Source: Ascaphus truei
Lineage: Eukaryota; Chordata; Amphibia; Anura; Ascaphidae
Length of the DNA stretch: 64,000 bases
Direction: 5' to 3'
NCBI GenBank assembly: GCA_036426205.1
Contig: CM071579.1
Coordinates: 22,038,603 to 22,102,602, forward strand
Positions 1 through 64,000 of the stretch are shown one piece after another (the first letter of the stretch is position 1; every line of letters starts with the position of its first letter). The position numbers and the translations under genes are program-made. The notes under the pieces were generated by a model. It saw nothing but the letters and a program-made list of their open reading frames with translations. It searched no databases and had not been told where the DNA came from.

Positions 1-3000
1 TGCAGGTCAAAGGACCCAGCCAGACACCAACTACCGGAAGATGGGAGTGAGGATTTACGTGACGTGGAAGGAGGTCATATCGAACGCCACGATGGCGAGA
101 TTGGACTTCCATTTGTTCTGAGTGTAGTGTACACAAATCACGCTTTTATCTTTGATACATAGTGAGAGCACTGTGCATCTCGTATACTTTTAAAGAAGGG
201 CATTATACTGTAGTGAGCGATGTTTGCTGTCCCTTTATCTCCCTCTCTATATTTGTGTTGTGGTGAATGTTTGGGCGCCCGAGGGGATGTCCAAGAGTCA
301 GTTCCATCTATCAACTCTTTAACACTTATACCAAGAAGGTTTCTTGTGTGTTCCAAACCTTTGGAGTGGGAGCTTGTTCATTTTTTATACGGATCACCCT
401 ATGTGTTTTCCTTTTTCCATTGCACTATAAGTTTGCATTTTTCTCTGTGTGTGAGAGATTCAACCTGAGCGGCAGGGGCAGAAAGGATTTATGTTTGGTT
501 AATTTATTGCTATATCTTCATGTAGATTTAGATCATACCACACTTTCACATACTGCTATTTACTATATTTGTGTTTTTAGTTGCACTGTTCTGTTCACTT
601 TGTTGCAATTAAAAATGTACATTAGGATTCATTATATCCAAATGACAGATGTTTTAATAAATTGCAGATACGTCTGCCCGTAGCGTTCCTTGGGATGGCC
701 GATAAGCAGATGTTGCCTTCTTTAAATAGAAAAAGGGCTCTGGTGTGAATTGAACCAATTCTTCAGGCAAAACAAACTTTCTGGAGATTTTAATAAGGTG
801 AATAACACAACCCCATGTGCCCAGGAATGGTTCTGAGGAGCAAGAAAACTAAGCTATTGCTTTAGGTTCCTATATCGGGCAACTGATGATAAGAAATGGT
901 CCTTGTTATTTTGGATCTGTTAATTTAACTATGTAGCAAACTCTCTTTATAAATGGCTCTAACATGTTAAAGCAGAAGTCCCTGCTTTTTGGATTATTTT
1001 TGCACCTTGATGGTACTTGCCCAGAATTTACCCATGGTCCCCCGACCTCCGATGACCTTTCCCGACCTTCTGAGACATTTGTCATTTTTTTGTGATTGAC
1101 ACAAAAAAAATGACAACTATGACAGTGGGGAAACCACCAATACAAAGTTACAATGTCATCTCCCGATTCTTGCCAGGTGGAGAAACTGTCTGCATCTCGG
1201 GAACTTGGGAATCCCGAGGTAAGGGCAGCACGGATCATCTCACAGGAACCTCCTGGCCCCCTGGCAAAGGGCTATGGCTGTAATAGAGAAGAGGGAAAGA
1301 GTGTTATTGCCCTCTGACGTGGGATAGCAATTAGCAGATTGGAGACCCAGTGGCTGTTCCCGTGGCCGGGTCAGATTCAAGGTCCTTCTCCCTGCTCCAA
1401 GAGTTAGAATCGTGGTGGTAGAAGAAAGTACTCTATTAAAGAAGCCATGTCAGTGAGGAATCTTCCATGTCTAAATGAAAAGGGTTGGTGCAAAGCAAAA
1501 CTGCCACCAATGGCTTCAATTTAGCTCCAGCATCACTGGTTTCCTGCTGATGAATTATCCTCATGTGTTTTAAGACACACAGTATTGATCTCATGCTGAT
1601 AGGAAGCCCCTTTGTGTTTAATGGATACTCTTCCTATTTGGTTAACTTGATTTACTACCAGGGGAACCAATCGCAAATGTATCACCTAATTTGATGCTCC
1701 ATCGATTAACTCCTCTGGCTAAATCCTTTTGCCCCAAGAGAAATATTTCCAAAGTGCTGTCCACCTTAACCCCTTTTATGCCAGAGGGGCCTCTTATGTA
1801 CTTTGTCAATATATCGTTGTATAGGGTATCTCCCTTCTATTGAGTGATAGCTCGCTGGATGCTGTGGACATACACAAAGTTAGCATGTTTGGTGTTGCAC
1901 GAGCCTGCAGCAATAAAGGATGTTGAGGGGGAAGGGAGTTCTTGCACAAGATCTTGTAACCCCATCAGTGCCTGCAAAACGTTACACTGCTGGTTCACTT
2001 AGCACTAAAAGGATTAAAGATTATATGAGTCTTGTATCAAAGTCTCCAGGCTGCAGAATCAACGCAAAATTTTTTTCCAGATTTATTAGAGAAAATGCCA
2101 TTTCTTTTAGTTTTTTTTTCTTGAAAATTTTATGTTTTGTCAGTATTACACCAGTTTTTGTGTAGGTAAATAGCTATGTTTATAGGAAATTGATAAATAC
2201 TGTACAAAAGTGGGCCATTCTCAGCCTAAGTATAGACATTGGACAACATGTAGAGAGGCTTCTAAGACTTTAATCTCTGTAGAGTTAGCTGATTTGCATC
2301 CCTGGTCCCTTACATGCATGTACTTTGTATGTTAAGTTGCTTTGAGGATAAGAGTCTCAGGGCAGAAACCCTTCACTATTTCCTAATACCATTACAAGAT
2401 TACACAGCAGTAGATAAATATGCATTTGTGCTTCTGGTCTTCACAAATCAGGAATAATTATGCCATGGCCATTGTAAATATCAAGTGTGCATTAATTATT
2501 ACAGACTTACAAATGCTTTTATAAAATCTTCACTACTTTATATGCTCAATATTTTAAAATGAAATGGAAGCACATATAGCCCAAATGTACACGTCTCCTA
2601 TTTTGCCTACCAGGATTTCCTGCTGGAAAGCTGTATGGGGGAATTGAAAACCACATCATGGAATGCGACCACAGAACACCCTAAATGTTATCCACAGAAA
2701 ACAGAGATGATATGGTTCTGGGAATAGTGGGTGAATGCAAACACCTCTCTCTTATAGTGCCACCCATGTGTAGTTTTTAGCAAGAATTTCGTAATGTTAA
2801 CATGTAAGCGACCTATCCCCGACATGATAGCCAACCCAACAATGTCTCTTGGATCACTAGAATTCCCGATGAAGCCTTCATTTAATACGCCAGGTCACTG
2901 GAAATGTAGAAAACGGTTATTCAATCCTATGGAATGCAGTTAATGTTTTAAAGTTTGAAGTGATAAAAATAGCACATATAGAATTATTTCTTATGTATGA

Positions 3001-3255
3001 GAAAGTGATCCGTTGGACAGTCACGGCCTTATAAACTAATTGCAAAGCACGAAACACACAGGTACAGTGGTAATTGATGGAGATAAATGACTAGAACCTA
3101 TTTGTACACATTCATGGAACTCTAGTCTGTAGTCAAACACAATCACATTACATATCGGGGGCAATAACCTCACATTCACCCCAGGTTAAGTTGGAATAAG
3201 AAATATTTCTCTCTTGCTAACTTTGTCACTCCAAAATAAGGTTCTCTGGGGGGGG
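1..3255. other. No gene or repeat recognised
   Basis: I see no supported gene here. The open frames are short and overlap on both strands without protein-like composition. AT content is high, with short homopolymer runs and no long inverted or tandem repeat that I could find by eye. It may be old unique sequence or repeats too decayed to recognise. Confidence 0.5.
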
Positions 3256-3313
3256 ATCCACAGAGCTTTGGTAAATCTGAGCTACTAACGTGACGTTATC
3301 TAAATAGGTAATG

Positions 3314-3913
<600 letters not shown>

Positions 3914-3941
3914 CTAAATAGGTAATGTACAAAGCTAAATA

Positions 3942-4618
3942 CAGCTCAACCCTGTTATAACGCGTTCCGTTACAACGCGAATCCGCTTATAACGCGATGC
4001 AAGCGTGGCTCCTAATTGTTTTGTAAGTAATGTGGATGTTTTCTTTTGAACTTTGAACATGTGATATACATATATACAGCATATATAGTACCATGCAAAT
4101 CTTCCTACCATGCTGTTTTCCGATGCCACCTCCCCCGGATTCCCTCTACCCTGCCCCCTCCCCTCCCCTGCCCCCAACCCCAGGCCATATCTAGTCTTAC
4201 CTGTACCCTGCAGGGGTGACCAGGGCGTTCCAGGTCCCAGGTGGCAGGGAGCTGGATGTCTCTAGATGCTTCTGTTGTCCACTCCAGGGGTGGGCAAACT
4301 TTTCCTCCTGCCAACCCCTCCCTGCTCACCTCCCGGCTCACGCCCCCCCCCACCTCCTCAGCTGCGGCATTAAATGACGCCATGGCAACGTAACGTCACG
4401 TTTCCTCTCTCTCCCAGCCAGAAGCTGATGGCAGAAGCAGGGAGAGGAGAGTGCTGCCAGCTGCTGCCGGGTAAGTCCTGCGTGAGGGTGCTGCTGCGGT
4501 GCCGGGCCTGGGATAGATAAGAGAGTTATCAGGAACCCCTGATGGGTACAATTCTCTCGCTTATAATGCAATGTGATTCTTTGGACCCCAAGCACCGCAT
4601 TATGATGGGGTTGAGCTG
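3942..4618. mobile_element. Tigger-like (Tc1/mariner) MITE, copy 1
   Basis: The ends are inverted (CAGCTCAACCC at the left, GGGGTTGAGCTG at the right) and are flanked by TA, the target duplication of Tc1/mariner elements. Subterminal 'TTATAACGCG' repeats are typical of Tigger-type elements. There is no transposase frame. An internal GC-rich block starting at 4285 is a nested hAT-type MITE. A shorter copy lies at 35485-35714. Confidence 0.8.
4285..4500 (+). mobile_element. hAT-type MITE (hAT1), 3' end missing
   Basis: It begins with the terminal motif CAGGGGTGGGCAAACTTTTC shared with the copy at 15822. It continues with a C-rich run and the 'AAATGACGCCATGGCAACG' type of internal sequence found in every copy here. 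The matching right terminus (GCACCCCTG) is not seen before the host Tigger-like MITE resumes, so this copy is truncated. Confidence 0.65.
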
Positions 4619-4661
4619 TATATGGAAAACCAATGGCCATTAGTGATCTCATTAGCATAGC

Positions 4662-4745
4662 GTAACGTCATGTCCAGGACATATTTGAAAATGAGAGATA
4701 ACTCTATGCATTACTTCCTGGTTAAAACATTTTATAAATAAATGT
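4662..4745 (+). mobile_element. CR1/L2-like LINE 3' tail fragment
   Basis: About 80 bp matching, in the opposite orientation, the LINE tails at 26440 and 46563: 'GTCCAGGACATA', then 'GAAAATGAGAG', 'ATTACTTCCTGG', and a short AAAT tail. It is only the 3' UTR end, a normal product of 5' truncation. Confidence 0.7.
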
Positions 4746-5328
4746 CAATTTAGCACTGCTTTGCGCTAGTTTCAAATAACAGGCCGTTAAGCCTGTCTTA
4801 CCAAAAGATGGCGTTACTTCCATGCAGACCCTGAATACGTGTTAAATCAGACCTACCTGTGGTCTTACACTTACCCAGACCCGTCTCAGGGTGTGGGTGT
4901 GAGTAACGCCGCCTTTATCTCTGACCTACAGTAACTAACGTAACATTAAATCCCTGCGGTAGCTATACCGTAGCTCTGGGGATCGGCGCTGTTACAGGGA
5001 ACGCCTCTTTTGCATATTATTAACACTAACGTACATTATAGTAACGCAAGGGCTCGTTACGGCTGAAAACAGCACTTCCCCAGATCCCCGTTAGCACTTA
5101 ATAAAGAGTCTTTAAAACACTAACAGAGCTCTGTGGATGTAACTCTTGATGCTGTGAAATATAAAATAGATACAGATCAGTGGCTGTCTTGCTCCGTGGA
5201 ATCTTGAATGACCTCATGGGGGCGCTTCTTCACTACATGCAGTAGATGCTTTGATAATGGTGATATGACCCAAATGCCATTCATCCCAAATTTAAGTAAA
5301 GGTTCTGCCCAGCAAAGGTTCCTTAACG

Positions 5329-5537
5329 AAGGGGTGGCCAACTCCAGTCCTCAAGGGTCACCAACAGGTCAGTTGTTCAGGATATCCCTGCTTCAGGACA
5401 GGTGACTGAGCCTCTTATTGAGCCACCTGTGCTGAAGCTGGGACCGATTGAACCACCTGTGCTGAAGCGGGAATATCCTGAAACTTGACCGTTGGTGGGG
5501 AAGGAAGGGGCTTGAGGACTGGAGTTGAGCCCCCGTG
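5329..5537. mobile_element. hAT-type MITE (hAT2), complete copy
   Basis: The terminal inverted repeats read GGGGTGGCCAACTCCAGTCC at the left and the inverse of GGACTGGAGTTGAGCCCCC at the right. Internal 'CAGGATATCCCTGCTTCAG' and 'GAGCCACCTGTGCTGAAGC' motifs recur in the other copies (22811, 25034, 27415, 36800). The flanks CCTTAACG and CGTTAACA agree at 6 of 8 positions, fitting an aged 8-bp hAT duplication. Confidence 0.75.
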
Positions 5538-6190
5538 CGTTAACATATTATTCTAAATTAGAAATTCTAAAATCCCAGGAAAGGTAGCAGTGCCCATCCT
5601 TTTTTTTAAAGTCGACACCAGGTCTGGTGTATACTCTAATCACTCATTACTGAATTTCCTTTACAAGCTTTTAAATAAATAAATAAATCTCGTCATAATT
5701 TAGAAACAATGATTAGGGTGCCAGATTCAGGTGCAATCATTCTAGAACACGTTGGAGAGAACACACAGGCAATCACTATGGTTTAATTGTTTTTCCTTTC
5801 CTTTTATAGGTCACAGGCTTTGCCACTAATGCGCAACTATAAATGTAATGATATCGGCATGTGCTTTATAGGGTAAGAAGGGAATCAAATGGCTCCCAAT
5901 CTCTCCCAGGAAGAGATTTGGGCCCATGTTTAATAAGTGGTGCTATTCCACAAGACAGCTGCCACCCTTTTCCCATGTGTTTTATGAAACTAAGCGTAGT
6001 CAAACTAAATATGGGTCATACACATAGGAAGCACCTAAAACCTGTAACCCCAAAACTCACCCGTTGTGCGGTGGGTGCTGCCATTCATCAACAAATATGG
6101 AGCACTATATACAACTCAAAATCACATAATCCATTACAGGATCACCTATTGCTGCAAAAACTGCACCTATCCCATGTTTACCTACTAGTT

Positions 6191-6545
6191 AGAGGTGGGC
6201 GAAAAAGTCAAAACCCCTGCGCTTTCCAATCACAATCCATTGCACGGTGTGAAACCCGTCGGCGTATTGTTCCAGTTTCAATCCGTGCCGATTAATCCAT
6301 AACCGCCATTGGATACAATAGCGGGTGTATTCTACCAACCCAATCCATGGATTCCGTAATCCGTTGGGGGATTTTAAGAATCTGATCTGCGGATAGGTGA
6401 ATCCGTGGGTTGGATTTTCTGGGATTAAAAAAATCTGGAAAAAAGCGAATCGCCCTTTTCAGATGGATCCGCTGAAATCCGCAGATCAAAGGAACCGGCA
6501 GACCCATGGTGGATCCATATCCGCCCCAAAAATTTGCAGATCTCT
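6191..6545. mobile_element. 'AGAGATGGGCG' MITE, first of twin copies
   Basis: It starts AGAGGTGGGCGAA and ends near GCAGATCTCT. The interior is rich in 'AATCCG' and 'GGATT' words, as in its neighbour and in the element at 57005. ACT(C)CTAGTT-like sequence occurs before, between and after the two copies, suggesting they share a target site. The roughly 8-10-bp flank would fit hAT, but I cannot assign the superfamily. Confidence 0.5.
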
Positions 6546-6554
6546 ACTCCTAGT

Positions 6555-6974
6555 TAGAGATGGGCGAATTTTGGGGGCTGATTTGGATCTGAAGCAGATG
6601 GACCGGTTCCTTTTGGTTCTCGGATTTCAGCGGATCGATGTAAAAAAAGGACGATTCGCTTTTTTTGCGTATTATTTATTATTATTACCAATACACTCCG
6701 CGGATTCAGCAGCCCGTGGACGGATTTGAAAAATTCATTCTGCGTATTCAGCAATCCGTTGGCGACTTCTTTAGAATCTGCCAACAGATTGAAGAACCCG
6801 CAGAGTGGATTCTACAAATCCGTCCACGGGTTGTATACAATGGTGGTTCTTGATGAATCCACGTGGATTGAAACCGCCCAAATCTGTTTGCGGAATTTAC
6901 ACCACGAAACAGATTTTGGGGGTAGCATCAGCGAAAATCCAGGAAACGGATTTGAGTATTTTCGACCATCTCTA
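6555..6974. mobile_element. 'AGAGATGGGCG' MITE, second of twin copies
   Basis: It begins AGAGATGGGCGAATTT and ends CGACCATCTCT, a clear inverted pair of ends. It lies about 10 bp from the first copy. Several overlapping open frames on both strands result from the repetitive 'GGATTC/GAATCC' composition and are not genes. Confidence 0.6.
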
Positions 6975-6989
6975 CTCTTAGTATTATTT

Positions 6990-8768
6990 TGATGTCCCCA
7001 GTGCCTAATTGTTGGCTGCATTTGTTGGAGCATTGCAATGGATACTTACTTAGCACTCCTGCCCCTCTCACCAAGTCTTACTTGGTCTCCCAAGGAGTCC
7101 TGAAGCCTGATACATTTCCATGGGATTTCTACTCTGCAGATTACTTCATTGAATGCCACTAAACACCTGAAATGTCTCCTCGTGTGACACTTGCGGTCTG
7201 CTGTTGTTACACCTGTTCTTTCTTTGTCCTGTCCTGGAGTGAGGACATCTGCAGAGACTTTCTTTTGCTTATCAACTGGCTCACAGCAGGGAGGATACAC
7301 GTGGCATGTTCATTATATTAGCCTTCAGAATGAAGAACAATCAGCAAGTGTAAACTCCAGAGCAAGAGGCAACTGTACATCACTACCTGCTGTTCCAGCT
7401 CCGGGGACTGGTGAATAAATAATAAGACATTTTTCTGAATGAAGCATTAAGGTTATTACTAGTTTATATTATAGGGTAAATAGATTTTATACTACAACCC
7501 CATCAATCTGATTACAGGTTCATCATTATTTTCATGCAGTATGGTGACCAGGATAGGGTTGGCTTGTGTTGGACTCTTGGGACAGTGGTGAATGTGTCCA
7601 TCATGGTTCTGGGAAAAGATGTGCAGATCTTTACTGGTGGTCACCTGTGCGTTCACTTGTGTTTTGTTACCAGAAGGTGTAGGTAAAGTCAGCTTAACTG
7701 CACACTTCCCACAACCCCATGGAATCATCACTGACTGGGCTTTCTTAACACACAACTCAATGGTGAACCGTTGATATGGAAACAAGCTTGTACTCAATGC
7801 TCAGTTTTAAACACAACAACTATGGTTCTTTTCCATTTATAAATTTAAATGTCCTTTTGTGACATAGGTTGCCACTTGTTCAAGTAGATAGAGCTGCAGC
7901 AAGGAAACAATCAGATATGTGATTCTCTTCAAAACAACGAGCCAGTCATAGAGAGAATAAAAAGCTTTTATGTTTATTAATATTTCGCTGCACTAAAAGA
8001 CACTTAGAATCAACCGGCTCTTTATTCCTGAGAAACTGGTTGCTCTCACAGCACTGCAATCACTGGTGCTTTGTGTTACAATTACAGAGGGGGCACCTGC
8101 CAATTCTGGGCCCTCAACATGAACATAGTAACTAGAAACTAAGTGCCCTGAATCTTTACTGACCTCCTCTATAACAGGGACTTATCACTGTTTGAGAGAA
8201 TCTGCTTCTAAATCCAGCAGTGTGCTGGTTAATTGCACACAGGCAATCAACCAGACTCCACCTGGCTGATTAGGACTCTTTGAAAAAACCCGATGTGAGA
8301 AACAGGAGAGAGATTCCGTAACTCACATTTGGGCTGATACAGATTCCTCCATGTGTTCGTGATTTGAAAGAAAACTAAGGGAGAAATATAGTGCAACAAT
8401 GCCAGCAACTGTTAAAGGCTAACACTGTCTGGAACCATAAAACAATGACTCACATGACTACACAAAGACACACAACAAGACAGACATGGGACAAACAATG
8501 ACAAGGCTGAAAAGATATAAGAGCTGATTTAATAGAAAATAAAACAATAAAATGATGATGGATGATTGACAAGAAAGATCGCTGGTCCGGTAGGTTAAAA
8601 CCGAAACCCTACTCAGATAGAATAGGTGATAAATTCAGGCAATGAATAACGGCCGCCACAGAATACACAGTCCTCCTCCGGTCACATCGGAGCTTCCATA
8701 GACCTGCACCTTTGCTTCACCGCGTTCCTCGGGCGGATGTTCCGGCACTGGGAGGCGGGCCTTGGGGA
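6990..8768. other. No gene recognised
   Basis: Mostly unremarkable sequence. The minus-strand frame around 7492-7797 has ordinary amino-acid composition but I recognise no domain, and its flanks do not look like exon borders. The block from about 8100 to 8350 has a somewhat LTR-like texture, without identifiable ends. Confidence 0.4.
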
Positions 8769-8907
8769 GGAAGGTACTTCCTGCTTCCAATTCACTCCTG
8801 ACACGCTGATCTCATCAATCTCGTCAAACAAGATCTGAGAATTGCCCTACGCGTTTCGTGCGCGAGATCAGCGCATCAGGAGTGAATCGGAAGCAGGAAG
8901 TAACTGC
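8769..8907 (-). repeat. Fold-back with hammerhead-like loop (8.8 kb)
   Basis: Arms of about 45 bp ('TACTTCCTGCTTCC...' and its inverse) enclose a loop. The minus strand of the loop reads CCTGATG, a TGCGC/GCGCA hairpin, then CGAAACGCGTAGGG. This resembles the hammerhead layout CTGANGA-stem II-GAAA, but here the 'GA' before stem II is lost. The potential cleavage triplet would be GTA. Confidence 0.55.
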
Positions 8908-9014
8908 CACCTAACCCCACTGCGTCATTTGATGCAGCGCAAGGTAAGGATAGGGCGCAACAACAGAGGAGAGCAGGCAGGGGGGACAAAGCAAAAAAAG
9001 TTTGCTCACCCCTG
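8908..9014 (+). mobile_element. hAT1 MITE, right-end fragment
   Basis: It ends AAAGTTTGCTCACCCCTG, the inverse of the hAT1 left end, and carries the 'GTCATTTGATGCAGCG' and 'GGAGAGCAGGCAGG' words shared with the copies at 23550 and 36414. The left half is missing; the fold-back lies where it should be. Confidence 0.65.
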
Positions 9015-9052
9015 GTGTTAAGTGTCAGCCATGGAGCAACTCATATGAAGGT

Positions 9053-9269
9053 AGACCTCGTTATCCAACGTTTCACTTTACAATGAATGGCATATCCAAT
9101 GCTTTACAATGCAACCCTACGAGCTGTTTTTCTATGCCGGAATGAGTTATCTGACGCCTGAATGCGTTATCCGACGCTCACCGCCACTGATTAACATGGG
9201 ACTCACTTTACAACGGTTTCACTATCCAACGCTACCTCCAGAACGGATTCCATTGGATAACCAAGGACT
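9053..9269. mobile_element. Tigger-like MITE, second type
   Basis: The ends are inverted relatives (AGACCTCGTTATCCAACG, and the inverse of GGATAACCAAGGACTG). The interior repeats 'TTATCCGACG' and 'TTTACAACG', the texture of non-autonomous Tigger/mariner elements. It differs from the family at 3942 and 35485. Confidence 0.6.
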
Positions 9270-9274
9270 GCCTG

Positions 9275-9600
9275 TGCTTCGTTAAGCAGGTGTGTTTTAA
9301 GTTGGGTCTTAAAGGTGGATAGAGAGGGTGCTAGTCGGATATTGAGGGGGAGGGCATTCCAGAGGTGTGGGGCAATCAGTTAGAAAGGTTTAAGGCAGGA
9401 GGGAGCTTTGGATACAAAGGGGGTAGAGAGAAGACATCCTTGAGCAGAACGCAAGACTTGGGATGGTTTATAGCGAGAAATTAGGGCTGAGATGTAAGGA
9501 GGGGCAGAAGAGTGTAAAACTTTAAAAGTGAGGAGGAGAATTGAGTGTGAATATCTATGATGCAGGCCCTGAGGGGCACGTATGGTGAAGGGAGAGGGGG
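9275..9600 (-). mobile_element. LINE-like 3' coding remnant
   Basis: Read on the minus strand, the stretch resembles the end of a CR1/L2-type ORF2: a 'LWNALP'-like segment followed by a 'SLSTFKT.LKTHL'-like segment, in frames broken by stops. No reverse-transcriptase core is present. The assignment rests on my memory of how these proteins end, so family level only. Confidence 0.4.
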
Positions 9601-10594
9601 TTTGTGAACATTTAAAAAATTTTTATTGTGTTGATCCTTGATAATATGAGACAGTCAAACACAAAACAAATTTTTCAGAAGCACATGGGTGTCAGGTTCA
9701 GACGACATCACGTGTAACCACATATGGGAATAACTTTTAGGCTAGTCCAGCAATTCTATCGCGCCATCCAAAAAACGGTTTGTAAAGTGTTTGTTTTTCT
9801 CTCTCCCATTAAATATTTCGGAAAATTGTAAAAAAAAATAAAAAGTTTAAAATAGAACAATGATTGCCATTCTGCTTACTGTTCCTCTAAGTATTTCCTG
9901 GCACTGTGTTGTTAACAAAACCTAAACATTTATGCTCTTCATTTTTTTTTATTATGCAAAGATTGACATAGTTAATTGCTGTGCAACCTGCTTATGATTT
10001 GATTCCTGGCATTCCCGTGATTAAATTGGGTGCATTAAAGTACTGTTAAATGACAACCCCAGCTGAAGTATAGGTGGGTGTGAAAAGATGACTAACCCTA
10101 ATTGGAGATAATATTTGCCGATTATTTTGTGTGCTATAAATGGACATAGTTAACTGTGAATTGCAGTGAGGAACATTAATTCTGCATCTGTGATCCATTT
10201 GAATATTTTTCCTGAATTATTATTGCTAGATACAATTTTTTTGTGCACAAAAACAGCAGTGTCAATACTGGAGATAAAAACTAAAAGAAATTGCGAGCAA
10301 ACCAATAATTGTCATTTTTGGTTGACTTGAGAGTATCATGGTAAAAAGGGGTACCATATATTTTTGAATTTATACATATAGTATTTCTAATTTATTATTA
10401 AACAAACATATCGAACAACCCAGACAACCACTTGACTGAGGTGTTCCCTCTGATGCAGAGAAAATCCACTTTATTAGGCTGGTAGTACTATACAGGTAGT
10501 GAACCTGCCAGACACTTTAAAACTTAACTTTTAAACTTAACTTTTAATTAACCATTTAATTAAAACATAAAGGACTTCCTCTAAAAGATTATAT
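9601..10594. other. AT-rich sequence, no gene recognised
   Basis: No supported frame. The block from about 9890 to 10260 is AT-rich with TTAATT and ATTA-type words and no recognisable repeat, a texture seen in vertebrate conserved non-coding elements. That is only an impression and needs alignment. Confidence 0.35.
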
Positions 10595-11632
10595 GTGTAA
10601 CCCCCATATGGCCTTTTAGGGGTTAATGGTCCAGACTCATATAGAGAGAGATACTTTTCCTATTACACAGGATTGGGGGTGAGTCAGCAGATGCTAAGCC
10701 CTGCCCTCCCTGTGTTGCCTGGAGACAAAGACATCAGAGAGAGTATAAATAGGAAGGTGATGATTCTAGAGGTTAGGTTCCTTGAGGGGTGAGAGTGGAG
10801 GAGCCTCAGTGTATATAGTTAAGAAGTATGTTACTGAGTATATAGGACAGGGCCCATTTATTATGTTCTAGTTAAGGACACTGTCCCTTCGGATAGGGTC
10901 CTGGAAGATGGCTAAGGTGAATCCAGTAGTTGACAGAAGAGGAGCCATGCACGCCACAGAAGTCCCTTTGAGGGGGATCCCAGGGTGGATCATCTCTACA
11001 GGCTGATCCACACATGCCTCAGTTACAGTCTGTCTAGATGCGGAAGTTCAGAGACAGGACAGGGATGTAGATCTCCTATCTATATTGAGTCGGCCAGGGC
11101 CCGAGAAGGGGCCCATAGTAATGGACGTTATGTAGAACGGGGACAGGTCAATTAAATAGGATCCAGTAAAGTGTCCAGACCTCCCTGAGGTGTTAAGTGA
11201 GGGCGTCAGTGGTAGAGACAAACCACATGAAACTGAGTACTCGTATACGTATGGTGTATGGTGTATGGAACAGAGGAGTCCTCGTAAAAATGTTGTTTGT
11301 ACTACAACAGTTCCTGGCGCCCATCATTTCAATCTTTGCTACCTCATCGCCCAGCCGCATGATGCCTGCACCCTGATAAGGTAATACCATCTGAGTAGCC
11401 ACTAATAGAGACATAAGGAAAAATGCGGGCACTCAGTAAAAATGCAAAATGATCTTATCTGCCGGTGCTCCAATCCACAGAGGCATCCAAGGTCCCAAAC
11501 GATCAACAGTGAAGCAGAAAATGAGATGGGCACACGGACTTGCTAAATATCAGAATTTATTGTGCCAGATACTCTAGCCACTAATAGAGACAATCATTTA
11601 AACTCCTTAGGAGCCAGGCAGGAGCGGTTACA
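10595..11632 (+). repeat. LTR-like block (TGTAAC...GTTACA ends)
   Basis: It begins TGTAACCCCC and ends GGTTACA, giving the TG...CA inverted tips expected of an LTR, and has a TATA-like 'GTATAAATAGG' near 10745. No reverse transcriptase or gag frame adjoins it, so at best it is a solo LTR. I could not identify a convincing target duplication. It contains a nested 161-bp insertion. Confidence 0.35.
11414..11574. mobile_element. 161-bp insertion with 18-bp target duplication
   Basis: The perfect direct repeat TAGCCACTAATAGAGACA occurs at 11396-11413 and 11575-11592 and encloses 161 bp. The length of the duplication fits target-primed retroposition (SINE-like). No Pol III A/B boxes or poly(A) are obvious in either orientation, so the class is open. 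Confidence 0.6.
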
Positions 11633-12076
11633 TGTAAAAAAAGAAATAATCTTTGGTGAACTATAGATACACTATTTTGGATAAAAAGTTATAAGTATAA
11701 TAGTGCAAATTTTTAAAATCAAAAGAACTGAGAGAACAGAGTGCCGAACGTTGAAACAGTTGCTAATTCTTGATCTCATGCTACCAATGTTTGTAATTAG
11801 CGATATGTACAAATGTAAATTCAATAGCTATTAAAATGTAATAGACATGAACTTTCACATGTTATTTCTATACTGTGTTACAGAATGCACACGAGCTCTC
11901 AAAGTTGGTAGTGTTGAAGATAATTGGGATATTTGGGGATTTTAGGGTAGAAGTGCTGATAGAGAAAAGAAGCAAAGAATCCAAAATCTATTGGAAAGTA
12001 ACAAAAAAACAGTAGTGAAAAAGTGCCAGAATTCACATATCGCTATAACATGGGAGAGCCGGGGCTCTGCAAGTGT

Positions 12077-12184
12077 GCTGACTACCCGCTCTGAATCTCA
12101 GACCTCATGGTGTGTGATGTCACAAAAGACTTCTTGCGTGATGACGCACACCACGAGGTCTGAAACTCAGAGCGAGTAGTCGGC
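12077..12184. repeat. Short fold-back (12.1 kb)
   Basis: Arms of about 38 bp (12077-12116 and 12147-12184) with the core word 'CTCAGACCTC' and its inverse enclose a 30-nt loop that contains TGATGTCA and TGATGACG. It resembles the tips of fold-back MITEs. Terminal ends beyond the arms were not recognised. Confidence 0.6.
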
Positions 12185-13635
12185 TAATAGCAGTTATTAG
12201 CATATAAAATGAATATATATCCCAAGGGTGCCCATTCTATGTCCACAGTGTCTCTCCATGTGTTGGATGAAGGTGTGTTAGAGGTGATGGATACTGCACT
12301 TGGGACGTGAACTAGGAATAGTCTCTTTCTACAATTAAATAAATCAACTTTAGTGGCATGATAGCAAAACATTTCAGGAATGCCAAAACAGGAATAACAG
12401 AGGGTAGGGTATCATTGTCACACAGTTCAGGAGTAACAGTTACACACATGGATGTGGGCTTCAGTGGGCGTCTCTCAGCCTGTGACAGGTCCTCTCTTTC
12501 TCCTTCTTCCAAATTTGATGTCACAGGGGACTGTGACACACTGTGTTTTAAGGTGCACACAGCGGTAAGTGTAAGTCAGAAAGAAACATATATATTTGTG
12601 CAGGCACTTGCATGATTTGCAAATAACAACACTTTATGCGAGCAGATGTCCCTGGAAGCAGCATGTCCCAACCAGAAGAAACACCCTGACTCCAATTTGT
12701 ATAACACACTTGGTTCAAGCTCTTCAGAAAATATCAGAGTTCAGTTATTGTTAAGGATGACCTTGCTTTTCTGGAGGACATAAAGTACAGTATTAGAAAT
12801 TAGCAATGGGAACCTATTACCTGATTACTGCAAAGGCTTTTATTTTATGCAAATCATATCAAGGACATGACAGTATTGGCCCAATGCTTAAGTCCTTTTC
12901 TACGGGGCTTTCTGTACTGTGTGTTAATGTGTAAAAGATGAGCCAGTCCTTCCAATAGAAAGGCTACAGACTGATGACCTGAGACATTATTAGTAATCTC
13001 CTCTAGATAGTCATAAATAAGTGTTTGACCTAATATCGTCATCTATCTGATTACAGAATCCCAAAGGATCTGCAGTTCACAGAATCATTTCCAAAGGGCC
13101 GTTCCAAAGACTGACTATGTTACAAAACAATGGATCTTCTCTTTGTTATGCTCGATTCCCAGGGCTACATTAAGAGGTGATAATGTCCCCAGGTCAACTG
13201 AACATAATGGGACCTTCTGTCTCATATCTCTTAAGTCTCCATCAATGATTGAATGTGTCCTACATTGTTAATATTTGTATTTATTTACATGTACCTGAAT
13301 ATTCTGCAGTGCAGATCCATGGGGAAGAGAGGCACTGTTGGAACATACAACATTTTACCAAGATCACATGTTCCTCCATCAGTGAAGGGATTGTTACTTT
13401 TATCAAATGAAGGAGTTTGTAACATAAGTATATTAATAATAAAAAAAAAGATTTGACAATAGAATATAAGACCCCTTCAATGTGAGATAGACAGGCAAAT
13501 TATTGGGGGGAAATGGGAGGCACCGATCAGATTTCTATCTTTTTATATAGTACACCAAGCAGGAACCAATTGTAAAAATATGACAAAAGGAAGCCACCAC
13601 CTTAACATTATCTAATATTTGGCTAATACAGATAG
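12185..13635. other. No gene recognised
   Basis: No supported coding region or clear repeat. The complementary frames near 12312-12615 overlap on both strands and have no recognisable domain. Confidence 0.4.
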
Positions 13636-13639
13636 AAGT

Positions 13640-14113
13640 ACAAAATGAAGTTAAATAATGCACCTGGTCCTGCTGGCATTCCCCCAAGTATTCTTCGGAG
13701 CTTAGTTCAGTTATAGCCCGACTGTTCTATTTCATATTCAAGGTCTCCATTTCCACAAGCTCAGTACTACAAGATTAGTGTAAAGCAGATGTGATGCTTA
13801 TATTTAAAGAGGGAGCTAGATCACAACCAGGGGATTACAGACTTTGAATAACAAAATGCTAAGTAATAGTTAGCATGGATTTATGAGGGACAGGTCGTGC
13901 CAAGTTAATACTATTAGTATTTTTTAGGTGGTAAGTAAGAATGCAGTTGATGCACCCCATATACATTTGGCAAAGGCTTTTGAGACAGTTAAACATAATT
14001 GGCAAATGTTTCACGTTTTTTTTTTGTTTGTCTCTTGATCAATGTAAATACGAATATAGAAGGAATATCTGCCAACTAAATTTAACATAGGTTACATTTA
14101 AAGCAGCAGTCCA
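13640..14113 (+). mobile_element. CR1-like LINE, reverse-transcriptase remnant
   Basis: In broken frames the plus strand shows a reverse-transcriptase series: an 'NNAPGPAGIP' segment near 13653, then 'IFKEGARSQPGDYR', 'HGFMRDRSCQ' and an 'AFETVKHN' block near 13980. This is the usual order in CR1/L2-type ORF2. Stops and frameshifts make it a fossil. A TTAA MITE interrupts it at 14114, and the 3' tail resumes at 14593. Confidence 0.7.
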
Positions 14114-14592
14114 AGCTGCCGTTTCTTTATTTTTAATTTTATTTATTTTCCCTTTAATATGTGCGGCAATACAATCCACACAATGATAAGTAATTAGCTA
14201 AATTGCCGATCGATCCGTTCTCCTGTGATCGATCAGTAAGATGCTGCTTGGGGATTCACTGAAGGACTATCTGAGCAGCAGAAGAGGACCAAAGATGCAA
14301 AGTTCTGTGGGGAGGATCATGGGACCAGGCAGTCACTAGATACAATTGGTGCACTGCTAGAGAGAGGGCAGGGCTCAAAAATGGGTGTGCCACAGCCTGT
14401 TTCAGAAAAGGAAGGGGATGAGACATTGTAAATGGTTGCTATAGAAACAAAAATGCTTGTTGCATTAGAATACATTAAAAATGTAATTCATAGTTGTATA
14501 AAAAAAATGCTACAAGTATTATCTCATAGTATAGAACGGATTTATTAAATATAAACACACATGAAGGATATTGTTTGGTCTGCAGCTTAAAC
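14114..14592 (+). mobile_element. TTAA-flanked MITE, copy 1
   Basis: It begins TTAAAGCAGCAGTCCAAGC and ends GGTCTGCAGCTTAA, with TTAA at both tips, the target of piggyBac and Kolobok elements. The interior matches the inverted copy at 14808 ('AGATACAATTGGTGCACTGC'). It sits inside a CR1-like LINE and is therefore younger. No transposase is present. Confidence 0.75.
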
Positions 14593-14660
14593 ATAATGGA
14601 GATGTGTCTTTTTTTAACCTCATCTACTACGTAACTATGTAACTACTGTATATAGAAGAT
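14593..14660 (+). mobile_element. CR1-like LINE 3' tail
   Basis: The sequence ends with 'AACCTCATCTACTACG' followed by TAACTATG-type short repeats, the form of the microsatellite-like 3' ends of CR1-clade LINEs. It continues the LINE fragment that stops at 14113, across the MITE. Confidence 0.65.
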
Positions 14661-14807
14661 GATAAAATATATAAATGTGTGAGCCTATATAAGACTGTTT
14701 AGGAGGTTTACACTTTTAACTCAACATAAAAACAGTATTTGAGTGTGATGAAAATATTGATGGCATCACAGTGAATTAGGAGTTATGCCGGGGTCATAGA
14801 CAAATGC

Positions 14808-15247
14808 TTAAAGCAGCAGTCCAAGCAATATCCTACATGTGTTTCTTTTTTTCTTTTTTTAAATAAATCAGTTCTGTACTATGAGAAAATACTTTTTTTT
14901 AATGTTTCTAATGTATCAAGCATTTCCAAAGTGACAGCCCCCTTCCCCTTCTGATAGGCTCTGGCTCTTGAGCCCCGCCCTCTCTCTAGCAGTGCACCAA
15001 TTGTATCTAGTAACTGCCCAGTCACATAATATTGCTGGACTACTTTGCCCACAATGCTGTGCAAGAACTGAATTAAATAACCCTGAGCAAGCGATCGATT
15101 ACAGGAGAACGGATCGATCTGCAGCTTAGCTACTCACTTGTCAGTCTGCAGATTGTATTGATGCACATACTGTATTGAATGGGCAAAATATATATAGAAT
15201 ATATATATATATTTTAAAATGGCAGCTTGAACAGCAGCTTTAAAAGA
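14808..15247 (-). mobile_element. TTAA-flanked MITE, copy 2 (inverted)
   Basis: It runs from TTAAAGCAGCAGTCCAAGC to GAACAGCAGCTTTAA and is the reverse complement of copy 1 over most of its length. It carries a CGATCGATTACAGGAGAACG block and a short TA repeat. Two opposed copies 216 bp apart could form a composite inverted structure. It encodes nothing. Confidence 0.8.
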
Positions 15248-15821
15248 GACGCAAATGCAAACATTTTTTGACATTTTGCTGAAGTTTACCAAACACAATG
15301 TATTAAAGCTTTTCCTGACATATTTTTTCTCTGCCCCAGTTCTCAATTACAGCAAATGCGTTAAAAAAGGTGTGTATGATGCAGATATGGAGACCTTCCA
15401 CCAATACAAGAATTAAAAGGAAATTTAGAGAAAATACAGTAAAGGACAAGGTTTGTTTTGCTTGAGATGCAAATGTAGATGATTTCTACTGCCAAGTGTT
15501 AGATACAGATGTTCAGTATTCTAAAAAGAATCAAACATTTCTTTAGTTGTTCAAATTTACAATCAGGATGATAAATGAAATCAAGATTGGAGATGTGCAA
15601 ATGTCTTCACAATTATCTCTGGTCACCTGACCCCAGCTGTGCAAATGTCTTCAAATGTGCTCACAACATTTTTTTTGTGAAGAAAAAATGTCAAATTTCA
15701 CCTGGTTTGGGAGCCTCGCCCTAGCCAAGACAGTTACAAGTAAAAAGAATGAGCAGGCTCCTTAATGAGACTGTTACAACTCCCACCGTGTTGTTTATTA
15801 GGATCTCTGCATCATGTAAGC

Positions 15822-16129
15822 CAGGGAAGCGCAAACTTTTCCTGCTGAGCCCCCCTGTCTGGCCTGCTCCGGATTCGCCCCCCCCCCCCCTCTCCTACCT
15901 GCAGCCGTGTCAGATGACGCTCCGGGGTCACGTGACGTCAGGCATCATTTGACGCAGCGTTGTCACGGAGATGCGTCACAACGTAAGTTTTCTTGTTGCA
16001 GAGGCCTCACGCGATCCCACTGCATTTAATTTAAATGCCTGGGGGAAGAGCGCGGGACCTCTGCAACTGCCCCAGACAAACCTACCACCCCCCCCAAAGG
16101 GGCGCGCCCCACCAGTTTGCGCACCCCTG
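15822..16129 (+). mobile_element. hAT1 MITE, complete copy with TSD
   Basis: The terminal inverted repeats are CAGGGAAGCGCAAACTTTTC and the inverse of CCAGTTTGCGCACCCCTG. The flanks ATGTAAGC (15814-15821) and ATGTAAGT (16130-16137) match at 7 of 8 positions, the expected 8-bp hAT duplication. This is the reference copy for the fragments at 4285, 8908, 23550 and 36414. Long C runs and CpG-rich words give it high GC. Confidence 0.9.
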
Positions 16130-16137
16130 ATGTAAGT

Positions 16138-17168
16138 AGTTAAATATTGAACGCAGTGGTAATTTAGATGGTACGAAAATAATGCATGCAGTGCCACCCC
16201 AAGTTTAGCTTCCAACCAAGGCGGCACATTTCCATGTGCTAAAATAGTTGTCCATGTCTAAAATATCACTAATTTACTTTGTTGTTAAATGTTTACATTT
16301 ATACAAAGGAATATGTAAATATTGAGTCAAATTCCCTTGAAAAATAGCTATTTATATTCCTTGTGAATAAGAATGAAACAATGGATTCTTAATGACTTTC
16401 ACATCTCTAATTGTAAGCTGCTCAGTTAGCTGGTATTCTCGTCATTACATCGTTTACAAGGATTCTGTTATTTCATCAGCTTCTTACGTATCTTTATTTA
16501 AAAGGAAAAAGAGGAATTGGAGAACCATACATCTAATTTATTATTAAATTACTTAATTGCACTGTTCATGGCTAAAACCCCCCACATATAATGTGTTGGA
16601 ACACAATCTGCATAGAGATGATGATGAAAACTGGTCTCTTAAGTGAATCCTACACGGACAGGAGCCCATCCATTGATCAATAAACCAATACTGAATTTTC
16701 TTAGTGAGGCTAAGCTCCATTTTCTATATTGTGAGAATTTGTTAGGTAAGTTTAATACATGTCAACAATGCATTCAAGGCTACTCTCCATACTGAGTTAC
16801 GGTAGAAGGGATGTTGCATTCATGCCCATTAGGAGCAACATGCCCTCTAATGCTACACCCTGGTGAACCATGGCCAGAATAAGCTGTTACATTCAGCATG
16901 TATACTATGTAGTATTTATATTGTTGAAGCATCAAGGTATAGTGCATAATTTTGGTTGCAGTAGTATTCGTTGCCATATGGGGACTGGCGATTGAGCAAT
17001 AGCAGAAGTAATGGGAGTCGGATGATATATATGTGTTAACACTATATATCAACCTCTACATTTACTAGCTGCCCTTGGTTTGCTCCTAAATTAAGCTGAT
17101 CATAAACCTGTCTGTCTTTGGAACCTGTGTCCAATGCACAAGCTAAAAGAAAGTCAATGGAAAAAATA
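16138..17168. other. No gene recognised
   Basis: Unremarkable AT-rich sequence without a supported frame or a repeat I can name. Confidence 0.4.
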
Positions 17169-17397
17169 TGAGTGCTCATTTGAATGGCATTACCCATAGT
17201 TCCTGGCTGCAGTGGAAGTAATGCATTACCCATAGTTCCTGGCTGCAGTGGAAGTAATGTATGCTGGGTGATTGATTATAGGGTAGTGCAGGTTTGTGGA
17301 CCTGCCTGAGGCATGTTAATGTGCTCAAACGTATTCTTTCTCCTTATTGTACTCTGTACGGTGGGGTGTTTTTGTCACCCTATTACTCACCATAACT
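17169..17397 (+). repeat. Family A repeat, 3' half, with tandem duplication
   Basis: It matches the distal half of the family A copy at 24611 ('GTGCTCATTTG', 'GGCTGCAGTGGAAG', 'GACCTGCCTGAGGCATG'). A 36-bp segment containing 'CCATAGTTCCTGGCTGCAG' is duplicated in tandem at about 17187-17258. The half that would carry the hammerhead-like motif is absent. Confidence 0.7.
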
Positions 17398-17459
17398 TGT
17401 TTGTGTACTTACTGTAGTGTCATGTAACCAAGACCAGTTGCATAATATAGAAGCCATCA

Positions 17460-18595
17460 ATCACTCTTACACAGATGAGACCTGCTGGCCATGCACGGCT
17501 TTGACCCAGGCATTACTGTCATAGCTGTATTAGACAACAGCTGGTCACTGTTTCTCTTCGGAGGGAAAACAACAGGGTGATTAGGCTCTGGCCGAAAACC
17601 AAAAGACTTGGACTTTTTTGTGGGCCTTCTGGCCAGAGGGAGGAAGAGAAGGACGTTCCGAATCCTGGTGGAGGAAGACACCGAAGACCTAGGTTTAACA
17701 CAGCAGTTTGAATGGGACTGCAGGGACCCCCTGTTGTGTTAATCCGATGGGCCATTAGGAATCTCACAGAAATGTTGAGGCATTTACAGTGAGATTGCCC
17801 CAGATTTTCCTAGGCAGGTGATCTAATACTGGTGACTGCATCTGTAGGTTATATAATACTTCTTTACTGTGATTCCACAGTATGGCAAAGAGAATAATAA
17901 GCAACACAGCAATAACACAGTAACAGTACAATAATATGGGTGCTTGTCTTCCCCCAATACTTAGGGTACCCTGGGCACCTGGAACCCTGTGTCCATCAGA
18001 GCCATCCTTGTCTAAAGAGTATATGTGAGGGCAGTGCTACCCTTGCGTATCGTTGCTGCACGTCTACCTTCCTGGTACAGGCCTGTAACCAGGAGATGCA
18101 TCCTGGTCCCACGCTGCGGGGTCTCCAACACCAAGCCCCTCACGCCTCACGTCCGGGCTGCCACGCGGTGTTGCCTTCAGCCAAAGTAACTCACGCACAG
18201 TCTGTTGTCCTGCTCTGCTGAGGTATCTTGCTACAGGGTAATCCCTATGCTGTTGGCGATCCCTCACATACTTAGGTACAGTGAAGGGACTGCCTGGGGC
18301 CTAGAGGTAAAGTTCTGGCCTAGTCCAGGAAGCTGACTGCTCCCTGGACACTACCTCCTCTTTCCACGGCTCTGTCAGGACTGCCTCGCTGCCTCCAGTC
18401 CCGTGGAGGAAATCCTGGTCTCTAGCACCTCCCCTTCTGGTGGCGCAAACCACAACATGGCCACCACCACACTACACACAGTCCCCTAATACATGAGGTG
18501 CCAACCTCAAGATAGCCACCCGCAACATTCTCCGATCCTCCCGAGCCACTGAACCGGCTCCCTACGGAGGTAAGTGGAAGTACCCTGCTACACAT
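17460..18595 (-). repeat. Possible LTR-like or spacer block, minus strand
   Basis: A GC-richer block whose minus strand begins TGTAGCAGGGTACTTCC near 18595. Frames such as the one near 17457-17681 lack any domain I know. The texture is that of an LTR plus leader of a retrotransposon, but no polymerase, primer-binding site or second LTR is visible. It may be something else. Confidence 0.2.
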
Positions 18596-19735
18596 ATATA
18601 AAAAATATTGCCAATAATGGGTGAATGCTTTCACATTATTGCTGCTCCGATGTTTTGTGCTAATTGATACTGTTGCTTTAATCCCTAATACAACGTCTGA
18701 GTTATTACATTATTTCTTGCATGTAATTATCTTTTTCTCCTAACTGTATCTGAAACCAGTAAACGTATCTCATTACAGTAACAAATATAATTCTTGTTCC
18801 ATTGTCCTAAGGAGAAAGCACAGCTTGGATGATGATAAATGTAATTAATGGTTTCACTCTACAGACACCCTGCCCACAGCTCTCATTATCTTTTAATCAT
18901 GGCAACACCTTACTATTCCTGCTCTTTGTAGGATCCCACTATTGTTGTTAGTTGTGAGCCGTTCGGGTTGTTAAATATTACAACGGGAGCCTGTAATCAT
19001 TTTCAGAAATATATGTAGCCGGTGCTGAAGGGATAAATTAATCTTTTTTGTAGATTAATGTTAATGTCAAGTGTATTTCTTTCCTTAGGAACTATTTTAA
19101 TGGCCTTGTCGGTTGGTAATCCATGAGCAGATCACTTTCCCCAACATTATCTCAACAGTCCATTCAGCTGTAACAAGCAAACAGAAGCATGGGCTAATAA
19201 CATTTGCATTGATTGGATGTGAAACTCGTAAAGGACAGAAGAGGAAGTATTCTATTGGGTTTATTTACCCAGGGAAGAAGCGTGTGCAGTCTCCAAAATC
19301 ACATAATCTGGGAGTATTTATATATTTACGTGCTCTATTTGACCCATTTCTGAGCCATGCAATAAAACTGCATCTTTATTTAGAATGGGCAGGTTGTAAA
19401 TCCGGCACTTACAAACTTAGGGGGGTTCGGATTTCCCAAACCTGAGCTGCCTAAAACATTTGTGGTTCATCTAAAGCTGAAACGCGAGTTCATAATTAAA
19501 ATCCGAAACCGGGACCAAACCGAACCAAAACACATTTCTGCCTCGAATTTGTATTCAGGCTTCTGCATCCCACATCTGATCCCCTGATTCACCCCTGTGG
19601 TTTAAGGAGGGCAGAGGTCAGTGAGGGGAGTAGGGACACTCCAATTCTGTCTCCCCTCAAACCCCCCCTCCCATGGGTTGCTATCGTCTCTGTTGCAGAT
19701 GGGCCACATGGGTGTGTGTCATGCTTCCTGGTATA
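18596..19735. other. No gene recognised
   Basis: AT-rich, low-repeat sequence. The block 18630-18900 is free of recognised repeats and could be old unique DNA. A short stretch near 19400-19570 rich in 'CCGAA' words may be a decayed MITE. Confidence 0.35.
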
Positions 19736-19738
19736 GAC

Positions 19739-19858
19739 CCACCTCCTCTGCTGATTAGATCCCTGTGTCAGTGTCAGGCCCCACCTCCTCTGCTGATAAG
19801 ATCACTGTGTCAGTGTCAGGCCCCACCTCCTCTGCTGATTGGATCTCTGTCAGGGGTC
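19739..19858 (+). repeat. 42-bp tandem repeat, three units
   Basis: Three near-identical units beginning CACCTCCTCTGCTGAT at about 19740, 19782 and 19824. A period divisible by three keeps a frame open through repeated 14-residue units, which explains the local open frame. Confidence 0.85.
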
Positions 19859-19979
19859 AGAGCACACACATGATGACTTGTAGTTGCAGTTAACCCCTGC
19901 AGAACCTAAAGCAGCAATGCAGAAGGTGCAGACACTGATCCTCACATCACACTGTGTATGTATAATATATATATATATG

Positions 19980-20339
19980 TTATGGTGGGTGAAAAGGTGA
20001 CTAAAAACCCTCCACCGTATAGCATATAACAATATTACTTGTGAGCACATTCACATGTCTTACACAGGTCTGCAAGCCTGCTTTTCACCATTATCTCCTT
20101 GCATACAGTGCTACCACTGTAGTAAGGGATTCTGGGAAATGACATGCAAATGAGCGCACAGTGCCACCTTTTGTCTCAAGACCACATTACAAGGTTAAAC
20201 CCTTAAGCCAATGCATGCTGCTTTAAACACAGCTTTTAAACATAGCCTGGTATGAGATGCAAAGCCAATAAACCCACTCACAGACAGACTGTTTCAACTT
20301 GTGGTCTCATCAGTGTGAGGTTGGTTGTACTGACTTTGC
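19980..20339 (-). repeat. Family A repeat, minus-strand copy
   Basis: The reverse complement aligns along its length with the copy at 24611-24925. It is bordered by a TA microsatellite at 19962-19978, and the env remnant starts directly beyond its other end. It contains the second hammerhead-like structure. The whole unit is about 360 bp and encodes no protein. Confidence 0.8.
20259..20339 (-). ncRNA. Hammerhead-ribozyme-like structure, family A copy 2
   Basis: On the minus strand CTGATGA (20313-20307) is followed by a short hairpin (GAC/GTT), GAAA (20295-20292), and a C...G mini-stem ending in GTC (20285-20283). Outside, CTCACA pairs with TGTGAG, AACC with GGTT, and GCAAAG with CTTTGC. These are the core residues, helix order and GUC cleavage triplet of a type I hammerhead with very short stem III. 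Activity is not shown; isolated stem III of this length is weak and may need a dimer. Confidence 0.45.
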
Positions 20340-20344
20340 AACTT

Positions 20345-20746
20345 GAGACATGAGTAGGTCACTTAACCAAGAACAGGTTCAGATCAGACTAATGGCCCTA
20401 CATAATGGAATGGCTCTAGACTATATTTTAGCCTCAAAGGGAGGTGTATGTATGTGCCCTAGTTAAAGAACAATGTTGTGCATTTATTCAAGATTCAGGA
20501 TCCGCTGGGACTTGGTGGTTGGATTGGTTCACTGGGAGCGAAGCTAGAGAATGTTTTTTTATGTGTGTTTGTCCTACTCATTACTCTCTATGTATGTGTT
20601 ATGTGCAGCAAACTTTGATCCAGAAGTGCGTTGCACCCCCCACCGACGCTATGCCTCTTTTCGGTGATGAAGATGTCGGCAGTCCCCCAGAAGAAGAGAC
20701 TGAAGAAGACGTCAACTGGGCCAATATAATGGCTGGAACAGAATGA
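20345..20746 (+). pseudogene. Retroviral env transmembrane remnant
   Basis: The plus strand carries the end of a retroviral envelope transmembrane subunit. The CX6CC motif (C-ALVKEQ-CC) at 20453-20479 is typical of gammaretrovirus-like Env, preceded by the heptad/immunosuppressive-like region in another frame and followed by a degraded anchor and an acidic tail ending at a stop at 20744. A 4-bp tandem duplication just before CX6CC shifts the frame, and most of env, pol and gag are absent. A fossil, not a gene. Confidence 0.7.
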
Positions 20747-20890
20747 AGTCATGCACAATTGGACAACTTCTTGGTCCAGCAGGACTATGAAATGGTTAAC
20801 CGTTCCTTAAATAGACTGTCTCTTAAGAATAAGATGGGACTGAGAAGATTGGATATGAGGATATGAGGAAGGTGGGGGTTCACCCAGGGG

Positions 20891-21490
20891 TGTGAGTCAA
20901 CCACGAGGAAAGGATCACAAGTCAGCCATTTTGACCATAGCAACCATTTTGTCTGTTTTGCCATTCTGAGAAAATGCAGTATGAAAGATGCGTGCAAGCA
21001 GAATGTTTGAGCAGTTACTCCCAGTAGAAATTAGCCCCCCACCAATTCTCAGAAATAGCTAACCCTCAGGTTATGTGACGTATTGAGACGTAGGTCATTT
21101 CCCTTATCTGCAGAAATGTTTAATGTTACATATTATTGTTCTTTTAGAGAACAAAAGGAGGGCCTGAAAGGGTTAAAATAAAGGCCAGAATCTCCAACCT
21201 CCATCTTGTCATGAAACACCAGTCTGCTTGAACTTTTCCCTGAATTGAATGGTATATGAAAGCAGAAAAACGCGCATTGACATCAGAAGATCGGCGTGGG
21301 AAAGCGTTCGTGTCAGTGAGGGAGGCTCGCAACTGGGGAGCGCCAGGGCAACGAGAGGACCGGCTGCTAGGTCAGGGACACTCATACCAGCTCTCCCCCT
21401 CTGTTGTCGGCTCTGAGTGTCGTCACATGGACACATACTGTACAGTATCAAGGAATTACCGTTCTTGTGGATACATCTTTTGGGCTTAAA
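20891..21490 (+). repeat. Probable 3' LTR of the env-bearing retrovirus
   Basis: Downstream of the env remnant a purine-rich tract (about 20860-20878) precedes a TGTGAGTCAACC start. The block contains 'AGCCATTTTGACC'-type words common in retroviral U3, and AATAAA at 21177-21182. The right end and target duplication are not clear, so the boundaries are approximate. Confidence 0.5.
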
Positions 21491-22805
21491 CCACATCTTA
21501 CAGCTTCCGTATTTTAATTGTCATCCATTCTTTTTGTTTCTAAATGTCAAATTTAACAAGTGTTAGAAACAGGAAGAGATCAGCAGGTCCCTATTAGGGG
21601 GATAAAACCCACGAAAAAAAGGCATTTTCCCATATCAATTTGGCAGTGATAACGCAGTCGCAGAAGTTGCTCTTTGTTTAGTTTTTTTTTCCTTTCCTTT
21701 TTCTATGGTTAATCAGTTCCGGTTACAGATGTACAAAGGAATGTTAAACTGCCACATTGTATAGACCAAACGTTTATCAGTTTAGCTTTATATAAAAATA
21801 CAATTATAGAAGTCACATAAACCTGTAGGTGGGAAAAGAACCTCATGTTCTAACCAAGGGATAATGTCGACCATGGACGACTCTAACAAATGTTGGCAAT
21901 GTATATGCAAGATTTCCAATAAAAAGTATTAAACAAAAAATCAGGCATTTTAGTATTTTGGCATCCATTGCGCATTGAAATTAGGAGGTGTGATAGTCTT
22001 CAGTGTAAAATATTGACAGCTAGTATTAAAAATATATATATTTAAATTATTCTGTTCTCACAGTGAGACACAAATCTGGAACATGCTAGAGGTCTGAGAG
22101 ACAGTGATTAAATATACCGGCTTTATAAAGGAATGTCTTTGTTTAGCATGGCTTTTTACTGGTGTCGCTAAGCTTATTTCTAACTGCCACTGAAGCCGGA
22201 ATCAGTCTTCAAAGGCACTTAAGACAGGAATAAACCTTCGCTACATCTGAAGAATGGAAAAAAAAAAAAAAAGCAGTGAATAATGAGGCAATATTTGTGT
22301 TATTCCCCAAATCAAAAGAGAAAATTTGAAAGTATCAATAAAAAGGCACCCTGTGATGCTCAACCTTATTAATACCAAAGTGCTGACAGGCTGAATCAAT
22401 TAGTACACAGTTTCTATTTCATTTGAAAATGTGAAGAGGATAAGCTTCAAGCACCGAGAGTCAGAGGGAGAAAAGGAAACCCACTCCCAGGTAAAAGGTC
22501 TGTTTTAGGGGGGCAATCTCTGGAACCAGAGCTGAGAACCCCCACCCCAGATGTGTAAGTACCAAAAAATGGCAACATCATTTGCTCTCCTCCTCCTATA
22601 TGTAAATATGATTCACTTCATAGTGATACAGAGTATGTCTGCACACTTCCACTTGTTGCTCTGTTGACAGAAGTCATTGTGCCAGAAGCATTTGCAAAAT
22701 GTCTCCGGTGACTCAGGGGTTAGGAATGGGTTGCCACCTTGCTACTTGAAGTTCTATTTTCTCTCAGTAGAGGGTTCCTATCTATAGTGAGAAGGCATAT
22801 CTTAG
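21491..22805. other. No gene recognised
   Basis: No supported coding sequence. The block from 22130 to 22460 is AT-rich, non-repetitive to the eye and contains several ATTA/TAAT-type words; it is a candidate conserved non-coding stretch only by texture. A poly(A) run lies near 22258. Confidence 0.35.
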
Positions 22806-22810
22806 TACAG

Positions 22811-22938
22811 GAGTGCTGAACTCCAGTCCTCAAGCCCCCCCCCCCCACCCAAACAGGTCAGGTTTTCAGGATGTCCCAGCTTCAGCACAGGTGGCTCAAT
22901 CAGTGGCTCAGTCTGGCTGAGTCACTGATTGAGGCATC
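22811..22938 (+). mobile_element. hAT2 MITE, left part
   Basis: It carries 'GAACTCCAGTCCTCAAG', a C run, 'CAGGTCAGGTTTTCAGGAT' and 'CACAGGTGGCTCAATCAGTG', all hAT2 words. It stops where an LTR-like block begins, and no right half is recognisable beyond that block. Confidence 0.65.
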
Positions 22939-23513
22939 TGATGACGTCATTAGCGTGCAGCACGCATCTGTATCACATTAATAATATCAGCAGGAAGACT
23001 CCGCACACCTGCCTCCTGCAGTGGAAGTTCCTATCAGAACCTGCTCAGTGACACGCCTCCTGCTGTGATTCGTCACAGCTTCCTGTAAATACTCAGCAGA
23101 GCCAGAAGCTCATTGACTGAGCATAATCTGTGTTTGTGCGTGTGCCTCTCCACAGTCTGTTCTGTTCCAGCCTTGTCTGTCTTGCCCAGTTACCTGACCC
23201 TGCTTGCCTTCGGACTCCGCTCTTCTCCTATCCTGACCCAGCTTCGTTTGACCATCTGCTTCTCTCCAACCCTGACCTTGGCTTACTCCCGATGATCCGC
23301 ACCTCTCCAATCCTGACCTCGGCTAAAGCACCCTCAATGATCCGTACCCCTCCACTACTGACCGCAAGGATCACGACCATTCTCACCTCTACTACCTTGA
23401 CCCGGCTACCTCGACTACTCTACACTCCAGACGCGCTCACGCGGCTCTGGGTTGGCGTTATATATATTACCCCACCTCAGCAGCGTGGTCCCATCTTGTT
23501 TGTGGTGAGCACA
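22939..23513 (+). repeat. Solo-LTR-like block (GAGCACA end), plus strand
   Basis: It starts TGATGACGTC and ends TTTGTGGTGAGCACA, giving TG...CA tips. The flanks GCATC and CCATC agree at 4 of 5 positions. The right portion is homologous to the minus-strand block at 61822-62556. Imprecise pyrimidine-rich repeats of about 40-45 bp ('CCTGACCTCGGCT' type) account for the open frame at 23130-23537. It is probably a Ty3/gypsy-type LTR; no internal region is present. Confidence 0.5.
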
Positions 23514-23549
23514 CCATCACACCTATACAGGCTATGAACATTACCCTAT

Positions 23550-23704
23550 ATGCGCTACGTACATGGCAACGTGGCATAAAATGACGTCAGATCATGATGT
23601 CAGAAAACGCAGGAGAAAAGGTAAGGCGGTGGGGGGTGCGTGAACAGTGGGGGGGGGGGGGGAGCAGGCAGTGGGGCGCAGGTATAAAAGTTTGCTCAGC
23701 CCTG
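23550..23704 (+). mobile_element. hAT1 MITE, right-end fragment
   Basis: It shares 'GGCAACGTGGC', 'AAATGACGTCA', a G run and the end AAAGTTTGCTCAGCCCTG with hAT1. The left half is missing. Confidence 0.65.
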
Positions 23705-24430
23705 CCCATTACAGCATATGTACATTATCAGACAATGTCTCTAGTCCCACTTTGAACGTTCATTCATTTCTATTGACTTTTATTGATTAAACACCTTGGA
23801 AATGTGTTAATCATCCCTTATATGCCCATTATTTTTACAAATACAATTTATTTCAATATACAACACCTTGCCACGTTTTACGCTCATTGTGCCTGTAAAA
23901 ATATATGTACAGTTCTGTGATATTTAACAGCTCAGGATTACGCTGTATTCCTCCGTACTTTGGCTGTATGTCCGTCCCGCTTTCTCCCTTGTTACATTAT
24001 TGAAGGAGAACTTCATGGGGGGGGGGGAGGGCTCAGATGGAGACAACTGGCATCTTTGCTTTATATCCCAATTAGCCCTTTGCTGATTTGGTCCCGATAA
24101 TCAGGAGATTTCTTCTCATGGTAATTGTCATCATCACCCAGCAGGAGCTAATATATCCCGCTTGGGGTGTCGGAAATTGTCTCTTGACGTGGCACTGATG
24201 AAATGATTCTTTGCACACAAAGAAGGCACGGCATGCTGAAATGCACACATCACGCACAGTTAGGGAGGCATTGCTTCTTCTTCTGTCCTCTAAGGCTCGT
24301 TATTGCAAGATTTCCCAATGGGAAGGAAATATGTGACGGGTGTATATCATTTCTCAATAAAGTTTTCAGGACGGCACTTTTATTCAGATCCAAATAATAT
24401 CTGTAGTTTGCAATCATTGATTCTCCTGCT
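23705..24430. other. No gene recognised
   Basis: Low-repeat sequence without supported frames. The stretch 24060-24300 has few repeat-like words. A run of eleven G occurs near 24016. Confidence 0.35.
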
Positions 24431-24439
24431 GGGAAGCTA

Positions 24440-24463
24440 TCTATCCTATCTATCCTATCTATC

Positions 24464-24500
<37 letters not shown>

Positions 24501-24522
24501 CATCAATTATCTATCTATCTAT
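24440..24522. repeat. CTAT/CTATC microsatellite
   Basis: Pentanucleotide CTATC units followed by a run of CTAT tetranucleotides, then a degenerate part. The Tyr/Leu/Ser-rich reading frame here is an artefact of the repeat. Confidence 0.95.
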
Positions 24523-24610
24523 CCTTCCTAACGGTGGAGGTTTTTTGTTGCCTTTTTCAGCCACCATAACTTAAAATGTATATGGTAAACCTACCCAGCC
24601 TAGAAATATT

Positions 24611-24692
24611 GCAAAGCAAGTATAAACCAACCTCACACTGATGGTACCCATCAAGGTTGAAACATGTCTGTGAGTGGTTTGACTTGCTTTGC
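24611..24692 (+). ncRNA. Hammerhead-ribozyme-like structure, family A copy 1
   Basis: Stem I is built from GCAAAGCAAGT (24611-24621) with ACTTGCTTTGC (24682-24692), AAACCA with TGGTTT, and TCACA with TGTGA: 22 pairs with small bulges. The apex holds CTGATGG (24638-24644), a hairpin ACC/GGT, GAAA (24659-24662), a C-G mini-stem and GTC (24666-24668), placing the predicted cut just before TGTGA. The order matches a type I hammerhead. One core base (the final G of CTGATGG, normally A) is changed, so this copy may be inactive. Confidence 0.5.
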
Positions 24693-24925
24693 TAGTCCCA
24701 TGCTGTGCTTAAAAGCTGTTTGAACGGCGATGCATCTGCTTAAATGGGCTCCATGTGTTTGGATATTCCAGGCAAAAGGTGACACATTGTGTGCTCATTT
24801 GCATGTCATATCCCAGAATCCCTTGCTGCAGTGGAAGCACTGTATGCTAGGTGATAATGGTGAAAGGCAGGGTTGCAGACCTGTCTAAGACATGTGAATG
24901 TGCTCACAATTGATATAGATTATAT
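24611..24925 (+). repeat. Family A repeat, best-preserved copy
   Basis: A dispersed unit of more than 300 bp found here, inverted at 19980-20339, as a 3' half at 17169 and as a fragment at 63912. The 5' end forms a long stem enclosing a hammerhead-like core. The 3' half carries 'GTGCTCATTTGCATG' and 'GCAGACCTGTCTAAGACATG'. No protein frame and no clear terminal inverted repeats, so it may be a retrozyme-like or Penelope-derived non-coding element; that is inference. Confidence 0.75.
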
Positions 24926-25033
24926 ATATAGTAATAATAATCAGCCGGCAAACCATTAGCATAAACGTATAGGTCGGTGCAAGACCCATAAAGAATTTGT
25001 AAGATAACGATAACGTGTTAGTTCCACAAAATC

Positions 25034-25167
25034 AGGGGACAGCACTCACTGATTGAGCTACCTCTGCTGAAGCTGGGACTGATTGAGCCACCTGTGCTGA
25101 AGCAGGGATATCCTTAAAACCTGACCTGTCGGTGGCCCTTGAGGACTGGAGTTGCCCACCACTGATA
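25034..25167 (+). mobile_element. hAT2 MITE, right part
   Basis: It has two 'GATTGAGC(C/T)ACCT' units, 'GAAGCAGGGATATCC', 'CCTGACCTGTCGGTGG' and the terminal GAGGACTGGAGTTGCCCACC. The left terminus is missing. Confidence 0.7.
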
Positions 25168-25860
25168 GGCTGGTTTCTGTATGATTGTCACCCATTTCCC
25201 ACAATGACTTTGGAAAAAGCGGCCACGTTTATGTAGTTATTCCTGTACATTTGGTTTTCAAATGAACAATGAGCAGCTAAATCCATCCATGACTAATAGC
25301 TTCTGTGCAGTACAAGTAATACGAGATTGGCTTCGTCGTAGCACTCTAAGATGCCGTTTGCGGTGGCTTCCAATAGTTTTAATGCAGCATCTTAATTGGG
25401 CATTTCACTTAAAAAGACGCCATGCTGCACATTTGTCAAGGTTTGTAATATGCAAAGTGACATGTGATGGAGGAGGGCGCATCATTACTCTTGCAATAGC
25501 TTAAGTAAGTAAGCCTTAAAGGGTCACAAACACCGCAGCAATAAAAACAATCCGATATTAAAGTGACAGTGCGCTAACTTTATATCAATATGTAGCACGG
25601 AGGTGAGAGAGCTTGTGATGTTTCTCTTCACTTGGACTTTCCGGTAATATTGCTCTTGTTCTTTGTGTTGATGTATATAGCTCCTGATTGCCTACCTCTA
25701 AGGACACACACCCAAAACATTAATGGATGTGATCAGCCTACCTGGTTGGGATGTTTAGGTGTCCGGGATCTGTACAGTATATGTGGACAATTATAAATAT
25801 ATATGTAACACATATTACCCCATGGTGGTAGGGGATGTCAGGACAGGCTTCTGGAGTAAT
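25168..25860. other. No gene recognised
   Basis: The open frame at 25262-25504 has no recognised domain and no supporting exon signals. The rest is AT-rich. Confidence 0.35.
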
Positions 25861-25877
25861 AACCTCAGGTGTTGGGT

Positions 25878-25909
25878 CTGAGGAAGGGACACATTAGTCC
25901 TGAAACGTT
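25878..25909 (+). ncRNA. Hammerhead-like core (25.9 kb)
   Basis: CTGAGGA (25878-25884) is followed by a hairpin AGGGAC/GTCCT with one bulged G, then GAAA (25902-25905), C and GTT. Stem II is well paired and both core blocks fit the hammerhead consensus CTGANGA...GAAA. Stem I could be GGGT with ACCT, only four pairs. It is probably a decayed relative of the other cores here. Confidence 0.3.
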
Positions 25910-26439
25910 ACCTTATTAGCTCTGATGCTGTGAATACTTTATTGAAGTTTTTTTCAAACTCAAAACAAGTCTCCTGTGTGCTCCTTCTTTTCCTCTATTT
26001 TGGGATTATTATCAGGTTCGGTTTTGAGACGCCGGGACCATTGGAAGGTAAGCACCAGAAGCAGAATAATATTTATATACTTTCTATAAACAGTGGTGTG
26101 CCATTTATACCTACTATTGCTCCTGTAAATCTCATTATTGATATGTCCTGTTCTGCCCGGGTTCCTGGTTTGCCACTTGCACCGTCTAAAGCTTTCTCAT
26201 TTCTACCCTCTCAAATAAGCCGAAACGTTGTCTCCCACCCTGCCCTCTATCTCAGGAAATCCCCTTGTCAACTGCACTCCCTCTCTCCATCCTCACATTC
26301 TTTTTAATTAAAACCCTACCTTAACAAGGGAGCAATACAAAGAAAACACTCCAAATGCTCTGATTTGGGAGAGATTGCCATTTATGGGGAGATGAGGATT
26401 AACTACACAGGGTGGAAGTATGTTGGAAGAAGGTGAAAG

Positions 26440-26800
26440 ATCAAATGTATTTATTTATTATAACACTGTTTTACCGGGAAGTAATACATTCAGAGTTACC
26501 TCTCGTTTTCTAGTATGTCCTGGGCACAGAGTTATGACAAATACATGGTTAGAAATAGATAGTTACATTAAGTATGCAGGGTATACATTATATACAAGAC
26601 ATTGCATGCACAGTTACAGATAATATATATTATAGGCGTATGTAACAGTTACGGACCAGAATAAAATGGGAGACAGCTTTAGTTTTGAAAGAACTTAGAC
26701 GGGTGGCGGCTGTGAGAGTCTCCGGTAAAATGTTCAGTTGTGGGGTGCACGGTAAGAGGAGGAGCGGCCGGATACTGTATGGACTGAGGACAGTGAGGAG
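26440..26800 (-). mobile_element. CR1/L2-like LINE 3' end
   Basis: The tail (ATTT repeats at 26447, then 'GGGAAGTAATACATT', 'TCTCGTTTTCTAGTATG') matches that at 46563. Upstream on the minus strand lies the C-terminal ORF2 remnant with 'RPLLLLPCTPQ' and 'SSFKTKAVSHF' segments, parallel to the copy at 46746-47153. It is 5' truncated and frame-damaged. Confidence 0.8.
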
Positions 26801-27414
26801 GGGGAGAGGACAGTGAGTGAGCAGAAGGAGAAATGAAGAGGGTGAGTAGAGGGACAAATTGAGTGAGTATCGTATGACACCAAGAAAAGAGCCTCCCGTC
26901 TCATCTATTACCCCGTAGTTATTATGAGGCAGGATGTCCAAGTCGGTTATAAATGGTCAACTTCCTAATCGAGATTCTGCACAGACAGTTGTCATGGTGA
27001 TGAAAACAGGGATTACTGCTTCAGCTTTACACTCAGAAATCAAAAACAACTCTTCTTAAAATTGCACCCGGATAATATTAAGTGAGAGTTCTCTCAGTTC
27101 TTCGTATGATTGGTTAGGAAAATGTTTTGCAGTGACTGGCGCTTCAAATGACCCCGCTTATGTTTTATTGAATCACTTCACACGCGCGCACAAAAAAAAT
27201 GAAATTGAATTTACAACAGATTAGCATAAAGGAAAGCCGTGATCATCTCCAGTCTCTATTCATGCAGCTGATGGTAATAAATGGTTATCTCTCTTTTCCA
27301 GGAAGATGGAGTTTTTTTTTTAAGCTAAGTAAAAACAGGAGGTAAGTAACAATAACGATAGAGACCAGAAGTTAAATGTCTTCTGTTATTCATGTTTGTA
27401 TGTGAAAAGACATG
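26801..27414. other. No gene recognised
   Basis: A G/A-rich stretch near 26800-26870 sits between LINE remnant and unknown sequence; the remainder is AT-rich. Confidence 0.35.
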
Positions 27415-27475
27415 TGAAGCAGGGAGAGACTTAATGCCTGACCTGTTGGTGGCCCTGGAATTGCCGACCTCTGAC
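27415..27475 (+). mobile_element. hAT2 MITE fragment
   Basis: A short piece with 'GCCTGACCTGTTGGTGGCCCT' followed by a damaged terminus, recognisable only against the other hAT2 copies. Confidence 0.5.
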
Positions 27476-27859
27476 CTAGAGGAAGTAAAGCTGTAAGGAA
27501 ATATATGAAACATGTAAACAAACAGAAAGAAAAGCAGCACGTTTGTTTATTCATATGGAAGTCTTATAAAGTCGGTCCCTGCAGTAAGGTAGGGGACTCC
27601 CCTTTGCCCCCCCTTCCTTCCTCCAGCAGGCCGTGTACAGCCTTCGATCGCTCCCCTCCCCGGCAGCTAAGGAGTTAAGGCCTGGGGAAGAGGTAGGGTT
27701 TAGCGGAAGGCTGGAGGGTGGGGGATTTAGAACTTTGCATTGTTTTAAACGGCCCTTCAGGAGTTGAAGATGCTCACCCACCCTCCCTGGTTGTTTACAC
27801 AAATTATTAAATAAAATTGAAAATAATCCAGGATTATTAATATACATATATTTTATTGT

Positions 27860-28170
27860 TATAGATCGTGTGTCACAGCTGTTGGCGGGGTTTTGGTGCC
27901 TGCCAGGCAGGGAGAGCCAAGGAGGTATATGGATACTGGGTATAATGGCGCCCTCATTGGGGCTGGTAGAACAATTATGCCAGCCCTTTAAAGGGCAGCA
28001 GCGGGTTAAAGGTCAGCAGCAGGTCACAAGCCGTGGTGACGCCGTTGGGCTATGTAGTGCGGTCGGGCCACCTGGCAGGGGGTAAGGATGAGTTCTGGTA
28101 AACAAAGTCTACTTTAAAATTAAATAAAGCTGTGGCCTTGTTTGTCCTCAAATACTGTGTTTGTCGTTCT
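27860..28170 (+). repeat. Possible LTR with polyadenylation signal
   Basis: A GC-rich block that may begin TGTCACAGCTGTTGG and contains AATAAAGCTGTGGCC near 28123. This is the layout of some Ty3/gypsy LTR ends. No partner LTR or polymerase is present and the exact ends are unknown. Confidence 0.3.
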
Positions 28171-29600
28171 TTGATGGGGGAATTGGGCACTTAGCTCGCC
28201 ATGAAAAGAGATGATGCATGAGCTACAAGCCACACCGCAGCTGAACCATGCAGTATGGTTTTAATGAATGTTATTCAGCCCTTCCTATTGTGAGCTCTCA
28301 GAGGCACTGAGTCCCTTCCCCCATGCTCTTTTGCTGCATGAAAACGCACCTGTTATTTTGGCTCAATATTTATGCAGTAAGTTGCTGCATAATTGGTTGG
28401 TGCTGTACATCAGTAAATTAATGTTCAGTAGCATTCAGTCCAATCGAGACGGACAGTCACCGCGGCCGAAGTTAGAAAGGTTGATGCAAAAGTTTGAGGA
28501 ATTAGTAATGAATCTAAAGGAAATATCATGCCAAGAATCCAAGATGGTAGATGCATGAGTCCTGGTATTTCAATAATGTTCTTGTGTAATAGCCCCAATA
28601 GTGTGGGGAGTATTTGTCTTACGCCTATGGGGGGTGCGGGGGTGGTTATACAGTAAATGGTGGTAATATCGATCTGGACATTGTATCACAGTTTAATGAA
28701 TAACCCCACTTACTGTATATAATAAGTATGTTGCCTTTAACCTATTCAGTGCCAGAAGCGCCTGCAATACATGATCTGGGAATATACTGGGAAAATAAAC
28801 CCATAGTATTCTCAGGACCAGTTCAACAAAGCCCCATTAAGTCACTTAACGTGGCATTAATATAAAACTTAATGTCACATTAACACTAACAGTGTATCTT
28901 CAAAGGAAAAAAAAACATAGTATTAAGCCATGCTCTCTCCTGTAAAGAACATAGTGGGAACTATAACAGATGTGCAAAACGCGTCATTATCATATCATTA
29001 TATATCGACAAAAGTCTGTACAGGTTACAGTGGGTACTTACGGTTATTTTAAGTTAAAATTATATTACCCGGCATTATTTCCCTTTCCTCTCCTCTCTCC
29101 ACTTTAACAAAAGTCCTATTCCGGGATCTGGAGAGAAGTAATGCCAAGACTGGCACAACATCACGTTATTGGGAAGTAACGCAATGTAATGCTACAATAA
29201 CATGATGTACAGCCTCTAAAAACCAGATGCTGTACGGGTGTACTTTCTGCATATAATTAGCCTTGAATTCACCTTTACATAACCCTAAACAAGGGCACAC
29301 AGACCAGAGCTCTTTATGTTAACTCAGGGAACATGTTATGTCCGTAAGGATGTATGTCCTGTGTCAGGTAACACCACGTTTTACTGACTCCTGATTTAAC
29401 AGAGTTTTCTCTGGTGCGGCTCTGCAAGTGCAGGGGTGAGAACAGCATGATACACTCCATGTAGTAACAATCTTAAGTGTCACATATGAAGTGTCTGTGG
29501 AATATGACCTGGAGGTGAAATATACCAAAGGAACTGGATTCTGCCCTTTGTCGACAACTCTTCAACTATTAGAACTTCACTTTCTACAGTAAATGCTCTA
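28171..29600. other. No gene recognised
   Basis: No recognised gene. Sequence around 28840-29230 contains repeated 'TTAAC/GTTAA' and 'AACGT' words like those at 4780-5110, possibly an old shared repeat. Confidence 0.35.
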
Positions 29601-29779
29601 AATGTTTGCACACGTAATGACTAACTTTCTAAGCTGTGGCGTAACTTTCAGGACTACACTGACCACCCATGTCTCCTTCCCTCCACCTATGCGTGTGTCC
29701 ATACTCTACACCACTATTTACACACCTCTTTCCCAACACCTTCTACAAGTCTCAACAAACAGCGACCCCACACATCTCT

Positions 29780-29975
29780 CTCCCTCCCCCTCTCCCCCTT
29801 TTCCCTACAAATCCTGCTCAATCTCTTTGCTGCCTTCGATGCTGCTGATCGCTCTCTTCTCATATTCTAAACTCCCTTAGTATCTGCAACAAAGCTCTAT
29901 CCTGGTTCTAATCTTACCTCTCCCATCGCACATCTGCTGCTGATCTGTCTGTCTCCTTAAATTTCAGCTTTAATC
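29780..29975 (+). mobile_element. L2-like LINE reverse-transcriptase fragment
   Basis: Plus-strand translation across frames gives 'LLNLFAAFDAADRSLL', the motif A region of the reverse transcriptase with its catalytic aspartate in AAFD, followed by a 'KLYPGS.LTSPIAH'-like block. This is typical of L2/CR1-type LINEs. Only this small piece survives, and it is frameshifted. Confidence 0.6.
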
Positions 29976-30099
29976 TCCCGTTATGCCCCTGATCGCGTCC
30001 TGCGCTCTATCCATAATTGTCTCCTCTCTACTCCTTAAAAAAAAAAGAGAGGTTCCGGTACTCAGGGCCGCACACAGCTTTGCAGGGGCCCAGGACTAG

Positions 30100-30600
30100 A
30101 GTGTTCACTGAGCAGCGCCCCCTCCCTCTCACCCCGTGTTGGAGGCCTTGTGAGACCACCCTCCTCGATCTCTCACACCCCAACTCTCCCCTAACTCTAT
30201 CTCCCCCACCACACCACCTCTTTCCCCGCCACATCTCTCTCTCACCCGGCACAGTCCCAATCCTCTGTCTCCCACCACCTCTCCCCCACACCTCCATCCG
30301 TCTCTCTCTTTCAAACCCCCACCTCACTCTCCCCCTAGACCCCACCTCTCTCTCCTCCCCCACAAACCAAACTCTCTCTCTCCACCCCCACACCTCAATC
30401 CCTACCTCTCACCCCACCCCCCACACTCAATAACCCCTCACACTAAATTCCCCCAAATACACATAATAACCAACCCATCTCAGTAATAAACATACTAACC
30501 CCCCAAAAACACATAACTCCCCCTCCTCAATACACATTACAGCCCTGCTCCCAATACTCATAATAACCCTCCTCCCACACTAACTAACACACTTACAGTA
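30100..30600 (+). repeat. Pyrimidine-rich tract
   Basis: About 500 bp dominated by C and T on the plus strand (CCCTCTC, CCCACC, CTCTCTC). Low complexity keeps frames open on both strands; none is a gene. It passes directly into the minisatellite that follows. Confidence 0.85.
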
Positions 30601-30654
30601 TTGTAGAAACTTGATACTTGACACATGCCTAAACTTTTCTGTTCTCTACTGCCT

Positions 30655-31625
30655 CCTCCTATTACTACAGCCATTCTATTACTACAGCAACGCTATTACT
30701 ACTGCCTCCTTCTATTACTACAGCCATTCTATTACTACAGCCTTTCTATTACTACTGCCTCCTCCTATTACTACAGCCATTCTATTACTACAGCCATTCT
30801 ATTACTACAGCAATTCTATTACTACTGCCTCCTTCTATTACTACAGCCATTCTATTACTACAGCAATTCTATTACTACTGCCTCCTTCTATTACTACAGC
30901 CATTCTATTACTACTGCCACTTTCTATTACTACAGCCATTCTATTACTACAGCCATCTTCTATTACTACTGCCTCCTTCTATTACTACAGCCATTCTATT
31001 ACTAAAGCCATTCTATTACTACTGCCGCCTTCTATTACTACTGCCTCCTTCTATTACTACAGCCATTCTATTACTACTGCCATTCTATTACTACTGCCAT
31101 TCTATTACTACAGCCATTCTATTGCTACTGCCTCCTTCTATTACTACTGCTTCCTCCTATTACTACATCCCTTATATTACTACTGCCTCCCCCTATTACT
31201 GCAGCCATTCTATTACTACAGCAATTCTATTACTACTGCCTCCTTCTATTACTACAGCCATTCTATTACTACAGCCATTCTATTACTACTGCCACCTTCT
31301 ATTACTACAGCCATTCTATTACTACAGCCATTCTATTGCTACTGCCTCCTTCTATTACTACAGCCATTCTATTACTACAGCCATTTTATTACTACTGCCA
31401 CCTTCTATTACTACAGCCATTCTATTACTACAGCCATTCTATTGCTACTGCCTCCTTCTATTACTACTGCCTCCTTCTATTACTACTGCCATTCTATTAC
31501 TACTGCCATTCTATTACTACAGCCATTCTATTACTACAGCCATTCTATTACTACAGCCATTCTATTACTACAGCCATTCTATTACTACTGCCTCCTGCTA
31601 TTACTACTGCCTCCTGCTTTTACTA
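30655..31625 (+). repeat. 1-kb minisatellite, 17-19-bp units
   Basis: Tandem units of TCTATTACTACAGCCAT (17 bp) and TCTATTACTACTGCCTCCT (19 bp) types fill nearly 1 kb. The unit lacks stop codons in all three plus frames, so long Thr/Leu/Tyr-rich frames (405, 187, 126 and 96 residues) overlap each other; they are artefacts. Variant units are interspersed, not blocked, which suggests ongoing unequal exchange. Confidence 0.95.
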
Positions 31626-31628
31626 GGG

Positions 31629-31711
31629 GTTTCCAACGTTTCGGATGTCAAGCTGCCTTATTCAAAGGTTGGCAGGCTGCTGTAACACCCGAAACATGGG
31701 AAACCTCTTTT
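31629..31711 (-). repeat. Small fold-back with degenerate hammerhead-like core
   Basis: GGTTTCC at the left and GGGAAACC at the right are ends of an imperfect inverted repeat containing CGTTTCGG and CCGAAACA. The minus strand reads a TTTGAATAAGG block, a loop, then CCGAAACGTTGG, with CCAAC able to pair with GTTGG. The CTGANGA half is poorly kept. It directly borders the minisatellite. Confidence 0.35.
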
Positions 31712-31800
31712 TTTGGCTTCAATAAATATTTGCATTTACTAAATGTCCTTGAACCTGTAAGTTTGTTTCCTATTCTGACGCTGCTAGCACTCCTCAGTGT

Positions 31801-32187
31801 AAGGCCGCGGTCCCAGTGTGCACGGTAGCACACGCGCCCTGCAGGGGGGCCCGCGTGCACAGCGCTTCACCACGATCTGCGGTCTGGGACAAGACTGCAG
31901 GGTTTGTGATGGGGGTGGGGGGTGTAGTTGGGGTTTTCCAGGGATGTGGTCATGACCTCACGTGGCTGGTTCGCCCTTATTGGCTGAACCGCTGGCGGGG
32001 GCGTGGCAACCCCTCCATCGCAACTTCTACATTCAATTTCAATGTCTTTGGGAAAAACGGTAGTACAGCACGGCTGCACATCCCGCGCGAAGGTGTGTAC
32101 TGGGCCCAGCCCCATTGAAGGACGGTGTTTGTTTGCGCAGCGCACGCCAAGGCGTGCGCTGTAGACGGCACTGGGGCTGCTGCCTAA
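31801..32187. mobile_element. GC-rich MITE with TAAGGC termini
   Basis: The left end TAAGGCCGCGGTCCCAG and the right end (inverse of CTGGGGCTGCTGCCTAA) are imperfect inverted repeats of about 20 bp. The interior is CpG-rich with internal complementary words such as GCGCACGCC and GGCGTGCGC. The superfamily is unknown and no target duplication could be fixed. Confidence 0.5.
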
Positions 32188-32409
32188 GATTGCACCATTG
32201 TTACTCCCTTGTTGGCCTCTCATCCAGTTGCCTTGGCAACACCCCTTGCTCTTTGGTGAGTTGGACTGCCCCTCCTCCCCTTGCTAGTTGGCATAGTCCT
32301 TGCCTTATTTCCTGTTTGTCCAGGCAAGCATGCTTTTTTTTAGCCAGCAGCCATCTTGAGCCAGCCACCTCACTTATCTCCTCTGATAAAGCTATTGTAA
32401 TTTACATAT

Positions 32410-33689
32410 ACTACAAATCAGAAAAATGGCTACCGCTCACCTAAAGTGTCCTATTTAACTTATGTGCTGGTAATCAAAAGATAGGGTGCATACAGGAAGG
32501 GTATGTACTAGAAAACGGTGAAAGGACACAGCAGTGGCCTAAAAGATTCCTATTTGCACTCGCTAAACCAGAAATGCTAGGCTGGAAAAGATTCAATCCT
32601 TGGAGTAACCTCCATAGCCATACATAAACAATATTAAAATCACATTTATTTAACATATATACAAGAAATCTTAATTATTAAAATGCCACTATGTGGCTCA
32701 AGGGGGGCACAGAGAGAAGGATGAGTCGTCAGTGAGTGCTTATAAACTCATCTAGACAATGAGAAACTCCAATTATATTCAGGGCAATGTACACATAATA
32801 TATACTCCTTCTTGAGCTCTCTACAACAATTCACTGTATGCTAGCAGTTCTGCGAGTACCCTATATACTATAAACGGAAGTCCACAAGGGTAGAGATTGC
32901 TGCTGTATTGGTAATCCCCTATGGGGCTATTTAGTACTTGTATGGCGTCACCCTATATAATATGCAAATAACAAAGTGTATGCACCCCCAGTTCTGACAC
33001 TTTGTAAGCATGTATCAGGTATATGGGGTACCGTAATAGTAGTAGTATGTTATTGCAAGTAGGCTAACTTAAGGCGCGCCGTCCAGTTTAAAGTTACCCG
33101 TCAGGGCGTCACTATCATTGACATGGCGCCGCCACTACTTTAAACAAGTGCTTCGCTGTGCCTGGGGGTAGGTGCAGCCTTTTGTGGCTATAAATACCAA
33201 TGCGCAAATGGTCTACCACAGTATTAGGCTTCTTCTTGTAAGTATACGACCTGATAGTCTCTCAGAGCTGTGTGCTCGCTCTCGATCTCTCTGTGCTCAC
33301 GGATGACGTCACCGGAAGTGCGTCATCACGTACCGACGTACGTTTCACGCTCGTGGGCGCTTCGTCAGGGCAATGGGAGTCAGAACTGGGGGTGCATACA
33401 CTTTGTTATTTGCATATTATATAGGGTGACGCCATACAAGTACTAAATAGCCCCATAGGGGATTACCAATACAGCAGCAATCTCTACCCTTGTGGACTTC
33501 CGTTTATAGTATATAGGGTACTCGCAGAACTGCTAGCATACAGTGAATTGTTGTAGAGAGCTCAAGAAGGAGTATATATTATGTGTACATTGCCCTGAAT
33601 ATAATTAGGAGTTTCTCATTGTCTAGATGAGTTTATAAGCAATCACTGACGACTCATCCTTCTCTCTGTGCCCCCCTTGAGCCACATAG
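32410..33689 (-). mobile_element. Fold-back insertion 1 (14-bp TSD)
   Basis: It is flanked by TGTAATTTACATAT at 32396-32409 and 33690-33703. Arms of about 310 bp (32689-33001 and 33379-33689) are nearly identical in inverted order and enclose a 377-bp loop. The right arm abuts its target duplication, while about 280 bp of single-copy sequence lies between the left duplication and the left arm. The loop's minus strand carries a good hammerhead-like core. No protein frame. Confidence 0.85.
33331..33372 (-). ncRNA. Hammerhead-like core in fold-back 1 loop
   Basis: Minus strand: CTGACGA (33368-33362), hairpin GCGC/GCGT, GAAA (33346-33343), stem III CG-TA-CG, then GTC (33337-33335). Stem I could form from TGCC and GGTA. 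Both core blocks and the GTC triplet fit the hammerhead consensus; one unpaired A lies at the base of stem II. This is the best core outside family A. Confidence 0.4.
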
Positions 33690-33945
33690 TGTAATTTACA
33701 TATCCCTGATACTATGCTCTCCCCTTTACCTAGCATTATCCCACTTGCCATCCTGGCTCCCTTTCCTCTCCATTGTTCCCATCCCGCAGTGTTTTCCCTC
33801 AGTTCCTTTTTCCCTTTTTATTTGTATTGTTGTTGCCCAATAAACACAAGCGAATAAGAAGCTTCCCCTGGCTTGGTATAAGGCATTGAGTTAAGCAGCC
33901 TGCCTCTACTCACTTGCCACAGTGAGCTTGGGACAGAACACTAAA

Positions 33946-35280
33946 TCGGTGGAGCCTCTACTCACGCCTTTCTTCTGTGTCCTGTTCATAGAACGCAGCG
34001 GGCCGTCCCTCATTGAGTTAGAGAGCACCGGTGTAAGTATCATTTACATGCTTCATTATTGTGTATACATGTGTAACATGCATAAATGTGTAACATTTGT
34101 TTCCTATTTGTTTGTTTGGCAAGACAACATAAATAAAATATGGCAACTGAATCGAGAACTGAACCCACAAATGTTTGCGCCTCTCTGCCAGCAAAGAAGA
34201 TGTTACGTATAAGAGCTCAGAAAGCCTTGTCAACAATCTATTAAATGATAAATCAGGAATTTCTATAACAGGTTGACATACAGTAGCAGACAACTCTTTT
34301 CATAGCAGAGATGTATTACAGTTGGGACTTGTAGCAGTGTTGGTCCTGCTTCTTTGCATGTTGGGGCATCGGCTAATGGACTTTGATTAAAGAAAAATAC
34401 ATGGTTCTTATTTAGTTTCCTTTAAAAAAATATCAAGAGCTACAAATTAGTGTATTGAAAAGTACAACAATGAGAGGGTGATTATGGACTATTTGTCAGG
34501 GTGAACATTCCAGTCCATTGTTAAAAGTGCCATTGGAATATTCAAGTAACAATGTATCCCCTGCTTGAATTTACCACGTAACTTTACAATGCAGGGCCAC
34601 TTTTCAAATCAGAAATTGGATTTCTCTTTAACATTTTACATCAATAAAGGGCACCATTTACTCTCACACACAGAAGAACAGCGGCTCTTTGTTCCCGGTG
34701 AATACATGCTTTGGACAGACTTCACCATGGCAATGCATGTCAGAGCAGCTCGGGGTGACATCAGAAAGAATGTAGCAAACAAAAGCTTTGATAAAACACA
34801 CATTGTAAAAGGAGAATGAAAGAAAAGCTAATATACAAAGTCTCCTTGTGCAACAGCTGGTGGTAGATTAAAAACCTCAAAGCGGTTATCTATTTTCCAT
34901 CATACGCACACTATACTGTTACGCAGCTTCAGGAAGTATGAATGCAGCACCGGTAATAATTTTAGCACTGAACAGGCCACGGCTGAACTGCAAAGCAACG
35001 TATGGCTGGCACCTGCAGCAGAGCAATGGTTAACATATTTGATGACAAGTGCTGAAAGGAAGATACAGTATGTGCCCAGTGCTACAACCTGATGTTAAAG
35101 GCCTTGCATTGAGTTTGTGATATTTCGTTGATGCATTAAGGTATAGTGTATCAATCTTGGCTAATTTAGCATCGTCTGCACTAGAAGCGAAATATAGAGG
35201 CGCTCCCTAAAATGTTAAAAAAGATGTAGAAGTGAACGTACAGTATATAGTAACACATAGAATTTGACAGCAGATAAGAA
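33946..35280. other. No gene recognised
   Basis: The frames at 33922-34212 and 34565-34819 have no recognised domain. No clear repeats. Confidence 0.35.
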
Positions 35281-35480
35281 CAACTTGGTCCACCGAGTCT
35301 GCCCATTTCCCTTTCTATTGTAAAACCTAATGTATTAACCTCTCTTACCTCTGCTGGGAGGCTACTCTACATATCCACCACCCTTTCTGTGAAAATGGTA
35401 CTCCCTCACATTTCCCCTGAGCCTCCCACCCTCCAGCTTCTAACGCTTGCTGCCCTCCGGTACCTTCATGAAAGCCTTTA
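35281..35480 (+). repeat. Dispersed repeat fragment ('GTCTGCCCATTT')
   Basis: Contains 'CCACCGAGTCTGCCCATTT', 'GGAGGCTACTC' and 'CCCTGAGCCTCCCACCCTCC', wording I associate with a common anuran interspersed repeat. I cannot name its class with confidence. Confidence 0.4.
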
Positions 35481-35484
35481 TATA

Positions 35485-35714
35485 CAGCTCAGCCCCAATA
35501 TAACACGATCCGTTACAACGCGAATCCGCTTATAACGCGATGTAAGCGTGGCTCCCAATTTTCATATTTATGAATACTTTACAACACGATTATTGGTATC
35601 TTAAATACTTTATTGTACAATGCATACAATTGTACATTATTTCTAACGCGATCCACTTATAACGCGATGTGATTCTTTGGACCCCAAGCACGGCGTTATA
35701 AGGGGGTTGAGCTG
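35485..35714. mobile_element. Tigger-like MITE, copy 2
   Basis: It starts CAGCTCAGCCCC after TA and ends GGGGGTTGAGCTG. Subterminal AACGCGA repeats and the 'GATTCTTTGGACCCCAAGCAC' block match the copy at 3942. It lacks the nested hAT1, so that insertion came after the copies diverged. The right-hand TA is changed. Confidence 0.85.
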
Positions 35715-36413
35715 TGTTTGAATGTTTTTCAAACCTACCCCTCTCCTTTTTATTCTCCAAGCTGTACATGTTCATGTCCTTTAGTCGCAGAGGAACAAAC
35801 CTAATAGCCAACATACCCGTACAAACAGATCCAACTTTCATTGTGGTTTAAAACGTACACAGACAAAAGCCACTGTGCTTGAAACTACAGTACCAGATGC
35901 TTACAGGCAGAGTTGCATGGCAGTACTAACTCAGTAGAAGGAGCAGGAGACGGGAGAGATAGTCAGCTATGTGGAGGAAGAGGAGGAGAGAAAGGAGGAG
36001 GATATATAAATATACTTTCCAAATACTTCGATGGTTTCAACAAGGTACAGAAGAGAAGTCGTGCATGGTGACTGGAGGGTGGGAGGTCATTCTTCTTCAT
36101 GCACAGGGTGATGGATTCATAGACACAACATAGAGAGTAGAGGCTAATAGAGTAAGATAATTAAAAACGGGTTGGGACTGACACAAAGCTATGCTAAATA
36201 AGAAAGAACAGAAGGTTGTATCTGCTGTTTCTACCTCGGGAGAAGTCATAGGGACAGTGAGTAATTACACAGAGTGTAGTCTAATCTACATTTTGTGCAT
36301 GGCAATGATTGTGAGACTTACAATCTTTTGGCCACAGCTCTCTGTACAGCCTCTAAACACGTGAATAGCACATTTACAAGCTATATTGGCAAAAGGGCTG
36401 GTATGCTCTACAG

Positions 36414-36799
36414 CAGGGGTGCGCAACCTGGAAGCCCTACGGGGGGAGTGTGATTTTTTGGTGGGGGGCGTGGGCTGTTGCAGAGGTCCCGCGCTCTTCC
36501 CCGAGTCATTTAAATGAAATGCCGGGGGACAGCGTGAGGCCTCTTTAAGTTCTACTTACCGAGATTCAGCCGGCTCAGAACACATCCCCATGGCAACACG
36601 GCGTCAAAAGATGCTGCAGGGTCATGTGACATCACGCCACATGACACGTTGCCATGGAAACGTGGCATCAAATGACGCCACGGGTCATGTGACGTGACGT
36701 TACACAACCCCGCGATGTCATTTGACTAAGAACTAATGTAAGGGGGGGGGGGAGGCACGAGAACAGAGGAGAGCAGGAAGGGTGGCACACCAAGAAAAG
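36414..36799 (+). mobile_element. hAT1 MITE, long copy
   Basis: It starts CAGGGGTGCGCAACCTGG and contains 'GCAGAGGTCCCGCGCTC', repeated 'AAATGACGCCACGG' and 'GTGACGT' words and a G run. The right terminus is degraded at 'AAAGTTTTCGCGCC', where hAT2 sequence begins, giving a junction of the two families. Confidence 0.75.
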
Positions 36800-36960
36800 T
36801 TTTCGCGCCAATTCTAATCCTCCAGGCCTACGAACAGGTCAAGTTTTAAGGATATCCCTGCTTCAGCAGAGTCAATGACTGAGCCACCTGTGCTGAAGCA
36901 GGTATAGCCCTAGTACCTGCTCTGTTAGTTGCCCTTGAGGACTGGAGTTGGCCGCTCCTG
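36800..36960 (+). mobile_element. hAT2 MITE joined to hAT1
   Basis: It carries 'AACAGGTCAAGTTTTAAGGAT', 'TGACTGAGCCACCTGTGC' and the terminal GAGGACTGGAGTTGGCC. It lies head to tail against hAT1 with no spacer, so it either inserted at the hAT1 tip or recombined with it. Confidence 0.7.
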
Positions 36961-38340
36961 CTCTGCAGCCACCGGCATGCTGCAGGCTGCACCTGTATCC
37001 AGACCGCACATTAACATGCTCCCAGCACATCCAATCCTTCCATCCCACCACCATCAAAATAAACAAGGGATTCCGCCTAATGATCGCTGCTGATACATTG
37101 TGTCCCATTTCCCGTAAGATCGCTGCAAGAACGCGAAAACGTGTGAAATGTGCAGCTGTGCGTTAAGTTGCCTCGATTCTGTGATTTCTGATGTTACCAG
37201 AATTTGCCGCGGCCGTTGCAGCGATCTTATGCGTCGTTGTCCAGATTTAACGATGCTGTTTCCCAGGTCGGCTCCCTGCCGCTTGAGTTCGGCACCTGCA
37301 ATCTACTTCTTATTTTTCTGCTCTCGAATGCTATTTATAGACTGGAGTGCTTGCAGTGGATATAGGAAATTGTTTGGTTAGCATTTATTTGGAATAATTA
37401 TAACACTCCAATCCACTTACTGTCACTTGTACAGAAATTAGGAGAAATATAAATATTACTTTAATGCACCAGCGTTGGATTTCAGATGTCACATTGGTTA
37501 ATTTGCTGATTTCTCCCGGGATGGAACGCGGGCTGGTAATGCATTGGGCCGCAGTTAATGAAAACCTTTCATTTCTAATGCCCGTACAACAAAATGTGTA
37601 AATAAATTACATGGTATGATGAAGTCATTACATGACAAAAAATAATACACATTTATACCTTGCAACGGTGCACATTTTTATGCAATCACTTTCCAAGGTT
37701 TATCAGGCCTGGAAAGAGATTTCAGCCAAATCTCCGTTTATTGACTTCTTCACAGAATATGGACGATTATGATACCTAAAAGATACTGTAAATTGAGAAG
37801 GAATAGTTTATTGCCTAGAGATCTGCAAAGCATCTAGTTTTACGACCTGTGAAATTCAAAAGGATTATGCATGTGATCTTGTGTAATAGGCAAAGCATTG
37901 CTCTGTACTCCAGGTACTTGTGAGCAGCAGGTTATATTGAAGGGAAACATGTACTTCACTGCTCTGATTATTAACATACCGCAGTGTATCAAAGTCCAAC
38001 ACTGACCCGGTCACTGGGGCACTCTGGAAACTCAAAGACTGCCACTGCCCATTGCTATATGTTCTATTTAGATTGACTGGAGTTAAAACGAGTACAAACA
38101 CATGTATACAGTACTGTATGTAGCTGCTGGAGGAGCACCCTGCTACCACTTATGTTGCACTAAATAATGATACTTAGTAACCCTATGCACTTTCATCCCT
38201 CCTTCTAACTTGTAACACTATAACATAAACAACTCCACATGCAACCCACGGTCTAGCTTGGATATTTGGTGCTCTGCCATTGCCAGTATGGTATCTACTG
38301 TACTAGAGTTTAGCAAAACTTGGTGTGAAATCATAACCTA
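36961..38340. other. No gene recognised
   Basis: Low-repeat sequence. The stretch 37440-37640 is AT-rich with several TAAT/ATTA words and no repeat signature. Frames at 36948-37381 have no recognised domain. Confidence 0.35.
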
Positions 38341-38341
38341 A

Positions 38342-38546
38342 AACATTCCTCAAAATGCCGGTCTCCTCTAGGACAGAGGTACAAAGTTGATCTCTACTCA
38401 CAAGTTCACAATGCAAATCTTCATTTATTGTAACAGCCAAGAGCAGAGGAGAAACAATGTTTCAGCTCCGACGTGGGCCTTTCATCAGGTGAACTCTACT
38501 TTGTACCTCTGTCCTAGAGGAGACCTGCATTTTGAGGAATGTGTTT
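38342..38546 (-). repeat. Fold-back with hammerhead-like loop (38.4 kb)
   Basis: Arms of about 50 bp ('GGTCTCCTCTAGGACAGAGG' and its inverse) enclose about 100 nt. The loop's minus strand reads CCTGATGA (38489-38482), an AAGGCC...GGAGCT region with imperfect pairing, GAAA (38463-38460), then CATTGTT. CTGATGA and GAAA are perfect; stem II is weak. Confidence 0.5.
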
Positions 38547-38932
38547 AACTGCAGTATGCTGTGTTGGCTGCACAAGCAGGATTCTCCTCGTCTGAAACTG
38601 TTTCCCCTCACTTTGGAACTGAGATCATAATCTCACACAACCGTACAGTCAAAACCAAAGTACAAAATGAAAACTCTCAAGATTTCTAGGACCAAAACCC
38701 CCAAATTAATTCGAATGAAAACAGAAACACCAGGCGATTGGAACACAACTTTAATAACCTTTAAACAGGATAAAATGAATCGGCTGTCTCTTTTTATTTT
38801 TCTTACATGTTTTTCTTATACCTTTAAAAGGTGGATGTTTATTTGGTTATTCTTGTTTTGTTGTGATGTAAAAGTGTGTTTTAGGGTAATTTTAGGATTT
38901 AATTAATGTCGGATGTTTGTATATGAAAGGAT

Positions 38933-39046
38933 CCAAGGCACTACGGATTTCTAGAAAAAAATTATTATCAAAGCTCAGCTCAGTTTTGTCCTGAGTTTTG
39001 ATAATACATTTTTTCTAGAAATCTGTACTGCCTTGGATCCTTTCAT
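38933..39046. repeat. Compact fold-back hairpin
   Basis: Arms 38933-38978 and 38991-39046 ('ATGAAAGGATCCAAGGCA' and its inverse) with only about 12 nt of loop. It would form a long near-perfect hairpin in RNA or single-stranded DNA. No core motif in the loop. Confidence 0.8.
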
Positions 39047-40130
39047 GCCTTAATCTAGGATTTTTTGACAGAAGTTCCCTGACCCAGGAGCACAGGTGAT
39101 CAATCGCAAGTATTGTGCTTTTTTGCTGTTTAGGTGTGCAGTACACTATTAACCATTTTGTTAGGATTTTTGTATATTACATTATCCAAAACCAAAATCA
39201 GCAACACCACCAAACAAATGGACTTTGGAAAAGGCCAAAATGATTATGAACCAAAACCAGAACAGAAGGTCGGTTGTACAACTCTTCTATCAAACTCACA
39301 GTCATCAAAACTTTCCCACAGTCTTTTCATCTGCATCTGGAGCAGTGTGCTCATCCAAATGGGATAAACAGATGCACTGACTGTATGGACTGACTATACG
39401 GACTGACCTCCTGGACTCTGCAGCTTTGTCTCAAGCATAACTCTTTCTGCTCAGATATAGTAAATATTTGCCATTATAGTCCATATATTTCCAATCCCAT
39501 GGGAAGGTGTCTAATTTCATGGCACCGTTTATTAAACATGACCCTATATCTGCTCTCCAGGCATCTCATCTTTTTGTCTTTGTGCTGCATTGTTATATAT
39601 TTATGTTATACACAAGAAGTGAATGACAGAAGAAAGGGGAAGGGTCACATTACTGCCACCTTAAAATAAGTAGAGTCCTGCAGTTTCTAGCATTTGTTTA
39701 TGCCATTCACCAAGGGCAACCCTTAACTCTTTCACTACCAGCATGGCTGGCAAAAGCTATGTATTACAAGCCATTCTAACATACAGTATAATAGGCTCTC
39801 TCTTCACATATATCAGCAGTTCACCCTTCGATAGAGTACATACAGTATGTGCAAAAGTGTCTTAGAATATATCTTTTACAGTTGCAAAAGGTAGATAGAT
39901 ACAGGATTTTAAGATGTTACCATTTCTTTTTTTTCTGCAAATGGTACATTTTCTCTGCAAGTTCTGTGAAGAGACTAATGGACACATGACCTCTTTGTAT
40001 AGTAATGTTGTAAGAGGTCAAGACTAGCGGGTTATGCAGATAGCGCTGTAATTGCTGCCAAAGCAGAATTAAAAGTTTGTTAGGGGCATACAATACATTA
40101 TTGGATGTTATCAAAAACCTCTGGTTTTAC
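39047..40130. other. No gene recognised
   Basis: AT-rich sequence without a supported gene. Confidence 0.4.
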
Positions 40131-40137
40131 CTGCTGT

Positions 40138-40375
40138 ATAATAATAATAGCATGTTCTTGTATAGCGCTGCTAATTTTTACGCAGCGCTGTACAGAGACA
40201 TTTTGCAGGCACAGGTCCCTGCCCCGTGGAGCTTACAATCTATGCTTTTTTGGGGGGTGCCTGAGGCACAGGGAGATAAAGTGACATGCCCAAGGTCACA
40301 AGGAATTGAACCAGGCTGCCCTGCAACAATCTCAGTGTCAGTCAGTGTCTTTACTCACTGAGCCGCTCCTTCTCC
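40138..40375 (-). mobile_element. MIR-like tRNA-derived SINE
   Basis: On the minus strand it begins GGAGAAGGAGCGGCTCAGTG. It has a Pol III A-box-like region (complement of 40349-40367) and a B box GGTTCAATTCC (complement of 40302-40312), then 'ACCTTGGGCATGTCACTTTA' and 'AGATTGTAAGCTCC' CORE/MIR-type words. It ends in an L2-type tail ('GTACAGCGCTGCGT') and ATT repeats. About 240 bp, near full length. Confidence 0.85.
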
Positions 40376-40467
40376 AATATATGTCAAAGTAAAGTGGTCA
40401 CATTGATAACAACTACAATGGTATACCCCAAGTATACCCCACTGACAATAGAAGAGAACATATTTAC

Positions 40468-43009
40468 GAAAAGCCAACAAGCCGGGATACCCTTCTTGCC
40501 AATAAAATTGGGAATAGGACACCAAATTACCACATACAATCTATTCGAAAGCAGGGGGGGGAACCTTACCTCTAATCCTAGGCAGATTGTGGAGGAGTTC
40601 AAATCCTCCTACGAAAAGCTTTATGATGGAGATAAGGTTGACCATAATCAGAAAACAAGAGACAATGTGAAGGGGTTCTTAAAAGAGGCACAGCTACCGG
40701 CATTGTGCAGAGAGGAGCGGGAAGCATTACAGAAAGACTTCTCAGTAGAGGAGCTGGCAGAGGTAATAAAGTCACTCAAACCAGCAAAGGCGCCAGGACC
40801 AGGTGGCTTCTCAAACCTATATTTTAAAAAATACTTGAAAATCCTAGCTCCACACCTATTAAAATTATTCAATTCAATTTTGACGGGGGCCTCATTCCCA
40901 GCACAAATGCTGCAGGCGTCTATCTCCCTGATCCATAAACCTGGAAAGGACCCGGCAGATTGTAAGAGCTACCGGCCCATTTCTCTGATTAATTCTGACA
41001 TTAATATATTCTCCAAAAAATCGACTGGCCTTACCTAGAAGAGACGCTGAAAGTATTCGGCTTTCAGGAACGCCTCCTGAGGGCCATACTGGCACTGTAC
41101 GAGGGGCCAACAGCGAGGGTGCAACACCAGGGCTTCCCATCAGATCATTTTCATATCCGCAGTGGAACAAGGCAGGGTTGCCCTTTGTCCCCGTTACTGT
41201 TTGCCCTGTGTGTAGAACCCCTAGCAGCGCATGTGAGACTAAACCCCGATGTAGCTGGGATATCGCTAAAGGAGCAGTCACATAAAGTGGCACTATACGC
41301 GGATGACATGATTTTGACGTTGTCAAACCCACTTACCTCTCTGCCCAATGTCATTCCGATTCTGGGGAGATTCAACCAAATCTCAGGGTTCAAAATTAAT
41401 CAGGCCAAATCAGAAGCCCTCAACATAAATTTGCCCAAAGCAGTAGAAAAGCTGATTGAGTTCAATTTTAATTTTAAATGGCAAACCTCCGAGATCAAAT
41501 ATTTAGGGGTTAATATCACAAAGGACTACAAAGCTTTCTATAAGGCTAATTATCCCAGGTTGTTTAAGACTCTAGGAGAGGATCTCATGAGATGGGCGGA
41601 GTGTGGCATCTCTTGGATCGGGAGGATTCACAGTGTGAAGATGAATCTCCTTCCAAGGGTGCTATACCTTTTCCAGGCCCTCCCAATCCCCCTGCTAAAA
41701 GATGACATCCTCGCTCTACAGTCGAGAATAATAAAGTTTATCTGGAACAAAAAAAAGTCAGAAAATTAAGAAATCTATCTTGAGGAGGCCGACCTTGAGG
41801 GTAGGGGGGTTTAGCGGTACACTGCTTGTTGACATACTATAAGGCGGCGCAACTATGTCAAATTATACAGTGGCACTCAGATCCGGGGCTCCGGAAAGGG
41901 AGTGTTGTGCACCAGTTGAGCTGCACAACTTAATTTGGTTACCTAAAAAATTTAGGACTACAGTAGGAAAGACGCTGCAGGCTATCTCTAACTCCTTGGC
42001 GGTGTGGGAGGCCTCTAAATTTAGCTGTTCTCTCACCACTAAGACCTCCTTGATGACACCACCGATCGGCAACACAGATTTTGCTCCGGGACTGAATAGC
42101 GCTAATTTCTCACGGTGGATCCAGTCGAGATATTTGAGACTGAAGGATCTGGAGGATAGAAAACATATCAAAACATTCGAGCACATTAAAGCCGAAAAAG
42201 GTTTACCAAATACTGAATTGTTCAGATACCTCCAGATCAGAGCGTTCTTCAATAAATTCCCAATTCAGCCGGCCAGAACAAATTTTGAGCAGCTGTGTTC
42301 TAGAGGAACGGACACAAGGGGACTAACGTCTAGGATGTACGGGGAGGTGATCTGTCCTGAGACTGAAGACGAACCGAGACTAAGTTATTTCAGACAATGG
42401 GAAGCAGATCTAGGGGAGACTTTAGAGGACGAGGACTGGGACAGGATCCTGCAGGCAGCAGCTAAAAGTTCGATCTGCGTTACGTTAAAGGAGAACGCAT
42501 ATAAGGTCCTTATGCGTTGGTACCATGCCCCACTTAAATTATCCAAATTTGTCAGAGGATATTCCCCGCTTTGTCCCAAGCAATGTGGGGAAATAGCTGA
42601 CTTGCGTCACATGTTGTGGTCTTGCACGAAGGTGGTTCCGATTTGGGAAAAAATTAGAGACTGTCTGCAAAGGTTACTCGGCTTGGAGATTCCCCTGAAT
42701 CCATGGCTGTTCTTGCTGGGCAGATGAATCCAGGGTGTGTCGAACGCGACACATAAATTGGTGGCACATTTTGCCACCGCCACGCGATGCGAGATCGCAG
42801 CTTTGTGGAAACAAGCTGATTTACCAATCATACCCGTGATCAGGAATAGGATTTGGCATGTGTGCAAGATGGAGCAGTTGACGAGTTTGGTCAATGACTC
42901 CGGCCCAAACTTTCTAAAGGTCTGGTCGCCTTGGTTTGCCCAGACGACATCCCGGGGGTGGATGCTACCACAATATTGCAGTGATAGAAGGAAATGCGTT
43001 CTCCGGTAA
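40468..43009 (+). pseudogene. L1 ORF2 reverse-transcriptase pseudogene
   Basis: Four pieces. 40468-41037 holds the start of RT ('KAPGPGGF', 'SYRPISLIN'). 41019-41766 holds 'RQGCPLSPLLFAL' and YADDM (motif C, near 41298). 41855-42727 ends with CPKQCGEIADLRHMLWSC, the CX3CX7HX4C of L1 ORF2. 42728-43009 has the last residues in another frame. An internal deletion between 'PISLIN' and 'IDWPYLEE' (near 41010-41020) removes RT motif A with its first catalytic Asp, perhaps 70-80 codons. A stop at 41767 and a frame change at 42725 add to this. Confidence 0.9.
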
Positions 43010-43436
43010 CCAGTCAGGGTCCACGACCACATAGCTACGGGACAGGTAGGGAGATCAGGAAGACATGATCAACGTAGTGACTAGGGTACAAAGGCGGGCT
43101 AGGGGAGCGCAAAACAGGGGCCCATAGTCAAGGATGAGGCAGATAAGAAAGACGAAATGCAGCCATTCGCACAGCTGTCACCCATCCCCCCCCTAATCCC
43201 CCCTGTGTGACTTTCCTTTCAGTGTCACTCTGTCCTGTGTCCCCGTACATGTTGGTCCGGTCTGTCTGGTCAGTTTTGTAAGTCGTGACGTGGTATTACC
43301 CATGTCAGCTGCCTGTCTAGTTGTTCTTGTTTGTCCGTACTATATATTTTGGGGTGAATACGTACTAGCGTATGGAAAGTGTTACCATGTTTGCAATGTA
43401 AAACCCAACAAAATCAAAGTTTAGAAGAAAAAAAAA
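40468..43436 (+). mobile_element. 5'-truncated L1 LINE with perfect TSD
   Basis: The duplication AAGAGAACATATTTAC occurs at 40452-40467 and 43437-43452, and the insert ends in an A run (43428-43438), the signature of L1 target-primed insertion. The endonuclease and ORF1 are absent through 5' truncation. What remains is reverse transcriptase, the C-terminal region and about 400 bp of 3' UTR. The intact duplication shows a fairly young insertion, although ORF2 is already broken. Confidence 0.95.
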
Positions 43437-43457
43437 AAGAGAACATATTTACAATGT

Positions 43458-44800
43458 TAAAAGAATAGGTGATGGTGCGCAGCTAATACCTAGTAAAACA
43501 CAACCAGTGAACAGTGCACAGTGAACATGAACAATATTGTTGACCTTAAATGTGAGGATAACACTAGATGTGGGTCTGCAGCCTTTCTTGGGGGTGGCTC
43601 GACACCCCTGGAACTAGACAAAAAACAGAAGAACAGGGCGCACAACGCACATAGTGATGTATAGTTTAAAAAGTGACTTTATATTTAAAAGTAAATAGTT
43701 ATGCGTACATCAATGTAAAAATATATAGGCAGTTGGTTAATAGGTTTACCACACCAGGCGACGATGGAGGCGACACTCTTTACTTGATCTCAGTAAGTGG
43801 TGGGTCAGCAAACGTCTCGTCTGATAATCACTCCACACGTGTGGAATCAAGACTCTCCGTCTCAGGGTGGCATGTGGGTCAGTCCCAAGGTAAAAGTCCG
43901 GAGCACCAAAGCTCAAATCGGATGTAGCAGCCCGTCAGTGTCCACACAGTTGAGCGCCAGTCGCATACCGCTACTCCGTGGGGCGCCCGGCGATGACGTC
44001 ACGAATTGACATCCACTTCCGGGAGGCGCCTGCTGGAGCGCACAGCGTGCGGGCCGTGCAGGATACACGCAGCGAACAGGGTGCAGTGCACGCAGTGTAC
44101 AAATGTGGAAACACGCGCACTGACTCTCAAATAAAAAACGGGGGAACACACACAGAAAGTGTTCTAAAGGCACAGGGGTACAGAAATACGAGCAAAGACA
44201 CCCCTCCAGTGGTCGCCAGGGTGTCTTTGCTCGTATTTTGTACCCTGTGCTTTAGAACATTTCTGTGTGTGTTCCCCCGTTTTTTATTTGAGAATCAGTG
44301 TGCTGCTGTTCCACATTTGTACACTGGTGCATTGCACCCTGTGTCGCTGCGTGTATCCTGCACGGCCCGCACGCTGTGCGCTCCAGCAGGCGCCTCCGGA
44401 AGTGGATGGTCGATTCGTGATGTCATCGCCGGGCCGCCCACGAGAAGTAGCGGTATGCGACTGGGCTCAAGCTGTGTGGACAACTGACGGAGGCTGCTAC
44501 ATGCCGATTTGAGCTGTGCTCCGGACTTTTACTTGGGACTGACCCACATGCCACCCTGAGACGGAGAGTCTTGGATTCCACACTGTGTGAGAGTGATTAG
44601 CAGACGAGACGTTTGCTGACCACCACTCACTGAGTCAAGTGAAGAGTGTCGCCTCAGTCGTCGCCCTGGTGTGGTAAACCTATTAACCAACTGCCTATAT
44701 ATTTTACTTTGATGTACGCAAAATATTACTTTTAAATATAAAGTCACTTTTTAAACTATACATCACTATGTGCGTTGTGCGCCCTGTTCTTCTGTTTTTT
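43458..44800. mobile_element. Fold-back insertion 2 (13-bp TSD)
   Basis: It is flanked by ATATTTACAATGT at 43445-43457 and 44801-44813. Arms 43617-44205 and 44214-44800, about 585 bp each, are inverted copies with very short spacing, meeting at AGACACCC...GGGTGTCT near 44205. The right arm abuts its duplication; about 160 bp of single-copy sequence precedes the left arm. Arms contain TGACGTCA and CpG-rich words. Mirrored open frames are products of the inversion. The left duplication overlaps the right duplication of the L1. Confidence 0.85.
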
Positions 44801-45123
44801 ATATTTACAATGTGTCTGCTGAGCTGACGTAGCCCCCTACAACCCCAGTGATTGCGGTTTTCCGTACTTTTATTCATTTTCATCATTTCTTTTCTGTTGG
44901 CACAAAATATTTATAATATCAAAATATTTTTAGTTACAGTTAGTGCTAAACAAATACATTTGACAGAAGTAGGGTGGATAACAGGTAGTAAAAAGTGGAA
45001 AGTTTGGACAAAATTAGGGCAAGAGATACTTGAAAGTTCCGGAAATATGTCTTGGTTTCTCAGCCATTGCTCTTTCGTGCTCTGCCAGCATAAGTGACCT
45101 TATTCAAGTCAGAATTAGTTCAT

Positions 45124-45225
45124 TAAAGCAGCAGTCCAAGCTGCCGTTTTTTTTAATTTTTTCCCCTTTAATATGTTCATGAGTACAATCCACACAATGA
45201 TAAGTAATTAGCTGTAGGTGATTTG
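45124..45225 (+). mobile_element. TTAA MITE, left fragment
   Basis: It begins TTAAAGCAGCAGTCCAAGC after an ATT flank and matches copy 1 at 14114 for about 100 bp up to 'GTAATTAGCT', then diverges. Confidence 0.7.
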
Positions 45226-45547
45226 GTAAATGGTGCTTCACAAATCTGTGCTCTTATTTATGAGTACAATATATTCAGAGTATTGTCCTAATGTCCATAA
45301 TGACTGTATGGTAACAGAAATCACCCTAGGGAGATTTGGGGACCTAGTGGTGCCCACCTGGCTGCCACAAAGATAGGACCCTTGGTAAGATATTACCTGC
45401 CCAAAGGATATGACAAATTAAATAGCAAGCGCTGAAAAGGTAAATACAGAGGGGCTGGTGCCCTTTACCTGACAGTGATATCCAGACAGGACAAACTCTC
45501 CCGGCGTGCAATCCTCAATGGTAGACGTCAGGATGTGTTGAAGGAAA

Positions 45548-45726
45548 GGAGCACAGCCCCGCATAAGTAGAGCAAAAATAGATGGGGCAACTCCAGATTT
45601 GCACAATCAACTAAGCAGTGGAAGTGTAGGAAACGCACCAACGCATTTCATCCAATAGGATTAAGTCCTGAATTGAATCTGGAGTTGCCCCATCTATTTG
45701 TGCTCTACTGATGCGGGGGCTGTATG
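45548..45726 (-). repeat. Fold-back with degenerate hammerhead-like loop (45.6 kb)
   Basis: Arms of about 50 bp ('GATGGGGCAACTCCAGATT' and its inverse) enclose 70 nt. The minus strand of the loop has a hairpin ATCC/GGAT directly before GAAA (45649-45646), then TGCGTTGG. The CTGANGA half has decayed to CAGGACTTA. It keeps the family layout but would be inactive. Confidence 0.45.
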
Positions 45727-45999
45727 GAGATAGAAGGGGAACAAGAGCCCTGGCTCCACACTGCTAACACTCTACTAAATTTGGAGCTGCAGCCCCTTTT
45801 TGTTACCCGGGGATGGTCCCAAGTTTAGTCCCAGTGTGGGCAGTACCTAGGCCTTAGGCACCGCTCCCCCGGTCACTCAAGGGAGCTGTTTACTGCAGCA
45901 GAGACATATATTTAACCCTAACGCTGCCTGCGCTGGTACCAGGGCTTATGTGTTAGGCAGGGAAATTAGTAGCCGGGGGGATACCTGGCTACAATAATA

Positions 46000-46440
46000 T
46001 AAAGTAATAGAAGTAATGTAAAGTAATGAGAAGTAATATAAGTACTGCACAGTAATATAAAGTAATAAGTACTGTAAAGTAACTTAAAATAATATAAGTA
46101 CTGTAAAATAATGTAAAGTAATAAGTACTATAAAGTAATGTAAAATAATATTAAGTAATATAAGTACTGTACTGTAAAGTAATAGAAGTAAAGTAATGAT
46201 AAGTAATATGCACTGCAGAGTAATATAAAGTAATATAAGTACAGTAAAGTAACTTAAAATAATATAAGTAATGTAAAATAATGTAAAGTAATATAAGTAC
46301 TATAAAGTAATGCCAAATAATATTAAGTAATGTAAGTACCGTAAAGTAATAGAAGTAATGTATAGAAATGTTAAGTAATGTAAAGTAATATATGTACTTT
46401 CATGTAACGTAAAATAATAGAAACACTTTCCAGACATTGT
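46000..46440 (+). repeat. AT-rich tandem repeat (AAAGTAATATAAGTACTG type)
   Basis: About 440 bp of irregular repeats built from 'AAAGTAAT' and 'ATAAGTACTG' words, with drifting unit length. Stop codons are frequent. It lies just outside the LINE that starts near 46563. Confidence 0.9.
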
Positions 46441-46562
46441 ACAGTAACTTCTTTTCTTTTCTATGTTGCAAGCTTCTAGAGATCTCTTTTAAGAAGCGTG
46501 TAATTGGCTGCACTCTCCTCCAATAAGAAGTAACTGTTTTGCTGCATAATGACATACTGTAT

Positions 46563-47540
46563 GTAATTTATTTATTTATTTATTTATAAAATATTTTACC
46601 AGGAAGTAATACATTGAGAGTTAGCTCTCGTTTTCAAGTATGTCCTGGGCACAGAGTTAAGACAAATAATACATGGTTACAAATACAGTTACATAATGAG
46701 TAGGGTATATTATAACAAGACATTGCATGATAGTTAAAGATTATATTATGGGGTATGCAAACAGTTACAGAAAAGATTAAAATGTGTGACAGCCTTAGAT
46801 TTGAAAGAACTTAAAAGGTGGTGGATGTGAGAGTTCTGGTAGGTTGTTTCCAGTAGTTTTGGGGTGCACGGTAAGAGAAGGAGGGAACGGCGGATATACT
46901 TTGTGAGCCTTGGGACCATGAACAGGCTTTTGGAGTCTGATCTAGATGATAGGTGCTGCATTGTGGTAGGGGTGAGGAGCTTGTTCAGGTAGTGGTTAGC
47001 TTGCCCATAAAGAATTTGAAGGCAAGACAGGAAAGGTGAAACTTTGCGCCTCGACTCGAGTGATGACCAATCTAGTTCTTTGAGCATTTCGCAGTGATGT
47101 TGTGTTATAGTTGCATTGGGAAAAACGACAAATTGAATTGTAGGGGGTGTCAAGTTTGCTAAGGGGGTTTGAGGTGCCGAACCATATACTAGTCTCCATA
47201 GTCAATATTGGCATTAGCTATCTGCGTGCTATACGCTTTCTGACCAGGAGACTTAGGGAGGATTTGTTCATGTAAAGTACCACTAGTTTGGCATGGTCTT
47301 GGTGTCAGGGTATCATGTGCATCCGAATGTTAAGGGGTGTCAAACCATATGCCCAGGTATTTAAAAATAGTGACAGGGGTTAGGGTGGTGTTAGTGTTGG
47401 TTTCAATGTGGAGCTCAGTCGCTGGAAGATTTATAATTTAGTTGGTCGCAAAAATCCATTGTTACAGTTGTCAGTGTTTTTTAAAAACCGTTTGTTTTGG
47501 GAAATCCATTTTTCGAGTCTCATAAAGTCAGATGAAGTAT
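46563..47540 (-). mobile_element. CR1/L2-like LINE, segment 3 (3' end)
   Basis: The minus strand ends with an AAAT microsatellite tail preceded by 'ATTACTTCCTGGTAAAA'. The ORF2 C-terminus at 46746-47153 contains 'LLLLPCTPKLLE' and 'SSFKSKAVTHF' segments. It is contiguous in element order with 53502-53891 and 55028-55667 once two later insertions are set aside. It parallels the copy at 26440. Confidence 0.85.
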
Positions 47541-48305
47541 GGGCCTCATGCAGTAAGCCCGATAGGCTCTTTTTCGGCATTTATATCCGAAGCTTTTCCT
47601 TGCCCTTGATTCATAGTAAGCCCCGATAAGTGGGAATTATCGGCAAACTTTTCTTGCGAAAAAAATTTTTTGCCACCCGCCGCTGCCGATAAGCCACTTA
47701 CGGGACTTTTTTCCGCCTTTCTCATGAATTCAGTAAGCTCCGATCAGCTTTTTGGTGCTGACGCGCAGGCCAGATTGGAGATTTTATGGCCAATCCAGCC
47801 CGCCAACTAAAGTTGGCACTTGCTGAAGGAGAAGCATCGGCAAGGGCGAAACTTAGGAAAAATCAGCCCTTTTTCTGCCTGTGATTGATGCGGGGGTCTT
47901 CGGAGTGATACCCGCACCGGAGCCCCCGGCATACATCCGAGGCAGGAAAAGGCTTTAAAAGCCCTTCATTACCTTAGCGGCTAACCAGCTAAGCAATGAA
48001 GGGTTAACCACCGTGCCAGCGGTTTTGTGGGTAGTCGGGAGAGGTGCAGGGGGGGTTTTGGCCCTGGGCCTGGTGTTGATAGACTGCGGGGGGGATGCGG
48101 GGGCATAACACTTCACGACCGTAGCGGTTAATACCGCTACCGGTCCTGGAAGGGGTTTAATGCCTCCCGCTGTTAAAACCACCTACCCCGCAAGCTAAAA
48201 ACAACCACCGGGGGGCAAGCCCCCAACAACCCCCCACACCCCAAAAGAAAAAAAAGAACGACCCAAGTCCCACAATAGAATTAAATAAATAATTAAATAA
48301 TTATT

Positions 48306-48640
48306 TAAAGTCTTTATGTTGTGTGTAAGGATTGTAAATGGACAAATGCACTATTATCCATTGTGAGGTAATAGTCATTCTGCCCATTACTATACGTATG
48401 TAGGGGGGTATAGGGTTGTGGAGTTAGTATATATAGATAGAATATAGAGAAATATATGAAGAGTATAGTAGATATATTATAATATAGATCTAAATATATA
48501 ATATATATATGACCCAACAAACATATACCCCCCTAACATACAGTATAGTAGGGCAGATGACTATATCACAAATGGAAGTGCAGTGCATTAAAATACTTAC
48601 ACAACAATAAGACTTTAAATTACATAAGCACTCACCCATG
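48306..48640. repeat. Nested inverted repeat in the left arm
   Basis: A stretch at 48306-48410 ('TTTAAAGTCTT', 'ACTATTATCCATTG', 'AGTCATTCTGCCC') recurs inverted at about 48525-48640, around an AT-rich centre near 48470. The right side of the big palindrome has only one copy (52295-52385), so the left side gained an extra inverted duplication. Confidence 0.7.
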
Positions 48641-50209
48641 TCCCACTGCACGATGAAGGCCATCCTATCTTCATGTGCCCATGCCCCATCGCTTTGCAAA
48701 ACAAACACAGAATTACAACATCAAATTAATGTCCCCTAACCCCTTAATCACCATAGCGGTTATAACCGCTACAGGATTAAGGGGTTAAGCCACCATCACC
48801 CACATACCCTCCCACAAAAGCCCCCCAACCACCCCACCCAATACCCACAGGGGAGTCCTACCAAATAACCTTGGGCCTAATACCCCCTCCCCCAGCACAT
48901 ACAGACAATAATGTGCCAAATATACTATTATCCACATAGGGATAATACATTATTTGGCCATTATTAAACACATTCAATAACGTGTAAAATGTAAATAAAT
49001 TGTACTAACCTCATCAATAAGAAGTCTCCGTCGCCAGCATCATCCTTGGGGTCCGGTTGCCAACATTAGAAATAGCCACAACATTTCAATATCATTAACT
49101 AACACTGAACCCTTAATCACCTTATCGGGTACTAACCTGAAAGGTAATTAAGGGGTGAAGCCATCCTGCAATGCCTACAACAGTTATGCATAACATATTC
49201 AGTGAATAAAAAACAATTGCCTAACCAAATTCCATTTAACATTCAATCTGTAGGCTCAAATGCCTCATAAAACATTGCATTTACAGTGTATACATGTAGC
49301 AAACATGTAAACTGCATGTACACGCTGCAAATCAATGTTAACAATACAATAAGCCACTCAAATGCCATACATCACAAGAAGTATATTATTTAATACAATA
49401 AACTCACCATCAATGAATACCACACATCAATACATCCCTAAACAATTAAAATACCATCCATACCAATTACACAATGAACTAAAAGCTATCCTAACAGAGA
49501 AAACTTCAAAACATAGTCAAAAGTACACCAACAATTAAAATATAATAAAGCAAGGGCTTTCCATATCCTACTGTACGGCCGGGAAGCCCAAAACTTAATC
49601 TGTCTAAAAATAAAATACATTTAGCACACATCAATGCATAGCCACAATGATTAACAATACAGAATTAGAAGCTTTAACAACACTATATTTCTTACCCTGT
49701 ATATATATCTGTACACATACAACAGACATACATACAGTGGGAAGAAATGATATGCATTGTAAAAAATGAAAACATGAAAAAGCAACACAAAAAACAGTTA
49801 CATTAAGTACATTTCTTTATTTAACTTACCATTACTTGCCCCCAGCGACTCCCGTTGATCAGCTTACTCACGAACCAATCCACGACACCAACACGACACC
49901 ATCCAGAACAAATCCACGAACCAAACCAGGAACCAATCCAAGAACAAGTGCAGGAACCAATCAGGAAGCAAGCCACGAAGAAATCAAGAAACAATCCATG
50001 ACGATCCAGGACAGGAACCCATAAAAGAAAAAAAACATACAAATAAACATTAAAATATAAAACATGACAATCAAGGTTGTACTAGTTTTATTTTAGTGAA
50101 TCGTATTACAATACCTTGGTTCGGGGTCTTCTTGAGTCCGGTGCCACGCCTGGTCTTCAATCTTAGGAGGAGGTCCGTCCTCCTCGGCATTGCCTTCAAA
50201 ATGAGACGA

Positions 50210-50670
50210 CAGGCTTTTATAGGCCTATGACGTCACATTTGTCGTCATATGGTTCCCACGGCCCTGATTGGGCCGTGAAAACCATGTGTTTTGGCCGATG
50301 GAAAAAATGATGACGTCACTTAAAGGCAATGCCAGCACAGCCAATCAGAATGGCTTTGCTGCTATTGCCTTTAAGAAAACGTCATGAAATGCACACTGGA
50401 CGGATCACATGGTACTTGAACCAATCAGAGTAGGGATGGAGTTCCCACGCTCTGATTGGCCTGGTTTACCATGTGAGTCGGCCACTGTGTCATTTCATGA
50501 CGTTTTTCTTAAAGGCAATAGCAGCAAAGCCATTCTGATTGGCTGTGCTGGATTGCCTTTAAGTGACGTCATCAATTTTTTTACATCGGCCAAAACACAT
50601 GGTTTTCACGGCCCAATCAGGGGTTGGGAACCATATGACGACAAATGTGACGCCATAGGCTATAAAAGCC
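50210..50670. promoter_or_regulatory. Mirrored promoter-like core at palindrome centre
   Basis: Outward-facing TATA-like boxes lie at 50661-50668 (TATAAAAG, plus) and 50214-50221 (minus). CRE-like TGACGTCA occurs at 50228, 50311 and 50564, with a degraded one near 50647. CCAAT boxes lie at 50341, 50421 and 50613 on the plus strand and at 50264, 50451 and 50535 on the minus. The order CCAAT-CRE-TATA is symmetric about the centre, fitting two divergent promoters. Inference from motifs only. Confidence 0.45.
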
Positions 50671-51075
50671 TATGTCGTTCTCCTTTTGAAGGCAGATGCC
50701 AGGAGGACGGACCTCTCCTGAAGATGAAACCAGGGCGTGGCACCGGATGTCAAGAAGACCCCGGAAAAGGTATTGTAATACAGATTCACTAGAATAAAAC
50801 TAGTACACCCTTAGTGTATTTAGTACATGTTTAATTTGTGTTTGTTTCTTTCTTTTATGGGTTCCTGTTCTGGATCGTGTTCGTGGTTGTTTCTTGGATT
50901 CTCGTGGCTTGCTTCCTGGATTGGTTCCTGCACTTGTTTGGATGGTTCTGTTTGGTGCGTTGATTGTTCCTGGTGTGTCGTGGATTGTTTCCTTTTTGGA
51001 TTGGTGTCGTGGATGGGTTGTCGTGGATTGGTTCGTGAGTACAGCTGATCAACGGGAGTCTCGGTGGGGGCAAGT

Positions 51076-51086
51076 AATGGTAAGTT
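51076..51086 (+). promoter_or_regulatory. Splice-donor-like site, right arm
   Basis: AATG followed by GTAAGTT at 51080. The mirror position in the left arm (49829-49824, minus) also reads GTAAGT. Similar conserved donor-like sites are GTGAGT at 52277 with its mirror at 48635-48630. Conservation between diverged arms hints at use, but hairpin symmetry or recent copying could also explain it. Confidence 0.3.
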
Positions 51087-52914
51087 AAATAAAGAAATGT
51101 ACTTAATGTAACCTGTTTTTTGTGTTGCTTTTTCATGTTTTCATTTTTTATAATGCATATCATTTTTCCCACTGTATGTATGTCTGTATGTATGTGTACA
51201 CGATATAATACAGGGTAAGAATGATAGTGTTGTTAAAGCTTCTATTCTGTATTGTTAATCATGTGGCTATGCATGATGTGTTTAATTGATTTTATTTTGA
51301 CAATTAGTTTTGGGCTTCCAGGCCGTACAATAGGATATGGAAAGCCTTGCTTTAGTATATTGTATTTGTGGTGTATCTTTTTTCTTATGTTTTGAAGCTG
51401 GTTCTCTGTTAGGATAGCTTTTAGTTCATTGTGTAATTGGTATGGATGGTATTTAATTTGTTTAGGAGTAATTGATGTTGTGGTATTCATTGATGGTGAG
51501 TTTATTGTTTAAATAAATACTTCTTGTGATGTATGGCGATTTGAGTGCATGCTTGTATTGTTACATTGATTTGCAGCTGTACATGCAGTTTACATGTTAT
51601 GCTACATGTAACACTGTAATGCAATGTTTTATGAGGCATGTGAGCCTAAGATTGAATGATTAAATGGAATTGGTTAGGGGGGCAAAATGTGTTTATTTCA
51701 ATGAAGATGTTAGCATAAATGTTGTAGGCATTGCAGGATGCTTCACCCCTTAATTACTTTAGGTTAGTACCGATAAGGTGATTAAGGGGGTCAGTGTTAT
51801 GTTAATGATATTGAAATGTTGTGGCTATTTCTAATGTTGGCAACGGACCCCAAGGTGATTGATGTGGCGACGGAGACTTCTTATTGATGAGGTTAGTACA
51901 ATTTTATTTACATTTTACGTTATTTGAATGTGTTAATAATGGCCAATAATGTATTATCCCTATGTGGAATATAGTTATTTGGCAATATTGTACTGTATGT
52001 GCTGGGGAGGGGGTATTAGGCCCAAGGGTGGGTTTGGTAGGACTCCCCTGGGGTATTGGGTGAGGTGTGGTTGGGGGGACTTTGTGGGGGAGGGTATTTG
52101 GGTGATGGTGGCTTAACCCCTTAATAACTGTAGCGGTTAATAAACCGCTATGGTGATTAAGGGGGTTAGGGGACATAATTTGGATGTTGTAATTCTTGGT
52201 TTGTTTTCAATGAAGCGGTTTGGGGCATGGGCAGGAGTGAAGATGAGGATGGCCTTCATCGTGGCAGTGGGACATGGTGAGTGCTATATGTATTTAAAGT
52301 CTTTTGTTGGGTAGTTTGTTATTTAATGGACAACTGCACTATTATCCATTTGTGGATAATAGTCATTCTGCCCATGTTGTTACTGATTTACTGTATTGTT
52401 GTGTAGCTGCATGTTTATTGGGGGCATTTGTCCCAATAAAATGCTACATGCCGTAACCCCTTCATTTGCCTTACGCGGCTATCCGCCTATGGTAAATGAA
52501 AGCAAGCTTTTAATGTTTATTTTAATAAATTGGTGCGGAATTAAGGAGCGCCCCCCTAGCGAAGCGCATTTATTTGTGGCAGAGACCCCCTGCCATCCCG
52601 AGTTCAGGCCCGGTTTGGCGTCTTCTCCGGTTACAGTGTGGAAGCCATGTTTTTTGCGGGGACGCTATATAACATGGCGGCGACACTTGCCACCCGATGA
52701 CAACATACCGGGGCCTTGTAACTCGGGAAAGCAGCGGGGTCCCATGCGTCACAAAGCAATGCGGTCTCCAGCTCAGGGGAACCCCCTCCTGTCGCCACTT
52801 ACAGTTATTAAATTAAAGGCATTCACCTGCTGCTTCATTACCGTTGACGCACATAGCCGCAAAGGTTAGGAACGAGTATTTAGTTTGATGTGGTGTGTGT
52901 GTTTTTATTTATAC

Positions 52915-53175
52915 TATACATGTGCCAGAGGGTCTCCGGAGCGAGAACAGCGGTGGTTTGAGGTCGGGGATCACCCCGGCCCCCGAGAATACAGGCCCTT
53001 TATTTGGGTGCCGGTATCCCTCTGGTGTTGTTTAAGGCGCTGGTCACCGTGATCGGGACTTTAAACGCGAGGGATAGCACCTCGTATAACAACGGGGCCT
53101 ATACTCGGGGGGCGGCAGGGGGGTCCCCGGACCTCAAACCAACCGTGGGGTCAGCCTCCGAAGACCACCTCACAT
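52915..53175. repeat. GC-rich palindromic module, copy 1
   Basis: 'AGAGGGTCTCCGGAGCGAG', 'GGTGCCGGTATCCCTCTG' and their inverted partners form an imperfect palindrome centred near 53048. The same module occurs at 63410-63690. Here the two halves have diverged and the frame at 53004-53192 is incidental. Confidence 0.75.
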
Positions 53176-53501
53176 GTATAGAGTATAAATAAAAGTTTTT
53201 GTTTTTATAATACTTTTTTTTGGTGCCGAATTTGCGCCGGATGAGAGCGGACTTGTCTCTCTCAGCATTGCACAAAATATATCGGTCACCAAAGGCTTAT
53301 CGGAGAGCCTCTCTCGGGGCCAGGCGTTATGCCACAGCTCATCGGGCAGCTTTGCTTGTCGCAGTGTCTTCAGCAGGGATCGGAAGCGGGACTTTTCGGC
53401 CCTTCATTGAATACTGCGAGGGCATAATCGCCACAAATAAATACATTTCGCAATTGCTGCCGAAAAATTTTGGTATCGGGGCTTACTGCATCTGAGGGCC
53501 C

Positions 53502-53891
53502 TATGTGTTGTCAAGGTTAGGAAGGTTTAGGGTGTTGCAGATACGATTGTGTCATCTGCATACATGTGTAGTTGAGGCTTCCTGGACAAGCTGTGAGGAA
53601 GATCCTTGATGAACACTGAGAAGAGTAGAGCCCCGACAAAGAGCCTGCGGGACCCACAGGTGATTATCACGGGCGGTTGGAGTTAGAGTGCAGATGGACC
53701 ATGTTGGGATCTAACTATAGTAGGACTGAAACCAGTTTAAAAGCATGCTTCCCTATTCCAGGGCTTGCGAGTTGTTAATGCAGGATAACATGATCAACCA
53801 GATAGAAAGCCTTTGCCATAAAATTAGGAATAATGCACCAGTGAGTGATCCCGTCCATCCACACTGGATTTCATTGCAAACTTTTAGCAGG
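53502..53891 (-). mobile_element. CR1/L2-like LINE, segment 2 (RT motif C)
   Basis: Minus-strand frames show a 'FIKDLPHS' block followed by HMYADDTIVSAT. The YADD catalytic motif is encoded at 53562-53551. Upstream are 'DHVIL' and a damaged glycine-proline-rich 'GVPQG'-type region. This is the palm of the LINE reverse transcriptase, interrupted by insertions on both sides. Confidence 0.85.
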
Positions 53892-55027
53892 TTCTTATAC
53901 GTATGTTTACCCCCGCTACAGCTTTACTAGAGAACAATGAAAACTTGGTGCTGCAAAGGCGCGTTTATAATCTAATACATAGTGGACAGACAGACGCCCA
54001 TGTAGATAGCACTCTGTTTCTGTATGAATTGGTGATTTATTTTAAAATAACTTTATTAATTTGACAATATCGTTTAAAATATTGGGGTTTAAAACAATGA
54101 TTTAAATGATGCAGTGTGGCTTAACTCTATGGATAGGTTGTACCAGAGGAAGTATACAATGGTTGTATAAGCCCAGTGTTAGGGTAATTCACTGCCTAGT
54201 GTTCCTCATATACTATTACTAGTTGATTGGACCTGTACTAGCCTTTTTGGGCTGCAGCTTTTGGTACATTATAGACTGGTGTATACAGATTAGGTCTTGT
54301 GCACCTTTATGAGTTTTTAACACCAGCATGTGTGCGGGGTGGTATATTAATACAATAGTGTGTGATACTTAACACGTGTTACATCCCAAGTGTGTAAATA
54401 ATCAGGTTGCTAGAATAGATATACTGTATGTTGTGCACTACTGGTAGTTAGTGGCAATGACTGTAAATTCTGTATATACATATACCTAATTAACAGCTGA
54501 GTACTTGCTCCTTTTAGGGTATTAATATCGGTCTATTATGAAAGACCTTTTCCTGTTGGTTAGTGCTCTTCATGTGGTAATGGTTCTGGACCCAGAGGTT
54601 AATTGCGGATTGGTTGCCGTTTTTCCTCAATGTGTATGCTTATAATGTACCAATAGCTGCAGCCAAAAGCAGCTATAGTACAGGTCACAATCATAGTGCA
54701 CCTACTTGATTTCAATACTGGGGCACTACATCTGTGGTCCACACAGCCCGATACTGTGCACTTACATAGGAATCTAGCCCATCTCTTCTCCATATGAGGA
54801 ACACTAGGGCCAGTGAATTACCCTAACACTGGGCATTAATACACCATTGTATACTCCTCTGGATACACCTATCCATAGAGTTAGCCACACTTGGCATCAT
54901 TTAATCATTGTTTTAAACCCCAATATTTTAACGATATTGTCAATTAATAAAGTTATTTTAAATAAATCACCAATTCATACAGAAACAGAGTGCTATCTAC
55001 AGGGGCTCTGTCTGTCCACTATGTATT
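53892..55027. mobile_element. Fold-back insertion 3 (14-bp TSD)
   Basis: It is flanked by AAACTTTTAGCAGG at 53878-53891 and 55028-55041. Arms of about 240 bp (53970-54216 and 54789-55027) enclose a 570-bp loop. Again the right arm abuts the duplication and about 80 bp of single-copy sequence precedes the left arm. No hammerhead-like core was found in the loop. It interrupts the LINE between its finger and palm segments. Confidence 0.85.
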
Positions 55028-55667
55028 AAACTTTTAGCAGGGTAGTTACAGTAGAGTGTTTGGGGTGAAAGCCAGATTGGAATTGGCTAGGGAAATTTGT
55101 CTTGTTATAGTAATCGCTTAATTTGGAGTGGACACATTTTCCATGACTTTGGATAGAATTGGGAGAAGGGACATTGGCCTGTTTTTTGAGACACTGTTTT
55201 TGTCCCCACTTTTGAAGATTTGGACAACTCTGGCAGCTTTCCAGGTCTTAGGGATATGGCCTGCAGACAGGATAGAGTTGACTATGGAAGCAATTGGTTT
55301 GGCAATTGCTGGGGCACCAAGTCTTAGGAACCTAGATTGTAGTAAGTCTGGTCCACATTGGCTGCTTAGTTTTAGTTTGAGGAGCGCTTGTATAATCTCC
55401 TCTTCGGATACTGGGCCAAATTGAAAATTGTGGGCAGTGTTGGGAGGGGGTGGGACTATAGGGGTACTCCCAGGATGAGATTCAGGTTTGTGGTTTGGGC
55501 TGCGTTTCGCTAATAAGTTAGTGGCACACCCCACAAAGTAATCATTGAATGCATTTGCAATGTCAGTGGGGTTTGTCAGAGTAATATCTCCCTTAGTGAT
55601 ATTACTTGGCTGTTGATGGTTAGAAGGCTGGAATATGTTGTTGATAACCTTCCAGAAGTTAGCTTTA
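55028..55667 (-). mobile_element. CR1/L2-like LINE, segment 1 (RT fingers)
   Basis: The minus strand holds an open frame (55534-55118, extendable to about 55667) with 'ITLTNPTDIANAFNDYF', 'LKLKLSSQCGPDLL', 'IPKTWKAARVVQIFKSGDK' and 'PMSLLPILSKVMEN'. These are the pre-RT and first RT blocks of a CR1/L2/Rex1-type LINE. This is the best-preserved piece. The endonuclease is missing; a hAT-type MITE starts at the upstream break. Confidence 0.85.
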
Positions 55668-55874
55668 AAGTGGCGGATTTAAAAAAGTTCCGCCCTTAAG
55701 CACTTACCTGCTGCCGCCCTCGTTCCTCCAGCGCCACGCCATTCCGTTGCCATAGCAACGCAAAGCTTTGTGACACCACGTTGCCGCCCACTCATGTGCG
55801 ATCGGTTCTTGCCGCCCCCAAATTCTGCCACCTTAGGTCCGGGCCGATCGGAACTAATGGGAAATCCACCACTG
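55668..55874. mobile_element. hAT-type MITE (AGTGGCGGATTT ends)
   Basis: The left end AGTGGCGGATTT and the right end AAATCCACCACTG are inverted repeats; CAGTGG(C/T)GGATTT is a hAT-style terminus. The interior is CpG-rich with 'CCGTTGCCATAGCAACG'. No 8-bp duplication is readable. It sits exactly at the 5' edge of the LINE remnant. Confidence 0.65.
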
Positions 55875-57004
55875 ATATCTGTATAACTGTACATATACTA
55901 AATATAATGAAGGGCAGCTGAGATATGTCTTCTTGGATGTCTTTTTCAAAAAATTTAAAACAAAACTTGAATCCGGATATTTATTGCAACAAAGCATAGA
56001 AAATCTGAAAAGTTCTCATTAGCATTGCTATTAAACCCAGCTATGTTAATATATTGTAGAATTTCTCCGCTCAGACACAGACAATGAAAGTTCAGCTCTC
56101 TGCTCCCAGCTATCACTTGAGTGATGAATACAATATGTCATACAATAACTAATATACTCAGTAAGTATTAAACTCTTAGGGATAGAAATCATACATACTA
56201 GAAATATATTCACCCTGACAAATTATGTTTTACATCAGCACAGTGTGGTCAGTATAATATCCGCTGGCCAAATTCTGAGCTTTGTGAGAGCCTGTATTAC
56301 TGTAGTATTGTATTGTTTGTCTACTGTACATACAACTAACTGCTGGCTATTGTTTATCTTGAGGACTGCTTTGCATTATGACTGTCTGGTCAATATTGGA
56401 ATCGTGACATTTCCGACATTCCTAAATTCCAGTGCTGAGTGGCGATGATGTCTGTACTATTTCACACGTCCAGTTTGTCACATTGGCTAATAAAGGATCA
56501 TAATGGGTCTGTAAAAGCCAGCCATTCTTTTTCACCAGGATACCTGTATTATTATTCCAACCCTGTCTCTTTCCTTCACCCTTTTGTAGGAAAGGAAATG
56601 ACTTCATTTAGTGTCTACACAAAGCTGTTATAATCCGAATGATCTGAGAATGGAGTTCCACACATGACATTGTTAGAAGGATCCCCTCCTCCCCATGTCT
56701 GATAAGTGCTCAAAATGCTCAAAGAACAATTGCTGACGTGAGAAAAGGGTGCACCATGCATTTAATGGCAGGGAAAGTGAAGATTAAAAAAAAAAAAATC
56801 AAATGTAACAGATCTGCTGGCTCTATAAAAGGTGTGTGCTACATACAGCTGGAAGATGGAATTTTAACAATGTGTTATGGTACAAGAAAAGAAATAGCAG
56901 GACATGCTTCTAACTGGAGATACAAGTGCATTTCAATTAATTAAACTAAAAGCATTCCTCCTACTTTTAATAATCCATATACTAATACCTCCCTGCACGC
57001 ACTG
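55875..57004. other. No gene recognised
   Basis: AT-rich sequence; open frames are short and on both strands. A poly(A) run lies near 56786. Confidence 0.4.
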
Positions 57005-57421
57005 GTTAGAGATGTAGCAAATCTTCCGCCTCAATCTGAATCCGACGCGATTGGCCAGTTCTTGTGAGCCGCCGCATTCCTCGGATCTGTGTTATAAAGA
57101 CACATTCGTTTCGCTTTTTTTTTTTTTTCATGCTGTTACTGAAAATTGGTCTGACGGAATTTGGAAAAGCGATCCTGAAAACTGAATCCGAATCAGTCAA
57201 AAGGAATTATAATAGGGAGGGAGGGGATAAAATATAGTGTTGATTCCGGCGTCGGACCGGATTTACGGTCAAACCGACATCGGATTCTTTCAAATCCGAG
57301 AATCCATGCGGGTTAAAGTTGCTGAAATCTAACTTTGGATTTCAGCGTGCGGATTGGATTTGGTGTGAAAAGCCGGAGAAAATCCGCCAATCAGATTAAG
57401 GCAGGTTCACCCATCTCTGTC
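57005..57421. mobile_element. 'AGAGATGGGCG'-type MITE, divergent copy
   Basis: It starts TTAGAGATGTAGCAAATC and ends GGTTCACCCATCTCTG. The interior has many 'GAATCCG' and 'GGATTT' words as in the elements at 6191 and 6555. Confidence 0.5.
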
Positions 57422-57479
57422 CCTAAATCTTTAAACATACCACTATAGTCCCAGAATGTGGTCTTGATTTAGCTATTGA

Positions 57480-57668
57480 TGTTTTGGCCCTCACCGGAAC
57501 CGTTCTACCACTCATATTAGGATTCGTAGATTACGAAAAAGCATTTGAATTCTTTCTACACCTACTGTACAACAATTTAAATGAATTAAGAAGACAAAAT
57601 GTGGAAGAAATGTATATTAATATTATAAGGAACATTAACGAGAATATCAACCATGAGATTACATGAAG

Positions 57669-57723
<55 letters not shown>

Positions 57724-58585
57724 TGTGTGTGTGTGAAGGGTACACCATGTCACCAAAGTTTTTCAAAGCAACACTTGAAGAATTGTTCAAGACATTAAAT
57801 TGAGAAGAAACTAAAATCAATATCAACCGTGAGTATTCTAGTCGCCTACAATTTGCCAACCACGTTATTATTTTTTTGCCCATAAGTCCAAATCCAGCAA
57901 CGAATTAGAGAACTTGTTGAAGCAAGTAAGAAGATGGGCCTACATATGAATCTCAGCAAGACCAAAGTGATGTTCAATACTTTTGTGAACTTTAAAAAGA
58001 TCAAAATAGATGGAACAGAATTTGAAGTCGTAAACTATGTCTATCTTGGCCAGCAGGTACCAATGGATGGGGACCCTTTGAATGAAATTATTAGGAGAAT
58101 GAAGATGCAGTGGAGGCATTTGGAGGATACAAGGCAATCTTTTAAGGTAACATTCAACTGTGAGTCACGTGGAATGTGCTCGACCAGCGTATTATTCTGC
58201 CTGTGCTCACGTATGGATGTGAAATGGTAAGATAAAGCAGACAACTAATATGGAGAGATATATGGTGGTTATTACCCGAAGAAACAGGAAATAGAATAAA
58301 TGGGTTTTTAGGCAATCAGAAAGTCTGTGACATCATTCCAAGAGTGGAAAATAGAAACGGTAGTGGGCTGAACACATTAAAGGATGAAATGACCACCGTT
58401 GGATGAAGATAGTACTCGACTGGATTCCAGAGATATCAAAATATCATGCAAGTGACCTAAAGAGAGGGGGGGGGGATGAAATGAAGAAGCTTGCTGGAGC
58501 AACGTGGAGAAGAGAGGCTTTGTGAATGCAATAGCTGGAAGATCATTGGGGAGGCCTTCATCCATCAGTGGAGTGACAAGGGGTT
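57480..58585 (+). mobile_element. RTE-like LINE remnant
   Basis: Plus-strand pieces follow RTE order: 'FVDYEKAFE' (RT motif A) near 57515; a block after the GT repeat; 'LQFANHVII', where YADD is lost, near 57848; 'MGLHMNLSKTKVMFN' at 57934; 'YVYLGQQV' and 'EIIRRMKMQWRHLE' near 58060; and at the end 'WRREAL' and 'WKIIGEAFIHQWSD'-like residues. There are frameshifts throughout, and no endonuclease. Confidence 0.8.
57673..57735 (+). repeat. GT dinucleotide microsatellite
   Basis: About 60 bp of GT repeats with one TTTG interruption, expanded inside the reverse-transcriptase remnant of the RTE-like LINE. Confidence 0.95.
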
Positions 58586-58649
58586 AAATGATAATTTATA
58601 TATACAGTTTTCACAGTGAACAGCCAGCCCACCCTGAATTCGCCAGTCC

Positions 58650-58735
58650 AGAACTGAGGTCTCGGAAATCACAGGACCCCTGGTTTAGGTAAAATTACAA
58701 AAAAAAAAAACATACCGGAGATTGCTGCTTTAATA
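58650..58735 (-). mobile_element. Possible TTAA MITE end
   Basis: The minus strand starts TTAAAGCAGCAATCTCC, close to the TTAA MITE terminus at 14114, with a poly(T) run behind it. Only the terminal part is recognisable. Confidence 0.35.
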
Positions 58736-58744
58736 TGATAAATA

Positions 58745-61300
58745 TTTTAGATGACCATCTGACAAATATTAGTTGTCCTTGCAATGCATATACTGTAAAA
58801 CAATTCTATCTCCCAGCTATTTCGGTGACTTATTAATTTATTCAATAAATATAATATGTTTGTGTCATCATTTCATTCGCTGGGTGACCCCTCTCTTCTC
58901 TTTTCCAGGTCCCATGTCTTGTTTAACTCAGGGGGACTTTCCATAATTAACCCCTTAAGTAATGGACATGCTTTCTCTGTCTCATAGTATGTGTAGGAAT
59001 ACTCTTGTCTGGCCAGCAGAGGGAGTCTGGAAAAGGTAGAGTTTATACTGTGTAACATTCCAATATAATATGGAATTCCAACTACACTACTGTAAGTACA
59101 AATATACACACATGTTTATTTTGGTATGTTTTTAATTACACCAATAAGAATCCTCCATAGCTATGAATATGGGCAGATGGATGTGTGACATTTTTACAAT
59201 TCTTTAATAGAGGCCGTTGACAATAACTTATTCCCAATGCTTATCTGTAGATTTTCCAGTAGGCGCTATCAGACTCTTGTTTAAATAAGACAGCTGCAGA
59301 CTATATTCACCAGGTGAAATGGTCTCTGGAACTGTGTCCAGCTCTTAAGGTTATTATTACTCAAGTAACGAGGCTGGGTTGTCTAGAAAAAGACTAATGG
59401 AAAGGTATTCACAAATGATTACATTACATAGAAAGTTACATTGTTATTACACTGCGTTAGTAACAGTTGTATACATAGCATCATAATATACTTTAGGTAC
59501 TTTGAGATTCATCTTAAATCTTTCTAAACTCTCCGGTCATGTCTTATAGAATTTTATAGAGACAAAAAATCCAGTGTATTGGGAATAAAACTGCTGTTGT
59601 ATCTTTAAGACCCTATCAGCCGGTACAAACCATAAGAACTAATACATTTAGGATCACAACAAACACTTGACATGGCTTTTTCTGTCTGTGATTTGATATT
59701 CACACTGGACGTGACTGCATCAACTTCTACATCTGCTTGAAAGACACTTGGTTACAACACAACCCCAGATAGCGGAGGTACAGTATAGCACTGCCTGTCG
59801 ATATGCCATATACATACACAGTATGTAGAGGGACTCTACAGTAGACAGCTGTTTGCCCATTTTCTTGTTCAATATTATACATAACAATAGACACATTATT
59901 GGTGTTTCCATTTTTGTTAATCCCACTCAAAATAATCATGCAAAAATGTAACTCAATGTGAATTATGAGTTCAAAGTCCTACCTATCTTCAGAGTCTTCA
60001 CTTTGGAAATCCAAACTTAGTTTGAAGCCCTTCAATAAAATACTCTGAATGGTGGATACCCACTCTCAGAGCCCTCAAATCAACACTACATTCCAACATG
60101 TTGGTCTTCAAAGCATCTTGTATTGGAAACATTGCAAACGTTGAAGATAAGATACTCAGGGAGCTGCAGTTTGTACTGAAATAAAATCTCAAGCACACGT
60201 GACTTAATGTCAATATGTTAAAGAATGTATTTTGTCTGCTTGAGAACACATTACTGCTAGTGGTCATATCATATGGAGCAATAGCAGGAGTTACTTATTC
60301 TCATCTGTATCGTTTGCATAGAATCTGTCAAATATGAAAGAAAAATGCACACGCACACATATAAAACATTGATGTATAATTGTTGACATCAGTTTTGAAA
60401 CAGAAACTGCTTGCTACAGCTCCCTATGCATTTTTCACATAAATAAATGGTTACACTGTGGTCTCATTGGACTGGAATTAGCTTTGAGGAGTGCCAAAGA
60501 CACAGATATCAGGGGAGCGACACTGTATGGAGCAGGCTGAGTTATGTATTTCATATTATATTCTCTATCACCTGGGGAAAATGGAACTGCTCTCTCCGCT
60601 TTGATACATTTGATCCATGATTCATAAGCATATACGCTCAGATGTGGAGATTTATCGGACTTGTAAAGGTAAAGCTCAATTGCTGCCGCTGGCACTGCCT
60701 CCTAAAATTGACGAACTTTATTATTACATGTCTATAACCCCTCTTTATTTCACAAGATATATTGTTATTTTGATACTAGGGTGGGGGGCCTGAGTTTACC
60801 TCCCTTGTACATAAGAGAGAATATTGAGCCAGCAGGAAACTAGGCTGCGGTCAGACACCGCAGTGGGACACGAGTATTTTGAATAATAACACTTTATATA
60901 TGAGGAGCACAGATATCACATACAGTGGCCCCCAGAACTGGAGGACCATGAACAATAAATATGGCAATCGTATAGAGAGAATAGTAATGTACCCCACTGC
61001 GCTACAATATGTCCCACAGTGCCTCTTATTCAGTAGCGGTGGCCCGTGTGCCACTATTGGTGCCGGCACAGTGTTGGAGCTTGTGTGTTAATAGGTGCAG
61101 ACCTGATACTATGCAAAGTATACGGTAGCTGTGCACTTTGAAAAGGATACTGAAGTGTCGTAGGGGCGATCCACTGGATGTGTTTCCACTTGGGCTACTT
61201 ACAGCTTCAGGATCCCCAGCTTTACTTAGAGGATTTCTCCTGGATGGTACCTGCTATCTCTGATACGTACTGTTCTGCCAAACTAGGAAGGCTCAGCCAT
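58745..61300. other. No gene recognised
   Basis: Long stretch with no supported gene. Frames at 59720-60695 overlap and lack known domains. A possible small repeat lies at 60840-61090, without identified ends. Confidence 0.35.
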
Positions 61301-61325
61301 GGTGCTGGCGCTTCAGAATAGGTCC

Positions 61326-61353
61326 CATCTCTTTCTCTCTCTCTCTCTCTTTG
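61326..61353 (+). repeat. CT microsatellite
   Basis: A short (TC)n run followed by TTTGCAGG, which mimics a splice acceptor. I see no exon after it. Confidence 0.8.
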
Positions 61354-61629
61354 CAGGTATCCACATTCCTACCGTGCTCCCTTCTACCTATATCTTTCCT
61401 AACTCCTCCTTCTGTCATGTCATTCTTCTTGTATCCTATGATCTTAGTCTTTTCCTTGGTAAACAGCCATACAGTCCATCAATATACGTACGTGTGTTCA
61501 AAGGGGTGTTACATGTACATCATGTAACTCCATCACTAACTCCTTCTACTGCTCTATATAACTCCCCCTCCCCCCTTCCCCATCACTATCATAAACATGG
61601 GGGCCAAAACCAACACAAAACACTTTAGC

Positions 61630-61760
61630 ATTTGGGGACCTGAGAAAGAGAGCAGAACTCTTCAAAAATCAATTGTTATTCCAAAAAAAAGTATCACCTA
61701 ATACTGAAGTACTCATTTTTTCTGCAGCTGGACTAACACGGCTATTTCAATTTAATTCAT
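61630..61760 (+). repeat. Dispersed repeat fragment ('GGACTAACACGGCTA')
   Basis: It contains a 'TATTCCAAAAAAAAGTATCACC' relative, 'CTGAAGTACTCATTTTTTC' and 'GGACTAACACGGCTATTTC', wording I associate with a widespread tetrapod repeat. I cannot name the class with certainty. Confidence 0.45.
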
Positions 61761-61821
61761 TTGGAAATTAAATGTCAAGATACCGTTCTAAACATCACCG
61801 TATCGCAGCGTTGCTGTCACG

Positions 61822-62556
61822 TGTGCTCACCACAAACTGGACAAGACCGACCGCGAGGTGGGGACGTATATTAACCACAACCGCGGGGACAGGTCCGGAG
61901 TGCAGAGTCAGGGTCATGTAGCCGGGTCAGGGTAGGAGCGTGTGGGTAGGTTGTGATACTTGCCGAGATCTGGGATTGGACAGCGAAGAGTGGTTGTGGT
62001 CCGTAGCCGAGGTCGTGGAGAGGGGAGGGAAGAATGGTCGTGGTCTGTAGCCGAAGTCGAGGGGAGGGAAGAATGGTCGTGGTCTGTAGCCGAAGTTGAG
62101 GGGAGGGAAGAATGGTCGTGGTCTGTAGCCGAAGTCGAGGGGAGGGAAGAGTGGTCGTGGTCCGTAGCCGAAGTTGTGGAGAGGGGAGGGAAGAATGGTC
62201 GTGGTCTGTAGCCGAAATCGTGGAGAGGGGAGGGAAGAATGGTCGTGGTCTGTAGCCGAAGTCGTGGAGAGGGGAGGGAAGAATGGTCGTGGTCCGTAGC
62301 CAAGGTCGAGGGGAGGGAAGTGTGGTCGTGGTCTGTAGCCGAAGTCACATGAGGTGCGCGGCATGCTCGTGCTTGAGCGGTGCGGTGTAAGGCAGCCCCG
62401 ACGACGAGATTGCTCGTTGTGGTGATGCCTGATTGCATGGAATCCAGAATCTCCCTACAAGTACGATGCTTGTGCATGGCCGGGAGTACGCGTGCGTGTG
62501 TCGCGTCGGGGGCGGGACCTTATAGTTGCCCAATAAATGGGAATTAGGTCATAACA
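61822..62556 (-). repeat. Solo-LTR-like block with internal VNTR
   Basis: The minus strand may start TGTTATGACC and ends TTTGTGGTGAGCACA, the same end as the block at 22939-23513. No flanking duplication or internal retroelement region was found. A VNTR fills the centre. The long frames on both strands come from the VNTR. Confidence 0.5.
61985..62345 (-). repeat. 40/45-bp VNTR, about nine units
   Basis: Units contain 'GGGAAGAATGGTCGTGGTC', 'TGTAGCCGAAGTCG' and then either 'AGGGGA' or 'TGGAGAGGGGA', giving two unit lengths. Counting 'TAGCCGA/TAGCCAA' words gives about nine units. Similar but diverged pyrimidine-rich units exist in the LTR at 22939. Confidence 0.9.
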
Positions 62557-63409
62557 ACTGATAGCTCGTGTTGTGCTATGTCTCAATTTCATTTTTTTTA
62601 TTATTTCCCTGGTATCAACTGTTACCATGGCAACCTCTTGTCTTAAGGAGCATGTATGACAGCAACCATTCCATTCCCTCACGGAAGTCACTTTTCAGCA
62701 ACTGGTACCTACAGAATTCAAGAACAGATTTTAAAAAGAGTTGGCTAAACAACAGCAGAGAGGGACAAAGGTGAAAATAAAGGAAACGTTTTTTTTTTAT
62801 GACCAGTTGAGTGTATTTCTGCTCTAAAGCCACAAAGTTAAAAGCCTAAGCATTTGCAAATTCTGTAGGCTAGAAACACTCATAGAGTACTGAAGGAGTT
62901 AGGGCATATGTTATGCAGGGGCAAAAAATGCTACATAAATGTCTAGCATGACATACAGTGGCGACACACTTTATTCTCGCTCGGCTAGTCCCGCGAATTC
63001 GGGTATACTCGGGTGTATTGAGGTTTGTGATCGTTTTCTGCCGGAGTGTATAGCGTTATTTTCCCGGCAGGGATTGAAGCATTTTATTCCGGCTGGCTGC
63101 AATACTGCAATGCCGTGTAAAAACACATGGGGGCGCTTGCGAGCTGTTCTCTTTGAAGCCGTCCCCTATAATGAATTGTAATGCAGTATATATACTGTGT
63201 ATATATATATATATATACTGTATAACAACAACCCCTATAACCCCTAACATACAGTACTGTACACATACAGTACTGTATATGCACATACATAAATGATACT
63301 ATGGGCCGGCGGGGGCGAGATGTGTTTGCAGCAGAGAGAGATCCGCTGCTCTCTCTCTGCGCAAACATCGGCACATTCAAAATTATTTTAAATACATTTT
63401 TATTTATAG

Positions 63410-63690
63410 TGTAGATGTGCAGGGGGTCTCGGGAGCTGAACCGCACTGGTTTCAGGTCCGGGGACCCCCTGCTCCCCGAGATACAGGCCCCTTTAGGGGG
63501 TGCCGGTATCCCTCTGCTCTGCTTGGTTTACAGGCCGCGATCACGTGATCGGGAGCTTTAAACGCAGAGGGATACCGGCACCTCATAAAGGGGTCTATAT
63601 CTCGGGGAGCAGGGGTCCCCGGACCTGAAACCAGTGCGGTTCAGCTCCCGAGACCCCCTGCACATCTACACTATAAATAAAAATGTATTT
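63410..63690. repeat. GC-rich palindromic module, copy 2
   Basis: 'GGGGGTCTCGGGAGCTGAAC', 'GGTGCCGGTATCCCTCTGC' and inverted partners are centred on GATCACGTGATC (63539-63550). It is clearly related to 52915-53175, but its halves are far more alike, so it is younger or better homogenised. Confidence 0.85.
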
Positions 63691-63859
63691 AAAATAATTT
63701 TTAATGTGCCGATGTTTGCGCAGAGAGAGAGCAGCGGATCTCTCTCTGCTGCAAACACATCTCGCCCCCGCCGGCCCATAGTCTCATTTATGTATGTGCA
63801 TATACAGTACTGTATGTGTACAGTACTGTATGTTAGGGGTTATAGGGGTTGTTGTTATA

Positions 63860-63861
63860 CA

Positions 63862-63908
<47 letters not shown>
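63860..63908. repeat. TA microsatellite
   Basis: About 48 bp of TA repeats at the outer edge of the palindrome; a shorter TA run at 63203-63218 marks the opposite edge. Confidence 0.95.
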
Positions 63909-63910
<2 letters not shown>

Positions 63911-63911
63911 A

Positions 63912-63965
63912 ATATAACTGTATGCTCATCTGCATGTCTTAGGCAGGTCTGCAACCTCGCCTTTA
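63912..63965 (-). repeat. Family A fragment
   Basis: 'GTATGCTCATCTGCATGTC' and 'TAGGCAGGTCTGCAACC' match the distal part of family A in minus orientation. The hammerhead-like part is absent. Confidence 0.55.
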
Positions 63966-64000
63966 TATACTGTGTATATACAGTACTGTATATATATATA

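Follow-up and report, generated by a model that had tools for sequence, protein, structure and literature searches.

The hammerhead flagged in the window, as we call the whole 64-kb stretch of DNA analysed here, lies in a dispersed, non-coding repeat of about 400 bp, and the sequence makes it likely that this repeat carries its own snRNA-type promoter, that its RNA cuts itself mostly when two RNAs pair, and that it enters TA-rich DNA by target-primed reverse transcription. The repeat would most likely be an anuran retrozyme and the counterpart of newt satellite 2. The repeat bears on two questions, how a ribozyme retroelement is transcribed and how its RNA returns to the genome; a single genome offers an snRNA-type promoter layout with constant distances, (TA)n junctions that favour the 3′ side and a preference for two 3′ ends, and therefore both questions become directly testable. 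In line with the earlier note, which had this repeat family descend from a self-cleaving RNA, the sibling cores, the Rfam passes and the covariation of stem I support such a descent.

The flagged copy of the ~405-bp repeat, copy 1, extends over 24528-24930(+), with the unit start placed just 5′ of the PSE block, and contains at 24611-24692(+) a degenerate hammerhead of type I, whose stem I is long and whose helix order and cleavage position match the type I plan. Specifically, stem I on the forward strand comprises an outer block of 11 pairs, GCAAAGCAAGT/ACTTGCTTTGC (24611-24621 with 24682-24692), a middle block AAACCA/TGGTTT (24624-24629 with 24675-24680) and an inner block CTCACA/TGTGAG (24632-24637 with 24669-24674); all three blocks that the earlier note had described are present, but the inner one has 6 pairs, one above the count given there. 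The core CTGATGG (24638-24644, +), in which A9 is replaced by G relative to the CTGATGA of the siblings, is followed by stem II, TACC-CATCAA-GGTT (24645-24658, +; TACC at 24645-24648, GGTT at 24655-24658), with a T-T mismatch at its base. The segment 24659-24668(+) holds GAAA (24659-24662), a one-pair stem III, C-AT-G (24663-24666; palindrome ACATGT), and GTC ending at 24668, and cleavage is predicted between 24668 and 24669 on the same strand. All elements from the core to GTC lie at the positions that had been assigned to them.

A type I descriptor, in which A9 was relaxed to A/G after the flagged copy had been seen and in order to admit it, finds 2 sites in the 64-kb window, both inside repeat copies, as against 3 hits in 150 dinucleotide shuffles. 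The flagged strand folds better than 200 of 200 shuffles (z -5.0), its best fold as a lone copy being a long hairpin, and a competing hairpin, GATGG-TAC-CCATC, overlaps the core. Forcing the hammerhead on single copies costs 9.5 kcal/mol in copy 1 and 7.5 kcal/mol in copy 2, the second copy in the window. At a threshold as loose as E ≤ 10, Rfam still finds no hammerhead in the flagged copy, and whole-window Rfam scans report neither the copy 1 nor the copy 2 hammerhead. Because A9 is G in this copy, alone among 30 extracted ribozymes, and because of the T-T at the base of stem II and the competing hairpin, we reject the reading of the flagged copy as a working ribozyme. It is a mutated and presumably inactive copy, from a degenerate subfamily of a real hammerhead repeat family.

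Genome searches covered the 2.82-Gb assembly that contains the window. Of 3131 candidates 40 were scored; the 39 other than copy 1 are the best-scored relatives and have 95-97% identity to it along most of the query length, which suggests, rather than proves, that the flagged subfamily is young, since these relatives are the best of many. A search with copy 2 leads to another subfamily, and copy number can be gauged from preliminary, loosely defined candidates (3131 and 7077), of which 40 each were scored. From 25 loci of the flagged-subfamily set come 20 ribozymes, namely the flagged copy and 19 siblings, and 19 of 19 siblings read CTGATGA. Over both subfamilies, 30 ribozymes were extracted from 29 of 55 loci by a pattern that left A9 free and required GAAA/GAGA and TC (26 loci have no pattern match). 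Canonical CTGATGA is read by 25 of them, CTGACGA by 3, CTGAAGA by 1 and CTGATGG by the flagged copy; CTGANGA is present in 29 of the 30, with the flagged copy failing at A9.

Scoring with the Rfam hammerhead models, as the earlier note had advised, succeeds in other subfamilies but fails for the flagged copy, its sibling L002 and copy 2. Hammerhead_1 has 8 matches at or above the gathering score of 34 bits, spread over 7 of the 20 sibling loci examined and with 41.5 bits as the best; across the genome, the Rfam model places 42 sites at or above gathering among 74 that were scored out of 344,898 candidates, the best at 48.8 bits, while the same search of 14 control genomes gives hits in none. 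The flagged subfamily is not recognised by Rfam in any of three loci (L002, L003 and L005) despite their canonical cores, and L002, which reads CTGATGA, has no Rfam hammerhead at E ≤ 10. Because of the T-T at the stem II base and the 2-nt stem III loop, the ribozyme of this subfamily may be weak, or the subfamily may spread with no need of it; its hammerhead would either be a ribozyme that works only as a dimer, or belong to an element that spread without a good ribozyme. A third subfamily (L084, L071, L072, L078, L083 and L088) has the stem I block CCCACA/TGTGGG, mostly with a GCATACCCAG/CTGGGTATGC-like outer stem, and relative to the flagged subfamily several pairs of its stem I are swapped together. 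Viral contigs scanned with the body motif of the repeat give no match.

Further copies lie in the window. Copy 2 (19960-20341, -), of the other subfamily, runs in the order hammerhead, DSE, PSE and then (TA)n. Its hammerhead (20259-20340, -) has the canonical CTGATGA, with C3 at 20313 and predicted cleavage after C 20283, and the segment 20319-20277(-) receives 28.7 bits from Hammerhead_1 (E 3.3e-5 when 351 nt are searched), short of the 34 bits needed for gathering. In copies 1 and 2 alike, all 11 outer pairs of stem I are kept, one of them through a double change from A-T to C-G. Copy 3 (17169-17400, +) retains a decayed octamer, a doubled SPH-like block and a PSE-like box, and a descriptor search finds no hammerhead in it; at 17169-17262 of this decayed copy the SPH-like block forms a tandem duplicate with 36-nt spacing, a doubled enhancer-like box. 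Copy 4 (63897-63964, -) is a body fragment adjoining (TA)n. GC is 42% in copy 1 and 41% in copy 2, no frame of at least 60 aa is confined to the repeat unit, and no coding sequence was found in the unit.

The window also holds elements of other kinds. A palindromic stretch at 8766-8911, which the MIR5185 miRNA model scores at 50.5 bits on one strand against a gathering score of 101.7, is probably another inverted-repeat element. Broken frames of a LINE-type reverse transcriptase occupy 40310-42727, and the frame at 41005-41769 has its best named relatives in Leptobrachium leishanense (46% identity) and Xenopus tropicalis (41%), which points to a frog as host. A long tandem array at 30638-31592, with spacings of 17, 36 and 53 nt and open frames full of ITTAILLLLPPS-like repeats, is probably a minisatellite and not a gene. 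Two long inverted repeats, 63200-63468/63612-63880 and 32771-32998/33379-33606, with 99-100% identity over 228-269 nt, are perhaps recent foldback insertions.

The structure of the ribozyme was followed in an alignment of 38 sequences (27 pattern-located among 30 Rfam loci, nine chosen siblings and the two window copies), in which 88.7% of cells are paired. In stem I, a change on both sides is seen in 39 cells; shuffles give 18.6 (none of 500 reached 39), and sliding the partners gives 7-15. Single columns exchange their pairs: columns 8/88 are AU in 14 and UA in 10 (11 unpaired), columns 10/86 GC in 24 and CG in 7 (4 unpaired), and columns 27/70 UA in 23, CG in 11 and UG in 4. One pair of stem III exchanges A-U and G-C. 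The compensatory changes expected of a hammerhead are therefore found in stem I by the count of double-side changes, but for two of the five covariation measures, namely the number of pairs changed on both sides and that of further pair types, the alignment is no higher than its shuffles, and stem II is near-invariant across the 38 ribozymes, so that covariation gives no test of it.

Stem III is an exact palindrome in 20 of the 38 ribozymes (CAGCTG in 14, CGGCCG in 3, CATG in 3), and in 7 it reads CGGCTG, which self-pairs via G-U. Such palindromes would fit a pairing of two hammerheads, and they agree with the proposal that these ribozymes can work as dimers. Left unconstrained, RNAalifold does not arrive at the three-way junction for the consensus. 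When copy 1 is folded as a dimer, its stem III pairs and a hairpin occupies the core, with no full double hammerhead, and the dimer fold of copy 2 contains no double hammerhead either.

Promoter-like boxes accompany the ribozyme at regular distances. In copy 1, a PSE-like CACCATAAC lies at 24562-24570(+), 76 nt 5′ of the core, and a DSE-like block consists of the octamer ATTTGCAT (24797-24804, +) and, 5 nt past it, an SPH/Staf(ZNF143)-like box (24810-24827, +). In copy 2, the octamer and SPH-like block (20121-20151, -) has 1 mismatch and the PSE-like CACCATAAC (19979-19987, -) lies 164 nt past the octamer start. The combination of octamer and SPH-like box matches the window twice, in copies 1 and 2, against 0.01 expected; the same pattern with a 4-nt gap has no match, because the gap is 5 nt. 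Among 27 hammerheads for whose choice the Rfam model was the sole criterion and promoter motifs played no part, ATTTGCAT followed after 5 nt by an SPH/Staf-like box (≤4 mismatches) is present in 21, compared with 0 of 1500 random 420-nt segments, and the block lies 118-131 nt past the cleavage site in 20 of these 21 and at 90 nt in the remaining one. CACCATAAC (≤1 mismatch) stands 68-78 nt before the core in 13 of the 27, whereas 56 of 3000 random 140-nt segments have a match anywhere. A PSE past the DSE is seen in 7 of the 27, with an octamer-to-PSE distance of 164-166 nt in 3 of them and of 160, 177, 240 and 252 nt in the others. The PSE block reads TTTT[CT]AC[CT]CACCATAACTTAA in 18 of 38 copies that were chosen for exact CACCATAAC, only the letters outside CACCATAAC being independent. 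A PSE pattern at 3 mismatches is weak (7 matches, 6.3 expected), and the conservation profile peaks at the hammerhead and at the DSE, with no clear peak at the PSE region, against which copies lacking the PSE part count. Taken together, the PSE-like box and the octamer with its SPH-like box, at constant spacing, suggest that the ~405-bp unit contains the layout of a vertebrate snRNA-type promoter.

The SPH consensus in use and the comparison with the U6 PSE are ones that we take to be right, some SPH and PSE consensus letters being presumed, and the SPH-like pattern alone is barely above chance (7 matches, 3.6 expected). Both points would suit a true hammerhead repeat whose resemblance to octamer, SPH and PSE is incidental or decayed and whose transcription occurs by read-through, as a 2020 review suggests for retrozymes in the passages cited (PMC7761336). 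We consider this reading unlikely. Order and spacing of the boxes are constant in copies that were chosen without regard to promoter motifs, and the octamer-to-PSE distance of 164 nt in copy 2, and of 164-166 nt in 3 of 7 loci, compares with 155 nt from octamer start to PSE in chicken 7SK, as given in part of PMC2235858. In addition, an snRNA promoter used by Pol II has been ascribed to newt satellite 2 (a passage of PMC2220036 citing Coats 1994).

Within the unit, the PSE-like box is followed about 75 nt later by the hammerhead, the octamer and SPH-like box come about 125 nt past the cleavage site, and in some copies the next PSE stands about 165 nt beyond these. The tandem period is 400-409 nt in nine loci (the hammerheads of L084 lie 403 nt apart), and sibling units run on in tandem past the position equivalent to 24916 of the flagged copy. 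By end calls that rest on BLAST extents, 23 subfamily-1 insertions, selected for the best matches of nearly full length, cover 398-695 nt with a median of 501, and 56 other insertions span 237-775 nt; some therefore exceed one unit and some are shorter, and partial units often adjoin a full one. A (TA)4+ run is found at the 3′ end of 14 of the 23 and 29 of the 56 insertions (43/79) and at the 5′ end of 3 and 9 of them, respectively (12/79), against a background of 1.2% of the window's 50-nt stretches or 12 of 138 stretches at locus edges. Ends fall at two AU-rich sites in 57 of the 79 insertions (32 past the PSE, 25 past the body) and elsewhere in 22. Inverted pieces, a habit of Penelope-like elements (PLEs), lie beside 8 of the 23 and 15 of the 56. 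In the fetched loci, of 1-3.4 kb each, the insertions at (TA)n consist of partial units or of a few units, and none forms a long array.

This style of insertion raises the question whether the repeat is a pseudo-LTR or an internally deleted fragment of a PLE, with the hammerhead as the minimal PLE ribozyme. Insertion in tandem or partial tandem, cleavage at AT-rich sites and a reverse transcription that starts internally are described for one PLE in parts of PMC11167929, the inverted pieces point the same way, and GIY-YIG loci exist in the genome (16 matches among 150 of 697 candidates scored), one of them with a 560-aa open frame and an RT-like YIDD motif read by eye, where Pfam reports GIY-YIG only. 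However, the unit has no detectable coding sequence, its ribozyme is an extended type I form with a long stem I and not the minimal form, and in 12 GIY-YIG loci, taken with about 1.5 kb on each side, a pattern search finds no hammerhead and BLAST finds nothing convincingly similar to the repeat (one 39-nt match, E 0.002). A PLE fragment is thus quite improbable; we rejected the filing of the repeat under PLEs as unsupported, and the PLE link drawn in the earlier note is not shown by these searches. Because neither a hammerhead nor convincing repeat similarity lies within about 1.5 kb of these 12 loci, a PLE as the partner in reverse transcription is a guess, drawn from the insertion style (PMC11167929, in part).

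Spread as DNA, by extrachromosomal circles or by slippage in (TA)n and not through RNA, would suit the copies with (TA)n at both ends and the occurrence of tandem units, but we hold it to be very improbable, as both the 3′/5′ asymmetry of (TA)n and the clustered 3′ ends resemble target-primed reverse transcription. An ordinary imperfect hairpin, belonging to a non-autonomous DNA transposon or a simple satellite and resembling a hammerhead by accident, is scarcely credible and already largely refuted: it would explain why a long hairpin is the best fold of the flagged copy by itself and why Rfam scores neither this copy nor its close sibling L002, but related copies exceed the Rfam gathering score, stem I covaries, and, among copies picked for the hammerhead, conservation within the unit is highest at the core.

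For the preferred reading, a retrozyme with its own promoter, we propose the following course. In a tandem arrangement, the DSE would lie about 165 nt upstream of the PSE and the PSE about 75 nt upstream of the next hammerhead, each copy supplying DSE and PSE upstream of the next unit, and SNAPc-dependent Pol II would therefore start transcription near the 5′ strand of stem I. The palindromic stem III loops (CAGCTG, CGGCCG and CATG) could then pair two hammerheads and free unit-length RNA, and this RNA, or a circular form of it, would carry the promoter along, because the promoter sits inside each unit. A reverse transcriptase borrowed from another retroelement, with a PLE as candidate, might start at the AU-rich sites annealed to nicked (TA)n and would sometimes run over more than one unit, rebuilding promoter and ribozyme at the new site.

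A more far-reaching version, which we offer tentatively and regard as possible rather than probable, is that the repeat is a circular-RNA retroelement of frogs that perpetuates itself and in which the hammerhead separates the parts of the snRNA-type promoter, such that only an insertion of more than one unit rebuilds the working order of DSE, PSE and ribozyme. Such insertions would arise by reverse transcription running round the circle from (TA)n-primed AU sites. If this is true, the snRNA machinery would transcribe a non-coding element, and this element would home to TA microsatellites. The repeat would then stand to newt satellite 2 as its anuran sister and might be where the amniote intronic hammerheads came from.

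Amphibian hammerhead repeats and retrozymes are a known kind, and hammerhead repeats of Xenopus tropicalis are in print (PMC3088659, in part). As far as our searches show, the snRNA-type promoter layout and the (TA)n junctions are the new parts in an anuran hammerhead repeat; an snRNA-type promoter in a frog hammerhead repeat was not found described in the open-licence literature. In the passages cited from PMC7229834, a metazoan non-LTR retrozyme is a tandem-capable repeat of 150-450 bp with a type I hammerhead and GC below 50%; the period of the present repeat in nine loci and the GC of copies 1 and 2 lie within these bounds of size, tandem arrangement and composition.

Xenopus tropicalis has hammerheads in interspersed repeats that resemble the intronic ribozymes of RECK and C10orf118, according to part of PMC3088659, and the present repeat is likened to them, by description only, as another frog interspersed repeat with hammerheads. 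With PLEs that have minimal hammerheads, it shares tandem and partial units, AT-rich targets and internal initiation; PLEs, however, encode a reverse transcriptase with GIY-YIG (PMC11167929, in part), whereas no coding sequence was found here and the hammerhead is not minimal. Regarding the promoter, plant and animal retrozymes seem to have none, by the account in the cited passages of the 2020 review (PMC7761336). The vertebrate DSE combines an octamer with an SPH box near -220, and the PSE lies near -55 (passages of PMC2235858, PMC3499247 and PMC7279448). The octamer-SPH gap is 4 bp in chicken 7SK (PMC2235858, in part) and 5 nt in the repeat. Unlike the promoters of snRNA and 7SK genes, the boxes of the repeat are split around the ribozyme and come into line only across a tandem or circular junction.

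The closest likeness is with newt satellite 2 and the axolotl retrozymes Rtz_331 and Rtz_353, described in the cited parts of PMC7229834 as type I hammerhead repeats with tandem units of about 330-350 bp, and with a pairing of two hammerheads recorded for newt and axolotl. Type I topology, a very short stem III and a palindromic loop are common to these and the present repeat, and one axolotl retrozyme type shares with the flagged subfamily a U-U mismatch at the foot of helix II (PMC7229834, in part). Unlike the newt and axolotl units, to which it is likened by description, the present repeat is anuran, has a unit of about 405 bp and forms no long array in the fetched loci. The snRNA promoter of newt satellite 2 is said to be used by Pol II (PMC2220036, in part), and the PSE-, octamer- and SPH-like boxes of the repeat are a candidate for such a promoter. 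If the preferred reading is true, the repeat would extend the plan of newt satellite 2 to an anuran.
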